Assembly (NCBI GenBank): GCA_027488215.1
Contig: JAIYCB010000031.1
Span: 62,001 to 126,000, forward strand
Source of the DNA: Comamonadaceae bacterium
GTDB taxonomy: Bacteria > Pseudomonadota > Gammaproteobacteria > Burkholderiales > Burkholderiaceae_C
DNA length: 64,000 nucleotides
Reading direction: 5' to 3'
The notes beneath the pieces are model-generated. The model did not search any database. It was not told the DNA's origin and worked only from the letters and a program-made list of their open reading frames with translations. Made by a program: the position numbers and the translations under genes. Shown here one piece after another: positions 1 through 64,000 of the stretch (position 1 is the first letter of the stretch; each line of letters starts with the position of its first letter).

Positions 1-1549
1 AGGTGGTTTGTACCCATACATCGGCGCTTCTGCCGCCGCGCTGCATCGAGGCGATGCCGTTGCGCGTGCCCAGCCGTGCCAGCCCGCCAGGCAGCACTTG
101 CCAGCCCCCCTGTGCGTTAGCCACGGCAAACACACGCAGCACCACGGGGCGCGATTCGATAGCTGCCAGGGCATTGGCCGTCACTTGCCAAGTGGGCTGG
201 TGTGAAAGCGGCAACCAGGACTGCAAGGTGTGGGCATCGGGGTCACGCAAGATGCGGCCCGCCCACTCGTCTTGTTCGCGGCGTGAAAGCGTGTGGCCCT
301 GAACCGGTTCAAAACTTTGGCGGTCGTTGTTGTAGGGGTAGGTGGGTTTGATGACGCAGCTGCTGATGCGAGGCAATACGTCTTGCAGGGCAGCGGCTTC
401 GCCGCACCACCAGCTCGGTATGGCGGGCAGTTGCAGCTCTTGTCCGAGCAGATCACGCGCCAGTGCGGGCATGAAACCGAGCAAGGCGTTCGATTCCAGA
501 AAGCCCGAGCCCGGCGTGTTGGCCACCAGCACGTTGCCACTGCGCACCGCCTGAAGCAAGCCTGGTACACCCAGCGTGGAGTCAGCGCGCATTTCGAGGG
601 GATCTAGCCAGTCATCGTCCACCCGCTTGAGCAGGCCGTGCACGGGCTGCAGTCCTTGCAAGGTTTTCAGGTAAAGTTTTTCGTCACGCACAGTCAGGTC
701 GTTGCCTTGCACCAGGCTCAAGCCCAAATGGCGCGCCAGATAGGCGTGCTCGAAATAGGTTTCGTTGTAGGGCCCAGGGGTGAGCAGTGCGATGTGTGCC
801 AATGCCCCGGCAGGGCTACGGGCCTTGATGCTGTCCAGCAATGTGCGGTAGGTTTGGGCCAGGCGCTGCACCGGATAAGCCTCGAAGGCTTGAGGAAACA
901 GACGCGAGACAATTTGTCTGTTTTCGAGCAGATAACCCAGCCCCGAAGGTGCTTGGGTGCGCTGAGACAACAGCCACCAGGAACCGTCAGGGCCACGTGC
1001 TAAGTCAAATGCGGCCAAAGACAAATAGCGCCCACCGACAGGCGGCACGCCATGCATCGCGGGCAGGTAAGAAGGATGGCCATGCACCAGTGCAGCAGGT
1101 AACTGACCACTGAGCACAAGTTTTTGTGGCCCATAGGCGTCGGCCATGATGCGCTCAAGCAGTTGCATGCGCTGCATCACGCCCGTTTCAATTTGCGCCC
1201 AGTCCTTGTGATCCAGCATGAGCGGAAAGAGGTCAAGGGACCAAGGCCGTTGCGGTTGGTCTGTCGCGGCATACACGTTGTAGGTGATGCCGTTATCGCG
1301 CACTTGCCTTTGCAAGTTGCCCATGCGCAGCCCCAAGGTTTCCAGCCCATCGTTGCCCAAGTGCTGGATGAAGGTCTGCCAAGCTTTGCTCATCTGCGAC
1401 TGGTCTTTGGGGGCTTCGGCGACCGGCGGGATGGTCAGTCCACGCAGTTCGTCCCAATGCCCCGCAGGCGCCGCCAGCGCCTGGTGAGCCAGCCAATTCA
1501 TGGCCTGCATGTCCAGATTGTCAGGGCGGCTGTCACGGGATTCACTCAT
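1..1549 (-). CDS. Circularly permuted type 2 ATP-grasp protein (N-terminal part; continues beyond left edge)
   Basis: Manual minus-strand reading from ATG at 1549 (MSESRDSRPDNLDMQAMNWLAHQALAAPAGHWDELRGLTIPP...QGLQPVHGLLKRVDDDWLD...) with no stop before the window edge; clearly paralogous to the ATP-grasp at 7883-9334. Absent from the ORF track because it is truncated. Confidence 0.88.
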   Translation of the reverse strand, partial: MSESRDSRPDNLDMQAMNWLAHQALAAPAGHWDELRGLTIPPVAEAPKDQSQMSKAWQTFIQHLGNDGLETLGLRMGNLQRQVRDNGITYNVYAATDQPQRPWSLDLFPLMLDHKDWAQIETGVMQRMQLLERIMADAYGPQKLVLSGQLPAALVHGHPSYLPAMHGVPPVGGRYLSLAAFDLARGPDGSWWLLSQRTQAPSGLGYLLENRQIVSRLFPQAFEAYPVQRLAQTYRTLLDSIKARSPAGALAHIALLTPGPYNETYFEHAYLARHLGLSLVQGNDLTVRDEKLYLKTLQGLQPVHGLLKRVDDDWLDPLEMRADSTLGVPGLLQAVRSGNVLVANTPGSGFLESNALLGFMPALARDLLGQELQLPAIPSWWCGEAAALQDVLPRISSCVIKPTYPYNNDRQSFEPVQGHTLSRREQDEWAGRILRDPDAHTLQSWLPLSHQPTWQVTANALAAIESRPVVLRVFAVANAQGGWQVLPGGLARLGTRNGIASMQRGGRSADVWVQTT

Positions 1550-1563
1550 GCAGTCATTGTCGC

Positions 1564-4500
1564 TCAGGCTTTGCGCAAATCCAGTGTGTGAGGAAACTCT
1601 GGGCTGGCATTCAAGGTGGTGTTGGGGTTGAGGGCGGCAAGTTGCTTCATGGCGCCGGGCGTGTGGCCCATGCGGAAGAAGCGGGCCAGGCGGCGGCTTT
1701 CGGCTTCGTAGGCGTTGACCGGGAAGCTGTTGTAACTGCGGCCACCGGGGTGGACGACGTGGTACTGGCAGCCGCCCAGCGAGCGCTTCATCCAGGTGTC
1801 CACCAGGTCCACCGTCAGCGGTGCATGCACGCCGATGCTGGGGTGCAGCGACGAGGGCGGGTTCCAGGCTTTGTAGCGCACGCTGGCCACGTACTCGCCC
1901 ACCACGCCGGTGGGTTGCAGGGGCAGGGACTTACCGTTCACCGTCACAGTATGTCGCGAGGGGTTGATGCCGCTCACATGCACCTCGATGCGCTCGAGCG
2001 ACGAGTCCACATAGCGGGCGGTGCCGCCCGCGCTGCTTTCTTCGCCCATGACATGCCAGGGCTCGAGTGCATTGCGCAGCGTTAACACCGCGCCATCGAC
2101 CCGAATCTGCCCGACCAGCGGGAAACGGAATTCGAAATGCGGCGCGAACCAGCTCGGGTCGAAATGAAAACCCGCATCACCCAATTCGGTCAACACATCG
2201 TCAAAGTCTTTGTGGATCCAGTGCGGAAGCATGAAGCGGTCGTGCAGCTCGGTGCCCCAGCGGGTCACTGGCGCTGCGTAAGGTGCGTCCCAAAAGCGTG
2301 CTACCAGCGCGCGCAGCAGCAACTGCTGCACGATGCTCATGCGCGCATGCGGCGGCATCTCGAACGCCCGCAGCTCCAGCAGGCCCAGCCGCCCGGTACT
2401 GCTGTCGGGCGAGTACATCTTGTCGATGCAAAACTCGCTGCGGTGGGTGTTTCCAGTCACGTCCACCAGGATGTTGCGCAGGGTGCGGTCCACCACCCAA
2501 GGGGCCATATCGGTGCCAAACTTTTTGCGGCTGCGGGTGATCTCGCGCAGCGCAATTTCCAACTCGTAAACCTGGTCATTGCGCGCCTCGTCCACGCGCG
2601 GTGCCTGGCTGGTCGGGCCGATGAACATGCCGCTGAACAAATAACTCAGGCTCGGGTGGTTGTGCCAATAGAGGATGAGGCTGGCCAGCAACTCGGGGCG
2701 GCGCAGAAAAGGGCTGTCAGCGGGGGTGGCTCCGCCCATCACCAGGTGGTTGCCGCCGCCCGTGCCGGTGTGGCGGCCGTCGGTCATGAACTTTTCGGCC
2801 GACAAGCGCGTCTCGAAAGCGGCCTGGTACAAAAACTCGGTGTGCTCCACCAGCTCGGACCAGTTGTGGGCCGGGTGGATGTTGACCTCGATCACACCGG
2901 GGTCGGGCGTGACCTGCAACAGTTTCAGACGAGGATCGCGGGGCGGCGGGTAGCCTTCCAGGACGATCTTGAGGCCCAGTTTGGTGGCTGTGGCTTCGAC
3001 TGCGCGCACCAACGCCAGATAGTCTTCGAGTCGCGCCAACGGCGGCATGAAGACATACAGCACGCCCGACTTCACGCCTTTGGTCATCGCGTTGGCTTCA
3101 GCCTTGGGGCCATTGGCACGGTTGGGGTCACGCACTTCCACACACAAGGCGGTGCGCACCACCGAGGGGTCTGACTTGAATTTGGCGGGCACGGCTTGCG
3201 CGGCCGGGGCGTGGTTTGGGTTTGCCATGATGTGCCTTGGCTGCATCACAGCTGGGGTCGTGGGCAAGTTAGGGCGTGGTGAGAGGTGCGGCGAAAAGGG
3301 GTCCTCCTCGATCTGGTGCCAGCGGTCGGTGGGCGCGGCCCAGGGCAGCGAGTCCAGGGGCAGACGCCATCCCATGGGGGAGTCACCTGGCATGAGGTAC
3401 ATGCGTTCGTCGCGCAAAAACCATCGGCCAGTTTGCCATTGGGGCCCCGCCAGTTCGGGGGTGACGGTATCGACTGGCTGCAGCGGCAGTACATAGCCCA
3501 CCACCTGGTCCAATCCCTGACTGAAAACGCGGCGCAGGCGGTTGCGCTCCATCTCGTCGTCCAGCTTGGCGTCAAAGGGGTCCACGTTCAAGGGCAATCT
3601 GCGTTCGCGCCAAAGGTAGTACCAGGTGTCTTCGTAGCCGGGCAACACGGTGTCGCCCGCAAGGCCCAGATGTTGCGTCAAGGTTTGGATGAAGCGCTCG
3701 GCATCGGTGCTGGTGCAGTGGCTGGGTTCACGCTCGTCGGCAAACACGGCCGGGTTTTGCCAGCAGGGCGTGCCATCTGCCCGCCAGTAAATGGACAGCG
3801 CCCAGCGCGGTAGTTGCTCGCCCGGGTACCACTTGCCCTGGCCAAAGTGCAAAAAGCCGCCTTGCCCGTATTGCTGGCGCAGCTTGTGCACCAACTCGGT
3901 GGCCAGGCCCCGCTTGGTGGGCCCTAAGGCATCGGTGTTCCATTCGGCCGCGTCGCGGTCTTGCGTGGACACAAAGGTGGGCTCGCCGCCCATGGTCAGG
4001 CGTACGTCTTGCGCCACCAGCTGGGCATCGACTTTTTGGCCCAGCTTCAAAATATCTGCCCATTGCGCGTCGCTGTAGGGCTTGGTCACGCGGGGCGACT
4101 CGTGGATGCGCGTCACGCTCATCTCATGGTGAAACTCGACCTCGGCCTTGTCCATCAGGCCCTCAATCGGGGCAGCGGCAGACGGCTGCGGTGTGCAGGC
4201 CAGTGGAATGTGGCCTTCCCCGGCCAGCAGACCCGAGGTGGGGTCGAGCCCGATCCAGCCCGCGCCGGGTAAATACACCTCGCACCAGGCATGCAGGTCG
4301 GTGAAGTCGACTTCGGTGCCGCTTGGGCCATCGAGCGATTTCACGTCGGGGGCCAGCTGGATCAAATAGCCCGACACAAATCGCGCGGCGATGTTCATGT
4401 GGCGGAACAACTGCATCAAGAGCCAGGCCGAATCGCGGCAAGAGCCGCTTTGGAGCTTCAGCGTTTCTTCAGGCGTTTGTACGCCGGGTTCCAAGCGGAT

Positions 4501-4977
4501 CGTGTAGCGAATGTCCTTGTGCAGCCGTTGGTTGATTTGCACCAGAAAGTCGATGGTGGGCTGGCGCTTGCGGTCTAGGCTGCCCAGGTAGTTATTGAAA
4601 AGCGGGGTTGTGCTTTCTTTGACCAGGTAGGACTGCAACTCCTCTTTGACCAGGTCGGTGTACTGGAAAGGCACTTCTTCGGCCGAGGGTTCCAAAAAGA
4701 AATCGAACGGGTTGAGTACCGCCATCTCGGTGACCACATCCACCGTGACCTTGAAGGTCGTGGTCTTTTTGGGAAAGACCAGCCGCGCTTGGTAATTGGC
4801 AAAAGCGTCTTGCTGCCAGTTGATGAAATGCTCTTCAGGTTCGACCTTGAGGCTGTAGCTCAAGATGCGGCTGCGGCTGTGCGGTGCGGGACGCAGGCGG
4901 ATGACTTGGGGGCCGAGCTGCACCGGTCGGTCGTAGGTGTAGTGGGTGACATGGTGCAGTGCAAGGTGTATCGACAT
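1564..4977 (-). CDS. Large transglutaminase-like / DUF2126 family protein
   Basis: ORF 1564..5061; start refined to MSIHLALHHVTHYTYDRPVQLGPQVIRLRPAPHSRSRI at 4977. N-terminal transglutaminase core (SGSCRDSAWLLMQLFRHMNIAARFVSGYL, DLHAWCEVYLPGAGWIGLDPTSG), long DUF2126 C-terminus. Confidence 0.92.
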   Translation of the reverse strand: MSIHLALHHVTHYTYDRPVQLGPQVIRLRPAPHSRSRILSYSLKVEPEEHFINWQQDAFANYQARLVFPKKTTTFKVTVDVVTEMAVLNPFDFFLEPSAEEVPFQYTDLVKEELQSYLVKESTTPLFNNYLGSLDRKRQPTIDFLVQINQRLHKDIRYTIRLEPGVQTPEETLKLQSGSCRDSAWLLMQLFRHMNIAARFVSGYLIQLAPDVKSLDGPSGTEVDFTDLHAWCEVYLPGAGWIGLDPTSGLLAGEGHIPLACTPQPSAAAPIEGLMDKAEVEFHHEMSVTRIHESPRVTKPYSDAQWADILKLGQKVDAQLVAQDVRLTMGGEPTFVSTQDRDAAEWNTDALGPTKRGLATELVHKLRQQYGQGGFLHFGQGKWYPGEQLPRWALSIYWRADGTPCWQNPAVFADEREPSHCTSTDAERFIQTLTQHLGLAGDTVLPGYEDTWYYLWRERRLPLNVDPFDAKLDDEMERNRLRRVFSQGLDQVVGYVLPLQPVDTVTPELAGPQWQTGRWFLRDERMYLMPGDSPMGWRLPLDSLPWAAPTDRWHQIEEDPFSPHLSPRPNLPTTPAVMQPRHIMANPNHAPAAQAVPAKFKSDPSVVRTALCVEVRDPNRANGPKAEANAMTKGVKSGVLYVFMPPLARLEDYLALVRAVEATATKLGLKIVLEGYPPPRDPRLKLLQVTPDPGVIEVNIHPAHNWSELVEHTEFLYQAAFETRLSAEKFMTDGRHTGTGGGNHLVMGGATPADSPFLRRPELLASLILYWHNHPSLSYLFSGMFIGPTSQAPRVDEARNDQVYELEIALREITRSRKKFGTDMAPWVVDRTLRNILVDVTGNTHRSEFCIDKMYSPDSSTGRLGLLELRAFEMPPHARMSIVQQLLLRALVARFWDAPYAAPVTRWGTELHDRFMLPHWIHKDFDDVLTELGDAGFHFDPSWFAPHFEFRFPLVGQIRVDGAVLTLRNALEPWHVMGEESSAGGTARYVDSSLERIEVHVSGINPSRHTVTVNGKSLPLQPTGVVGEYVASVRYKAWNPPSSLHPSIGVHAPLTVDLVDTWMKRSLGGCQYHVVHPGGRSYNSFPVNAYEAESRRLARFFRMGHTPGAMKQLAALNPNTTLNASPEFPHTLDLRKA

Positions 4978-5226
4978 TTCTCGTTCAGCGCAACAGGGGC
5001 TGCACGCATGACAAATGCAGCTTGGGCGTATACAACTAGCAAGACACGCGCCAGCCATCAAGCCCCGCTAACGCCCATGTCAGTGGGGCAGGACTGTCGC
5101 GCGAACAAAAACAGGCGGATCACAAACCGCCGATATCACCCACAGCCAGATTAGGGAGGCTGCCATGAAGCGACACCGCAACGCAGGGTTTGGGCTGGCC
5201 AAAAAACAGGTCCGGGAGCGACAGGC

Positions 5227-7812
5227 ATGAGGTCGATGGCCTGGGCGCGAGCTTTGGGTTGGAGCCTGTTGGCCTGGTGCTTGGGCGTGGCGCTCCAGCT
5301 GCAACAAGTTGAATTGTGGCCTGTGCTGGCCTATGGCAGTGGCTTGGCGCTGGCCTGTGCCTGGGTTTGGGCGCTGCATCGTGGGTATGGGGGTCAGCGC
5401 TGGCGCAGGATGGCCTGGGCCATGCTGTGTGTCTGGACTGCATTTGTCGTGACGGGCCTGCACGCCCATTTCCGCTCGAGCGCCCTGGCGCCAGAGCTGG
5501 AGGGGCTGGACATGGATGTGATCGGGGTTGTGCAAGCCATGCCCCAGCGGCAGGCGCAGGGCTGGCGCTTTCGGTTTCGCATCGAACAAGCGTGGCAGGT
5601 GGGTCCGGCGGGGGCTTTGCAGCCGGTGAATTTGTCAGCGCAGTTGCCCGCACAGGTGTACCTGGGCTGGTACGGCCAAGAGGGCGTGCACGACAGCGGC
5701 TGGAATGCATCGCCCTTGCCTGAGCCGATTCAAGCTGGGGAACGCTGGCGCTTGCGTGTACGCCTGAAGGCGCCGCACGGCCACATGAATCCGCGGGGAT
5801 TCGATTACGAGTTGTGGTTGTGGGAACAGGGCATCCGGGCCACCGGTTACGTCCGTCAGCGGGCCAAAGACCCGCCGCCGATGCGGCTGGGCAGCACCTG
5901 GATGCACCCCATCGAGGGCTGGCGTCAAACGGTACGTGACCGTTTGTTGGCGCATTTGGCGGGGCCGGACACCGATGCTGAAGCGGCCAGACGTGCCGGG
6001 GTCCTCGCGGCTCTGGTGGTGGGCGACCAAGCGGCGATAGAGCGCAGCGATTGGGATGTCTTCAGAGCCACGGGCGTGGCGCATTTGATGAGCATTTCCG
6101 GTTTGCATGTGACCATGTTTGCCTGGTTGGCTTCGGCTTTTGTCGCTTGGGCTTGGCGGCAGTCGGCGCGTTGGGGTTTTGTGGGGCCTTTGCGTTGGCC
6201 TGCTGTGCACGTGGGGGCTATCGCGGGTTTGTTGTTGGCGATGTTTTATGCCGTGTTCAGCGGCTGGGGGCTGCCTGCACAACGCACTTGTTTGATGTTG
6301 GCGGTGGTGGTGGTTTTGAAACTGTCGGCACGCGATTGGCCGGGTGTTTTGGTCTGGTTGACGGCGGGAGCGCTCGTGCTGGCTTGGGACCCTTGGGCTT
6401 TGCTGCAACCTGGGTTTTGGTTGAGTTTTGTGGCGGTGGGCATATTGATGGCTTCTGACCCTTCCAGTCGCAATCGGCTCGAGGATGCACCAAAAGTGGA
6501 TGGGGCGAGCGCACCCTCTTGGCGTGAAGAAGTACAGGCCGCGCCCTTGTTGCACCGTTTGGGTGCGGGTTGGCGGCAGGCTTGGGGCATGGGGGTGCTG
6601 CGCCCATTGGGAGACTTGCTGCGCGAGCAAGCTACTGTGACGGTGGCCTTGGCACCCCTGACCTTGTTGTTTTTCGGGCAGGTGTCTTTGGTGGGTCTGC
6701 TGGCCAATGTGCTGGCGATTCCCTGGGTCACTTTGGTCATCACACCGCTGGCCATGCTGGGGGTGATGTTCTCTGGTTTTTGGGATTTGGCTTCCGGGGC
6801 TTTGCGTCCGATGTCGAGTATTTTGGGGTGGCTGTCGGACTGGCCTTGGGCCAGTGTGTCGCGGGCCATGCCGCCTTGGTGGCTGGCTGCGCTGGCCATG
6901 CTGGGCGGTTTGGGGCTGGTGCTGCGCATGCCCATGTCCTGGAAACTGTTGCTTTTGCCATTGATGTGGCCCGCTTTGTTTTGGACCGCTGCGCGCCCCT
7001 TGCATGGCCAGGTGGAATTGCTCGCGGCCGATGTGGGGCAGGGCAATGCCGTGCTGGTGCGAACAGCGAGACACAGCTTGTTGTTCGATGCGGGACCACG
7101 CTATTCTTTGGAAAGCGATGCGGGTCACCGCGTGCTGGTGCCCTTGCTGGCGCAAATGGGGGAGCGGCTGGATGTGCTGATGCTCAGCCACCGCGACAGC
7201 GACCACACGGGAGGCGCAGCTGCGGTGTTGGCCATGCAAAAGGGGGCAGCACTTTGGACCTCGCTGGAGGACGAACACCCTTTGCACGCCCTGCGTCCCG
7301 CTAGGACGCGTTGTCAGGCAGGGCAGTCGTGGGAGTGGGATGGGGTCAGGTTTGAGGTGCTGCACCCTTTTGCGGCCGATGGTCAAAGCGGAGAATCGGC
7401 ACGGCGTCAAAAACCCAAACCCAACGAGCTCAGCTGCGTTTTGCATATCGTGTCCGTCGAGGGGTCGGCCCTGCTGACTGGCGACATTGAGCAGGCCCAG
7501 GAGTTGGCATTGGTGCAACAGGGACTGGCACCTGTGGATGTGCTGCTGGCGCCCCACCACGGCAGCAAAACCTCGTCGAGTCTGCCGTTTTTGCAGGCGC
7601 TCCAACCCCGGCTTGCGCTGGTACAGGCCGGTTACCGCAACCGCTTTGGTCATCCGGCACCCGTGGTGGTGGAACGTTACCGAGATCAAGGGATTGCGCT
7701 GGTGGAAAGCACCCAATGCGGCGCGGCCACCTGGCGCAGCCAGTCACCGGGCACAGTTGAATGTGAGCGGTCCTTGCGCCGACGGTATTGGCACCATGTC
7801 ATTTCACCATGA
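5227..7812 (+). CDS. comEC: DNA internalization-related competence protein ComEC/Rec2
   Basis: 861 aa; competence TM domain (GVAHLMSISGLHVTMFAWL) and C-terminal metallo-beta-lactamase domain (LSHRDSDHTGGAAAV, LLAPHHGSKTSSS). Confidence 0.93.
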   Translation: MRSMAWARALGWSLLAWCLGVALQLQQVELWPVLAYGSGLALACAWVWALHRGYGGQRWRRMAWAMLCVWTAFVVTGLHAHFRSSALAPELEGLDMDVIGVVQAMPQRQAQGWRFRFRIEQAWQVGPAGALQPVNLSAQLPAQVYLGWYGQEGVHDSGWNASPLPEPIQAGERWRLRVRLKAPHGHMNPRGFDYELWLWEQGIRATGYVRQRAKDPPPMRLGSTWMHPIEGWRQTVRDRLLAHLAGPDTDAEAARRAGVLAALVVGDQAAIERSDWDVFRATGVAHLMSISGLHVTMFAWLASAFVAWAWRQSARWGFVGPLRWPAVHVGAIAGLLLAMFYAVFSGWGLPAQRTCLMLAVVVVLKLSARDWPGVLVWLTAGALVLAWDPWALLQPGFWLSFVAVGILMASDPSSRNRLEDAPKVDGASAPSWREEVQAAPLLHRLGAGWRQAWGMGVLRPLGDLLREQATVTVALAPLTLLFFGQVSLVGLLANVLAIPWVTLVITPLAMLGVMFSGFWDLASGALRPMSSILGWLSDWPWASVSRAMPPWWLAALAMLGGLGLVLRMPMSWKLLLLPLMWPALFWTAARPLHGQVELLAADVGQGNAVLVRTARHSLLFDAGPRYSLESDAGHRVLVPLLAQMGERLDVLMLSHRDSDHTGGAAAVLAMQKGAALWTSLEDEHPLHALRPARTRCQAGQSWEWDGVRFEVLHPFAADGQSGESARRQKPKPNELSCVLHIVSVEGSALLTGDIEQAQELALVQQGLAPVDVLLAPHHGSKTSSSLPFLQALQPRLALVQAGYRNRFGHPAPVVVERYRDQGIALVESTQCGAATWRSQSPGTVECERSLRRRYWHHVISP

Positions 7813-7882
7813 CGCTCAGTCGCCTGGCTTCCCCGCTTTTTGGGTATACATCTTGCTAATCTACGGTCAGGAGTGAAGATAC

Positions 7883-9334
7883 ATGCGCCATTTCGATGAG
7901 ATGTACAGCCGCTTGCCAGCAGCAGGTGAGGCGGGCGAGGTGAGAAAACACTACGAGGCCTATGCCCGTTGGTTGCAAGCACAAGACCCCCGGACCATGG
8001 CCGCACGCCGTGAAGAGGCCGAGGTGATTTTTCGCCGTGTGGGCATCACCTTTGCGGTCTACGGCGACAAGGACGAGGACGGCTCCGGCACCGAACGACT
8101 GATCCCTTTTGATTTGATTCCCCGTGTGATCGCTGCCCAAGAGTGGACCAGCATGGAAGCCGGACTGGTGCAGCGCGTCACCGCCCTCAACCGCTTCATC
8201 CATGACGTCTACCACGACCAAGAGATCCTCAAGGCCGGCGTGGTCCCGCGTGAGCAGATCGAAAACAACGCCCAATTCCGCCCCGAGATGGTGGGTGTTC
8301 ATGTCCCCAACAACATCTACTCGCACATCAGCGGCATCGACATCGTGCGAGCGCCCGACAGTGCGGGTCAGGGTGAGTATTACGTGCTCGAAGACAACCT
8401 GCGCGTGCCCAGTGGTGTGAGCTACATGCTGGAAGACCGCAAGATGATGATGCGGCTCTTCCCGGACCTGTTCAGCCAGCACCGCGTGGCCCCGGTGGCG
8501 CATTACCCCGACTTGTTGCTGGAGACCCTGCGCGCTTCCAGCCCTGCGACCACGGCCGAGCCCACGGTGGTGGTGCTCACGCCCGGCATGTACAACAGCG
8601 CCTACTTCGAGCACGCCTTTTTGGCCCAGCAGATGGGCGTGGAACTGGTCGAAGGGCAAGACCTGTTCGTCAAAGACAAGTTCGTCTACATGCGCACCAC
8701 GCGCGGCCCCCGCCGGGTGGACGTGATTTACCGCCGGGTGGACGATGACTTTTTGGACCCCAAGGTATTCCGCCCCACTTCGACGTTGGGCTGTGCGGGC
8801 CTGATGGAGGCCTACAAAGCGGGTCATGTAGCGATTTGCAACGCCGTAGGCACGGGCGTGGCCGACGACAAGTCGATCTACCCCTATGTGCCCGACATGA
8901 TCCAGTTCTATTTGGGCGAGGAGCCGATCTTGAAAAACGTGCCGACTTTTCAGTGCCGCAAGCCTGATGACTTGCAGTACACCCTGGCCCATCTGAAAGA
9001 CCTGGTGGTCAAGGAGGTCCATGGCGCGGGAGGCTACGGTATGTTGGTGGGTCCGGCGTCCACGAAGGACGAGATCGAGCAGTTCCGCGCCGCGTTGCTG
9101 GCCAATCCCGAAGGCTATATCGCGCAGCCCACACTGAGCCTGTCGAGTTGCCCCACCTTTGTGGACAGCGGTATCGCGCCGCGCCATATCGATCTGCGGC
9201 CCTTTGTGCTGAGTGGCCGTACGGTGCAAATGGTGCCCGGAGGCCTGACCCGTGTGGCCTTGAAAAAAGGGTCTCTGGTGGTGAACTCGTCACAGGGCGG
9301 CGGCACCAAAGACACCTGGATTTTGCAGGACTGA
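7883..9334 (+). CDS. Circularly permuted type 2 ATP-grasp protein
   Basis: 483 aa; TPGMYNSAYFEHAFLAQQMGVELVEGQDL, YRRVDDDFLDP, KEVHGAGGYGMLVGP; followed by an alpha-E gene. Confidence 0.93.
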   Translation: MRHFDEMYSRLPAAGEAGEVRKHYEAYARWLQAQDPRTMAARREEAEVIFRRVGITFAVYGDKDEDGSGTERLIPFDLIPRVIAAQEWTSMEAGLVQRVTALNRFIHDVYHDQEILKAGVVPREQIENNAQFRPEMVGVHVPNNIYSHISGIDIVRAPDSAGQGEYYVLEDNLRVPSGVSYMLEDRKMMMRLFPDLFSQHRVAPVAHYPDLLLETLRASSPATTAEPTVVVLTPGMYNSAYFEHAFLAQQMGVELVEGQDLFVKDKFVYMRTTRGPRRVDVIYRRVDDDFLDPKVFRPTSTLGCAGLMEAYKAGHVAICNAVGTGVADDKSIYPYVPDMIQFYLGEEPILKNVPTFQCRKPDDLQYTLAHLKDLVVKEVHGAGGYGMLVGPASTKDEIEQFRAALLANPEGYIAQPTLSLSSCPTFVDSGIAPRHIDLRPFVLSGRTVQMVPGGLTRVALKKGSLVVNSSQGGGTKDTWILQD

Positions 9335-9349
9335 GAAGGGAGAACACCG

Positions 9350-10327
9350 ATGCTTTCAAGAACCGCCGACCACTTGTTCTGGATGTCCCGCTACATGGAG
9401 CGGGCTGAGAACACTGCTCGCATGCTGAACGTGAGCTACGAGACCTCGCTTTTGCCTCAATCAGCAGCGGCCGTCGAAGCCGGGTGGGAGGGTCTTTTGT
9501 CCATCAGCGAGTTATTGCCTGCCTACCTCGCGCTTTACAAAAGCATCAGCCCCCGCGATGTGATGGCCTTCATGGTGCGTGAAGAGAGCAACCCATCGTC
9601 CATCTTGTCGTGCCTGCGGGCTGCTCGGGAGAATGCCCGTGCTGTGCGCGGGACGCTCACCACCGAGGTGTGGGAGACCCAAAACCAGACTTGGTTGGAG
9701 GTCAACCGCATGCTCAAGAACGGGGACTTTGAGCGCGATCCTGGCCAATTTTTTGAATGGGTGAAATTCCGCTCGCATCTGTCACGTGGCGTGACGGTGG
9801 GCACCATGCTGATGGACGAGTCGCTCTACTTCATGCGCATGGGCACGTTTTTGGAGCGGGCCGACAACACGGCGCGCTTGGTGGATGTGAAGTTCCACGC
9901 CATGCAAAATGATTTCTTTGGAGCCCCGCAGTACGGCGCACCCGAGAACGAAGCCTCGCAGGAATACGACTTCTACCATTGGAGCGCGATCTTGCGCAGC
10001 GTGAGTGGTTTTGAGGTGTACCGCAAGGTTTACCGCGACGTGATCCGCCCCGAGCGTGTGGCCGAACTGCTGATCTTACGCCCTGATATGCCCCGCTCAT
10101 TGCTGGCCAGCCTGAACGAGGTGGTGTCAAATTTGAAGCTGGTCTCGCACGATGCCGACAGCGATACCTTGCGCCATGCGGGCCGCTTGCGCTCAGAATT
10201 GGCTTTTGGTCGCATCGATGAGATCTTAGCCACCGGCCTGCACGCTTACCTGACGCAGTTTCTCGAGCGGGTGAATGCGCTGGGCGGGCGCATCAGCCGT
10301 GAGTTTTTGATGCCGCAAGCGGCCTGA
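9350..10327 (+). CDS. Alpha-E domain-containing protein (DUF403)
   Basis: 325 aa; MLSRTADHLFWMSRYMERAENTARMLNV, repeated in FMRMGTFLERADNTARLVDVK; 15 nt downstream of the ATP-grasp gene. Confidence 0.93.
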   Translation: MLSRTADHLFWMSRYMERAENTARMLNVSYETSLLPQSAAAVEAGWEGLLSISELLPAYLALYKSISPRDVMAFMVREESNPSSILSCLRAARENARAVRGTLTTEVWETQNQTWLEVNRMLKNGDFERDPGQFFEWVKFRSHLSRGVTVGTMLMDESLYFMRMGTFLERADNTARLVDVKFHAMQNDFFGAPQYGAPENEASQEYDFYHWSAILRSVSGFEVYRKVYRDVIRPERVAELLILRPDMPRSLLASLNEVVSNLKLVSHDADSDTLRHAGRLRSELAFGRIDEILATGLHAYLTQFLERVNALGGRISREFLMPQAA

Positions 10328-10328
10328 T

Positions 10329-11108
10329 TCAGTCCAGGGTCAGCACCACCGGCGCATGGTCGCTGGGGCGCTCGTTTTTGCGCGGTGCGCGGTCGATCAA
10401 GCAGGCGCTGGCGCGCGCTTTGAGCGCCTCGGAAATCAAAATATGGTCGATTCGCAGCCCCCTGTTGCGGCGGAAAGCGAATTCGCGGTAATCCCACCAG
10501 CTGTAGCTTTTCTCGGGCTGCTCAAACAGCCGGAAGCTGTCCGTCAGGCCCAGCGCGATCAGGGCTTGCAACTTTTGGCGTTCGGCATCCGTGCAGTGGA
10601 TGGTGCCCGCCAGGCCCACAGGGTCCCACATGTCGAGTTCGTCAAAGGTGATGTTGAAGTCGCCTAATAAAACCAGGTTGGGGTGACGCATCATTTCGTC
10701 CTGAACCCAAATGCGCAGTGCATCGAGCCAGCGCATTTTGTAGACAAATTTGTCGCTGTCGGGTGCTTGCCCGTTGGGGAAATAAGCGCCAATGACACGC
10801 ACCGTTCCACCCGCGCCGTCGGGGTAAGTGGCGGCGATCACGCGCGACATGTCGTCTTCAAAACCCGGGATGTTTTTCACCACATCCGCGCCTTCGGCCT
10901 TGGAGATCAGTGCCACACCGTTGTAGGTTTTTTGCCCGAACCATTGCGCTTGGTAGCCCGCCTCCTCAAAAGCCGCTGCAGGAAATTTGTCGTCTGTCAG
11001 CTTCAGTTCTTGCAGGGCCAGCACCTCGGTCGGGTTGGCGGCCAGCCAATCCAGCACTTGCGGCAGGCGAACTGACAGTGAATTGACGTTCCAGGTGGCG
11101 ATGTTCAT
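10329..11108 (-). CDS. xth: Exodeoxyribonuclease III
   Basis: MNIATWNVNSLSVRLPQVLDWL, LQELKLTDDKFP, LLGDFNITFDELD, RIDHILIS, RPSDHAPVVL. Confidence 0.93.
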   Translation of the reverse strand: MNIATWNVNSLSVRLPQVLDWLAANPTEVLALQELKLTDDKFPAAAFEEAGYQAQWFGQKTYNGVALISKAEGADVVKNIPGFEDDMSRVIAATYPDGAGGTVRVIGAYFPNGQAPDSDKFVYKMRWLDALRIWVQDEMMRHPNLVLLGDFNITFDELDMWDPVGLAGTIHCTDAERQKLQALIALGLTDSFRLFEQPEKSYSWWDYREFAFRRNRGLRIDHILISEALKARASACLIDRAPRKNERPSDHAPVVLTLD

Positions 11109-11599
11109 GGGGCGGGAGAATGTTGGTAGGTGACAAACGAAAAATCCAAGCCGTTGGCGCTGGTGTGTGAATCGCGCTGCACTTCTTGCCAGCCTGAGGC
11201 CAGGGTGGGTGCGAAGGCATCGCCTTCAAAGTCGGCGTCGATCTCGGTCACGATCGCCGTACTGGCCAAGGGTTCGGCTTGTCGGTAAATTTCGGCACCG
11301 CCCATGATCCAGGCGTCGGTTGCCTCACCACACTGATGCATGGCTTCATCGATTGAAGCAGCGCGCAAAGCCCCCTCGGCTTGCCAGTCGCTCTGACGAG
11401 TCACGACGATATTCAGACGACCCGGCAAAGGACGAAAGCGAGCAGGCAGCGAGTCCCAAGTCTTGCGGCCCATGATGACAGGCTGGCCCAGCGTCACCCG
11501 TTTGAAGTGCGCCAAGTCTTCGGGCAGGTGCCAGGGCATCTGGTTGTCTTTGCCGATCACACCGTTGCGGGCGCGGGCATAAATGAGGTGAATTTTCAT
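11105..11599 (-). CDS. folA: Dihydrofolate reductase
   Basis: Start refined to MKIHLIYARARNGVIGKDNQMPWHLPEDLAHFKRVTLGQPVIMGRKTWDSLP; 4-nt overlap with xth. Confidence 0.95.
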   Translation of the reverse strand: MKIHLIYARARNGVIGKDNQMPWHLPEDLAHFKRVTLGQPVIMGRKTWDSLPARFRPLPGRLNIVVTRQSDWQAEGALRAASIDEAMHQCGEATDAWIMGGAEIYRQAEPLASTAIVTEIDADFEGDAFAPTLASGWQEVQRDSHTSANGLDFSFVTYQHSPAP

Positions 11600-11610
11600 G
11601 GGTTCTGTCC

Positions 11611-11678
11611 GGATTGCAGCGCTTCGATCGGAATGACAGGTCAAAAGCGCGTCATGGCGAGCGCAGCGAAGCCATCCG
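11611..11678. repeat. Inverted pair of dispersed REP-like repeats (folA-thyA spacer)
   Basis: ggattgcagcgcttcgatcggaatgac (minus copy) followed by gtcatggcgagcgcagcgaagccatccg (plus copy); same family as in purL and at 55036-55102. Confidence 0.75.
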
Positions 11679-11684
11679 GGTGTT

Positions 11685-12524
11685 TCACACAGCCACAGGT
11701 GCCTTGATGGCTGGATGACACTCGTAACCCAGCACTTCAAAGTCTTCATATTGGTAGTCGAAGATCGAATCGGGGCGGCGCTTGATGTTCAAGGTTGGGT
11801 AGGCAAATGGCTGACGCGAGAGCTGCAGTTCGACCTGTTCGTGGTGGTTGGCATAAATGTGGCAATCGCCGCCCGTCCAGATGAAGTCTCCCACATCCAT
11901 GTCGCACTGCTGGGCGATCATGTGGGTGAGCAGGGCGTAGCTGGCGATGTTGAAGGGCACGCCCAAAAAAATGTCGGCGCTGCGCTGGTACAGCTGGCAG
12001 CTGAGCTTAGGCTTGTCGCCCGCCTTTTGGGGTGGCGCTACATAAAACTGGAAGAAAGCATGGCAAGGCATGAGTGCCATTTGGTCCAATTCGGCCACGT
12101 TCCAGGCGCTCACGATGATGCGGCGACTGTCTGGGTTGTTTTTGAGCGTGTCCATGACCTGCTGGATTTGATCAATGTGGCCGCCGCCGGGGGTGGGCCA
12201 ATTGCGCCACTGTACGCCATACACCGGACCCAAATCACCATCTTCGCGCGCCCACTCGTCCCAGATGGTGCAGCCACGTTCTTGCAGCCATTTCACATTG
12301 CTGTCGCCACGCAAAAACCACAGCAGCTCAACGATGATGGCTTTGAGGAACACCTTTTTGGTGGTCACCAACGGAAAGCCCTCGTTCAGGTCAAACCTCA
12401 TTTGGTGACCAAACACGCTCTTGGTGCCGGTACCGGTGCGGTCGCCTTTTTGCACGCCCGTCGTGTAGACATGGCGCATGAAGTTTTCGTATTGGTTGCG
12501 GATTGGGCGTGTGGGAGAGTTCAT
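11685..12524 (-). CDS. thyA: Thymidylate synthase
   Basis: [82 protein letters not shown]. Confidence 0.96.
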
Positions 12525-12687
12525 GAGGGCCAAGTTTAAGGCACACGCTAAGCGCGGTGCTCAAGCCCTGTTCAGTAGGCTTTGGTAGGCTCAGTGTGTT
12601 ACTTTTGTTACCAAGAAGCATGAGCTAGCCGGATTTGCTGGCCAAGATGGCCATGCAGAAACCGGTAACTGAGTGGGGGAAAGGGTG

Positions 12688-12825
12688 TCAGCCTTGAATC
12701 ACCCTGACCAGGACCAGCACGATGGCAATGACAAGCAGGATATGGACCAGTCCGCCGAGGGTGTAGGACGACACCAGGCCCACCAACCACAGGACGATCA
12801 AAACGATCGCAATGGTTTCGAGCAT
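12688..12825 (-). CDS. Small two-TM protein, lmo0937/DUF5670-like (45 aa)
   Basis: Manual minus-strand translation MLETIAIVLIVLWLVGLVSSYTLGGLVHILLVIAIVLVLVRVIQG*; below the ORF-track length cut-off. Confidence 0.75.
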   Translation of the reverse strand: MLETIAIVLIVLWLVGLVSSYTLGGLVHILLVIAIVLVLVRVIQG

Positions 12826-12834
12826 GGCGGTGAG

Positions 12835-13062
12835 TCACTTTTTGTCAATTTCGTGACCGATCACACCGCCAACGGCAGCGCCACCGACGGTGCCTGCGGT
12901 GCTGCCCCCCGTCAGAATCGAGCCCCCGATGGCGCCCACCCCAGCGCCGATGGCGGTGTTTCTTTCCTGTCGCGTCATGCCGGAGCAGGCGCTCAGGCCC
13001 AAGGCCAGAAGTGCCAGTGTGGCTGTGCTCATGAGGCGGGTTGGATATTGGGTCTTTTTCAT
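12835..13062 (-). CDS. Glycine-zipper small lipoprotein
   Basis: MKKTQYPTRLMSTATLALLALGLSACSGMTRQERNTAIGAGVGAIGGSILTGGSTAGTVGGAAVGGVIGHEIDKK; lipobox LSAC and Gly-zipper repeats. Confidence 0.85.
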   Translation of the reverse strand: MKKTQYPTRLMSTATLALLALGLSACSGMTRQERNTAIGAGVGAIGGSILTGGSTAGTVGGAAVGGVIGHEIDKK

Positions 13063-13156
13063 TGCTGAACTCCTTGTAGGTGAGATGGACACTGGCGTAG
13101 TCCCTGGGCCGCTCGGGCCAGGGTTACACAAGTCAGTTCAGCATAGAAGTTCCAGC

Positions 13157-13197
13157 GGCCCACGTCTGTGGGCCAGATCACACCTTGGCTAAGGTGT
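13157..13197. other. Two tandem perfect hairpins in intergenic region
   Basis: GGCCCAC-gtct-GTGGGCC (13157-13174) and ACACCTT-ggct-AAGGTGT (13180-13197). Confidence 0.7.
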
Positions 13198-13207
13198 CAT
13201 GCGCTCA

Positions 13208-14656
13208 TCACAGCGTATCCAGCACCCGCCCTGGGTTGAGCAGGTTATGAGGGTCCAGTGCAGTTTTCACGGCCCGCATCATGGCCAGTGCGGTGGGGTC
13301 TTTGTAGAGGGGTAGTTTGCCCACTTTGAGTTCGCCCACACCGTGCTCGGCGCTGATCGAGCCCTTGAATTTGAGCACCTGGTCAAACACCAGTGTGTTG
13401 ACCTTGTCCTCGAAGTCGCGCAAAAAGGCCTGGCCGTCGGCCCCTTCGGGCGCCTGTACGTTGTAATGCAGGTTGCCGTCGCCCAGGTGGCCAAAGTCCA
13501 CCAAGCGCACACCGGGCACCTCAAGCGCCAGCAGGGCGTCGGTTTCGGCCACAAAGGCCGGGATGAGTGAGACCGGTATGCTGATGTCGTGTTTGATGTT
13601 CAGGCCTTCTTGCACCTGGGCCAGGGTGATGCTTTCGCGGATGTGCCACAGGCCGCGGGCTTGTGTCAGGTTTTCGGCGACCACGGCATCGCTCACGCAA
13701 CCCGCTTCCAGCGCGGCTTCCAGCAGGGCTTCGAACTGGCTGCGCGCATGCGTTTCGTTTTCGCTGTCGGAGTTTTCCAGCAGTACGCACCAGGGCGATG
13801 TTTGCCACAGCGGCACGCGCAGATGGGGGTAGTGTTTGTCGACCAGACTCAGCGCGAACTGGCCCATGACCTCAAAGCCAGTCAGGCCTGGTCCCAGGCG
13901 TTGGTGCGCCAGGCCCAGCAGCTGCACCGCCGCTTCCATGCTCGGCACGGCGGCCCAAGCGGTCAGTTGCGCGGCAGGCAGGGGGTAAAGCTTCATCGTG
14001 GCGGCAGTGATGATGCCCAGCGTGCCTTCGCTGCCGATCATCAGGTTGCGCAAGTCATAACCGGTGTTGTCTTTGCGCAGGCCTGTCAGGCCATGCCAGA
14101 TCTCGCCTTGTGCGGTGACGACTTCCAGGCCCAAGCAGAGCTCTCGGGTGTTGCCGTAGCGCACGACTTGCGTGCCGCCCGCATTGGTGCCCAGGTTGCC
14201 GCCGATGGTGCAGCTGCCTTCGGCGCCCAGGCTCAAGGGAAACAAAAAACCGGCGTTTTCGGCGGCTGTCTGCAGATTTTGGAGCACGCAACCCGCTTCC
14301 ACCGTGATGGTCAGGTTGGACGGGTCGATGGCACGCACCGCGTTCATCCGGGTCATGCTCAGCACAACTTGTCTGCCCGAGTCGTCGGGCACACCACCCA
14401 CCACCAGCCCGGTGTTGCCGCCTTGGGGCACGATGGAGGTGTTTGCCTTCGCGCAAGCTTTGACCACGTCGGCCACTTGCGCCGTGTCTCCGGGGCGCAC
14501 CACGGCCAGGGCGCGGCCCTTGACGCGCTTGCGCCAGTCTTGCTCCCAGGGGCTCAGATCGGCGCCTGGGTCCTCGTGCGTGAGCACGTTGGCTTGGCCA
14601 CAGATGGCGCGCAGCTGTTTGATCAGTTCATGAGGGGGTGTCGTTGAAGCGTTCAT
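13208..14656 (-). CDS. FAD-binding oxidoreductase (GlcD/Dld/D-2-hydroxyacid dehydrogenase family)
   Basis: PQGGNTGLVVGGVPDDSGRQVVLSMTRMNAVRAIDPSNLTITVEAGC, SAEHGVGELKVGKL. Confidence 0.9.
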   Translation of the reverse strand: MNASTTPPHELIKQLRAICGQANVLTHEDPGADLSPWEQDWRKRVKGRALAVVRPGDTAQVADVVKACAKANTSIVPQGGNTGLVVGGVPDDSGRQVVLSMTRMNAVRAIDPSNLTITVEAGCVLQNLQTAAENAGFLFPLSLGAEGSCTIGGNLGTNAGGTQVVRYGNTRELCLGLEVVTAQGEIWHGLTGLRKDNTGYDLRNLMIGSEGTLGIITAATMKLYPLPAAQLTAWAAVPSMEAAVQLLGLAHQRLGPGLTGFEVMGQFALSLVDKHYPHLRVPLWQTSPWCVLLENSDSENETHARSQFEALLEAALEAGCVSDAVVAENLTQARGLWHIRESITLAQVQEGLNIKHDISIPVSLIPAFVAETDALLALEVPGVRLVDFGHLGDGNLHYNVQAPEGADGQAFLRDFEDKVNTLVFDQVLKFKGSISAEHGVGELKVGKLPLYKDPTALAMMRAVKTALDPHNLLNPGRVLDTL

Positions 14657-14707
14657 GTTGAATAAGGGTGAATCGATCGACATGCACGGGGCGCTGGTTT
14701 CAAATGC

Positions 14708-15151
14708 TCAGTCCCGGGGCACGGGAATAAAGTTGCCCGTCGCTTTGGCTGCCTTGAAACGGATGCGCACATGCAGCGCGCAGGCCACAAACAAGCTGGT
14801 GCACAACAAGGTTTGCAGCATGGCCAGGCCCGAGGAGGGCCATGCATCGCTCCAGGCGCGGACGACGCCTTCCGTGAAATACAGCCAGACCAACAAACTG
14901 ACCCAGCGGTAGGTGTACATGCGCTTTTTCAGCAAGCCAGCGATGGGGATGCACAGTGGCAACACCTTGATGGCCCACCACGAGCCGCCTTCGCGCAGGG
15001 GTGCGAGCCAAAGTTCCCAGGCCAGGCCCAGAACGATCAGTCCCACCAAACTGCTGACGGCCAGCCAACGGGTCCAGTCCAGGCCCTCGGGTTGGGCGTT
15101 TTCGGGGGAGGGGTTGGAAGCTAAAGAAGGGGTAGGGTCGTTCGGGTTCAT
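14708..15151 (-). CDS. DUF2069 membrane protein
   Basis: 147 aa, several TM segments, LKKRMYTYRWVSLLVWLYFTEGVVRAWSD. Confidence 0.85.
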   Translation of the reverse strand: MNPNDPTPSLASNPSPENAQPEGLDWTRWLAVSSLVGLIVLGLAWELWLAPLREGGSWWAIKVLPLCIPIAGLLKKRMYTYRWVSLLVWLYFTEGVVRAWSDAWPSSGLAMLQTLLCTSLFVACALHVRIRFKAAKATGNFIPVPRD

Positions 15152-15172
15152 TGCGGTGGCATCATACCGGGC

Positions 15173-16420
15173 ATGCCCAATACCTTGTCCAAGTCCTCTT
15201 TAAGCAAGCAGATGGCCCTGTGGTGGCAAGAGGTGTCTGTTTTCCCCTGGCGTCAAATGATCGGATTGCTGGCCGCTCGTTCTCGGGATGCGCGGCTGGG
15301 TGTCAGCGCAGGCTCGCTTACCTTCACCACCGTGTTGGCGTTGGTGCCTTTGTTCGCCGTAGGTTTGGCGGTGTTTTCGGCCTTTCCGTTGTTTGGCAAG
15401 TTCCAGGACATGATCCAGCGCTGGTTGATCGAGAGCCTGGTGCCCGAGAGTATCGCGCGCCAGGTGCTGAGCTACCTGACGCAGTTTTCCCGCAAAGCAA
15501 GCCGACTGGGTTCGGCAGGCTTGGTGGCAGTGCTGTTGTCGGCAGTGTTTTTGATGGTCACCATCGAGCGCACTTTGGGCCAGATCTGGAGGGTGCAGCG
15601 CCAGCGGCCATGGCCGCAAAAAGTGTTGTTGTATTGGTCGGCGATCACCCTGGGGCCATTGCTTTTGGGGGCCAGCTTGGCGATCAGTTCGTATGTGCTG
15701 ACGGCTTCGCGCGATGTGGTCGATGTGCTGCCTGGCTCGTTGCGTTGGCTGCTCGACAGTTTCGAGTTTGTGCTGCTGACCGCCTGCGTCAGTGGCCTGT
15801 ATTTTTATGTACCCTACACCCGGGTGCGTTGGCGTCATGCGATCACGGCCGGATTTTTGGTGGCCGGGGCGCTGGAACTGGCCAAAAAACTCATGGCGGT
15901 GTATTTGCTGCAGGTGCCCACCTATTCGGCGATTTACGGTGCATTTGCTGCCCTGCCGATTTTGTTGGTCTGGATCTATGTGACTTGGTTGCTGGTTTTG
16001 TTGGGCGCGGTGGTGGCTTCGAGCCTGCCCGAGCTTGGGCGCCAGCAATGGCGCAAGCCAGAGGGGGCTGGCTGGGGGTTTCGTTTGGCTTTGGAGGTCT
16101 TGGTCGAGTTGAATACCGCCAAGATCAGCGGGCAGGGTGGATGGAGCACCGAGGATTTGGCCATGCGATTGCGGGTGGAATCCATTGAAGTACGCCAGGT
16201 CCTGGACGTTCTGCAGGAGCTCGATTGGGTGGGTCGTCTGAGCGAGTCCAGCGAGCATGGACAAGCTCGCCAAGTGCTGCTCATCGATCCTGCACAAATG
16301 AACGTTTCCCCACTTGTCGATCGCCTACTGGTCAAGAGAGGATCAGGGTCCGATCCGGTCTGGCGGCAAACCGGTTTGGAACACCTGACGGTGGCTGCCT
16401 TGCTCCCAGAAAAGGCTTGA
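15173..16420 (+). CDS. YihY family inner-membrane protein
   Basis: SLTFTTVLALVPLFAVGLAVFSAFP, YSAIYGAFAALPILLVWIYVTWLLVLLGAVV. Confidence 0.92.
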   Translation: MPNTLSKSSLSKQMALWWQEVSVFPWRQMIGLLAARSRDARLGVSAGSLTFTTVLALVPLFAVGLAVFSAFPLFGKFQDMIQRWLIESLVPESIARQVLSYLTQFSRKASRLGSAGLVAVLLSAVFLMVTIERTLGQIWRVQRQRPWPQKVLLYWSAITLGPLLLGASLAISSYVLTASRDVVDVLPGSLRWLLDSFEFVLLTACVSGLYFYVPYTRVRWRHAITAGFLVAGALELAKKLMAVYLLQVPTYSAIYGAFAALPILLVWIYVTWLLVLLGAVVASSLPELGRQQWRKPEGAGWGFRLALEVLVELNTAKISGQGGWSTEDLAMRLRVESIEVRQVLDVLQELDWVGRLSESSEHGQARQVLLIDPAQMNVSPLVDRLLVKRGSGSDPVWRQTGLEHLTVAALLPEKA

Positions 16421-16423
16421 GCC

Positions 16424-16735
16424 TTAAAAACTCACACGGCCTCGCCACATGTCGCGGTACATCACCCAGTCGCCCATGAAGCTGTAAAGTGGGCGTTTGA
16501 AGCTGGCGGGCTTGTTTTTTTCGAACACAAAGTGCCCGATCCAGGCGCAGCCATAGCCACACAGCAAGCCGTACAGCAGATACTGAGGCTTGCCCGTGAT
16601 GACCAGCATGGCCAGGCAGACCAATGACAAGCTGCTGCCCACAAAGTGCATGCGGCGGCAGATGCGGTCGCTGTGCTCGCTCAGGTAAAAAGGGTAGAAC
16701 TCTGCAAAGCTGGCGTGACGAATGGCTTCGGTCAT
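16424..16735 (-). CDS. DUF962 / Mpo1-like protein
   Basis: FAEFYPFYLSEHSDRICRRMHFVGSSLSL...GYGCAWIGHFVFEKNKPASFKRPLYSFMGDWVMYRDMW. Confidence 0.88.
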   Translation of the reverse strand: MTEAIRHASFAEFYPFYLSEHSDRICRRMHFVGSSLSLVCLAMLVITGKPQYLLYGLLCGYGCAWIGHFVFEKNKPASFKRPLYSFMGDWVMYRDMWRGRVSF

Positions 16736-16768
16736 GGCTGTGTCTCCTTTAACTGGGGCTTGAGTGGG

Positions 16769-18082
16769 TTACCGGGTGCGAAAGGGCGCGTTCAAAAATC
16801 CGCGAAACCGGGCGCGACCGCCGCGCACCGGGGCCTGGCTGAGTTGGTAGTCGGGAAAGCGCTGCAAAAAACGCCCGATGGCGATGCGCCCCTCCAAACG
16901 CGCCAGGCTCAGGCCTGCGCATTGGTGCACACCAAAACCAAAAGCCAGGTGTTTGTTGCCGGTACGACGCAGGTCCAGTTGCTCCGGGTTGACGTAAACG
17001 GCCGGATCGCGGTTGGCCGCGCCAATGCACAGGGTAAGCAAAGTGCCTGCGGGCAGATCGACACCATTGACCTGCGTGGCTTGCAGGGTGCGTCGGTTGC
17101 CCAGTTGATTGGACGATTCAAAACGTAAAAACTCATCCACCGCCAGCTCCATGATCCGATCAAGGTCTTCGTCGTTGGCAGCGGCTTGCAGGTCGGCTTT
17201 GAGTTGCTCACGCTGCTCGGGCCATTCCTGCAGGCTGATGAGCGCGTTGCCGATCAGATTGGTGGTGGTCTCGTGTCCGGCGTTGAGCAGAAAGACGCAG
17301 TTTTGCAAAAGTTCCACTTCGCTCAGGGCATCGCCATTTTCCTCACCCTGGATCAAGCGGGTCAGCACGTCGTGCTCGGGGTCGCCCGGGTGCTGGCGGC
17401 GCTGGGCCACCAAGTCGCGCAGATACGCCAAAAACTCGTTTACGCTGCGGTTTCCCAGGGCTTCTTGCTCGGGCGTGAGCGAAGGCTCCAGTGCCCCCAA
17501 AATGGCGAGCGACCAGCCCCGCAAAGGCTCGCGGTCGGCATGCGGCACATCCAGCAGGTTGCCGATGATCTCAACGGGAATGGCCGAGGCAAAGTCTTCG
17601 ATCAGGTCGCCGCCGCCTTGGGTCTCGATTTTGTCCAGCAGGCTGTCCACCAAGCTAACCAAGCCAGGCTCCATCGCCTCGATGGCGCGGCGGGTGAGGG
17701 CGCCCATGATCAGGCGGCGCACCCGGGTGTGCAGCGGCGGGTCGTTGAAGACCAGGCTGTTTGTGTGGTGCTCGAACAGCGGCGCCACACTGCCCGCCGT
17801 GGTGTAAGGCGGCGCGTTGTAGGGTGCGTGGTTGTATTTGGGGCCGAACTCCACTTGTTTGTCGGAGCTGAAGACTTTAGCGTCGCGGTACACCGCCACC
17901 AAGTCGGCATGGCGCGTGAGGAAGTAAGACCCATCGGGCATGCGCTTGAAGGGCTCGGCTTCGCGCAGCGCGGCATAAACCGGGTAAGGGTTGTCAAGAA
18001 AATCGCGGGGCAGGGCACGCAGGTCCAGCGTGTGGGCGATTTCTTGCGCCCGCTCGGCTGACATCGGTGGGGTGATGCTCAT
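16769..18082 (-). CDS. Cytochrome P450
   Basis: Start refined to MSITPPMSAERAQEIAHTL; I-helix LLNAGHETTTN, FLRFESSNQLGNR (ExxR region), heme loop HLAFGFGVHQCAGLSLARLEGR. Confidence 0.95.
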   Translation of the reverse strand: MSITPPMSAERAQEIAHTLDLRALPRDFLDNPYPVYAALREAEPFKRMPDGSYFLTRHADLVAVYRDAKVFSSDKQVEFGPKYNHAPYNAPPYTTAGSVAPLFEHHTNSLVFNDPPLHTRVRRLIMGALTRRAIEAMEPGLVSLVDSLLDKIETQGGGDLIEDFASAIPVEIIGNLLDVPHADREPLRGWSLAILGALEPSLTPEQEALGNRSVNEFLAYLRDLVAQRRQHPGDPEHDVLTRLIQGEENGDALSEVELLQNCVFLLNAGHETTTNLIGNALISLQEWPEQREQLKADLQAAANDEDLDRIMELAVDEFLRFESSNQLGNRRTLQATQVNGVDLPAGTLLTLCIGAANRDPAVYVNPEQLDLRRTGNKHLAFGFGVHQCAGLSLARLEGRIAIGRFLQRFPDYQLSQAPVRGGRARFRGFLNAPFRTR

Positions 18083-18897
18083 GGTTTCAGGAAATCTTTC
18101 AGGGCTTGCAGCACACCTTCGGGGGCTTCGGTCATCAGCGAGTGGCCCGCAGGCAATGGCACCACTGTGGCTTGGGTGCACAGCTGGATCAGGCTTTGCG
18201 CGGCTTTGGGCGGGGTCATTTGGTCGGCATTGCCCAGCACAAACAAGGTGGGGCAAGTCACTTGGGCCATGGCCGCTTCGGCCCCTGCATAGCTGTCGCA
18301 GGCCTTGAAGCCGGTGTGGAACACATTGACCTGCGTGTTGCTGGCCAACACGCGGCGCATGAGCGCTTTGCTGCCGCCATACAGCCAAGTGCCGGGGCCC
18401 AGGGCCGATGGCGGCGGGGCCAGGGTGGAGTGCGAAAAGCTGTTGACCATGTCGATGGCCTTGAACGGGGCGCTGACCGACAAGTCGAGCAGGGCGGGAG
18501 AGACGCGCATCGGGTAGGCCGTACCGACCATCACCAGACGGCTGACCCGGCCAGGGGCCTTGACGGCATCACGGGCCGTGGCTTCCAGCGCGATCAGCGA
18601 GCCAAAGCTGTGGCCGATCAAGGCGGCTTTTTCAATCTTCAAGGCGTCCAGCAAAGCGACGATGGTGTCTGCAGCTTCTTCGACGCTTTGCGGCGGGGTG
18701 CCTGCGCTTTTGCAGTGGCCCGGCAGATCGATCGCCAGGACATTCCAGCCGTGGTGCGCCAGGTAGCGGGTTTGCAAAATCCAGACGCTGTGGTCGTTGA
18801 GCACACCGTGAATGAACACAGCGGTGGGCTGCGCGGGATTGAAGGGTTTGCCGCCGGTGTAGGCGTAGAGCTCGTGGCCTTGGACTGTGATTTTCAT
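18079..18897 (-). CDS. Alpha/beta hydrolase
   Basis: VFIHGVLNDHSVW, nucleophile elbow LIGHSFGS, C-terminal LPAGHSLMTEAPEG; 4-nt overlaps with both neighbours. Confidence 0.9.
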   Translation of the reverse strand: MKITVQGHELYAYTGGKPFNPAQPTAVFIHGVLNDHSVWILQTRYLAHHGWNVLAIDLPGHCKSAGTPPQSVEEAADTIVALLDALKIEKAALIGHSFGSLIALEATARDAVKAPGRVSRLVMVGTAYPMRVSPALLDLSVSAPFKAIDMVNSFSHSTLAPPPSALGPGTWLYGGSKALMRRVLASNTQVNVFHTGFKACDSYAGAEAAMAQVTCPTLFVLGNADQMTPPKAAQSLIQLCTQATVVPLPAGHSLMTEAPEGVLQALKDFLKP

Positions 18898-20204
18898 GCG
18901 GCTTTCTCCGCGGCCTTTTCAGCCGATTTAAGGGCTTTTTTCAGGTCGTCGATCAAATCGTCGGGGTCTTCCAGGCCAATCGACAGGCGGATGGTGCCGG
19001 GGCCGATGCCACTGGCCGCCAGCGCCTCGTCGCTCATGCGGAAGTGCGTGGTGCTGGCCGGGTGGATCACCAGGCTGCGGCAGTCGCCCACATTGGCCAG
19101 GTGGCTGAAGACCTTGAGGGTCTCGATGAACTTTTGGCCTTGGGCGCGGCTGCCCTTGATGTCAAAGCTGAACACCGAACCTGCACCGCGTGGCAGCAGT
19201 TGCTGGGCCAGTTGGTGCGAGGGGTGCGTCTCCAGCATGGGGTGGCCCACACGGCTGACCAGCGGGTGCGCCGCCAAAAACGCGACCACTTTTTCGGTGT
19301 TGCCCATGTGGCGTGCCATGCGCAGGGGCAGGGTCTCGATGCCTTGCAAAATCAGCCAGGCGGTGTGCGGGCTCATGCAGGCGCCAAAGTCGCGCAGGCC
19401 TTCGCGGCGGGCCCGCAGCAAGAAGGCGCCCACGGTGCTTTCTTCGCTGAAGACCATGTTGTGAAAGCCTTCGTAGGCTTGGCTCAGCTCGGCGAACTTG
19501 CCCGACTTGTCCCAGTCAAAGCTGCCGCCGTCCACCACCACACCGCCCACCACCGTGCCGTGGCCTGACAAGAACTTGGTGGCCGAGTGGTAGACCAAAT
19601 CGGCCCCGTGGTCGAAAGGCTTGATCAGCCAGGGCGAGGTCAGGGTCGAGTCCACCAACAGCGGCACACCGGCTTCGTGCGCGATGGCGCTGATGGCCGG
19701 GATGTCCAGAACGTCCAGGCCCGGGTTGCCCACGGTCTCGCCAAAAAACAGCTTGGTGTTGGGTTGCACGGCGGCTTTCCAGGCGTCCAAATCGCCCGGC
19801 TTGACGAAGGTGGTGCTGATGCCAAAGCGGCTCAGGGTGTAGTGCAGCAGGTTGTGTGAGCCGCCGTACAAAGCAGTGGAGGCCACGATGTGCGAGCCCG
19901 CGCCCATGAGGGTGGCAATGCTCAGGTGCAATGCGGCCTGGCCGCTGGCGGTGGTGATCGCACCGATGCCGCCCTCCAAAGCCGAGATGCGCTGCTCCAG
20001 CACCGCGTTGGTCGGGTTGCTGATTCGGCTGTAAACATGACCTGGGCGCTCGAGGTTGAAGAGCGCGGCCGCCTGGTCGCTGGACTCGAACACGAAAGAA
20101 GTGGTCAGGTGGATCGGCACCGCCCGCGCGCCGGTGGTCGTGTCGGGAGCCGCCCCCGCATGCAGGGCCAAAGTGTCAAAACCGGGATCGCTGTAACCAG
20201 CCAT
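18894..20204 (-). CDS. metY: O-acetylhomoserine aminocarboxypropyltransferase/sulfhydrylase
   Basis: Start refined to MAGYSDPGFDTLALHAGAAPD; Cys/Met PLP-enzyme motif LVYHSATKFLSGHGTVVGGVVVD. Confidence 0.92.
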   Translation of the reverse strand: MAGYSDPGFDTLALHAGAAPDTTTGARAVPIHLTTSFVFESSDQAAALFNLERPGHVYSRISNPTNAVLEQRISALEGGIGAITTASGQAALHLSIATLMGAGSHIVASTALYGGSHNLLHYTLSRFGISTTFVKPGDLDAWKAAVQPNTKLFFGETVGNPGLDVLDIPAISAIAHEAGVPLLVDSTLTSPWLIKPFDHGADLVYHSATKFLSGHGTVVGGVVVDGGSFDWDKSGKFAELSQAYEGFHNMVFSEESTVGAFLLRARREGLRDFGACMSPHTAWLILQGIETLPLRMARHMGNTEKVVAFLAAHPLVSRVGHPMLETHPSHQLAQQLLPRGAGSVFSFDIKGSRAQGQKFIETLKVFSHLANVGDCRSLVIHPASTTHFRMSDEALAASGIGPGTIRLSIGLEDPDDLIDDLKKALKSAEKAAEKAA

Positions 20205-20317
20205 GGGGTTCTCCGAAAAAAGAATGCTTCGCATAGGCATTTTGCCCGCGACGCTGGCGCCATTGTGGGCTATATTGGTATGCACGATCACCCGTATCGA
20301 CCCTCAGGAGACACACC

Positions 20318-20785
20318 ATGAAAGTCAGCGATATCCTCCGCGTCAAAGGCGGCACCCTGTTCACGGTTCAGGCCGATGAGCCGCTGTCGCGCGCCATGAA
20401 TGACATGGCCGACAAAGACATCGGTTCTTTGCTGGTCATGTCCCACGGCACCTTGGTGGGCATGCTTACTTTTCGCGAAGTGATCCGCCAGGTGGTCAAA
20501 AACGGCGGCCAAATCGGTCAGACCCGGGTGCAAGAGGCCATGGATGCCCAGCCCCAGACCTGCTCCAGTGACAACGACATCGACGAAGTTCGCCGCATGA
20601 TGCTGGAGCACCATGCGCGCTACATGCCCATCATGGATGGGGCCATGTTGATGGGGGTCATCAGCTTCTACGATGTGGCCAAGGCCGTGGTAGAGAGTCA
20701 GGACTTTGAAAACAAAATGCTCAAGGCCTACATCCGTGATTGGCCCGGTGGCTCACCCCAAGAGGCATCTGGCGCCCAAAATTGA
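20318..20785 (+). CDS. CBS-domain protein
   Basis: 155 aa, two CBS motifs (ADKDIGSLLVMSHGTLVGMLTFREVIRQ; HHARYMPIMDGAMLMGVISFYDVAKAVVE). Confidence 0.92.
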   Translation: MKVSDILRVKGGTLFTVQADEPLSRAMNDMADKDIGSLLVMSHGTLVGMLTFREVIRQVVKNGGQIGQTRVQEAMDAQPQTCSSDNDIDEVRRMMLEHHARYMPIMDGAMLMGVISFYDVAKAVVESQDFENKMLKAYIRDWPGGSPQEASGAQN

Positions 20786-20828
20786 GCTCAGACAAAGCTA
20801 CAGCGGCGCTCTGGGATAATGCCCAACC

Positions 20829-21926
20829 ATGAGCGGCAATACCTTCGGACAACTTTTTTCGGTCACCAACTTTGGTGAATCCCACGGACCAGCGATCGGC
20901 TGCGTGATCGACGGCTGCCCCCCGGGTATGCCTTTGTCTGAAGCGGACATCCAGCCTGATCTGGACCGCCGTCGTCCCGGCACCAGCAAATTCGTCACCC
21001 AGCGCAACGAACCCGATGCGGTGCAGATCATCTCGGGTGTCTACCAAGGCAAGACCACCGGCACGCCGATTTGTCTGCTGATCCAGAACACCGATCAGCG
21101 CAGCAAGGACTACGGGGACATCTTGCAGACCTTCCGACCGGGTCATGCCGACTACACCTACTGGCGCAAATATGGCCTGCGCGACCCGCGTGGCGGAGGC
21201 CGCTCTTCGGCACGTTTGACGGCGCCCATGGTGGCGGCTGGCGCGGTGGCCAAGAAGTGGCTCAAAGAAAAGTTCGGCACCAGCTTTGTGGGTTGCATGA
21301 CCCAGATCGGCGATGTGCCGATTGGCTTTGAGAGCTGGGACCATGTGTCCAACAACCCGTTTTTTGCCCCGGTGGCCGATGTGTCGGCGCTGGAGGACTA
21401 CATGAACGCGCTGCGCAAGTCGGGCGATTCGTGTGGTGCGCGCTTGCGCGTGGTGGCGCGTGGCGTGCCCGTGGGCCTGGGCCAGCCGCTGTTTGACAAG
21501 ATCGACGCCGACATCGCTTACGCCATGATGGGCATCAACGCCGTCAAGGGCGTGGAGATCGGCGCGGGCTTTGGCTGCGTCACGCAAAAAGGCAGCATGG
21601 CGGGCGACACGCTCACCCCCAAAGGTTTTGTGGGCAACAACGCGGGCGGTGTGCTCGGCGGCATCAGTACAGGGCAAGCCATTGAAGTGTCGATCGCCAT
21701 CAAGCCCACCAGTTCGATCTTGATTGCCCGTGACTCGATCGACTCGAATGGCCAGCCTACCGAAGTCATCACCAAAGGCCGACACGACCCTTGCGTGGGC
21801 ATCCGCGCTACTCCGATTGCCGAGGCCATGCTGGCGTTGGTGGTCATGGAACACGCTTTGCAGCACCGTGCCCAGTGCGGTGATGTGGTGCACGACTTGC
21901 CACCCATCTCTGCAGCCAAGCCTTGA
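20829..21926 (+). CDS. aroC: Chorismate synthase
   Basis: [59 protein letters not shown]. Confidence 0.97.
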
Positions 21927-21929
21927 GGC

Positions 21930-23111
21930 ATGACGCCACGCCGTCAGCTCATGCCCTTTGCCGCACTGTCGGCCAGTTACTTCGCTCACATCGGTTTTTT
22001 CAATCCCTATTTGCCGCTGTGGCTACAAGACATGGGGTTGGGCTTGCTGACCATCAGCGTTCTCACGGCTGTGCAAGCAACCACCCGGTTGTTTGCACCT
22101 TATGCCTGGGGGGCCATCAGCGACCGCACGGGTGAGCGGGTCAAACTTTTGCGTATCGGGGCCGGGGTGGCGTTTGCCTCCGCTTGTTTGCTGTTTGCCG
22201 ATTGGGGACCGCTGGGCTTGGGACTGGTGCTGTTGGTCATGTTCACCCACACCAGTGCCATGATGCCCATGAGCGAAGCGGCGATGGCTCATTTGGTGAG
22301 CCAAAACGGCGCCTTTGATACCAAGCGCTACGGCCGTGTGCGGCTGTGGGGTTCCATGGGGTTTTTGGTCACGGTGTTTGTGGCCGGGGCCTGGTTCGAG
22401 ACCTTTGGCATGCAGCATTTTCCTGGCTGGACCGTGTTCAGCCTGGCCGCGGTGCTGCTGAGTGTGTGGTGGATGCCCGACATCAAAGAAGCGGCGCATC
22501 AGGTGCGAGAGCATGTTTCGGTCATGCCTGTGTTGCGACAAAAGCCAGTGCAGTGGTTTTTTGCCTCCACGTTCTTCCACGTTCTGTCGCACATTGGGAT
22601 TTACGTTTTCTTCTCGTTGTACCTGGATTCGCTGGGCTACAGCAAAACCATGATCGGTGTGCTGTGGGCGCTGTCGGTAGCGGTGGAGGTCCTGTGGTTT
22701 TTCAATCAGTCGAGATGGCTGCCGCGCCTGCCATTGACAGGCTGGTTGGTGGCCTGCTCAGCAGTCATGCTGCTGCGCATGGGCATGACCGCGGCTTGGG
22801 CCGATGTGCTTTGGATTTTGCTCTTGGCGCAAGCTCTTCACGCCATCACCTTTGCCACGCACCATACGGTGTGCATTGCCTTGATCTCGCAACATTTTCC
22901 GAGTCGCTTGCGCGGACGAGGCCAAGCGCTGTACACCGTTGTGGCCTATGGTTTTCCGGGAGTGATCGGGGCTTTGCTGGGTGGATTGCTCAGTGAGCGC
23001 TGGGGTTTGCAAAGTGTGTTTGTTGCCAGCATCGTTACCAGCGCTGTGGCCACTGCTGCTTCCTACAAAGTCTGGCGCATGCAGCACCTCAAGCCATTGA
23101 TTCCTGAATGA
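21930..23111 (+). CDS. MFS transporter (HcaT/phenylpropionate-transporter-like)
   Basis: 393 aa, 12 TM pattern, FAPYAWGAISDRTGERVKLLRIG. Confidence 0.88.
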   Translation: MTPRRQLMPFAALSASYFAHIGFFNPYLPLWLQDMGLGLLTISVLTAVQATTRLFAPYAWGAISDRTGERVKLLRIGAGVAFASACLLFADWGPLGLGLVLLVMFTHTSAMMPMSEAAMAHLVSQNGAFDTKRYGRVRLWGSMGFLVTVFVAGAWFETFGMQHFPGWTVFSLAAVLLSVWWMPDIKEAAHQVREHVSVMPVLRQKPVQWFFASTFFHVLSHIGIYVFFSLYLDSLGYSKTMIGVLWALSVAVEVLWFFNQSRWLPRLPLTGWLVACSAVMLLRMGMTAAWADVLWILLLAQALHAITFATHHTVCIALISQHFPSRLRGRGQALYTVVAYGFPGVIGALLGGLLSERWGLQSVFVASIVTSAVATAASYKVWRMQHLKPLIPE

Positions 23112-24094
23112 GTGTGCACACCCACCTTCCTCTTGCCCAAAATCCAGGTCGGGTGCCTGAATGGGCTTTTCATGACCCGCTTTCCAGTCCGTTCATCCGT
23201 TTTTTTATGTCCTTAGCCGTTTTGCCTGATTTTTTGCCTCATGAACTGGCCTCCGCCCTGGCAGGGGGGCAGCGCCACGAGACTTGTTTTCATTCTGCCC
23301 GCATGGTCTGGCATGGTTGGGGCGCTCCCCATTCGCCCACGCTGGTTTTGCTGCATGGCGGCAGTGGCAGTTGGACGCATTGGGTGCGCACGATTGCGCC
23401 GCTTAGCAATGCGGGTTGGCATGTGCTGGTGCCCGACTTACCAGGTTTTGGTGACTCGGATTTGCCTGCCGGTTGTACCGATGTCGACGACTTGCCCGCG
23501 CATTTGCATGCCGGCCTGGATCAACTTCAAAGCGCTGGGCTTTGCGGCCAGACGGTCAGCGTGGCTGGTTTTTCATTTGGGGGCATGGCTGGGGCCTTGT
23601 GGTTGGCCGAGCACCCCGAAGATGCTGCGCAATTGGTGCTGGTGGGTGCTCCGGGAATGGGTATGACCGTGGCCGACCGCACACCGTTGAAGGGATGGCG
23701 ACATTTGGAAAATTCGCTGGCGCAAGAGGCAGTTCACCGCCATAACCTGCTGGCGTTGATGCTGCAGGCTCCAGAAGCTTTGGACGATCTGGCGCTGCGT
23801 CTGCACACCGCCAACGTAGAGCGCGACCGCATGCCTCGCCGGCGCTTGTCTTCGACCGACATCGTGGCCAAGGTTTTGCCGCAGGTTCAAGCGAGGGTCA
23901 GTGCCATTTTTGGCGAGCACGATGCCTTGTACCGGGGGCGCTTGTCCGAGTTGGCTGCGGCTATGCCCTTGATGGCACGCCAGTGGGGGGGGTGGCATGT
24001 GGTGCCAGGTGCAGGCCATTGGGTGCAATATGAGGCTGCTGCGCTTTTCATTGCCGCTTTGCAAGAAATGCTCATCACTGAGCGCTCTGCTTAA
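23108..24094 (+). CDS. Alpha/beta hydrolase
   Basis: LVLLHGGSGSWTHWVRTIAPLSNAGWHVLVPDLPGFGDSD, VAGFSFGGMAGAL, GAGHWVQYEAA. Start may be downstream of 23108. Confidence 0.88.
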   Translation: MSVHTHLPLAQNPGRVPEWAFHDPLSSPFIRFFMSLAVLPDFLPHELASALAGGQRHETCFHSARMVWHGWGAPHSPTLVLLHGGSGSWTHWVRTIAPLSNAGWHVLVPDLPGFGDSDLPAGCTDVDDLPAHLHAGLDQLQSAGLCGQTVSVAGFSFGGMAGALWLAEHPEDAAQLVLVGAPGMGMTVADRTPLKGWRHLENSLAQEAVHRHNLLALMLQAPEALDDLALRLHTANVERDRMPRRRLSSTDIVAKVLPQVQARVSAIFGEHDALYRGRLSELAAAMPLMARQWGGWHVVPGAGHWVQYEAAALFIAALQEMLITERSA

Positions 24095-24112
24095 AACCGA
24101 CCCATGAAATTT

Positions 24113-26752
24113 TCAGGTCGGCTGCAAGGCTTGGAGTAATTCGGTTTCGATCTCGATTTGTTCCCTGTTGTGTTGCAAGGCGGAGCCGCTGATGAGGAAA
24201 GTGTCTTCAACCCGCTCGCCCAGCGTGCTGATTTTGGCCAGGTGCAAGTGGATGCCGTGCAGGGCCAATACGCGAGCGATGCTGAAGAGCAATCCGATGC
24301 GGTCGCTGGCTGAGACGCTGAGCAACCATTTCTGACCTTGTTCGTCGGGGTTGAGGGTCACCCGAGGCGTGATGGGAAAACTCTTGACCCGCCGCGAAAC
24401 ACGGCCGCGAGAGGGTGAGGGCAGTGGGCCTTGCTGCTGTAGGGTCTGCGTCAGGCCCGATTCAACCATGGTCATCAGTTCACGGTAATGCTCGGGCAGC
24501 ATGGTCGTGACAATCTGGAATGTATCCAGTGCCCAGCCAGTTCGGGTGGTGTGGATTTTGGCATCCAGAATACTGAAGCCAGTTTGGTCGAAATGACCAC
24601 AAATACGGGCGAACAAATCCGGCTGATCGGGTGTGAAGACCAATACCTGCAAACCTTCACCGACCGGAGAGGGTCTGGCCCGAACAATGGTCGGCTTTTG
24701 ATCAGGTGTCGACATGGCCACAAGCCGAGACAATTGTCGAGCATGCCAGGCAATGTCGGAGGCATCATGGCGCATGAAGTAACTGACATCCAGTGTGTCC
24801 CAAAGCGCCTTGTGCCCCTCGTGGGGCTGAGCTTGCCGCGCCAGCTCGATCAGGGCTTCGCGTTTGCGTGCTTCCACCTCGGCATTGGCATCGGGGGCAC
24901 GGCCCCCCAGCACGCGCAAGGTCGATTTGTAAAGGTCTTCCAGCAGCTTACCTTTCCAGGCGTTCCAGACCTTTGGGCTGGTGCCCCGGATGTCGGCCAC
25001 GGTCAGCAGGTACAGGGCTGTCAAACGGCGTTCGTTGCCAACACGTTGGGCGAAACGGGTGATGACCTCAGGGTTGCCCAGGTCTTCCTTTTGGGCCACC
25101 CGACTCATGGTCAGGTGCTCACTGACCAGAAACTCGATCAGCTGACCATCGTCCTTGCCGATTAGGTGCTGTCGGCAGAAGGTGCGCACCTCGGCGCAGC
25201 CCAGTTGCGAGTGGTCGCCGCCCCGGCCTTTGGCGATGTCGTGGAACAAGGCGGCAGCGTACAAGATCCAGGGCTTGTCCCAGCCACTGGCCAGTTGCGA
25301 GCAAAACGGGTATTCGTGCGTGTGTTCGGCCATGAAAAAGCGCCGTACATTGCGCAGCACCATCATGATGTGCTGATCTACCGTATAGGCATGGAAAAGG
25401 TCATGCTGCATCTGCCCAACGATGCGCCGGAACACCCACAGGTAGCGCCCGAGCACCGAGGTTTCGTTCATCAGTCGCATCGCATGCGTGATGCCCTGGG
25501 GCTGCTGCAGGATTTGTAAAAAAGTCTGTCGATTGACCGGATCGGCGCGAAAACGGCCGTTCATGATGGCGCGCACGTTGTAAAGCGCGCGCAGCGTTCT
25601 GGCCGACAGACCTTTGAGACCCGGTGTGGCCTGGTAGAGCAAAAAGGTTTCAAGGATGGCGTGCGGGTGCTTTTGGTACAAGTCGTCGCTGGCCACTTCG
25701 ATCAGTCCGGCTTTTTCGAAAAAGCGCTCGTTCAAGGGACGAAATTGGTCAATGCTCTCGCCGCGCTCGGTTTTGAGGCGGTCCTCGATGTTCAGCAACA
25801 AGATTTGATTGAGCTGTGTCACCGCCTTGGCGGCCCAATAGTATTGGCGCATCAGTTTTTCACTGGCGCGCAAGGCCAATCGTCCCTCTGACGTGATGTC
25901 TGAGGCATAGCCAAAGGTTTCGGCCACACTGGTCTGCAGATCAAACACCAGCCGGTCTTCTCGGCGTCTGGCTTGAAGGTGCAGACGAGCTCGGATCAAA
26001 CCCAGCAAGGCCTCGTTGCGTTTGATTTGACGCGCCTCCAAGGGGGTGGCCAATCCTTTACGGGCCAGTTCGTCCCAACTGTGCCCAAGACCAGCGGCGC
26101 GGGCCACCCACAGAATCATCTGCAGGTCACGCAAGCCTCCGGGTGACTCTTTGCAGTTCGGTTCCAGTGCATAGGGCGTTTTCTCAAACTTGGTGTGACG
26201 CTGGTGCATTTCCAGTGTTTTGGCCACCATAAATGCTTGAGGGTCCATGGCCGCCTGAAATTGCCTCTGGAATTCGGTAAAAAGTCGTGTGTTGCCTGTT
26301 ACCCGGCGCGACTCGAGTAAAGAAGTCTGCACCGTGATGTCTTTAGCTGACTCCGCCAAGCATTCGTCCAAGCTGCGCACACTGGAGCCGATCTCCAGCC
26401 CGGTGTCCCAACAACTCCCGATGAAGCGTTCCAGCTGGTCTTGCAGTTCGGGGTTGGTTTCGGGGTTTTGACCCGAGGGCAACAAGACCAGCACGTCAAC
26501 ATCAGAGTGTGGGAACAACTCAGCGCGCCCAAAGCCGCCGACGGCCACCAAGGCCAGCTCGGGGGCAAAGCCTGCGTTTTGCCACAACTGGATCAGCAAG
26601 CCATCGGCCAGGATGGCCAGTTGTTTGAGGGTCTGTTTGAGGCCCCGCACGGCCGATCCGCTGCTGGCCAGAGCCTGCAACACGGTTGCCTTGTCGCGTT
26701 TGTACGTTTCGCGCAATGCGGCCAAATCTGGCAAGGGGGCCGCGGCGCTCAT
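24113..26752 (-). CDS. glnD: [Protein-PII] uridylyltransferase/uridylyl-removing enzyme
   Basis: Start refined to [26 protein letters not shown] motif [23 protein letters not shown] motif [15 protein letters not shown]-terminal ACT domains. Confidence 0.95.
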
Positions 26753-26753
26753 T

Positions 26754-27575
26754 TCAGGCGATGGCTGAGGCTGGAGCAGTGACAAAAGCAGGCACGGCGG
26801 GAGATCCCGTCGAGACCGTGAGCACTTCATAACCCATTTCGGTGACCAGCACGGTGTGTTCCCATTGGGCCGACAGCGAATGGTCTTTGGTCACAATGGT
26901 CCAGCCATCGCCCATTTCTTTGATGTCGCGCTTGCCTGCGTTGATCATGGGCTCGATGGTGAAGACCATGCCGGCGACCAACTCGGTCAGGGTGCCGGGT
27001 TTGCCGTAGTGCAACACTTGAGGCTCTTCGTGGAACACGCGGCCAATGCCATGCCCGCAAAACTCTCTGACCACGGAAAAACCGTGGCCTTCGGCAAATT
27101 TTTGGATGGCATGGCCGATATCGCCCAAGTGCGCACCGGGCTTGACTTGTTCAATGCCTTTCCACATGGCGTCGTAGGTCAGCGCTGCCAGTCTTTTGGC
27201 TGCGATCGAGGCCTCTCCGACATGGAACATGCGGCTGGTGTCGCCATGCCAGCCGTCCTTGATGACGGTGATGTCGATGTTCACCGAATCACCTTTTTTG
27301 AGCGGTTTATCGTTGGGAATGCCGTGGCAGACCTGGTGGTTGACCGAAGTGCAGATGGACTTGGGGTAGGGCTTGTAGCCACCGGGTGCGTAGTTCAGCG
27401 GGGCCGGAATGGCTTTTTGGACATCGACGATGTAGTCGTGACAGAGCTTGTCGAGTTCGTTCGTGGTGACGCCGGGCTTCACGTAGGGGGTAATGAAGTC
27501 CAGCACTTCAGAGGCCAGGCGGCCAGCCACACGCATCGCAGCGATGTCGTCGGCATTTTTGATAGAGATGGTCAT
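26754..27575 (-). CDS. map: Type I methionine aminopeptidase
   Basis: [75 protein letters not shown]. Confidence 0.96.
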
Positions 27576-27695
27576 GGCGTGCGATTATCCCATTCGGGCA
27601 GGGCATACGCCCTGCTGTCGCTTGAAAACCATCGGTGTCACTTGCCCGGTATTCACCGGGTAAACACCAATTCTGGGTAACGAAATCATTTTGTA

Positions 27696-27709
27696 TTCTG
27701 TATACAGAA
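27696..27709. promoter_or_regulatory. Perfect 14-bp palindrome, candidate GntR/FCD operator
   Basis: TTCTGTATACAGAA immediately 5' of the ATG at 27710; TGTATACA core resembles FadR-subfamily operators. Confidence 0.7.
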
Positions 27710-28396
27710 ATGACTTCATCGCTCCTTCAACTCACCACGGCCCCTGACCTGGTCGAACAGGTGTACACCCGACTGCTCGACGCCATCAGCGAGGGAGCGT
27801 TGTTGCCCGGTGAGCGCCTGACCCAGGAAGACCTGGCCCAACGCCTGGCCGTTTCCCGCCAGCCAGTGCTGCAGGCCCTGCGCTTGCTGAAAAAAGACGG
27901 CTTTGTGGAAGATGCGCCGGGTCGCGGCGTGCGTGTCACGCAACTCGATGTGGGCTGGATTGCGCAGGTCTACCAGGTGCGAGGCAGTTTGGATGCCTTG
28001 GCCGTGCGGCTGGCGGCCGAACGCGGTGCCCAGATGGATTTAGACGTGATGCGCCAGGGAAGGTATGCCGAAAAGGCTCGCAATGTGCAAGCCATGATCC
28101 AGGCCGACCTGGCCTTTCACCGCGCCATTTACCAAGCCTCGGGCAACCCTTTGATCGCCCAAAGCATTGAACTGCATTGGCACCACCTGAAACGCGTGAT
28201 GGGTGCAGTGCTGCAATCTTCGCAACAGCGCCAAACGGTATGGGATGAACATGAAGCCATTGCGCAGGCGATTGCCGCTGGAGATGCCGATTTGGCCGTT
28301 CGACTGGTGCAAGAACACGCCCACGAAGCCAGCGTGCAACTTACGGCCCGACTTTCCGAACAAATTCAACACCTCAAAACAGGAGCAAAAGCATGA
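27710..28396 (+). CDS. GntR-family transcriptional regulator (FCD/FadR subfamily)
   Basis: Start refined to MTSSLLQLTTAPDLVEQVYTRLLDAISEGALLPGERLTQEDLAQRLAVSRQPVLQALRLLKKDGFV; FCD-like HEAIAQAIAAGDADLAVRLVQEHAH. Confidence 0.94.
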   Translation: MTSSLLQLTTAPDLVEQVYTRLLDAISEGALLPGERLTQEDLAQRLAVSRQPVLQALRLLKKDGFVEDAPGRGVRVTQLDVGWIAQVYQVRGSLDALAVRLAAERGAQMDLDVMRQGRYAEKARNVQAMIQADLAFHRAIYQASGNPLIAQSIELHWHHLKRVMGAVLQSSQQRQTVWDEHEAIAQAIAAGDADLAVRLVQEHAHEASVQLTARLSEQIQHLKTGAKA

Positions 28397-29265
28397 GACT
28401 GACCCCAGAACAATTGGCGCAATTTGACCGTGATGGTTATTTGTTTTTCCCAGGCCTGTTCACGCCCGAAGAAACCAAAAACCTGACCGATGCCGTGCCT
28501 GAGCTTTACAGCCGCCGCGAGGCCTACAACGTGCGTGAAAAAGGCAGCGACGCCGTGCGCACCAACTTTGCCGCCCACATGTACAGCGAGCCCTTTGCCA
28601 AACTGGCGCGCCACCCCCGCATGATCGAGCCGGTGCAAGACCTGTTTGGCGAAGAGCTTTACATGCACCAGTTCAAGATCAACGGCAAGATGGCCTTTGA
28701 AGGCGATGTGTGGCAGTGGCATCAGGACTACGGCACCTGGCTGAATGACGACCTGATGCCCACCGAGCGCGCCATGAATGTGGCGATTTTTCTGGACGAT
28801 GTGAATCCCTTCAACGGCCCTCTCATGTTCATCCCCGGCAGCCATAAAAAAGGCGTGGTGGAGGCCAAACACGACCTGTCCACCACCAGCTACCCACTGT
28901 GGACGGTGGACAACGACCTGATCCGCCAGCTGGTGCAACGTGCCGGCGACAAGGACGGCGGCATCGTCAGCCCCACCGGCCCAGCCGGCTCGATGATCTT
29001 GTTCCACAGCTGCCTGGTGCACGCCTCCACCAGCAACCTCTCGCCCTGGAACAGGGTGAGTGTGTACTTGAGCCTGTGCGCCGTGTCCAACCACATCCGC
29101 CGCCACAAGCGCCCCGAATACATCGCCCACCGCGACTTCACCCCCATCAGCTGCCTGCCTGACGATTGCTTGGTGAACAGCTACCCGGTGGACTTGCCCT
29201 GGAAAAACGGCATGCCAGCCAGTGCCTTGCAAACCTGCCTTGAAGAACTGAAAGAAGCCGCATGA
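28393..29265 (+). CDS. Phytanoyl-CoA dioxygenase (PhyH) family Fe(II)/2-oxoglutarate oxygenase, EctD-like core
   Basis: VWQWHQDYGTWLNDDLMPTERAMNVAIFLDDVNPFNGPLMFIPGSHK; second metal His in LFHSCLVHAS; ATGA overlaps both sides. Confidence 0.9.
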   Translation: MRLTPEQLAQFDRDGYLFFPGLFTPEETKNLTDAVPELYSRREAYNVREKGSDAVRTNFAAHMYSEPFAKLARHPRMIEPVQDLFGEELYMHQFKINGKMAFEGDVWQWHQDYGTWLNDDLMPTERAMNVAIFLDDVNPFNGPLMFIPGSHKKGVVEAKHDLSTTSYPLWTVDNDLIRQLVQRAGDKDGGIVSPTGPAGSMILFHSCLVHASTSNLSPWNRVSVYLSLCAVSNHIRRHKRPEYIAHRDFTPISCLPDDCLVNSYPVDLPWKNGMPASALQTCLEELKEAA

Positions 29266-30605
29266 ACCTGCATTCCAAACTCCTGCAACGTGCGGCAGAA
29301 AACCGTCCCATCCGTATTGGCCTGATCGGGGCGGGCAAATTCGGCTCCATGTACCTGGCGCAAATCCCGCGCACCCCCGGTGTGCACCTGGTCGGCATTG
29401 CCGACCTCTCGCCTGATGGCGCCCGCGCCAACCTGGCCCGCGTGGGCTGGAACTCTGAGCGCCTCACGGCCAAGAGCCTGGATGAAGCGGTGAAAAACGG
29501 CACCACCCATGTCGGCGACGACTGGCAAAGCCTGGTGCGTCACCCGGCGGTGGACGTGGTCGTGGAGTGCACCGGCTCGCCCCTGCATGCGGTGGACCAC
29601 ATCCTGGAAGCCTTTGCGAACCGCAAACATGTGGTCAACGTGACAGTGGAAGCGGACGCTTTTTGCGGTCCCTTGCTGGCCACCCGGGCTCAATTGGCTG
29701 GCGTCGTGTATTCACTGGCCTTTGGCGACCAGCCCGCACTCATTTGCGATCTGGTCGATTGGGCGCGCACCTGCGGCTTCCCGGTCGTGGCCGCAGGCCG
29801 GGGCCACAAATGGTTGCCGCACTTCAGCGAATCTACGCCAGAGACCGTGTGGGGCTATTACGGCCTCACGCCCGAGCAGGCAGAGCGCGGGGGGCTGAAC
29901 CCCAAAATGTTCAACAGCTTCTTGGACGGCTCCAAGCCATCGATTGAAAGCACGGCCGTGTCCAACGCCACCGGTTTGGGCGTGCCCAGCAACGGCTTAC
30001 TTTATCCACCGGCCAGTGTGGAAGACATCCCCTACGTCACTCGCCCGATCTCGGAAGGCGGCGTGCTCGAGCGCAAGGGCATGGTGGAGGTCATTTCCAG
30101 CTTGGAGACCGATGGCCGCAAAATTCCTTACGACATCCGCATGGGTGTGTGGGTCACGGTGGAGGCCGAGACCGACTACATCAAGAATTGCTTTGAAGAG
30201 TACAACGCCCATACCGACCCTTCGGGCCGCTACTTCACCCTCTACAAGCGCTGGCACCTGATTGGCTTGGAAGTGGGCGTGAGTGTGGCCAGTGTCGCCC
30301 TGCGCAACGAACCCACCGGCGTGGCCATGTGCTGGAACGCCGACGTGGTGGCCACCGCCAAACGAGACTTGAAGCCCGGCGACATGCTGGACGGCGAGGG
30401 CGGTTACACCGTCTGGGGCAAGCTGCTGCCCGCGGCCACCTCCAAGCGCATGGGCGGCGTGCCGCTGGGCCTGGCGCACGGCGTCAAGGTCCTTCGCCCG
30501 GTGGCCAAAGGCCAAAGTCTGACGTGGGACGACGTGGCCATGGACACCAGCACCCACGCTTACAAAATCCGGCGCGAGATGGAGGCGACTTCGGTGTTGG
30601 GCTGA
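29262..30605 (+). CDS. NAD(P)-dependent homoserine-dehydrogenase-like oxidoreductase with C-terminal SAF domain
   Basis: Rossmann IRIGLIGAGKFGSMYLAQI; VVECTGSPLHAVDHILEAF; C-terminal SAF-like segment DLKPGDMLDGEGGYTVWGKLLPA. Confidence 0.85.
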   Translation: MNLHSKLLQRAAENRPIRIGLIGAGKFGSMYLAQIPRTPGVHLVGIADLSPDGARANLARVGWNSERLTAKSLDEAVKNGTTHVGDDWQSLVRHPAVDVVVECTGSPLHAVDHILEAFANRKHVVNVTVEADAFCGPLLATRAQLAGVVYSLAFGDQPALICDLVDWARTCGFPVVAAGRGHKWLPHFSESTPETVWGYYGLTPEQAERGGLNPKMFNSFLDGSKPSIESTAVSNATGLGVPSNGLLYPPASVEDIPYVTRPISEGGVLERKGMVEVISSLETDGRKIPYDIRMGVWVTVEAETDYIKNCFEEYNAHTDPSGRYFTLYKRWHLIGLEVGVSVASVALRNEPTGVAMCWNADVVATAKRDLKPGDMLDGEGGYTVWGKLLPAATSKRMGGVPLGLAHGVKVLRPVAKGQSLTWDDVAMDTSTHAYKIRREMEATSVLG

Positions 30606-30627
30606 ACGTTCAATCTATCGGGCATCC

Positions 30628-30660
30628 CAAAAAGCCGTGCATGCGCTGCACGGCTTTTTG
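30628..30660 (+). terminator. Rho-independent terminator
   Basis: AAAAAGCCGTGCA-tgcgc-TGCACGGCTTTTT, perfect 13-bp stem plus closing C-G. Confidence 0.9.
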
Positions 30661-30799
30661 CTTCTGACCAAAGACAATCAAGGATCTGTCCATCACGCCT
30701 TCAGATCAGGGTTTAGACCGTTAAAATACCGCCTTTGCCGGCAAGCCCCAGTCAGCGGCCCCGGCGCTACGGTTTCCCGTCTCTTCACAAGGCCACCCC

Positions 30800-33700
30800 G
30801 TGTCCCTGCACATCACGACTTTCGAAGGCGCCAGCGCCCTCAGCGACTTTCGCATTGCCCAAGTTTTGCCACGTCTGGCAGAGATTTCGCCGCAAATTGT
30901 GGGCATCGCTGCCCGTTTTGTGCACCTGGTGGCCACAGTCGCGCCTTTGGCGGATGCCCAAAAACAAACCCTCTCGGCTTTGTTGACCTACGGCGAGCCT
31001 TATGCCGGTCCCATTGATGGCCCCGTGATCGTGGTCAGCCCGCGCATCGGCACTGTGTCGCCCTGGGCCTCCAAGGCCACCGACATTGCCCACAACTGCG
31101 GTTTTGAGGTGCGCCGGGTGGAGCGCCTGACAGAATACCGCCTAGTGATGAAGTCGGGTCTGCTGGGCACCGCCAAGCTGAGCGCCGAGCAACTGGGCCA
31201 GGTGGCCGCGGTGCTACATGACCGCATGACCGAGTCGGCCATGCCAAGCCGCGATGAAGCCTCTGCCTTGTTCACTGCACTCGACCCCGCGCCCATGGAG
31301 CATGTGGATGTGCTGGGCGGGGGCCGCGCGGCGCTTGAAACCGCCAACAAAGCCTGGGGCCTGGCCTTGGCCGAAGACGAGATCGAGTATTTGGTCAATG
31401 CCTTCAATGGCCTAAAACGCAACCCCACCGATGTGGAGTTGATGATGTTCGCGCAGGCCAACAGCGAGCACTGCCGCCACAAGATTTTCAACGCCGAGTT
31501 CACCATCGACGGCGTGACCCAGCCCAAGAGCCTGTTCGGCATGATCCGCAACACGCACCAGCTGAGCCCCCAGCACACCGTGGTGGCGTATTCGGACAAC
31601 GCTTCGGTAATGGAAGGCCACACGGTGGAGCGTTTTGTCGCCAGAGCTTCAGTGCAGGGCGCGGCCTATCACAGCGAACAAGCCTTGCACCATGTGCTGA
31701 TGAAGGTGGAAACCCACAACCACCCAACCGCGATTTCGCCTTTCCCTGGCGCATCCACCGGCGCAGGCGGGGAGATCCGCGACGAGGGTGCCACTGGTCG
31801 CGGCTCCAAGCCCAAGGCGGGTTTGTCGGGCTTCACCGTGTCCAAGCTTTGGGGCGGAATGTCCGACCAAGTGGGCGGCAAGCCCGAGCACATCGCCAGC
31901 CCCTTGCAAATCATGACCGAAGGCCCCCTGGGTGGCGCGGCGTTCAACAACGAGTTTGGTCGTCCCAATTTACTGGGCTATTTCCGCGAATACGAACAGA
32001 CCGTGGACGGCGTGGTGCGTGGCTACCACAAGCCCATCATGATCGCGGGCGGTCTGGGTCAGATTGACGCCGAGCAAACCAAAAAGATCGAATTCCCAGC
32101 GGGCAGCTTGCTGATCCAGTTGGGTGGCCCCGGCATGCGCATCGGCATGGGCGGCAGCGCGGCCAGCTCCATGGCCACCGGCACCAACGCGGCCGATCTG
32201 GACTTTGATTCGGTGCAGCGCGGCAACCCCGAGATCGAGCGCCGTGCGCAAGAGGTCATTAACCATTGCTGGGCGCAGGGCGCGACTAACCCCATCTTGG
32301 CCATCCACGATGTGGGCGCGGGCGGTTTGTCCAACGCCTTCCCTGAATTGACCAACGACGCAGGCCGGGGCGCACGATTTGATTTGCGTGCCGTCAAGCT
32401 CGAAGAGTCGGGCTTGGCCCCCAAAGAAATCTGGTCCAACGAGAGCCAGGAACGCTACGTGATGGCGATCGCGCCCGAATCACTGGAGCAGTTCACCGCC
32501 TTTTGCGAGCGCGAGCGCTGCCCGTTTGCGGTGATTGGCGTGGCGACCGAAGAGCGTCATTTGGTCTTGGCCGATGAGCGGCTGCCCATCGATTCCGCTT
32601 TGCGTGGGCCTACGGGGCTAACGGAGACTGGATCGCCACGCTCCGCTCGCGATGACAACCATTCCGTCATTGCGAGCGCCAGTTACGTCATTGCGAGCGA
32701 AGCGCGGCAATCCACCCCCGTCATTGCGAGCGAAGCGCGGCAATCCAGTTTGATGCCCGTGGACATGCCCATGGACGTGCTGCTGGGCAAACCGCCCAAG
32801 ATGCACCGTGACGTGAGGACCGTGGTCCGCCAGTCGCCTGCCATGAACCTGACCGGCGTGTCCTTGCAACAAGCCATCATCGATGTGCTGAGCCACCCCA
32901 CCGTGGCGTCCAAGCGCTTTTTGATCACCATTGGCGACCGCGCTGTCGGGGGTTTGACGCACCGCGACCAAATGGTGGGCCCGTGGCAAGTGCCCGTGGC
33001 CGATGTGGCCGTGACCCTCGCCGACTATGCAGGCTTTGCCGGTGAAGCCATGAGCATGGGCGAGCGCACGCCGCTGGCCTCCCTCAACGCCGCAGCCTCA
33101 GGCCGCATGGCCGTGGCCGAGGCCATCACCAATTTGCTGGCCGCACCCATCGAGCTGCCCCGCGTCAAGATGTCCGCCAACTGGATGGCCGCTTGCGGCG
33201 AGCCGGGCGAAGACGCCGCTTTGTACGAGACCGTCAAGGCCGTGGGCATGGAGTTGTGCCCGGCGCTCGACATCTCGATTCCTGTGGGCAAAGACAGTTT
33301 GTCGATGCGCACGCAGTGGCAAGCTGATGGCCAGACCCATAAAGTCACCTCACCTGTCAGTCTGATCATCACCGCCTTTGCCAGCTTGCCCGACGTGCGC
33401 GGCACGCTGACCCCGCAGCTGGACGCGCAAACCGATGACACCAGTTTGCTGCTGATCGACCTGGGCCAAGGCCGCAACCGCATGGGCGGCAGCGTGCTGG
33501 GCCAGGTGCAGGGCCAGTTTGGCGACAGCGTGCCCGATCTGGAAGACCCGCAAAGCTTGGTCAGCGTGGTCAATGCCGTGAACGCCTTGCGCGCCAAGGG
33601 CCAAATCCTGGCTTACCACGACCGCAGCGACGGCGGCTTGCTGGCCGCGGTGGCCGAGATGGCGTTTGCAGGCCATGTGGGTGTGGCGCTCAATGTGGAC

Positions 33701-34951
33701 ATGCTGGTCACCGAAGGCGACGGCATTTCTGACAGCCGCGCCGACCACGGCGACGCCAAGAACTGGGCAGGCCAAGTCAGTGCCCGCCGCGAAGAACTCA
33801 CCCTCAAAGCCCTGTTTAACGAAGAACTGGGTGTGGTGCTCCAAGTGCGCACCGCTGAGCGCAACGCGGTGCTGCAAAACCTGCGCGAGCACGGCTTGTC
33901 CAAACACACCCATGTGATCGGCAAGACCCGGCCTGTGCAATCGACCATCCAAAAAGGCGTGGGCGAACTGAGCATCTGGCGCGACACCAAAGAGGTGTTT
34001 ACCGCCAAGCTCGAAGACCTGCACCAAGTGTGGGACAGCGTGAGCTGGAAAATTTGCCAGCAGCGCGACAACCCCGCTTGTGCCGACGCCGAACACGCCG
34101 CCGCAGGCCAGGCCAGCGACCCCGGCATGCATGTGGCGCTGAGCTTTGACCCGGCCAAAAACGTGGCCGCGCCTTTCCTGAATCTGTCGCGCCCCAAGGT
34201 GGCGATCTTGCGCGAGCAGGGCGTCAACTCGCATGTGGAAATGGCCTACGCCTTCCACAAAGCGGGCTTCGAGTCGCACGATGTGCACATGACCGATTTG
34301 CAGTCTGGCCGCGCCAATTTGGCCGACTTCCAGGGCTTGGTGGCTTGTGGCGGCTTCAGCTACGGCGACACTTTGGGTGCAGGCATCGGCTGGGCACGCA
34401 GCATCACCTTCAACCCGTCGCTGTCGGACCAGTTCAAAGGCTTCTTTGGCCGCACCGACACCTTTGGTCTGGGCGTGTGCAATGGCTGCCAGATGTTTGC
34501 CGAACTCGCCGACATCATCCTGGGTGCGCAAGATTGGCCCCGTTTCACCACCAACCAAAGCGAGCGCTTTGAAGCACGCTTGTCGATGGTCGAGGTGTTG
34601 GAATCGCCCAGCTTGTTTTTGCAAGGCATGGCGGGCAGCCGCTTGCCGATTGCGGTGGCGCACGGCGAGGGCTTTGCCAATTTCAAACACCGTGGCAATG
34701 CAGCTCAGGCCATTGCGGCCATGCGATTTGTTGACAACCACGGCCAGGCGACTGAGCAGTACCCGTTTAACCCCAACGGCAGCGCGGGCGGCCTCACGGC
34801 TGTTACGACCGCCGACGGGCGTTTCACGGCCATGATGCCGCACCCCGAGCGCGTGTTCCGCAATGTGCAGATGAGCTGGACGAGTGGCGACATCTCATCC
34901 ACCAGCCCGTGGTTGCGCGTGTGGCAAAACGCCCGCAAGTGGGTGGGTTGA
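30800..34951 (+). CDS. purL: Phosphoribosylformylglycinamidine synthase (with in-frame repeat insertion)
   Basis: 1383 aa from GTG 30800; [54 protein letters not shown], GATase [15 protein letters not shown] and [14 protein letters not shown]. Confidence 0.97.
32628..32747. repeat. Dispersed REP-like palindromic repeat cluster inside purL
   Basis: Minus copy ctggatcgccacgctccgctcgcgatgac (32628-32656); truncated plus copy gtcattgcgagcgcc (from 32666); two identical plus copies gtcattgcgagcgaagcgcggcaatcca at 32687-32714 and 32720-32747. Confidence 0.9.
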
Positions 34952-34964
34952 ATTGCCAGATGAC

Positions 34965-37900
34965 ATGAAGTCCGACACGCCACGCCAGTGGTTTCCCCCT
35001 TCGCAACTGGCTTATTACTTTGACCAGGGCGCGTGGTCACGCGGCACCACGCTGTACCTGCAAAACAAGGTGGTTTCCTCGCAGCTCACCCCCGACGGAG
35101 AAGGCTGGCGTTTGCAAGGCCAAGTGGATGGCAGCGAAGCCCGACCCTACACGGTGAACGCCGAGTTGCGGGTGAGCGCTGGAGGCAACCTCAGTGAGTG
35201 GCGCAGCGGTTGTACTTGTGCGGTGGGTCGTTATTGCAAACACGGTGCAGCCTTGGGCATCCTGGCGTCCATGCAGGGCTTGGTCTTGCTCGATGAATGG
35301 GGCAGCGATGGGCCTTCGCCTGAGGTGCTCGCGCGACGCAGCCAAATGGAAAAAGAACGTGCTCTGAGCCATGCTGAATACCAGGCGCGTGAATGGCTGA
35401 CACGTTTGGAAAATGCCAATGTCCCGACCGGCTACGCCATGCCCGGCGCCACGCAGGACCAGTTTGTCTACCTGCTGTCGGTGGCTTATTTGGGTCAAAA
35501 GCCCTTGTTTCACCTGAGCGTCAAGCGGGCTGCGCAAAAGCGCAACGGCGAGTGGGGCAAGCCCAAAAAAGTCAGCCACGAGCCCTCGTCGCACGACCCC
35601 ATATGGGCCAGCAGTACACCCTTGGACCGCGATATTTTCGATCTGATGAAAGCTTGTCCCGCTGCCAGCAGTTTCAGCTCGTATGGGTTTCAGGGTGAAG
35701 TCAAGCTCCACGGCATGCCAGGGCAATTGCTGCTCAAGTTGTGCAGTCAAACGGGTCGCCTGATGTCATCCGAAGGCTCGGTCAGTCTCCACTGGAGCGA
35801 TGCCGCCGAAGCTGTGATCGGCGCTTGGCAAGAGGTGCCTGCAAAAGAGAATTTGCCCGGAGGCTGGAAGCTGAACATGAAAGCCCAGCGAGAGGGCGTG
35901 GTCTATGGCCTGAACGATCCGCCTTTCTTCATGGACACTTTGCAAGGTCATTGTGGTTTGTTGGACACTCAAGGCCTGAGTGCCAACGAGCTGCAGGTGC
36001 TGTCCAACTCGCCAGTGCTGCCGGAAACGGTGGTGTTCAAGTTTCAGAACCAGTTGTTGTCGCGCTTGGGGCCGGTGCCCTTGCCGCCTGTGATTGCCCA
36101 AATTCCGGAAATAAGTGGGATTTCACCCCGGCCTGTGCTGCAGATCACCCCCGTGCCCCCCATGGACCGAGACACGATCGGATTGTTTCAGGCTGAACTC
36201 AGTTTTGACTACGAAGGCCAGCGTGGTTTTTGGACCGGAACGCAAATCCGCGTCATCGTTGGCCATGGCCCGAAGGCCCGCAGGCTGGCGCGCGATCTGC
36301 CAGGCGAGCTCAAAGCCTGGCAGGCGCTTGAGGCGTTGGGTTTGTCTGTGCGTGCGCAAAACATGCTGGGCTTTTTTCCACCCCAGCCCCAGCAGCGCTG
36401 GCTACAGTGGTTGGAGAGCGATTTTTCGTCCCTCCGTGAGGCCGGTTTCGAGGTGTTTTTCGACGCTGGTCAGACCCGCTGGGTGAGGCAGGCCGATGAT
36501 GTGCACATCAACGTGTCGGGCGACCCGGATTCGCCCGATACTTCCCCCTGGTTTGATTTGTCATTGGGCATGGACATCGATGGCCAGCGCGTGAACATCT
36601 TGCCCTGGGTGCCCACCATCCTGACCGCATTAGCCCGCATCAGCGTGCTCGGCTCCGAAGGCCAGGTCGCCAGCTTGCCACCTTATCTCTACCTGCCGAA
36701 GCTGCACGGTGAAGGTTTTGTCAAGTTGCCCACTGCCAAAATCGAGCCCTGGCTGAACACCTTGATGGAGCTGGTCTCCGAGCGCGGGCGCGATTGGAGT
36801 GGGGAAGAGCTGCGTCTTTCGCGACTGGAAGCCTTGCGAACCGCTGCCTCACTGGGCGAGGGCGTGGCCTGGGCGGGGGCCAAAGGATTGATGAATTTGA
36901 TTCAGCAAATGCGAGGCCTTACCCAGCTGCCTCAGGTGCCTGCCCCCGTCAGTTTGCAAGCCACCCTGCGTCCATACCAGCAACAGGGCCTGGACTGGTT
37001 GCAGTTTTTGCGCACACACCAACTCGCCGGCATCCTGGCCGACGACATGGGCTTGGGCAAAACTCTGCAGACCCTGGCGCATATCCTGACCGAAAAGGAG
37101 GCAGGTCGACTCACGCAGCCCGCGCTGATCGTGGCCCCCGTGAGTTTGTTGGGCAACTGGCAGCGCGAAGCGGCCCGCTTTTGTCCGGAACTTCGCACCC
37201 ACATCCACCATGGCCTGTCGCGACATGAGACTGTGCAAGACTTGAGCGGATTTGATGTCGTATTCACGCCGTACTCCTTGTTGCACCGCGATCGGGCGCT
37301 GTGGATGGCGATCAAGTGGCATTTGTTGGTGCTGGACGAAGCGCAAAACATCAAGAATGCCAACACCCATGCGGCGCAAACTGTGGGTGAGATCCCAGCA
37401 TCAAACCGACTGTGTCTGTCGGGCACGCCCATGGAAAACCATTTGGGCGAGCTGTGGAGCTTGTTCCACTTTTTGATGCCCGGTTTTTTGGGCAGTCAAA
37501 AGCGCTTTGGCGAGCTGTTTCGCAACCCCATTGAGCGCCTGGGCAACAGCGAAAAAATGGACCAATTGCGCAAGCGCATCACGCCTTTCATGCTGCGTCG
37601 CACAAAGGACGTGGTGGCCAGTGAACTGCCGCCTAAGGTCGAGACTCTGATGCCCGTGCCCCTGCAAGGCAAGCAGGCCGACTTGTATGAAACCATCCGG
37701 CTGGGCATGGAAAAAACCGTGCGCGAGGCTCTGAATGCGCAAGGTTTGGCCAAATCGCAGATCACCATTTTGGACGCTCTGCTCAAGCTGCGCCAAGTCT
37801 GCTGTGATCCGCGCTTGCTCAAATTGGGTACTGCCAGCCAGCTGCATCAATCGGCCAAGCTCGAGCAATTGCTCGAGATGCTCCCCGAGATGGTGGCCGA

Positions 37901-38366
37901 AGGCCGCAAGATCTTGCTGTTTTCGCAGTTCACACAAATGCTCGGCTTGATCGAACAGGAACTGCCGCGCTTGGGCATCCCTTGGGTCAAACTCACAGGT
38001 CAAAGCAAAAACCGCGACAAGATCATCGACCAGTTCACCAGCGGTCAAGTGCCCTTGTTCCTCATCAGCCTTAAAGCCGGGGGGGTCGGCCTGAACTTGC
38101 CACAGGCGGATACGGTGATCCATTACGACCCATGGTGGAACCCTGCTGTGGAGAATCAGGCCACCGATCGTGCCCACCGCATTGGTCAAACACAAAGTGT
38201 TTGGGTGCTCAAGCTGGTGGCCCAGGGCACGATTGAGGAGCGCATGCTGGCCCTGCAAGAGCGCAAAGCCCAGTTGGCGCAAGACATGTATTCAGGCGCC
38301 GTGAAACGCAAAGAATTGTTGTTTGGCGAGTCGGACTTGAATGAACTGTTCAAACCGCTCGGCTGA
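34965..38366 (+). CDS. SWIM zinc-finger plus SNF2-family DEAD/DEAH helicase
   Basis: SWIM CTCAVGRYCKHGAALG; helicase motifs ILADDMGLGKTLQTLA, LVLDEAQNIKN, LSGTPMENHLGELWSLFHFL, QATDRAHRIGQTQSVWVLKLV. Start refined to MKSDTPRQWFPPSQ. Confidence 0.94.
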   Translation: MKSDTPRQWFPPSQLAYYFDQGAWSRGTTLYLQNKVVSSQLTPDGEGWRLQGQVDGSEARPYTVNAELRVSAGGNLSEWRSGCTCAVGRYCKHGAALGILASMQGLVLLDEWGSDGPSPEVLARRSQMEKERALSHAEYQAREWLTRLENANVPTGYAMPGATQDQFVYLLSVAYLGQKPLFHLSVKRAAQKRNGEWGKPKKVSHEPSSHDPIWASSTPLDRDIFDLMKACPAASSFSSYGFQGEVKLHGMPGQLLLKLCSQTGRLMSSEGSVSLHWSDAAEAVIGAWQEVPAKENLPGGWKLNMKAQREGVVYGLNDPPFFMDTLQGHCGLLDTQGLSANELQVLSNSPVLPETVVFKFQNQLLSRLGPVPLPPVIAQIPEISGISPRPVLQITPVPPMDRDTIGLFQAELSFDYEGQRGFWTGTQIRVIVGHGPKARRLARDLPGELKAWQALEALGLSVRAQNMLGFFPPQPQQRWLQWLESDFSSLREAGFEVFFDAGQTRWVRQADDVHINVSGDPDSPDTSPWFDLSLGMDIDGQRVNILPWVPTILTALARISVLGSEGQVASLPPYLYLPKLHGEGFVKLPTAKIEPWLNTLMELVSERGRDWSGEELRLSRLEALRTAASLGEGVAWAGAKGLMNLIQQMRGLTQLPQVPAPVSLQATLRPYQQQGLDWLQFLRTHQLAGILADDMGLGKTLQTLAHILTEKEAGRLTQPALIVAPVSLLGNWQREAARFCPELRTHIHHGLSRHETVQDLSGFDVVFTPYSLLHRDRALWMAIKWHLLVLDEAQNIKNANTHAAQTVGEIPASNRLCLSGTPMENHLGELWSLFHFLMPGFLGSQKRFGELFRNPIERLGNSEKMDQLRKRITPFMLRRTKDVVASELPPKVETLMPVPLQGKQADLYETIRLGMEKTVREALNAQGLAKSQITILDALLKLRQVCCDPRLLKLGTASQLHQSAKLEQLLEMLPEMVAEGRKILLFSQFTQMLGLIEQELPRLGIPWVKLTGQSKNRDKIIDQFTSGQVPLFLISLKAGGVGLNLPQADTVIHYDPWWNPAVENQATDRAHRIGQTQSVWVLKLVAQGTIEERMLALQERKAQLAQDMYSGAVKRKELLFGESDLNELFKPLG

Positions 38367-38479
38367 TCAACAGATGGGTTCGTGAAGCAGCATGCGTCAT
38401 GTCAATGCCCTTGTTTTGCGTCTACCTCATGGCGCTTACGTGCTGCAGTCTTGGGCCTGGTTGGATTGACCCTGCTGAA

Positions 38480-40450
38480 TCAGTGCAGCCCCACCACCGG
38501 CCGTGTTTTGTAGAACTGTACGGGGCTCTCGGGCACGGCGTTCAACACCGATTTCTTGATTTTGCCCACCACATGCATCTCGCAGGGCTTGCAGTCAAAG
38601 CGCAGGGTGAGTTTTTCTTTGCCGTTGATGAGCTGCATCGGCTCGGCTTTCACCGTGCCTTGCACGCCGGTCACACCTTTGGCTTGTTTGGGGCACAGGC
38701 TCAAACTGAAGCGCACGCAGTGCTTGGTGATCATCAGGCTGACTTCGCCCAATTCTTCTTGTGCTTCATAAGCGGCGGCGATCACCTTCACACCATGTTT
38801 CGCATAAAAATCGCGAGCCTTTTGGTTGAACACGTTGGCCAGATACGTGAGCGTGTCTTCGGGGTAAGCAACAGGCGGCTCCACCGGGAACGCACGCGGC
38901 AGGCGGTGCAGGCCTTGGGTGCGAGCGTCTTCAAGAGCCTGTACGGCGTCTCGGCGCAGGGCGTTGAGTTGTGAGGGTGGCACAAACCAAGGTCGGGGCA
39001 GGGCGAGTTGCACATCCAGCGGCTCGTACAAGGTGTCGCCTAATTTTCCCAAGGCAGTTTTGAGTTTGTCCTCGGCTTGGGCCGCGTCTTTGGGGGCTTG
39101 CCAGACGATGGCCAGTTCGGAAGAGCCTGTGTGGCCTGCTTCGTCGGTCAGGGTCAGTTGCAAACCGCATTCGCTTTCGGCGAGTTGCATCCACACGCCC
39201 ATGCGCCGTTCTGCAGACTTTTTGTCCAGTGTGCGCACCCAGCTCATGTTGCGGTTGCGGTTGACCTGGACCCCTTTGCGCAAGTCCTTGAAACCGTCCA
39301 TCGGGTCTTTGGGAAAGAGCTTCCAAACGCCCTTGGATTTGGCCGCCTCGGCACGGTTGATTTGCAGTCCCACAAGCTCTTTTTGCAGGTCGTAGTAGCA
39401 CAGGCCATCACCGTTGTGCAGCTCGGTGGCGGGATCGTCGGTGGTGATCTCGACGTGCTCGGGCGTGACCTTGCTGACCCAGCCAATCGGCTGGCCGGGA
39501 TTTTTGGGCGTGTCAAAAGCGCCAATGTCTTCCTTGCGGCCTTGCACAAAGTAGTCGGTGAACTCGCGGTTGAAGTTCTGGTTCGGATCAGGCTCGAAGC
39601 TGAAGGTGGTGCGGCCGTGTGACGCCGGGGCCAACTCGGGTCGCTCGGCCAGCACTTCGTCAAACAGTTTGCGGTAATGGGCCGTGATGTTCTTCACATA
39701 GGCCATGTCCTTGTAGCGGCCTTCGATCTTGAAGCTGCGAATGCCCGCGTCCACCAGTGCGCGCAGGTTCTCGCTTTGATTGTTGTCCTTCATGCTCAGC
39801 ACATGCTTGTCGTGCGCCACGATGCGGCCTTGCGCGTCTTTGACTTCGTAGGGCAGGCGGCAAGCCTGCGAGCAATCACCCCGGTTGGCGCTGCGCCCGG
39901 TGTGGGCATGGCTGATGAAGCACTGGCCACTGTAGGCCACGCACAAAGCGCCGTGCACAAAGAATTCGATCACGGTGCGCTCGGTGTCGATCACGTCCCG
40001 GATGGCGCTGATCTGCGGCAGCGTGAGTTCGCGGGCCAATACGATCTGGCTCAATCCCGCGTCTTGCAAGAACTTGGCTTTTTCGGGCGTGCGGATGTCG
40101 GTCTGCGTGCTGGCATGCAGCTGGATAGGCGGCATGTCGATCTCCAGCAGGCCCATGTCCTGAATGATCAGTGCGTCCACCCCAGCGTCATACAACTGCC
40201 AAGCCAGTTTGCGTGCGGGTTCCAGTTCATCGTCACGCAAGATGGTGTTGAGCGTGACAAAGATGCGGCTGTGAAAGCGGTGGGCGTATTGCACGAGCTT
40301 GGCAATGTCTTGCACCGAATTGTCGGCCGTTGACCGCGCGCCGAACGAGGGGCCGCCAATGTAGACCGCATCGGCGCCATGGTTGATGGCTTCGATGCCG
40401 ATGTCGAAAGTGCGGGCGGGGGCGAGGAGTTCGAGGTGGTGAGGCTGCAT
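38480..40450 (-). CDS. rlhA: U32 family peptidase, probably RlhA-like (23S rRNA hydroxylation)
   Basis: 656 aa; LELLAPARTFDIGIEAINHGADAVYIGGPSFGARSTADNS, FVHGALCVAYSGQCFISHAHTGRSANRGDCSQACRLPYEV. Length and C-terminal extension fit RlhA better than short TrhP/UbiU/UbiV types. Confidence 0.8.
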   Translation of the reverse strand: MQPHHLELLAPARTFDIGIEAINHGADAVYIGGPSFGARSTADNSVQDIAKLVQYAHRFHSRIFVTLNTILRDDELEPARKLAWQLYDAGVDALIIQDMGLLEIDMPPIQLHASTQTDIRTPEKAKFLQDAGLSQIVLARELTLPQISAIRDVIDTERTVIEFFVHGALCVAYSGQCFISHAHTGRSANRGDCSQACRLPYEVKDAQGRIVAHDKHVLSMKDNNQSENLRALVDAGIRSFKIEGRYKDMAYVKNITAHYRKLFDEVLAERPELAPASHGRTTFSFEPDPNQNFNREFTDYFVQGRKEDIGAFDTPKNPGQPIGWVSKVTPEHVEITTDDPATELHNGDGLCYYDLQKELVGLQINRAEAAKSKGVWKLFPKDPMDGFKDLRKGVQVNRNRNMSWVRTLDKKSAERRMGVWMQLAESECGLQLTLTDEAGHTGSSELAIVWQAPKDAAQAEDKLKTALGKLGDTLYEPLDVQLALPRPWFVPPSQLNALRRDAVQALEDARTQGLHRLPRAFPVEPPVAYPEDTLTYLANVFNQKARDFYAKHGVKVIAAAYEAQEELGEVSLMITKHCVRFSLSLCPKQAKGVTGVQGTVKAEPMQLINGKEKLTLRFDCKPCEMHVVGKIKKSVLNAVPESPVQFYKTRPVVGLH

Positions 40451-40490
40451 GGGGTGCGATTATCCCAGCTTGATGGCTTCGTCTTGGGGA

Positions 40491-40574
40491 GCCCTGAAGC
40501 GGCGGGCATTGGCCGGGGCTCAGAGGCGCTTCGCTTTGCCACATCGCCCCGGCCAATGCCCGCCGCTTCAGGGC
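40491..40574. repeat. Perfect 29-bp inverted repeat, 26-nt spacer
   Basis: gccctgaagcggcgggcattggccggggc (40491-40519) and its exact reverse complement gccccggccaatgcccgccgcttcagggc (40546-40574). Confidence 0.93.
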
Positions 40575-40702
40575 GTGGGGGTCCCTGGTTCTGGTTGATG
40601 CGTGATCTTCAGTGAGCCATTCTGGTTGTGGTTCACCAAGCCTTTTGCCTCACTTCTCCAATCGAACCCTCTAGATCCCCCTCATTCGACCACTCTACAA
40701 AC

Positions 40703-40730
40703 AAAAAACGCGACCGAAGTCGCGTTTTTT
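40703..40730 (-). terminator. Bidirectional-type terminator downstream of ppiC-like gene
   Basis: AAAAAACGCGAC-cgaa-GTCGCGTTTTTT, perfect 12-bp stem with 4-nt loop. Confidence 0.9.
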
Positions 40731-40749
40731 CAAGAAAGGCAGTTCCAGT

Positions 40750-41523
40750 TCACTGGATCTTGGCTTTGCTGCGCAGACCTTCTTGGTAGGCGCTCAGCTT
40801 TTGCTGTTGCAGCTGTTGGGCAATCTGGGGTTTGACCTCTTCCAGCTTGGGCAACTGCGCATCGCGCACATCGTCCACGCGGATAACGTGAAAACCAAAC
40901 TGGCTCTTGACAGGTGCATCGGTCATCTGGCCCTTGGCCAGCTTGACCATGGCATTTGAAAACTCAGGCACGTAGCTGCCAGCAGCGGCCCAATCCAAGT
41001 CGCCACCGTTGGCACCAGAACCTGGGTCTTTTGAAACCTTTTTAGCCAATTCTTCAAAGTTGCCACCTTTTTTGATATCGGCGATCAGGGCCTTGGCATC
41101 GGCTTCGGTTTCCACCAGGATGTGACGGGCACGGTATTCCTTGCCCCCGTTTTCCTTGACGAACTTGTCGTATTCGGCCTTGATGTCAGCATCTGTGACC
41201 GGGTTTTTCTTCTGGAAATCTGCAAACAATTGGCGGATCAAGATCGTCTGGCGGGCCAGTTCCAGCTGGTTTTTGTAATCCTCGCTGGCATCGAGACCAC
41301 GTTTACGGGCTTCTTGCATGAAAACCTCGCGGGCGATCAGCTCTTGCTTGATTTGGTCCATCACTTCTGGCGTCATGGGGCGGCCAGAGGCTTCGACCTG
41401 TTGCTGCAGGGCTTTGACTCGCGATAAGGGCACGGGCTTACCGTTGACCACGGCCAGGTTTTGCGCAAGAGCGGGGACCGCCAACAGGGCCACCAGGGCG
41501 GCGCTGAGCATTTGCTTTTTCAT
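40750..41523 (-). CDS. Parvulin-type peptidylprolyl isomerase
   Basis: MKKQMLSAALVALLAVPALAQ signal; EYRARHILVETEADAKALIADIKKGGNFEELAKKVSKDPGSGANGGDLDW, KSQFGFHVIRVDDVRD. Confidence 0.94.
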   Translation of the reverse strand: MKKQMLSAALVALLAVPALAQNLAVVNGKPVPLSRVKALQQQVEASGRPMTPEVMDQIKQELIAREVFMQEARKRGLDASEDYKNQLELARQTILIRQLFADFQKKNPVTDADIKAEYDKFVKENGGKEYRARHILVETEADAKALIADIKKGGNFEELAKKVSKDPGSGANGGDLDWAAAGSYVPEFSNAMVKLAKGQMTDAPVKSQFGFHVIRVDDVRDAQLPKLEEVKPQIAQQLQQQKLSAYQEGLRSKAKIQ

Positions 41524-41607
41524 CGTTGTTTCCTTAATGACCTTCGGTCAGGGGTGATGTAAAGGGTTCAAAAAAAGGGGCTGCCACCAATGGGTGACGG
41601 CCCGGGT

Positions 41608-41880
41608 TCAGATCAGCTCGATGGCCAAGGCATGCAAGCCCTGGTCAATGAAATCTTGCAGTGCATCATACACAAGGCGGTGACGTTGCACGCGGGTCAG
41701 CGGCGCAAACAAGGGTGATGCAATGCACACCCGCATGTGGGTGCCTACCCCGCTGTCGTTGGCACCCATGTGACCCGCGTGTTGGGCGCTTTCGTCAATC
41801 ACCCGCAGCGCGGAGGGCTGCAGGCGCTCTGTCAGTCGGGCGTGGATTTGTTCGCTCAAGGGCGGGGGGGGCGTGTTCAC
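41608..41880 (-). CDS. BolA family protein
   Basis: GTG start at 41880: (M)[36 protein letters not shown]...[42 protein letters not shown]. Confidence 0.88.
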
Positions 41881-42419
41881 TTTTGATCGCCTTCGTCTTT
41901 TGGCAAATAGCGCGAGATGTACAGGCCCTGACCCAGTATGAAGATCACTGGGAAGACATAACCCCAAAGTTTGAAGTTGACCCATGCTTCGGTGCTGAAG
42001 AAATGCGCCACATAGGCGTTGATGGCGGCCATGAACAAGCAATACAGCATCCAAGACAGGTTCAGGCGGTTCCAAACGGTCGGCGGCAACTGAAGTTGCG
42101 TGCCCAGCAGCATGTGCAAAAAGTTTTTCTTCAAAAACCAGTGTGCAACAGCCAGTGCAATCGCCAGACCGGAGTACAGCAAGGTGGGTTTCCACTTGAT
42201 GAATCGTTCATCGTGAAGGCTCAAAGTCAAGGCACCAAAGCCCAGCACCAGCACCAGCGTGATTTTGTGCATGGTCTGCAGCTTGCCTTCCATCTTGTAG
42301 ATGATGGCCGTTTGCAACACGGTCGCGCCCATCAGCACCGCTGTGGCGGTGTAGATGTCGGCCATCTTGTACGCACCAAAAAAAAGCAGGATGGGGAAAA
42401 AGTCGAGGATGAATTTCAT
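41877..42419 (-). CDS. yciB: Inner membrane-spanning protein YciB / septation protein A
   Basis: [39 protein letters not shown]...GVGHWFL-type architecture, [35 protein letters not shown]. Confidence 0.94.
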
Positions 42420-42433
42420 GAAAAGGGTGCGTT

Positions 42434-42454
42434 GGCCGCGCCTCAGGCGCGGCC
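42434..42454. other. Perfect 9-bp GC hairpin, 3-nt loop, msrB-yciB spacer
   Basis: GGCCGCGCC-tca-GGCGCGGCC. Confidence 0.8.
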
Positions 42455-42462
42455 GGGTTCAG

Positions 42463-42870
42463 TCAGGAAGGCTCGAAGTCTAGCGAAGCGGAGTTCATGC
42501 AATAGCGTAAACCCGTGGGGGCGGGGCCATCTTCGAACACATGACCCAAGTGCGCACCACATTGGGCGCACACGGTTTCCACCCGGCGCATGCCGTGGCT
42601 CAGGTCCACACGCTCTTCAATGGCCCCATCTGAAGAGGCTTGGTAGAAGCTGGGCCAACCGCAGCCGGCATCAAATTTGGTCTCGGATGAGAACAATTTG
42701 GCGTCGCAGCAGATGCAGCGGTAAATCCCACGGGCCCAGTGGCCCTCGTATTTGCCGGTGAACGGTCGCTCGGTAGCGGCTTGGCGTGTGACAGCGTAAG
42801 CCACGGGCTCGGCCCCCTTGGCTGCCAGCAGCTCTCGCCACTCTTGGTCAGTTTTTTGTGTTTTGCTCAT
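42463..42870 (-). CDS. msrB: Peptide-methionine (R)-S-oxide reductase
   Basis: [75 protein letters not shown]...[27 protein letters not shown]. Confidence 0.96.
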
Positions 42871-44414
42871 GATGAACAACTGATTTCCAGTTGACCTGCC
42901 CAATCAGGCGGCAGGTCGGCATAGGCATCAAAGCCCGGATGCTCGTCAAAGGGTGACTTTAACAAGTTGTGCAGGGTCTCTATTTCTGAAAAATCCCCTG
43001 TCTTGGCTTGGCGGATGGCGATTTCGGCCAGATGGTTGCGCAGCACAAACTTGGGGTTGGTGCGCAGCATCTGTTGGCCCATGGCCGCAAAGTGACTTTG
43101 GCCTGCTCGCTCGGTGTAGCGCGCCAGCCAAGCCAGAAGGCGAGGGCGGTCCAGCACCCGATCGGTGACGGCGCTCCAACCCACATCGGTTAAAGCAGAC
43201 GCTGCCGATTGCTGCACCACAGATTGGCTCAGTTGCCGCCAGAACACCGTGAAGTCCAATTTTTCGGCCGCCATGAGCTGCATCAGGTCCTCCACCAGGG
43301 TCCAGTCAGCTTCGCGCTCGGACTCTGGGGCCAGGTCACCAACCAAGCCCAATTTGGCCCGCATGGCATCGCCCAAGTAACGGGGGAACAGGGTTTTGTA
43401 ACCCTGCAGCACTTGCAGCGTCATTTCCTGATCGTCGATCAAAGGCGCCAGCGCCTGTGCCAGGCAGTACAAATTCCAGTACGCCACATTCGGTTGGCGG
43501 CCATAGGCGTAGCGGCCTTGGTGGTCCGAATGGTTACAAATGTGGCCGGGGTCAAATCCGTCCATGAACTGGAAGGGGCCATAGTCGATGGTCAGGCCCA
43601 GGAGGCTCATGTTGTCGGTGTTCATGACGCCGTGACAAAAGCCCACGGCCTGCCACTGCGCAAGCAGTTTGGCGGTGCGTTCTTGCACCTCGTCCAGCAA
43701 GGCCGCGTAAACATTGCCCTGCCACAGCGCAGCGCGCGTTCGGCATTCGGGCAGGTGGTGCGCCAAGGCATGGTCGGCCAAGGCACGCAAGCTGTCCGTG
43801 TCGCCTTGGGCAGCAAAATGTTCGAAGTGTCCGAAGCGCAAAAAGCTGGGGGCCACACGGCTCACCACAGCAGCGCTTTCCACCGTCTCGCGCCGTACCG
43901 GTTCGGGCGATGCCACCAAGCTCAGTGCCCGTGTGGTGGGTATGCCCAGACCGTGCATGGCTTCGCTGCACAGATACTCGCGGATGCTTGATCGCAACAC
44001 AGCGCGCCCATCGCCGCCGCGTGAATAGGGCGTGCGGCCCGCGCCTTTGAGCTGGATTTCTTGTGGGCCTTGGCTGGATTCTGCTTCGCCCAGCCAGATG
44101 GCTCGGCCGTCGCCCAGCTGTCCCGCCCATTGCCCGAATTGGTGGCCGCTGTAAACCGTGGCGAGCGGCTGGGAGCCGACCATGAGCGCATTGCCCGCAA
44201 AGGCCAGCAGGTGCTCGTCGTCAAAAAGCTCTTTTGGCCAGTCCAGCTCGGCGCGCAAAGTTTGGTTGCAGGCCGCCCAGCTCGGCGCGGCCATGGGCGT
44301 GGGCTGCAAGAGCGTGAAAAAACGGGGGCCCAGCTGGGTCAAGCGATGGGTCCAGTTGAGCACGGGCAGGTCGTGGGAGGGTCCGGAAGGCGATTCAGAA
44401 GGGGCTGATGACAT
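42867..44414 (-). CDS. selO: SelO/YdiU protein adenylyltransferase
   Basis: [91 protein letters not shown]; conserved C-terminal ISCSS. Confidence 0.96.
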
Positions 44415-44500
44415 GGGGTCTGATTGTCACGCCCTTGACAAGCACCCGCTGTTTGGCGGGTTTTACCCCCAGATTGCGCTCGACTCGGGTGCACAATGAA

Positions 44501-44515
44501 ATGATTATGAATCAT
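44501..44515. promoter_or_regulatory. Palindrome upstream of acyl-CoA ligase (possible operator)
   Basis: ATGATT-atg-AATCAT, 23 nt before the ATG at 44538. Confidence 0.4.
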
Positions 44516-44537
44516 CCAAACTGACAGGAGCCACCCC

Positions 44538-46166
44538 ATGCTGGGACTGATGCAACAGCAATCATTGCTGATTTCTTCTCTGATTGAGTTTGCCGAAAAG
44601 CACCACGGCGACAGCGAGATCGTATCGCGCCGCGTGGAGGGAGACATTCATCGTTACGCCTGGGCCGATGTGGCCCGACGCTCGCGACAAGTGGCCAATG
44701 CTTTGGATGCCCAAAAGGTGCCGCAGGGCGCACGCATTGCCACTTTGGCCTGGAATGGTTACCGCCACCTTGAGCTGTACTTTGGCGTGAGCGGCTCAGG
44801 CCGGGTGCTGCACACCATCAACCCGCGCCTGCATCCGGAGCAGATGGCCTGGATTGCCAACCACGCCGAAGACCAAGTGTTGTGCTTTGACATGACGTTT
44901 TTGCCCCTGGTTAAAGCCTTGCACGCCCATTGCAAAACAGTGACGCACTATGTGGCTTTGTGCGACGCAGACAAGCTGCCGGCTGACACCGGCATCCCTC
45001 ATTTGGTGAGTTACGAAGCATGGATGGGCCAGCAAAGCGACGCTTATGACTGGCCGCAGCTGGATGAAAACACTGCCTGCAGCTTGTGCTACACCAGCGG
45101 CACCACAGGCAACCCCAAGGGCGCTTTGTATAGCCACCGATCTACCGTGCTGCACGCCTATGCCGCCGCCTTGCCTGATTCGATGTGCATCTCGGCACGC
45201 GATTCGATCTTGCCGGTGGTGCCCATGTTCCACGTCAACGCCTGGGGCATTCCCTACAGCGCAGCCATTGCGGGGGCCAAGCTGGTGTTCCCTGGTCCGG
45301 CGCTGGATGGCAAATCAGTGTACGAGCTGATCGAGTCCGAGGGCGTAACCTTTGCCGCTGGCGTGCCCACTGTGTGGCAAATGCTGCTGGGCCACATGGC
45401 CCCCGCAGGCCTGAAGTTCAGCACCCTCAATCGCACCGTGATTGGTGGCTCGGCCTGTCCACCTGCCATGATCGACGCTTTCCGCCAAAGCTACAACGTG
45501 GATGTGCTGCACGCTTGGGGCATGACCGAGTTGAGTCCGCTAGGTACCGTTTGCACCCTCAAAAACAAGCATCTGACTTTGCCCGCTGAGCAGCAGATGA
45601 GGCTGCGGATGAAACAAGGTCGCTGCATTTTCGGCATCGACATGAAGATCGTGGATGCCGAGGGTAAAACCTTGCCACACGACGGCAAATCCGCCGGTGA
45701 CTTGCTGGTCAAAGGCCCTTGGGTCATTGCTTCTTACTTCAAGCAAGAAGGGGGTAACCCTTTGGTGGACGGCTGGTTTCCCACTGGTGACGTGGCCACA
45801 ATCGATGCCGACGGCTTCATGCAGATCACCGACCGCAGCAAAGACGTGATCAAGTCCGGCGGCGAATGGATCAGCTCGATTGATGTGGAAAACATCGCCA
45901 TGGCGCACCCTGCCGTGGCCATGGCTGCCTGCATCGGCATGCGTCATCCCAAGTGGGACGAGCGACCGATTGTTTGCGTGGTTAAGAAGCCTGGGGCCGA
46001 CGTCAGTCGCGAGCAGCTGATCGCTTTTTACGACGGCAAAACCGCCAAATGGCAGATTCCGGACGATGTGGTGTTTGTCGAGGCCATCCCTTTGGGGGGT
46101 ACCGGCAAGATGCTCAAGACCAAATTGCGCGAGCAACTGGCAGACTATGTTTTGCCTGGCCTTTGA
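44538..46166 (+). CDS. Acyl-CoA synthetase (AMP-forming; DmdB/AlkK-like)
   Basis: [73 protein letters not shown]. Confidence 0.93.
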
Positions 46167-46292
46167 TGCCTGTCAAGCCCGTGTGCAGATCAAGTCGCTT
46201 GGGTGATATGCCTTAGGGGCAAACCCCGAGCCCATTTGCAGCAGCAGCGGTTACGCTGGTCATGTTCTGATTCTCAACGCAGGAGACTTTGT

Positions 46293-47525
46293 ATGAAAAC
46301 CACCACCCGTTTGATTGCGGCAGCCGCTTTGGCCGCGTGTTCCCTCGGCGCTTTCGCGCAAAAAGGCGAAACTGTCAAAATCGCTTGGATCGACCCCCTC
46401 TCCGGCCTGATGGCCCCCGTGGGCAGCAACCAACTTAAAAGCTTCCAGTTTTTTGCCGAGAAATTCAGCAAAACCAATCCGGCCGGCGTCAAGTTTGAAG
46501 TGATCGGTATCGACAACAAACTGAGTCCCGCTGAAAGCCTGAACGCGCTCAAGGCCGCCATGGACCAAGGCGTACGTTACATCACCCAAGGCAATGGTTC
46601 CTCTGTGGCTGGAGCCTTGATTGAGGCCGTGAACAAGCACAACGAGCGCAACCCTGGCAAGGAAATCATTTTCCTGAACCATTCAGCTGTAGACCCAGAC
46701 TTCACCAACAGCAAGTGCAGCTACTGGCACTTCCGCTTCGATGCAGACACTTCCATGAAGATGGAGGCCATGACCACGTTCATGAAGGACCAGAAAGACA
46801 TCAAGAACGTGTATCTGCTTAACCAGAACTACTCGCACGGTCACCAGGTCGTCAAGTTCGCCAAGGAAAATATCGCGCGCAAGATGCCCGGCGTGAAAAT
46901 TGTGGGTGAAGACCTGCACCCGCTGGCACAGGTGCGCGATTTCGCACCTTACATTGCCAAGATCAAGGCCTCCGGCGCCGACACCGTGATCACCGGCAAC
47001 TGGGGCTCTGACCTGGCTTTGTTGGTCAAGGCTGCCAATGAAGGGGGCTATAATGGCAAGTTCTACACCTATTACACCGGTGTGACGGGCACTCCAACAG
47101 CTTTGGGTCAAGGTGGTGCGGGCCGTGTTTTTCAAATTTCCTACAACCACTACAACATGGGTGGTGACATGGGCAAGTGGATGGCCGAATTCAAGCAAAA
47201 GTTCAACGATGACTTTTACACCGGCTCTGTGATTTCGATCTACAGCGCTTTGGGTGAGGCCATGGCCAAGGCCAAATCGACCGATCCGGTCAAAGTGGCG
47301 GCAGCTTTGTCCGGTTTGACTTTCAAGAGCTACCACGGTGAAGTTCAAATGCGCAAAACCGACCACCAATTGCAGCAACCACTGTGGATGACTGTCTGGC
47401 AAAAGGTCGATAAGAAGTTTCCCTACAGCCCCGAAAACACTGGCATGACTTTGGCGCCCGTGAAAGATTACCCATCGTACGTCTCCAGCACCCCCACCAG
47501 CTGCCAGATGAAGCGTCCTGGCTGA
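46293..47525 (+). CDS. Branched-chain amino acid-type ABC transporter substrate-binding protein
   Basis: MKTTTRLIAAAALAACSLGAFAQKGETVKIAWIDPLSGLMAPVGSNQLKSFQF; periplasmic binding fold I type. Confidence 0.93.
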   Translation: MKTTTRLIAAAALAACSLGAFAQKGETVKIAWIDPLSGLMAPVGSNQLKSFQFFAEKFSKTNPAGVKFEVIGIDNKLSPAESLNALKAAMDQGVRYITQGNGSSVAGALIEAVNKHNERNPGKEIIFLNHSAVDPDFTNSKCSYWHFRFDADTSMKMEAMTTFMKDQKDIKNVYLLNQNYSHGHQVVKFAKENIARKMPGVKIVGEDLHPLAQVRDFAPYIAKIKASGADTVITGNWGSDLALLVKAANEGGYNGKFYTYYTGVTGTPTALGQGGAGRVFQISYNHYNMGGDMGKWMAEFKQKFNDDFYTGSVISIYSALGEAMAKAKSTDPVKVAAALSGLTFKSYHGEVQMRKTDHQLQQPLWMTVWQKVDKKFPYSPENTGMTLAPVKDYPSYVSSTPTSCQMKRPG

Positions 47526-47597
47526 GGATTGACGCTCTCCGCCTTCAATCTCTGAACGACTCTTTGGGGCGGCTCAGGGTTTGATGGATGGGCCATG

Positions 47598-47632
47598 GCC
47601 CGATCACCTGAGGGTTCGTCGGGCTTTTTTTT
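47598..47632 (+). terminator. Probable Rho-independent terminator/attenuator after binding-protein gene
   Basis: GCCCGA...TCGGGC stem followed by T8. Confidence 0.65.
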
Positions 47633-47717
47633 GGGCTTTCGAGCCTCATTGAAGCCGGGTTTGCCCATGCAAGTCCACTTTCGGTAATGCTTTAGACCCC
47701 GAGGGTCTGGAAAGTTT

Positions 47718-48755
47718 GTGATGGAGTTTTTCATCATCTCCATGCTCAACGGCCTCAGTTACGGGCTGTTGTTGTTCATGCTCAGCTCCGGGCTGACCCT
47801 GATTTTCAGCATGATGGGCGTGCTCAACTTCGCACACGCTAGCTTTTACATGGTGGGCGCTTATTTCGGCTACACCATTTCACAGTGGTTGGGCTTTTGG
47901 CCTGCCCTGATCATTGCCCCATTGCTGGTGGGAGCCTGTGGTGCGGTTTTTGAGCGTCTTACATTGCGCAAAGTCCACCCCTTTGGCCATGTACCCGAAT
48001 TGCTCGTCACTTTTGGCTTGTCCTACGTGGTGTTGGAGTTGGTGCAGTTGGTCTGGGGCCGCACGGCTGTCGACTTCCCGCCTCCTGAGATTTTGCGCAG
48101 TTCTGCCTTCACCCTCATCAACCACTCCGCCAACGGCCTGAGTCTAGTTTGGGGGGCTGCACCTGCTGAGATGTGCAGCGCTGCCGATGCCGCTGTTCGT
48201 GTGGTGTGCTCTCCATTTCCGGCCACACGCGGCTTCATGATGACTGTGGCCCTCTTGATGCTGTTGTCCTTGTGGCTGTTGCTCACTCGCACCCGCATTG
48301 GTCTGGTTATTCAGGCTGCTTTGACGCACCCCGAGATGGTGGAGTCGCTGGGTCACAATGTGCCTCGTGTCTTCATGCTGGTTTTTGGCGCAGGCACCGG
48401 CCTGGCTGGACTGGCCGGTGTGATTGGCGGCAGTACATTTGTGACGGAGCCTGCTATGGCTTCCACCGTGGGCTCGGTCATTTTCGTAGTCGTCGTAGTG
48501 GGCGGCATGGGTTCGCTTTCGGGGGCCTTTCTGGCATCCATCCTGATTGGCGTGATTCAAACCTTTGCGGTGGCCATTGACTACTCCTTTCTCACTTTGG
48601 CCAAGGACATGGGCTGGGCTTTGTCGGCTGCCACGCAAGAAAACTCTTTTGCCAAACTCACGCTATCGCAAGTGGCGCCCATCTTGCCTTACCTGTTTTT
48701 GGTTCTGATTCTGATCTTCAGGCCCAAAGGTTTGTTGGGTACACGCGAGACTTGA
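47718..48755 (+). CDS. livH: Branched-chain amino acid-type ABC transporter permease (LivH-like)
   Basis: LNGLSYGLLLFMLSSGLTLIFSMMGVLNFAHASFYMVGAY; VVVVGGMGSLSGAFLASILIGVIQTF. Confidence 0.92.
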   Translation: MMEFFIISMLNGLSYGLLLFMLSSGLTLIFSMMGVLNFAHASFYMVGAYFGYTISQWLGFWPALIIAPLLVGACGAVFERLTLRKVHPFGHVPELLVTFGLSYVVLELVQLVWGRTAVDFPPPEILRSSAFTLINHSANGLSLVWGAAPAEMCSAADAAVRVVCSPFPATRGFMMTVALLMLLSLWLLLTRTRIGLVIQAALTHPEMVESLGHNVPRVFMLVFGAGTGLAGLAGVIGGSTFVTEPAMASTVGSVIFVVVVVGGMGSLSGAFLASILIGVIQTFAVAIDYSFLTLAKDMGWALSAATQENSFAKLTLSQVAPILPYLFLVLILIFRPKGLLGTRET

Positions 48756-48759
48756 TGCC

Positions 48760-50052
48760 ATGGCTGCTGTATACAAATTCAAACCTTACAACGTGGGTCG
48801 TTGGCTCATCTGGAGCTTGTTTGCTCTTGTGTTGGTGACCTCACCCTTGGTGTTCACCAGCAACTTGTCGACCACCATGCTGGCGCAAATGGGCATCGCC
48901 ATCATCGCTTGCTTGTCCTACAACATACTTCTTGGCCAAGGCGGTATGCTCAGCTTTGGCCACGCGGTCTATACCGGACTGGGTTCTTACATGGCTATCC
49001 ACGCGCTCAACTCGGTGAGTGCAGGCAAGCTCCACATCCCTGTCAGCCTATTGCCCATCGTGGGCGGTTTGACTGGCATGGGCTTTGCCATTTTGCTCGG
49101 TTGGGTTACTACCCGCAAATCGGGCACCACTTTTGCCATGATCACCTTGGGTGTGGCCGAGTTGGTGTTCGCCATGTCGCTCATGTTTTCGGAGTTCTTC
49201 GGGGGCGAGGCTGGGGTATCAGGCAACCGGGTGGCAGGTCAGCCATTCTTTGGCATTACCTATGGTCCGCAAATTCAGGTTTACTATCTGATTGCAGCCT
49301 ATACCTTTGTGTGCGTGGCCCTGATGTACGCCTTCACGCAGACGCCACTCGGACGTATTCTGAACGCCGTGCGCGACAACCCAGAGCGGGTCGAGTTCAT
49401 TGGTTACAACACCCAACGCGTACGCTACATGGCCTTCATCATCTCAGGCTTTTTTGCAGGTATCGCCGGGGGGTTGGGGGCTCTGAACTTCGAGATTGTC
49501 ACCGCCGAAGTGGTCGGTGCGGCCCGCTCGGGTGGCTATTTGCTGTTCACCTTCTTGGGAGGGGCCACGTTTTTCTTTGGCCCCATCATCGGCGCGGTTT
49601 TGATGATCATTGCCTTTGTTCTACTGTCCGAGCTGACCAAGGCCTGGCTTTTGTACTTGGGTTTGGTGTTCCTTTTCATGGTCATGTATGCGCCGGGCGG
49701 CATTGCCAGCCTGATCATGATGAACCTTCGTGTGGCCAAGTTTGGCAAGTTGCGCCAAATCTGGACCAGTTACTTGGGCCTGGGTCTTACAGCCATTGTC
49801 ATGCTCGCCGGTGCAGGAGCCATGATCGAGATGGTCTACCACCTGCAACTCAATTCGGCCTTAGGTAATACGGTCAAGTTCATGGGCGCAACGCTCAATG
49901 CCAAGAGCGTTGACAGTTGGTTTGGATCGGCCTTTGTCATGCTTACGGGTTTGGGTCTGTTTGAGCTGGCCAGAAGACAGTTTGCCCGCGACTGGGGCGA
50001 AATTCAGACCGACATCGAAAAAGAGATCAAGCGAAGGGAAACGGCCTTATGA
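48760..50052 (+). CDS. livM: Branched-chain amino acid-type ABC transporter permease (LivM-like)
   Basis: IACLSYNILLGQGGMLSFGHAVYTGLGSYMAIHAL; GRILNAVRDNPERVEFIGYN. Confidence 0.92.
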   Translation: MAAVYKFKPYNVGRWLIWSLFALVLVTSPLVFTSNLSTTMLAQMGIAIIACLSYNILLGQGGMLSFGHAVYTGLGSYMAIHALNSVSAGKLHIPVSLLPIVGGLTGMGFAILLGWVTTRKSGTTFAMITLGVAELVFAMSLMFSEFFGGEAGVSGNRVAGQPFFGITYGPQIQVYYLIAAYTFVCVALMYAFTQTPLGRILNAVRDNPERVEFIGYNTQRVRYMAFIISGFFAGIAGGLGALNFEIVTAEVVGAARSGGYLLFTFLGGATFFFGPIIGAVLMIIAFVLLSELTKAWLLYLGLVFLFMVMYAPGGIASLIMMNLRVAKFGKLRQIWTSYLGLGLTAIVMLAGAGAMIEMVYHLQLNSALGNTVKFMGATLNAKSVDSWFGSAFVMLTGLGLFELARRQFARDWGEIQTDIEKEIKRRETAL

Positions 50053-50819
50053 GTTATGCCTTAGAACTTCGGGACGTGCGAAAGAATTTTGGTAAGACCG
50101 AAATCATCCGTGGTGTGGATTTAGCGATCAATGCCGGAGAGCGCGTAGCGGTCATCGGTCCTAACGGGGCTGGAAAATCGACTTTGTTTAATTTGATCAG
50201 CGGACGTTTTGGACCGACATCCGGTGATATTTTTCTCAACGGACAACGCATTCAAAATAAGACCCCCTACGAGATCAACCGAATGGGTTTGTCACGCAGT
50301 TTTCAAATCACGAACATCTTTCCCAAGTTGAGCGTTTTTGAAAATTTACGATGTGCTGTACTTTGGAGCCTTGGCTACAAGTACACCTTCATCAAATTTC
50401 TCTCGGGTCTTAAGGATGCCAACGAACGCACGGACCAGTTATTGGAGATGATTCACCTGGACAAAAAGCGTGATGTCTTGGCGATGAACTTGACTTATGC
50501 CGAACAAAGAGCCCTCGAAATTGGCGTCACCATTGCGGGTGGTGCAGATGTCATTTTGTTGGATGAACCGACCGCGGGCATGAGCAAAAGCGAGACCTCT
50601 CGCTTTATTCAACTCATCAAGGACGTGACCGTGGGCAAAACCCTGCTCACGGTGGAGCATGACATGGGCGTGGTGTTTGGATTGGCCGACAAGATCGCCG
50701 TGGTGGTTTATGGCGAGGTCATCGCCTTTGACACACCAGAGGCCGTTCGGGCCAATGCCAAAGTGCAGGAAGCGTATTTGGGCTCTCCGGTCGCAAACAG
50801 CCAAGTAGGAGGCCACTGA
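50049..50819 (+). CDS. livG: ABC transporter ATP-binding protein (LivG-like)
   Basis: VIGPNGAGKSTLFNLISGRFGPTSGDIFLNG; LDEPTAGMSKSE; 4-nt overlap with livM. Confidence 0.94.
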   Translation: MSYALELRDVRKNFGKTEIIRGVDLAINAGERVAVIGPNGAGKSTLFNLISGRFGPTSGDIFLNGQRIQNKTPYEINRMGLSRSFQITNIFPKLSVFENLRCAVLWSLGYKYTFIKFLSGLKDANERTDQLLEMIHLDKKRDVLAMNLTYAEQRALEIGVTIAGGADVILLDEPTAGMSKSETSRFIQLIKDVTVGKTLLTVEHDMGVVFGLADKIAVVVYGEVIAFDTPEAVRANAKVQEAYLGSPVANSQVGGH

Positions 50820-51514
50820 TGTTGATGATCGACAACCTTCATGCCTACTACGGCAAAAGCCATGTCTTGCATGGTGTCAATTTTGAGGTGGGACAGGGCG
50901 AGATTGTGGCCCTGCTCGGACGCAATGGCTCTGGCCGATCCACAACTGCCAAGGCCATTATGGGTTTGGTGGAATGCGAGGGACGCATTGACTGGAAAGG
51001 CCAGCCCATCCAAGGCAAAAAAGCCTATGAAATCGCCCACTTGGGAGTGGGTTATGTACCTGAAAATCGCGAAATCTTCCCCAAGCTCACCGTGAGCCAA
51101 AACCTGCAATTGGGCCAAAAACGCAGCGGTCAAAATGGTCGCTGGTCATTTGACGACATGTTCGCCATGTTCCCCCGCCTCAAAGAGCGCGAGCACACCG
51201 AGGCGGGCGTGTTGTCGGGCGGCGAGCAGCAAATGCTGACCTTGTGTCGTACGCTTATGGGAGACCCTGACCTCATCATCATTGACGAACCTACTGAGGG
51301 ATTGGCTCCCAAGATTGTGGAGTTGGTGGGGCAATTTCTTCACAGCCTGAAAGCCAAGGGTGTTTCGGTTTTGCTGATTGAACAGAAACTCACCATCGCC
51401 ATGAACATCTCTGACCGTGCTTTGGTCATGGGCCATGGTTCCATCGTTTTCCAGGGCACCCCTGATGAGCTGAGGGCCAACTCCTACATCCGCAAGGAAT
51501 GGCTGGAGGTTTGA
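50819..51514 (+). CDS. livF: ABC transporter ATP-binding protein (LivF-like, Walker A GRNGSGRST)
   Basis: LHAYYGKSHVLHGVNFEVGQGEIVALLGRNGSGRSTTAKAIMG; LSGGEQQMLTLCRTLMGDPDLIIIDEPTEGLAPKIVE. Confidence 0.94.
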   Translation: MLMIDNLHAYYGKSHVLHGVNFEVGQGEIVALLGRNGSGRSTTAKAIMGLVECEGRIDWKGQPIQGKKAYEIAHLGVGYVPENREIFPKLTVSQNLQLGQKRSGQNGRWSFDDMFAMFPRLKEREHTEAGVLSGGEQQMLTLCRTLMGDPDLIIIDEPTEGLAPKIVELVGQFLHSLKAKGVSVLLIEQKLTIAMNISDRALVMGHGSIVFQGTPDELRANSYIRKEWLEV

Positions 51515-51590
51515 TTCTTCCTTGGGCCCCGTCTCTGTTGCGACAAATTTTTGCTACACCGTGGGATTTTATGTCTAAAATGCATAAAAA

Positions 51591-51603
51591 CGAACGGTCG
51601 TTC
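51591..51603. promoter_or_regulatory. TetR-type operator-like palindrome upstream of fadB-like gene
   Basis: GAACG-gt-CGTTC within cgaacggtcgttc, 33 nt before the ATG at 51636. Confidence 0.55.
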
Positions 51604-51635
51604 TTTTTTCATTTTTCACGCAAAGGAAGTCCAGC

Positions 51636-53747
51636 ATGACAGCTGAATACAAAGTCCACGCTGATGTCGCGGTGATCACATTGATGAACCCGCCCGTCAA
51701 CGGTTTGGGCCTGTCCACCCGCATCGCTATCACCGATGGTCTGGAGAAAGCCAACAACGATGCAGCTGTCAAAGCCATCATCATCACGGGTGGCGGCAAA
51801 GCTTTCTCGGGTGGCGCGGACATCCGCGAATTCGGCTCGCCCAAGGCGATCCAGGAACCCAATTTGCTCAGCGTGATCCGTTCTTGCGAAAACTCTGCCA
51901 AACCCGTTGTGGCCGCGATCCATTCCGTGGCCATGGGTGGTGGACTGGAACTGGCGCTGGGTTGCCATTACCGCATTGCAGCGCCTGGCACCTCTGTGGC
52001 TTTGCCTGAAGTCAAATTGGGCTTGATCCCCGGCGCAGGCGGAACACAGCGTCTGCCACGTGTGATCGGTGTTGAAGCCGCACTCAACATGATCGTCAGT
52101 GGCGAAGCCATCAAGAGCGAAATGCTGGCCATGCTGCCTGGGCAAAAATTGTTTGATGCGATGGCCCAATCGGCCGAAACCTTGGCCGAAGAAGCCTTGG
52201 CAATGGCCCGTAAAGTGGCCGCGCAACATGCCGATGGCAGCCCCTTGCCGCTGGTGCGCAACCTGCCTTGCAAGCATCCCCAGGGCGATGCCTACTTTCA
52301 GTTCGCTCGCAACATGGTCAAAGGCATGGCCAAAAACCTGCCTGCCCCCGGCAAGTGCGTCGACGCCGTGGAAGCCGCCACCAAGAAGAAATTCGAAGAC
52401 GGCATGGTGTTCGAGCGTGAAATTTTCACTAACCTCATGTTCACCCCTGAATGCCGTTCGTTGCGCCATATCTTCATGGCCGACCGTGCCGCCAGCAAGA
52501 TCGCCGACGTGCCCAGTGACACCCCGCAGCGCAACATCCAGAGCGTGGCCGTGATTGGTGCTGGCACCATGGGCGGGGGCATCTCGATGAACTTCTTGAA
52601 CGCAGGCATCCCGGTCAAGATCCTCGAGATGAAGCAAGACGCGCTCGACCGTGGCGTGGCCACCATCCGCAAGAACTACGAAGCCCAAGTCAAAAAGGGC
52701 AAACTCAAGCAAGACAAATACGAGCAACGCATGGCTTTGCTGAGCACCACGCTCAGCTACGACGACATCGGCCAAGCCGACTTGGTGATCGAAGCCGTGT
52801 TCGAAGAAATGGGCGTGAAAGAAGCCGTTTTCAAGAAGCTCGACGAAGTGATGAAGCCCGGCGCGATCCTGGCATCCAACACCTCGACGCTGGACGTGAA
52901 TAAGATCGCCTCGTTCACCAAGCGCCCACAAGACGTGGTCGGCATGCACTTTTTCAGCCCCGCCAACGTCATGAAGCTGCTCGAAGTGGTGCGCGGCGCG
53001 CAAACCGCGAAGGATGTCATGGCCACTGTGATGGCTGTCGGTAAGAAGATCAAGAAGACCTCGGTGGTCTCCGGTGTGTGCGATGGCTTTATTGGTAACC
53101 GCATGATCGAGCAATACAGCCGCCAAGCCGGTTTCCTGATCGAAGAGGGTTGCACCCCCGCGCAAGTTGACAAGGCGGTCGAGAAATTCGGCTTTGCCAT
53201 GGGCCCTTTCCGCATGGGCGATCTGGCTGGCAATGACATCGGCTGGGCCATCCGCAAGCGCCGCTACCAGGAAAAGCCCAACATGAAATACAGCAAAACC
53301 GCTGACTTGCTGTGTGAGATGGGCCGTTATGGTCAAAAAACCGGCGCAGGCTGGTACGACTACCAGGCTGGCAAGCGCGACGCCATCCCCAGCCCTGTGG
53401 TGGTCGAGATGATTGAGAAGCACCGCGCGGCTCTTGGCATCACGCCCCGCAAGATTTCCGATGAAGAAATCGTGCAGCGTCTGGTGTTTTCCTTGGTCAA
53501 TGAGGCTTGCCACATTCTGGAAGAAGGCATTGCCAGCAAGGCCAGCGACATCGACATGGTCTACATCACTGGCTACGGATTCCCGTTCTGGCGCGGTGGA
53601 CCCATGCTGTACGCCGACACGATTGGCCTCTTCAACGTGGCAGAAGCCATGAAGCGCTTTGCCAAGAACCCGCTCGACGACGCCCAATTCTGGCAACCCG
53701 CACCTTTGTTGGCGCGTTTGGTGGCCGAAGGCAAGACATTCAACTGA
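51636..53747 (+). CDS. fadB: Bifunctional enoyl-CoA hydratase / 3-hydroxyacyl-CoA dehydrogenase
   Basis: Crotonase GGGKAFSGGADIREFG, SVAMGGGLELALGCHYRIA; HAD VAVIGAGTMGGGISMNFLNAGIPVKILE, VVGMHFFSPANVMKLLEVVRG. Confidence 0.95.
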   Translation: MTAEYKVHADVAVITLMNPPVNGLGLSTRIAITDGLEKANNDAAVKAIIITGGGKAFSGGADIREFGSPKAIQEPNLLSVIRSCENSAKPVVAAIHSVAMGGGLELALGCHYRIAAPGTSVALPEVKLGLIPGAGGTQRLPRVIGVEAALNMIVSGEAIKSEMLAMLPGQKLFDAMAQSAETLAEEALAMARKVAAQHADGSPLPLVRNLPCKHPQGDAYFQFARNMVKGMAKNLPAPGKCVDAVEAATKKKFEDGMVFEREIFTNLMFTPECRSLRHIFMADRAASKIADVPSDTPQRNIQSVAVIGAGTMGGGISMNFLNAGIPVKILEMKQDALDRGVATIRKNYEAQVKKGKLKQDKYEQRMALLSTTLSYDDIGQADLVIEAVFEEMGVKEAVFKKLDEVMKPGAILASNTSTLDVNKIASFTKRPQDVVGMHFFSPANVMKLLEVVRGAQTAKDVMATVMAVGKKIKKTSVVSGVCDGFIGNRMIEQYSRQAGFLIEEGCTPAQVDKAVEKFGFAMGPFRMGDLAGNDIGWAIRKRRYQEKPNMKYSKTADLLCEMGRYGQKTGAGWYDYQAGKRDAIPSPVVVEMIEKHRAALGITPRKISDEEIVQRLVFSLVNEACHILEEGIASKASDIDMVYITGYGFPFWRGGPMLYADTIGLFNVAEAMKRFAKNPLDDAQFWQPAPLLARLVAEGKTFN

Positions 53748-53767
53748 TTCACTAAAGGTTCAACATC

Positions 53768-54943
53768 ATGACGAATGCTGTCATCGTATCTACCGCACGC
53801 ACCCCTCTGGCCAAGAGCTGGAAGGGCGCCTTCAACATGACCCACGGCGCAACCCTCGGCGGCCACGCGGTACAACACGCCGTGGCCCGCGCAGGCATTG
53901 ACGCCGCCGAGGTCGAAGACGTGATCATGGGCTGTGCCAGCCCCGAGGGCGCCACAGGTGCCAACATCGCTCGCCAGATCGCCCTCAAAGCGGGTTTGCC
54001 AATTTCTGTGTCGGGCATGACGGTCAACCGTTTTTGCTCTTCGGGTCTTCAGACCATCGCTTTGGCGGCGCAGCGCATCATCGCGGGCGAAGGTCAAGTC
54101 TACGTGGCCGGTGGCGTCGAAAGCATCTCTTGCGTTCAGCAAGAAATGAACACCCACATGATGCAGGACTTGGCCTTGGCCAAGATGAAGCCCGAGATTT
54201 ACTGGAACATGCTGCAAACGGCCGAGCAAGTCGCCAAGCGCTACAAAATTGGACGTGACCGGATGGACGAATACGGCGCGGCCAGCCAGCAAAAAGCCTG
54301 CGCCGCTCAAGCCGCCGGTTTGTATGACGCTGAAATTGCACCCATCACCGTCACACAAGGCGTGATCGACAAGGTCATGGGCATGACCACCAAACAAGTG
54401 ACTGTGAGCGTGGATGAAGGATTGCGCGAGGGTACGACCGTCGAAGCCATCAGCGGCCTGCGCTCAGCGCTGCCCGGCGGCCTGGTTTCAGCAGGCAATG
54501 CCAGCCAGTTCTCGGACGGCGCAGGCGCTTGTGTGCTGATGGACGAAAAACTGGCCGAGCAACGCGGCATGAAACCCCTGGGCCGTTTCCTGGGGTTTGC
54601 CGTGGCTGGCTGTGAGCCTGACGAAATGGGCATAGGCCCTGTGTACGCCGTACCCAAAGCCTTGGCTCGCTTGGGCCTGACGATCAATGACATTGATCTG
54701 TGGGAGCTGAATGAAGCCTTTGCCGTGCAGGTGCTTTACTGCCGCGACAAGCTGGGCATTCCGGCAGAGCGCCTGAACGTCAATGGCGGTGCGATTGCGG
54801 TAGGTCATCCGTACGGCGTTTCGGGCCAGCGCCTGACAGGCCATGCCCTGATCGAAGGAAAACGCCGTGGTGCCAAACGGGTAGCGGTGACCATGTGCAT
54901 TGGCGGCGGCATGGGCGCTTGCGGCATTTTTGAAGTGCTGTGA
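53768..54943 (+). CDS. fadA: Acetyl-CoA acyltransferase (thiolase)
   Basis: [65 protein letters not shown]. Confidence 0.95.
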
Positions 54944-55035
54944 TCACGAAGCACATTGGCGGTCACTTGGGTGGCTGATGTATTTCAGGGCAAGTGGCAC
55001 CATGCTACTTGCCCAATTTTTTGCCTGAACCGCAT

Positions 55036-55102
55036 GGATCGCCGCGCTTCGCTCGCGATGACATAAAGAACACTGTCTCTGCGAGCGTAGCGTGGCAGTC
55101 CA
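55036..55102. repeat. Inverted pair of dispersed REP-like repeats (fadA - acyl-CoA dehydrogenase spacer)
   Basis: ggatcgccgcgcttcgctcgcgatgac (55036-55062, minus copy) and gtctctgcgagcgtagcgtggcagtcca (55075-55102, plus copy). Confidence 0.8.
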
Positions 55103-55159
55103 TGTCTTCACTGTGAGCGATGTGTGGCAGTTCATTAAGCACCCGGAGAGTAACGACCT

Positions 55160-57001
55160 ATGAGTCTTCGCCCTACCATTGATTTCTTGCTCCACAACTG
55201 GCTGAAAGTCGAAAGCCTGCAGTCCCGCCAGCGCTTTGCCGACCATTCGCGCGAAACTTTTGACGCGGTGCTCGACACCTGCGAACGCATTGCCCGAGAG
55301 AAATACGCCCCGTTCAACCGTCTGGTGGACACACAAGAGCCGCACTTTGACGGCGAAAAGGTTACGCTGCCGCAGGCCACGCACGATGCGTACAAGGCCT
55401 ATGCCGAGTCGGGCATGTTGAGTGCTGCGCAAGATTACGAGTTTGGGGGCATGCAATTACCCTACACGGTGGAGGCGGCTGCCAACGCTTTTTTTGCCAT
55501 GGCCTCTGTCAGCATTGGCTCGGGCATGCTCACCAGTGGCAACGCCAATTTGCTCATGGTGCACGGCACAGATTTACAAAAGCAAGTGTTTGCCTTGAAT
55601 GAATTCAGTGGCCGCTTTTCGGGCACCATGTGTCTGTCTGAGCCACAAGCAGGTTCATCGCTGAGTGATGTGATGACCCGCGCCACGCCCGATGGCGCTG
55701 ACTTTGAAGCAGATCCTCTGGGGGCGCGTTACCGCCTCAAAGGCAACAAGATGTGGATTTCCTCGGGCGAGCATGAGCTGTCCGAGAACATCATCCATTT
55801 GGTGCTGGCCAAGATCCCTGATGCGAATGGCCAACTGGTGCCTGGCGTCAAAGGCATTTCGTTGTTCATCGTGCCCAAAAAGCTGGTGGGCACCGATGGC
55901 CAACTGACGGGCGAGCGCAACGATGTGGCGTTGGCAGGTCTGAACCACAAGTGTGGTTGGCGCGGCACGACCAACACGTTGCTGAATTTTGGCGAGGGGA
56001 AGTACCCGGTACGCGGAGAAAAAGGCGGAGGCTTGGACGGCGCCGGAAGCGGCGCCGTGGGCTACCTGATCGGCAAGCCCGGCGAAGGCCTGCGCTGCAT
56101 GTTCCACATGATGAACGAGGCCCGCATCGGCGTGGGCATGGCCGCCACCATGCTGGGCATGGCCGGTTACTACGCCAGCCTCGACTATGCCAAGAACCGC
56201 CCCCAAGGCCGACCCAGCGGGGCAGGGGGCAAGGACGCCAGCCGCCCACAGGTGCGCATCATCGAACACGCTGACATCAAGCGCATGTTGCTCGCACAAA
56301 AGGCTTACAGCGAAGGCTCATTGGCCCTGGCTTTGTACAGTGCCCGATTGGTGGACGAGCAACATACCGGCACCGCTGAAGATGCTGACGTGGCGCGATT
56401 GCTGTTGGAAGTGCTGACGCCCATCGTCAAGAGCTTCCCCAGCGAATGGTGCCTTGAGGCCAACAGCCTGGCGATCCAGATCCACGGGGGTTATGGCTAC
56501 ACGCGCGATTTTCCGGTCGAGCAGTACTGGCGTGACAACCGCCTGAACATGATCCACGAAGGCACCCACGGCATTCAGGCCATGGACCTGCTGGGCCGCA
56601 AGGTGCTGATGGAAAGCGGGCGTGGTCTGAAATTGCTGGCCGAACGCATGCTGGCCACTGCCGACAAAGCCGAAGCCAGTTGGGGCACTGAAGCCGCAGC
56701 TTTGCGTGACGCGCTCCAGCAAATCGGCCAAGCCACCCAGCAAGCGTGGGATGGTGCCGAACCCGCCCAGGCCTTGGCCAATGCCGTGCCCTATTTGCAG
56801 GCCTTTGGACACACGGTGATTGCCTGGATTTGGCTCGATGTGGTGGCCAGCTTGGGAACCGACAATAGCCTCCCTGCTCAGGGCCGTAAAGCGGCTTGCC
56901 GCTTTTTTTACCGTTATGAATTGCCCAAGATCGGTGCCTGGCTGAGTGTGGTCAGCAGCCGCGATCCGACTTGCGCTGAACTGCCTGAGGAGGCATTTTG
57001 A
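55160..57001 (+). CDS. Long-form acyl-CoA dehydrogenase (~613 aa, DmdC/FadE5-like)
   Basis: GTMCLSEPQAGSSLSDVMTRATP, KMWISSGEHELSENIIHLVLAK, IHGGYGYTRDFPVEQYWRDNRLNMIHEGTHGIQAMDLLGRK. Confidence 0.93.
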   Translation: MSLRPTIDFLLHNWLKVESLQSRQRFADHSRETFDAVLDTCERIAREKYAPFNRLVDTQEPHFDGEKVTLPQATHDAYKAYAESGMLSAAQDYEFGGMQLPYTVEAAANAFFAMASVSIGSGMLTSGNANLLMVHGTDLQKQVFALNEFSGRFSGTMCLSEPQAGSSLSDVMTRATPDGADFEADPLGARYRLKGNKMWISSGEHELSENIIHLVLAKIPDANGQLVPGVKGISLFIVPKKLVGTDGQLTGERNDVALAGLNHKCGWRGTTNTLLNFGEGKYPVRGEKGGGLDGAGSGAVGYLIGKPGEGLRCMFHMMNEARIGVGMAATMLGMAGYYASLDYAKNRPQGRPSGAGGKDASRPQVRIIEHADIKRMLLAQKAYSEGSLALALYSARLVDEQHTGTAEDADVARLLLEVLTPIVKSFPSEWCLEANSLAIQIHGGYGYTRDFPVEQYWRDNRLNMIHEGTHGIQAMDLLGRKVLMESGRGLKLLAERMLATADKAEASWGTEAAALRDALQQIGQATQQAWDGAEPAQALANAVPYLQAFGHTVIAWIWLDVVASLGTDNSLPAQGRKAACRFFYRYELPKIGAWLSVVSSRDPTCAELPEEAF

Positions 57002-57306
57002 TGATCCGTCACATCGTGATGTGGAGCCTGCACGATCGAGCCGAAGGAGCAGACAAGGCCAGTAATCTGGAAAAAGCCAAAGCCTTGCTTTTGTCGTGCG
57101 CCCAAGTGGTACCCGGCATCCGCACCTTTGAAGTCGCCACCGCCACGGCCGGCATGGACTGCACCCATGATTTGGTGCTGCACATGCTGTTGGATGACGC
57201 GCAGGTGCTAGCGGCCTACCAGAATCACCCGCAACATGTGGCCATCAAACCCTTCATGAAGGCGGTCGTCAAAGAGCGTCGCTGCATGGATTTCAACATC
57301 GAGTAA
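57001..57306 (+). CDS. Dabb (stress-responsive A/B barrel) family protein
   Basis: MIRHIVMWSLHDRAEGADKASNLEKAKALLLSCAQVVPGIRTFEV...HMLLDDAQVLAAYQNHPQHVAIKPFMKAVVKERRCMDF. Confidence 0.9.
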   Translation: MIRHIVMWSLHDRAEGADKASNLEKAKALLLSCAQVVPGIRTFEVATATAGMDCTHDLVLHMLLDDAQVLAAYQNHPQHVAIKPFMKAVVKERRCMDFNIE

Positions 57307-57319
57307 AAGGAGCCCCTAC

Positions 57320-58111
57320 ATGGCACGCACCATCCAACAACTTTTTGACTTGACTGGCCAGGTTGCCCTGGTCACGGGCGGCTCGCGTGGCCTGGGCCTT
57401 CAAATGGCCCATGCTTTGGGCGAAGCAGGTGCCAAGATCATGCTCAGCTCGCGTAAAGCCGCTGACCTCGAAGAGGCCGCAGCTGACTTGCAGGCAGCAG
57501 GCATTGACGCTCGCTGGATTGCTGCTGACTGTGCCAAAGAAGAAGAGATCCGCCGCTTGGCCTCTGAAACCATGGAGCGCATGGGCTCCATCGATATTTT
57601 GGTCAATAACGCAGGTGCTACCTGGGGCGCACCTGCCGAAGAACACCCCGTGGCCGCGTGGGACAAGGTCATGAACCTGAATGTGCGCGGCTATTTTCTC
57701 TTGTCTCAGGAAGTGGCCAAGCAAAGCTTCATCCCGCGTGGCAAGGGCCGAATTTTGAATGTGGCGTCCATCGCTGGACTGGCAGGCAATCCCTCCGAGA
57801 TGAAGACCATCGCTTACAACACCTCCAAGGGTGCGGTCATCAACTTCACCCGCGCATTGGCAGGCGAATGGGGTGAGCACGGCATCACCGTCAATGCGAT
57901 TTGCCCAGGTTTCTTTCCCAGCAAAATGAGCCAAGGGCTGCTGGACACCATCGGGGCCGACAAGATGGCGCAAGCAGCACCGCTGCGCCGCTTGGGCGAT
58001 GACGAAGACCTCAAGGGTCTGGCGGTATTGTTCGCTTCTGACGCAGGCAAGCACATCACTGGCCAATGGCTGGCGGTGGATGGTGGCGTCAGCGCCATCA
58101 TTGGCGGTTGA
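57320..58111 (+). CDS. SDR family oxidoreductase
   Basis: QVALVTGGSRGLGLQMAHALGEAGAKIMLSSR, ILVNNAGATWG, YNTSKGAVINFTRALAGEWG. Confidence 0.94.
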   Translation: MARTIQQLFDLTGQVALVTGGSRGLGLQMAHALGEAGAKIMLSSRKAADLEEAAADLQAAGIDARWIAADCAKEEEIRRLASETMERMGSIDILVNNAGATWGAPAEEHPVAAWDKVMNLNVRGYFLLSQEVAKQSFIPRGKGRILNVASIAGLAGNPSEMKTIAYNTSKGAVINFTRALAGEWGEHGITVNAICPGFFPSKMSQGLLDTIGADKMAQAAPLRRLGDDEDLKGLAVLFASDAGKHITGQWLAVDGGVSAIIGG

Positions 58112-58131
58112 GTGCGCGCTTGAGCCTTGAC

Positions 58132-58554
58132 ATGAGCATCCCCTTTGGCGCCCATATTCCCTTTGTCCACCACTTGGGCTTCACACTGGAGAAGTTCGAA
58201 GGTGGTGAATCCGAGTTGCATTTCGCGCCTCGCCCGGAACATCTCAACTCGTTTGACGTCACGCACGGCGGCGCTGTGATGACTTTTCTCGACGTGATCA
58301 TGGCCACAGCAGCCCGCAGCATGGACCCGCAGATGGGCGTGGTCACGATTGAAATGAAGACCACTTTCATGCGACCAGCCAAAGTTCCTGCGGGTCAAAA
58401 ACTCGTAGGCAAAGGTCATCTGGAGCATCGCACGCGCAGCATGGCCTTCACCGAGGGCCGCATCTATGACACAGAAGGTCAGCTCTGCGCCACGGCTACG
58501 GGTACCTTCAAATACGTGGCACGGCGAGAAACCCAAAGCCCCTCCACCGATTGA
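58132..58554 (+). CDS. PaaI-type hotdog thioesterase
   Basis: Start refined to MSIPFGAHIPFVHHLGFTLEKFEGGESELHFAPRPEHLNSFDVTHGGAVMTFLDVIMATAARS. Confidence 0.9.
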   Translation: MSIPFGAHIPFVHHLGFTLEKFEGGESELHFAPRPEHLNSFDVTHGGAVMTFLDVIMATAARSMDPQMGVVTIEMKTTFMRPAKVPAGQKLVGKGHLEHRTRSMAFTEGRIYDTEGQLCATATGTFKYVARRETQSPSTD

Positions 58555-58596
58555 CCCTTTTCAATTCGTTTTCAACACACATCCGGAGACATTCAC

Positions 58597-59613
58597 ATGA
58601 CCATCAACCACCAAATCGTGCTCGACAACCGCCCCCAAGGCGAAGCCACAGTGGCCAACTTCAAACTGGTTGAATCCACCATTCCAGCTTTGCAAGAAGG
58701 GCAGGTGCTGGTGCACCACCACTTCATGAGCCTGGACCCCTACATGCGCGGCCGCATGAACGAGAGCAAAAGCTACGCCGTGCCCCAACCTCTGGGTCAA
58801 GTCATGATTGGCGGAACTGTGGGCGAAGTGGTGGACAGCCAGCACCCCAAGTTCAAGGCAGGTGACCAGGTTGTCGGCATGGGCGGCTGGCAAGAGTACA
58901 GCGTGGTCGATGCCACCGTCATCGGCGCTCTGCGCAAAGTCGACACCACCCATGTGCCGCTGTCGCACTATCTGGGCGCAGTGGGCATGCCCGGGGTTAC
59001 CGCTTGGTACGGCCTGGTCAAGATCATCAACCCCAAAGCAGGCGAAACGGTGACTGTGAGCGCGGCCAGCGGCGCCGTGGGCAGCGCGTATGGCGCATTG
59101 GCCAAGGCCCGTGGCTGCCGCGTTGTGGGCATTGCCGGTGGCAAAGACAAGTGCGACTACGTGGTCAAGGAGCTGGGCTTTGACGCCTGCATCGACTACA
59201 AAGAGCACAAGGACTACCTGAGCCTGTCCAAGGCCCTGCGCGAAGCCTGTCCCAATGGCATCGATGGCCATTTTGAAAACGTGGGCGGCATGGTGCTGGA
59301 TGCGGTGATGCTGCGCACCAACGCTTTTGCCCGCATTGCAGTGTGCGGCATGATCGCCGGCTACGACGGTGCGCCCCTGCCCATGGCCAACCCGGCGCTC
59401 ATATTGGTGAACCGCATGAAAGTCGAAGGCTTCATCGTCAGCGAGCACATGGAAGTCTGGCCCGAGGCCCTGCAGGAGCTCGGTATGCTGGTTGGCACCG
59501 GCAAGCTGCGGCCCCGCGAAACCGTGGCCCAGGGCCTGGCGGCTGCGCCTGAGGCTTTCCTCGGTCTGCTCAAAGGCAAGAATTTCGGTAAGCAGCTGGT
59601 CAAACTGATCTGA
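58597..59613 (+). CDS. NADP-dependent medium-chain oxidoreductase (CurA/LTB4DH-like)
   Basis: HHHFMSLDPYMRGRMNESKSYAVPQPLGQVMIGGTVGEVV; ETVTVSAASGAVGSAYGALAKARGCRVVGIAGG; FENVGGMVLDAVM. Confidence 0.94.
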   Translation: MTINHQIVLDNRPQGEATVANFKLVESTIPALQEGQVLVHHHFMSLDPYMRGRMNESKSYAVPQPLGQVMIGGTVGEVVDSQHPKFKAGDQVVGMGGWQEYSVVDATVIGALRKVDTTHVPLSHYLGAVGMPGVTAWYGLVKIINPKAGETVTVSAASGAVGSAYGALAKARGCRVVGIAGGKDKCDYVVKELGFDACIDYKEHKDYLSLSKALREACPNGIDGHFENVGGMVLDAVMLRTNAFARIAVCGMIAGYDGAPLPMANPALILVNRMKVEGFIVSEHMEVWPEALQELGMLVGTGKLRPRETVAQGLAAAPEAFLGLLKGKNFGKQLVKLI

Positions 59614-59620
59614 GATCCAC

Positions 59621-60556
59621 ATGTCTGAGCTGATCCTGCACCACTACCCGAACTCGCCCTTTGCTGAAAAGGTCAGGTTGATCCTGGGCTACAAGCAACT
59701 GGCTTGGAAAAGTGTGTTCATTCCGATGATCATGCCCAAACCCGAACTCACTGCGCTCACGGGCGGTTACCGCAAAACGCCGGTGCTGCAGATCGGCGCG
59801 GACATTTACTGTGACACCGCACTCATCTGCGATGTGCTGGAGGACCTGGCGCCCACCCCCACGATCTACCCCAATGCCGTCCAAGGCGCAGCCCGTATCG
59901 TGGCCCAGTGGGCCGACAGCGCCTTGTTTACCGTCGCCATGGCCTACAACTTCCAGCCTGCGGGAGTTGCGCAAGTTTTTGCGGATGTGCCCGCTGAAGG
60001 CGTTCAGGCCTTTGTAGCCGACCGCACCGCCATGCGAGGTGGTGCCGCCCGCATGTCACCGACTGACGCCACCGGCACTTACAAGAGCTACCTGCAGCGC
60101 ATCAACAACATGTTGCACGGGCAAGACTTTTTGTTCGGTGCCCAGCCCTGCGTGGCCGATTTTGCGGCTTACCACCCATTGTGGTTTACACAAGAACGCA
60201 CGCCTGCTTTGGCGGGCATTCTGGATGCAACGCCTGAAGTCAAAAGCTGGATGGCCCGCATGAAGTCCATTGGCCACGGCACGCCAGACTCATGCAGCGG
60301 TGAAGCAGCCTTGCAAGTAGCCCGTGACGCCACGCCAACTGCACTGCAGGGGACGGTGTTTCAGGACGAGCACGGCATCGCATTGGGTAGCAAGGTGGTG
60401 ATCGCGGCCGATAACTTTGGTCTTGAACCAACCGAGGGCGAGTTGATCGCTGCCACCCCCACCCGTTACACCTTGCGCCGCACAGGTGACCGTTCCGGCA
60501 CAGTGCATGTCCATTTCCCACGCTTGGGCTTCACATTGAAAAAGGTTTCCCCATGA
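59621..60556 (+). CDS. Glutathione S-transferase family protein with C-terminal extension
   Basis: SELILHHYPNSPFAEKVRLILGYKQLAWKSVFIPMIMPKPELTALTGGYRKTPVLQIGADIYCDTALICD; ~80-aa beta-rich tail. Confidence 0.88.
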   Translation: MSELILHHYPNSPFAEKVRLILGYKQLAWKSVFIPMIMPKPELTALTGGYRKTPVLQIGADIYCDTALICDVLEDLAPTPTIYPNAVQGAARIVAQWADSALFTVAMAYNFQPAGVAQVFADVPAEGVQAFVADRTAMRGGAARMSPTDATGTYKSYLQRINNMLHGQDFLFGAQPCVADFAAYHPLWFTQERTPALAGILDATPEVKSWMARMKSIGHGTPDSCSGEAALQVARDATPTALQGTVFQDEHGIALGSKVVIAADNFGLEPTEGELIAATPTRYTLRRTGDRSGTVHVHFPRLGFTLKKVSP

Positions 60557-61458
60557 TCGAGAACTTCAAAGGCAAAACTGCGGTGCTGACCGGTGCCGGA
60601 TCCGGCTTTGGTTTGGAATGCGCCCGCATCGGAGCCAAATTGGGCATGAACCTGGTGTTGGTCGATGTACAGCAAGACGCCTTGGACAAAGCCGAAGCCG
60701 AAATGAAAGCCCAAGGCGCACAAGTGCTTGCCCGTCAAGTTGACGTTTCAAGCGCACAGGCCATGGAGCAATTGGCCGCCGACGTGAAAGCCCGTTTTGG
60801 CGCACCGCACTTTGTATTCAACAACGCGGGTGTGGGGGCAGGGGGCTTGATTTGGGAAAATTCGGTGGCCGACTGGGAGTGGGTGCTGGGCGTCAACCTT
60901 TGGGGGGTGGTGCACGGTGTGCGGCTGTTCACTCCCATGATGCTCGAAGCCGCCAAGGCCGATCCGACTTATCAGGGCCACATCGTGAACACGGCCAGCA
61001 TGGCTGGCTTGCTGACGCCGCCCAATATGGGCATCTACAACGTGAGCAAACACGCTGTGGTGTCAATGACCGAGACCTTGTACCAAGACTTGAAATTGGT
61101 GAGCGATCAGGTCAGCGCCAGTGTGTTGTGCCCTTACTTTGTGCCCACCGGTATCAGCCAGAGTCACCGAAACCGTCCAGCGGAACTGCCCGCCGAGAAA
61201 CCCACCCCCAGCCAGTTGATCGGCCAAGCGCAAAGTGACAAAGCTGTCGGCAGTGGCAAGGTGTCAGCAGCGGATGTGGCTCAAAAAGTGTTTGATGCGG
61301 TGGCCAGCGGACAGTTTTACATTTATAGCCATCCGCAGGCACTGGGCAATGTGCAAAGCCGGATGGAGGCCATTGTTCAGGGAATCAATCCGCCAGACCC
61401 GTTTGCAGCGCGGCCTGATGTGGGTGAAAATTTGCGAAAAGCCTTGCGCTCAATTTGA
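60553..61458 (+). CDS. SDR family oxidoreductase
   Basis: KTAVLTGAGSGFGLECARIGAKLGMNLVLVDVQ, FVFNNAGVGAGG, YNVSKHAVVSMTETLYQDL; 4-nt overlap with upstream GST. Confidence 0.94.
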   Translation: MIENFKGKTAVLTGAGSGFGLECARIGAKLGMNLVLVDVQQDALDKAEAEMKAQGAQVLARQVDVSSAQAMEQLAADVKARFGAPHFVFNNAGVGAGGLIWENSVADWEWVLGVNLWGVVHGVRLFTPMMLEAAKADPTYQGHIVNTASMAGLLTPPNMGIYNVSKHAVVSMTETLYQDLKLVSDQVSASVLCPYFVPTGISQSHRNRPAELPAEKPTPSQLIGQAQSDKAVGSGKVSAADVAQKVFDAVASGQFYIYSHPQALGNVQSRMEAIVQGINPPDPFAARPDVGENLRKALRSI

Positions 61459-61493
61459 GCGAGGTGATGCCCAGCGCCATCTGCGCTCTGGGC

Positions 61494-61892
61494 TTATTTG
61501 TGGAAATGGCCTTCAAAACAGTGGCGAACTTCGTGGCCCAAAGCCACATGAGAGGTTTGTTTGCCTGTGATGATCACGCACTCCCTAGTGGCCACCTGCC
61601 AGACCGCGCAGGCCACTGGAAGGGTGATGTAGGCTTGTTCGCGGCCCATGCCGATGGATTTGGCACAGAACTGAGCCACATCTTCACGAACTTCCCAGCG
61701 CAGATTCACCGTGTTCATGATCCGCTTGTCCGCGGTCTTGGGCGTGAAATTGTCAAATTCTGATGACGGGATCATCCCGCCCCCCATTGTTTGGCAACCC
61801 CCCAAGATCAACAGGGATGCAGCGACTGAAGCCAGTCTTAACCAGCGCTTCATCGTCACCCATTGTTTTGTAAACATCAAATTCATCATCAA
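61494..61892 (-). CDS. Small lipoprotein with C-terminal HExxH-like motif
   Basis: MKRWLRLASVAASLLILGGCQTMGGG lipobox; C-terminus GHEVRHCFEGHFHK. Start ambiguous: 61892 (SD-like AGGGAG) or 61853. Confidence 0.7.
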   Translation of the reverse strand: MMMNLMFTKQWVTMKRWLRLASVAASLLILGGCQTMGGGMIPSSEFDNFTPKTADKRIMNTVNLRWEVREDVAQFCAKSIGMGREQAYITLPVACAVWQVATRECVIITGKQTSHVALGHEVRHCFEGHFHK

Positions 61893-61901
61893 CTCCCTTT
61901 G

Positions 61902-61917
61902 TTGACTATTTTGTCAA
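61902..61917. promoter_or_regulatory. Inverted repeat in AT-rich divergent promoter region
   Basis: TTGAC-tatttt-GTCAA directly upstream of the lipoprotein gene, in an AT-rich stretch (about 61890-62000). Confidence 0.45.
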
Positions 61918-62103
61918 TTTGAATTCAGTTACAATTTTGATGTTTTTTAGTCAATAAAAAATATAAATAATTTTTAAATAATAAATTTTAAAAATTATTG
62001 ATCCTTGAATGTGAGAATTGTCAGATTGGCGTATCCATTCACCAAGGTCATGGACGGCTTGTGGCAAACTTGTTCGCTTTCTCCTCTGGATGCGACCTCA
62101 TAC

Positions 62104-64000
62104 ATGCAAAAAATCCTGGCCCAACTGGCTGCTGAAATCCGTATCCGACCTGAGCAAGTCAAGACCGCCGTAGAGCTACTCGATGGCGGGGCGACCGTCC
62201 CCTTCATCGCCCGCTACCGCAAAGAAGTCACCGACGGCCTGGATGACATTCAGCTGCGCGAGCTGGAAGCCCGGCTGGGCTATTTGCGTGAACTCGAAGA
62301 CCGCCGTGCGGCAGTCATCAAGAGCATCACCGATCAGGGCAAGATGACGCCCGAATTGCTGGCCGCCATCGACGCCGCGCCCACCAAACAAGAGCTGGAA
62401 GACATTTACCTGCCCTTCAAGCCCAAGCGCCGCACCAAGGGCATGATTGCCCGCGAAGCAGGGCTGGAGCCTTTGGCCGACAAGCTGTTTGCCGACCCGA
62501 TGCTCGACCCGCACGCCGAAGCGCAAGCCTATGTGCTGGCCGCAGGTGCCATTGAAGGTGCGGACTTCACCACCACGGCCGCTGTGCTCGATGGTGTGCG
62601 CGATTTGCTCAGCGAGCGCTGGGCCGAAGATGCGTCGCTCGTGCAAGCCCTGCGCGAATGGCTATGGAACGAAGGCCTGTTCAAAAGCAAGCTGGCCGAC
62701 GGCAAGGACGAAAACAACGCCGATGTGGGCAAGTTCCGCGATTACTTTGACTACGACGAGCCGATTGGCCGCGTGCCTTCGCACCGCGCCTTGGCCGTTT
62801 TCCGTGGCCGCGCGCTGGAAATACTGGACGCCAAGCTGGTGCTGCCTGTCGAACCAGAACCCGGCAAACCCAGCATCGCCGAAGGCAAGATCGCCATGCA
62901 CCTGGGCTGGAGCCATGCAGCCCGCCCCAGCGACGACCTGATCCGCAAGTGCGTGGCCTGGACCTGGCGCGTGAAGCTCAGCCTGTCGACTGAGCGCGAT
63001 TTGTTTGCTCGCCTGCGCGATGAAGCCGAAAAAGTCGCCATCAAGGTCTTCAGCGACAACCTGCGTGACCTGCTGCTGGCCGCGCCCGCAGGCCCCCGCG
63101 TGGTCATGGGCCTGGACCCGGGCATCCGCACCGGCGTGAAGGTGGCCGTGGTCGACGCCGCTGGCAAGCTGGTGGACACATCGACCGTGTACCCGCACGA
63201 GCCGCGCAAGGACTGGGAAGGTTCTCTCTTTACCTTGGCCAAGCTGTGCGAAAAGCACAACGTCAACCTGATTGCGATTGGCAACGGCACCGCCAGCCGT
63301 GAGACCGACAAACTGGCCGGAGACCTGATCAAACAACTGGCCCGCTTGCGAGACGGTGTGGAAATCACCAAGGTCGTGGTCAGCGAGGCAGGAGCTTCGG
63401 TGTACTCGGCCAGCGAATTTGCCAGCCAGGAAATGCCCGATGTGGACGTGAGCCTGCGCGGCGCGGCATCCATTGCCCGCCGCCTGCAAGATCCGCTGTC
63501 GGAACTGGTCAAGATCGATCCCAAAGCGATTGGCGTAGGCCAATACCAGCACGACGTAAACCAGAGCGAGCTGGCCAAGACGCTTGACGCGGTGGTGGAA
63601 GATTGCGTGAACTCGGTGGGCGTGGACCTGAACACCGCCAGCGTCCCTTTGCTGACCCGCGTGTCGGGCCTGTCGGCCAGCGTGGCCAAGGCCGTGGTTC
63701 GTTGGCGCGATGCCAATGGCGTGTTCAAGACCCGTCAAGACCTGCTCAAAGTCACGGGCCTCGGGGCCAAGACTTTCGAGCAAAGTGCAGGCTTTTTGCG
63801 CATCCGAGGCGGTGACAACCCGCTGGACATGACGGGCGTTCACCCTGAGACCTACCCGGTGGTGGAGCAGATCATCGTCAAGACCGGCAAGCCCGTTCAG
63901 GAAATCATGGGCCGCAGCGATGTGCTTAAAACCTTGCGGCCTGAGCTGTTTGCCAACGACAAATTCGGCGCGATCACCATCCAGGACATCTTGGGCGAGC
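62104..64000 (+). CDS. tex: Tex family RNA-binding transcriptional accessory protein (3' end beyond window)
   Basis: Manual reading MQKILAQLAAEIRIRPEQVKTAVELLDGGATVPFIARYRKEVTDGLDD...VMGLDPGIRTGVKVAVVD...GVGQYQHDVNQSELAKTLDAVVEDCVNSVGVDLNTAS; open to the window edge, absent from the ORF track. Confidence 0.95.
   Translation, partial: MQKILAQLAAEIRIRPEQVKTAVELLDGGATVPFIARYRKEVTDGLDDIQLRELEARLGYLRELEDRRAAVIKSITDQGKMTPELLAAIDAAPTKQELEDIYLPFKPKRRTKGMIAREAGLEPLADKLFADPMLDPHAEAQAYVLAAGAIEGADFTTTAAVLDGVRDLLSERWAEDASLVQALREWLWNEGLFKSKLADGKDENNADVGKFRDYFDYDEPIGRVPSHRALAVFRGRALEILDAKLVLPVEPEPGKPSIAEGKIAMHLGWSHAARPSDDLIRKCVAWTWRVKLSLSTERDLFARLRDEAEKVAIKVFSDNLRDLLLAAPAGPRVVMGLDPGIRTGVKVAVVDAAGKLVDTSTVYPHEPRKDWEGSLFTLAKLCEKHNVNLIAIGNGTASRETDKLAGDLIKQLARLRDGVEITKVVVSEAGASVYSASEFASQEMPDVDVSLRGAASIARRLQDPLSELVKIDPKAIGVGQYQHDVNQSELAKTLDAVVEDCVNSVGVDLNTASVPLLTRVSGLSASVAKAVVRWRDANGVFKTRQDLLKVTGLGAKTFEQSAGFLRIRGGDNPLDMTGVHPETYPVVEQIIVKTGKPVQEIMGRSDVLKTLRPELFANDKFGAITIQDILGE

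Follow-up and report, generated by a model that had tools for sequence, protein, structure and literature searches.

Why does an essential enzyme of purine synthesis carry palindromic repeats in its reading frame, and why at one particular point of the chain? The question is posed by purL (phosphoribosylformylglycinamidine synthase; 30800..34951, plus strand, 1383 aa), located in the 64,000-nucleotide stretch of DNA analysed here (hereafter the window), from what is probably a Limnohabitans-type freshwater bacterium (genome G000). The frame stays open across the insert (1408 aa from stop to stop), and the Pfam domains are as expected: FGAR-AT_N, linker, AIRS_C, FGAR-AT_PurM_N-like and GATase_5. 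The insert follows AIRS_C (residues 434-590) and precedes the second PurM-like half (704-861). PDB 1t3t aligns with PurL on both sides of it, so that it falls between 1t3t residues 599 and 604. With respect to congeners devoid of insert, the added region spans 32579..32755 (plus strand), a net gain of about 55 aa between query residues 593 and 652. Exposure of the linker at the protein surface is argued from the domain boundaries only; the AlphaFold model of PurL residues 221-1130 (37 congeners) had a mean pLDDT of 29.

The added region opens with a non-REP leader of about 17 codons (32579..32628, plus strand), common to G000 and three congeners (G028, G029 and G083), for which a source was searched and none found. 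It is followed by a REP unit in inverted orientation (32629..32657, minus strand), read in frame as GSPRSARDD and forming the first arm of a head-to-head pair, by a truncated unit GTCATTGCGAGCG (approximately 32666..32678, plus strand) read as VIAS, and by a 29 nt unit with a CGTC head and a CCA tail (32686..32714, plus strand) read as VIASEARQS. A second, identical unit is found 33 nt downstream (32719..32747, plus strand). These peptides and coordinates agree with the first-pass annotation of this DNA, which had reported REP-like palindromes in frame inside purL with two identical copies at a frame-keeping 33-nt period; each copy measures 29 nt. Judged by its sequence, the insert is thus a cluster of CGTC-type REP palindromes in the interdomain linker between the two PurM-like halves.

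The repeat is dispersed. Our genome-wide statements on REPs come from pattern searches and selected stretches of the genome: with up to 3 mismatches allowed, the unit pattern gave 118 matches, of which 36 were exact, while the reversed-pattern control gave 0. Within the window, the two intergenic spacers already pointed out in the first-pass annotation hold two units (11610..11678, between thyA-like and folA-like genes) and three units (55035..55134, between a thiolase gene and an acyl-CoA dehydrogenase gene). The claim that a dispersed palindromic repeat serves as a linker in the PurL reading frame is thus borne out, with 118 genome copies and an open frame; from the sequence we infer that these REPs are selfish and translated. 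The window also carries, at 40491-40574, a perfect 29-bp inverted repeat with a 26-nt spacer, between U32-peptidase-like and peptidyl-prolyl isomerase-like genes, both on the minus strand.

To which class does the element belong? CGTC REPs (families CGTC-1 to CGTC-4; Di Nocera 2013, PMC3733652) have a CGTC end, an AT-starting stem of 8-9 bp, a loop of 4-5 nt and an unpaired CCA tail. Head-to-head dimers predominate, no transposase is found alongside, some copies are in frame in several species, and uvrA is a recurrent target (PMC3733652). The window element resembles them in its CGTC end (CGTCATTGCGAGCG at 32686 and 32719), AT-first stem, CCA tail, lack of a transposase alongside and in-frame uvrA copies; its predicted 8-bp stem is broken by an internal loop and its hairpin loop is of 3 nt. 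Inverted-then-direct units occur in the PurL inserts of G000, G028, G029 and G083 and in the HrpA, YgiQ and dehydratase-like copies described below. Y1 transposase genes were present in 20 of the 20 genomes tested, and at the seven loci checked no REP was located within about 1.5 kb of them, which matches the lack of a dedicated transposase in the CGTC class. Accordingly, a transposase-linked origin of these REPs was set aside. The RAYT-type transposase gene of the window genome likewise has no REP beside it; together with the CGTC and CCA ends of the element, this speaks against an assignment to GTAG REPs of the RAYT REPtron type. Filled and empty purL sites compared by eye displayed no clear target-site duplication, a MITE trait, and the insert holds the non-repeat leader. 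As in Rickettsia palindromic elements (RPE), a dispersed palindrome lies in frame and orthologues have empty sites; this was observed directly for purL and, for the other genes, by Pfam context only. The likeness to RPEs proposed in the first-pass annotation is close, CGTC-1 and CGTC-4 having been equated with RPE-6 and RPE-4, respectively (PMC3733652). Taken together, the sequence features of the element fit the CGTC class of REPs.

PurL is not the only host of in-frame copies. At least six other conserved genes of the window genome carry them: HrpA (L130/L008) at two sites, one between the HA2 and OB domains and one inside DUF3418; YgiQ (L128) inside Radical_SAM_N; AceF (L141) between the second lipoyl and the E3-binding domain; UvrA (L142) in two clusters; a dTDP-glucose dehydratase-like protein (L024); and an alpha/beta hydrolase (L143). 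Pfam domains flank or enclose most of these clusters. All nine clusters, PurL included, are read in one codon phase (VIASEARQS for direct units, GSPRFARDD or RFVPRDD for inverted ones), although the unit is open in five of its six frames. If an in-phase head-to-head pair can use two phases, the probability of finding nine of nine in a single phase is about 0.002, and this suggests that the peptide is under selection. Long antisense ORFs through the REPs at L012, L016 and L025 had no Pfam match and were dropped as shadow ORFs.

We then consider the same site in relatives. In the genus survey, purL matched over the insert region in 85 of 90 genomes, and most congeners have the short linker LVLEDKGQESPVDMPMD at the insert position. 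The segment is thus a true insertion: relatives do not carry it as ordinary sequence, and the repeat does occur elsewhere in the genome. Besides the window genome, G028, G029 and G083 have REP inserts at the same point with differing unit numbers, all in frame and free of stops; the insert of G083 is the simplest form, with one clean head-to-head pair. An in-frame TGA was seen in purL of another congener (G018:C4:96195-97646), likely a frameshift or sequencing error.

Other congeners have unrelated repeats in the same linker. Six (G026, G048, G055, G061, G065 and G070) carry a hairpin built of GCGTTGA/GCGTTCA heptamers, read as VQRSAFSVERED...AQRSTPNAQR; inserts of this type are also found in isolates. 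The CCCCCTCGGGGGGCAGCG element (also CCCCCTCGGGGGGCAGCGAACCACACGAAGTGGGGAGCGTGGGGG, CCCCCTCGGGG) occupies the linker in three congeners, namely G072, G074 and, as a degraded copy, G082, and also in some ten genomes from other genera (loci L162, L163, L165, L192, L195 and L239-L241); its CCCCCTCGGGGGGCAGCGAACCACACGAAGTGGGGAGCGTGGGGG form is read as PSGGSEPHEVGSVG. A GCCCTGAGCTTGTCGAAGGGC palindrome, read as SVRPELVEG...STSSART, is present in G251, G309 and G219, with a remnant in G203 (loci L148, L154 and L229; remnant L186). Finally, a CCCTCTCCC...GGGAGAGGG hairpin is present in G479 and G255, with a remnant in G110 (loci L155 and L157; remnant L152). Named carriers include Limnohabitans sp. 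2KL-1 and Limnohabitans sp. T6-5, as well as MAGs of Hydrogenophaga, Comamonas and Ottowia. In a set of 40 genomes from other genera, chosen regardless of frame length, about 6 had a recognisable repeat in the PurL linker and 2 more had long unclassified linkers. Two related genomes, G339 (L158) and G151 (L204), have in common a long linker LPSRADGGLGARSAGTGMD... that was matched to no dispersed repeat.

Only a few codons separate the positions at which the different families lie. Every insert read, in more than 20 species, keeps the frame and contains no stop. The linker gains range from about 12 to 86 aa of unrelated sequence. Full-length REP, heptamer, palindrome and hairpin inserts fold more stably than shuffled sequences (z approximately -2 to -7); remnants were not more stable than shuffles, and inserts of the CCCCCTCGGGG element fold no better than shuffles. 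The latter element occurs in PurL in the same frame and context in many genera. It is also in frame in a DHH-family, RecJ-like gene of the window genome (L208, C7:33300-33900) and of G007 (L209), in glycine dehydrogenase (L213), in an M20 peptidase (L211) and, in opposite orientation, in a CobQ-like gene (L212); most of the near-exact CCCCCTCGGGGGGCAGCGAACCACACGAAGTGGGGAGCGTGGGGG copies viewed were intragenic. In all, at least five unrelated dispersed repeats occupy the PurL linker in different species of one bacterial family. The site would thus be a multi-family hot spot across related genera, which goes beyond what the first-pass annotation had envisaged.

Outside the family the picture is different. 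In 92 of 103 other families, each represented by one genome, the linker differs from the uninserted reference by only -1 to +2 aa, and no single match gained more than +14 aa, the highest value seen. The longer linkers L223, L224 and L227 were read and contained no such repeat; Luteimonas sp. RC10 (L321) has a hairpin-like peptide in the linker and may be an exception. As the linker is near-constant outside the family, the hot spot is concentrated in the family, perhaps not exclusively. The plasmid records searched gave no match.

In the PurL tree, insert types are scattered and most deep branches are weak; the window genome has G072 as its neighbour (support 98/83), and the repeat of G072 is a different one. 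This patchy distribution fits repeated insertion, one old insertion followed by many losses, or old recombination. The ambiguity is greatest for the CCCCCTCGGGG element, given its constant frame and context across many genera, its low abundance in its carriers and inserts that fold no better than shuffles. Since the tree is weak at depth and the types are scattered, we claim no count of independent gains within one repeat type. Recent exchange of the insert between species was considered and is not supported, because the sliding identity of the flanks was no higher in insert-sharing pairs than in other pairs; an older exchange may have taken place. The firm part is the entry of unrelated repeat families into this linker.

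Does the type of insert reflect the repeats abundant in each genome? The four REP carriers have 87, 105, 74 and 43 REP copies (up to 2 mismatches), and only 4 other congeners (G026, G064, G004 and G061) exceed 30. The heptamer pattern gave 98, 67, 62, 40, 34 and 6 matches in its six carriers, overlapping tandem matches included, and none in most other genomes. For the GCCC (GCCCTGAGCTTGTCGAAGGGC) palindrome, 114, 78, 39 and 28 matches were counted in genomes with that linker type, the assignment of G199 being based on a decayed peptide, against 0-9 in 20 others tested. The CCCTCTCCC hairpin reached 53, 32 and 22 copies in its carriers, and 45 in the non-carrier G094. The CCCCCTCGGGG element is not abundant, with at most a few near-exact copies per genome. 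Fisher tests of insert type against abundance gave p values of 3e-5, 5e-7, 9e-5 and 2e-3, which are descriptive only: thresholds were chosen afterwards, the genomes for the GCCC palindrome and the CCCTCTCCC hairpin were hand-picked, and the values are too small because the genomes are related. The repeat in the linker mostly matches one that is abundant in that genome.

How would these observations be explained? REP palindromes would have entered the PurL interdomain linker, probably as a head-to-head pair, and the cluster would then have been altered by gain, loss and decay of units. More generally, repeats would land across the genome, and selection would remove those insertions that break frames, stop translation or strike folded parts. 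The PurL linker would recur as a site because it tolerates almost any hydrophilic peptide, the insert then being translated as a flexible, mostly neutral linker. We hold such a neutral spread of repeats, filtered by selection and meeting in this linker a site of unusual tolerance, to be highly probable. The linker joins two enzyme halves and varies freely in length here, which fits the two-step filter.

The arrival of different families within a few codons of one point of purL could instead reflect site-directed insertion, the linker DNA near GTCGACATGCCCATGGACGTG being a preferred target for a machinery that moves several palindromic repeats. However, the repeats found in other genes lie in unrelated sequence contexts, conservation of the coding DNA downstream of the purL site extends to genera that lack inserts, and the absence of REPs within about 1.5 kb of the transposase genes at the seven loci examined also argues against it; we consider this unlikely. 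Just as unlikely in our estimation is an adaptive role, in which longer charged linkers would be selected for domain motion, ammonia channelling or regulation and repeats would merely supply the raw material. Lengthening does recur in one bacterial family while 103 others are near-constant, and the inserts use mostly polar frames; yet close relatives have none, the gains of about 12 to 86 aa are of unrelated sequences, and no peptide is conserved beyond the repeats themselves.

Since most inserts form strong RNA hairpins, ribosomes might also bypass them, or the hairpins might be spliced out, so that they would be absent from the protein. Bypassing would require neither an intact frame nor the absence of stops; both were seen in more than 20 species, and because the frame is kept in every case read, we judge this very improbable. 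Least probable of all, to the point of being negligible, is an assembly or binning artefact. The assembly of the window genome is fragmented into 53 contigs, and repeats do cause misassembly; against this, separate genomes have related inserts at that very point, among them the near-complete G028 and G083 and isolates (heptamer type). The artefact envisaged as an alternative in the first-pass annotation is thus unlikely, because three further species, in separate assemblies, have REP inserts at this point.

Several known systems share parts of this picture. In-frame intragenic CGTC copies are published, therefore in-frame repeats as such are known. The CGTC survey, however, places these REPs mostly in alpha-proteobacteria, and neither purL nor Burkholderiales is mentioned in its main text; the site it reports as shared is recB alone, where REPs lie at about the same position in two Xanthomonas species (PMC3733652), rather than a site used by several unrelated families across genera. 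Rickettsia RPE-1, RPE-4 and RPE-6 (Ogata 2000, 2002, via PMC2229807 and PMC3733652) are likewise palindromes in frame in conserved protein genes, and a Rickettsia gmk with an RPE is described there as translated and active (Abergel 2006, cited in PMC2229807). RPE hosts are obligate intracellular bacteria, whereas here a freshwater Limnohabitans-type bacterium belongs to a group with several unrelated repeats in one linker. Enterobacterial RU/ERIC and Yersinia MITE-like repeats (PMC2229807, PMC2759123) are also small mobile repeats read in frame with genes, but are longer (about 100-170 bp), differ in sequence and have no such shared landing site described. No relevant paper came up in literature searches for the REP DNA core, for the peptide core VIASEA or for purL combined with palindromic insertions. 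Nor did the papers searched describe one linker that several unrelated repeat families share, the nearest case being Xanthomonas recB. What appears to be new is thus the occurrence of several unrelated repeat families at one PurL linker, and not in-frame REPs, which were already known.

REPs owe their name to an extragenic position, and the best-known examples of in-frame palindromes that code for protein come from Rickettsia; here such palindromes are seen in several core genes of a freshwater group. For annotators and structural biologists this is a warning that stretches such as GGSEPHEVGS can come from translated repeat DNA instead of being conserved domains. The PurL linker allows a direct test of neutral filtering versus targeting of repeats that become protein, and constitutes a natural experiment on how much foreign peptide an essential multidomain enzyme tolerates. 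We lean, with some reserve, towards a broader proposal: one interdomain linker of an essential, conserved enzyme may serve unrelated palindromic repeats as a general landing site, at which they turn into protein independently of one another, either as the most permissive site in the family's proteome or because it is actively targeted. If this is true, the PurL linker would be a natural recorder of the repeats active in each lineage.
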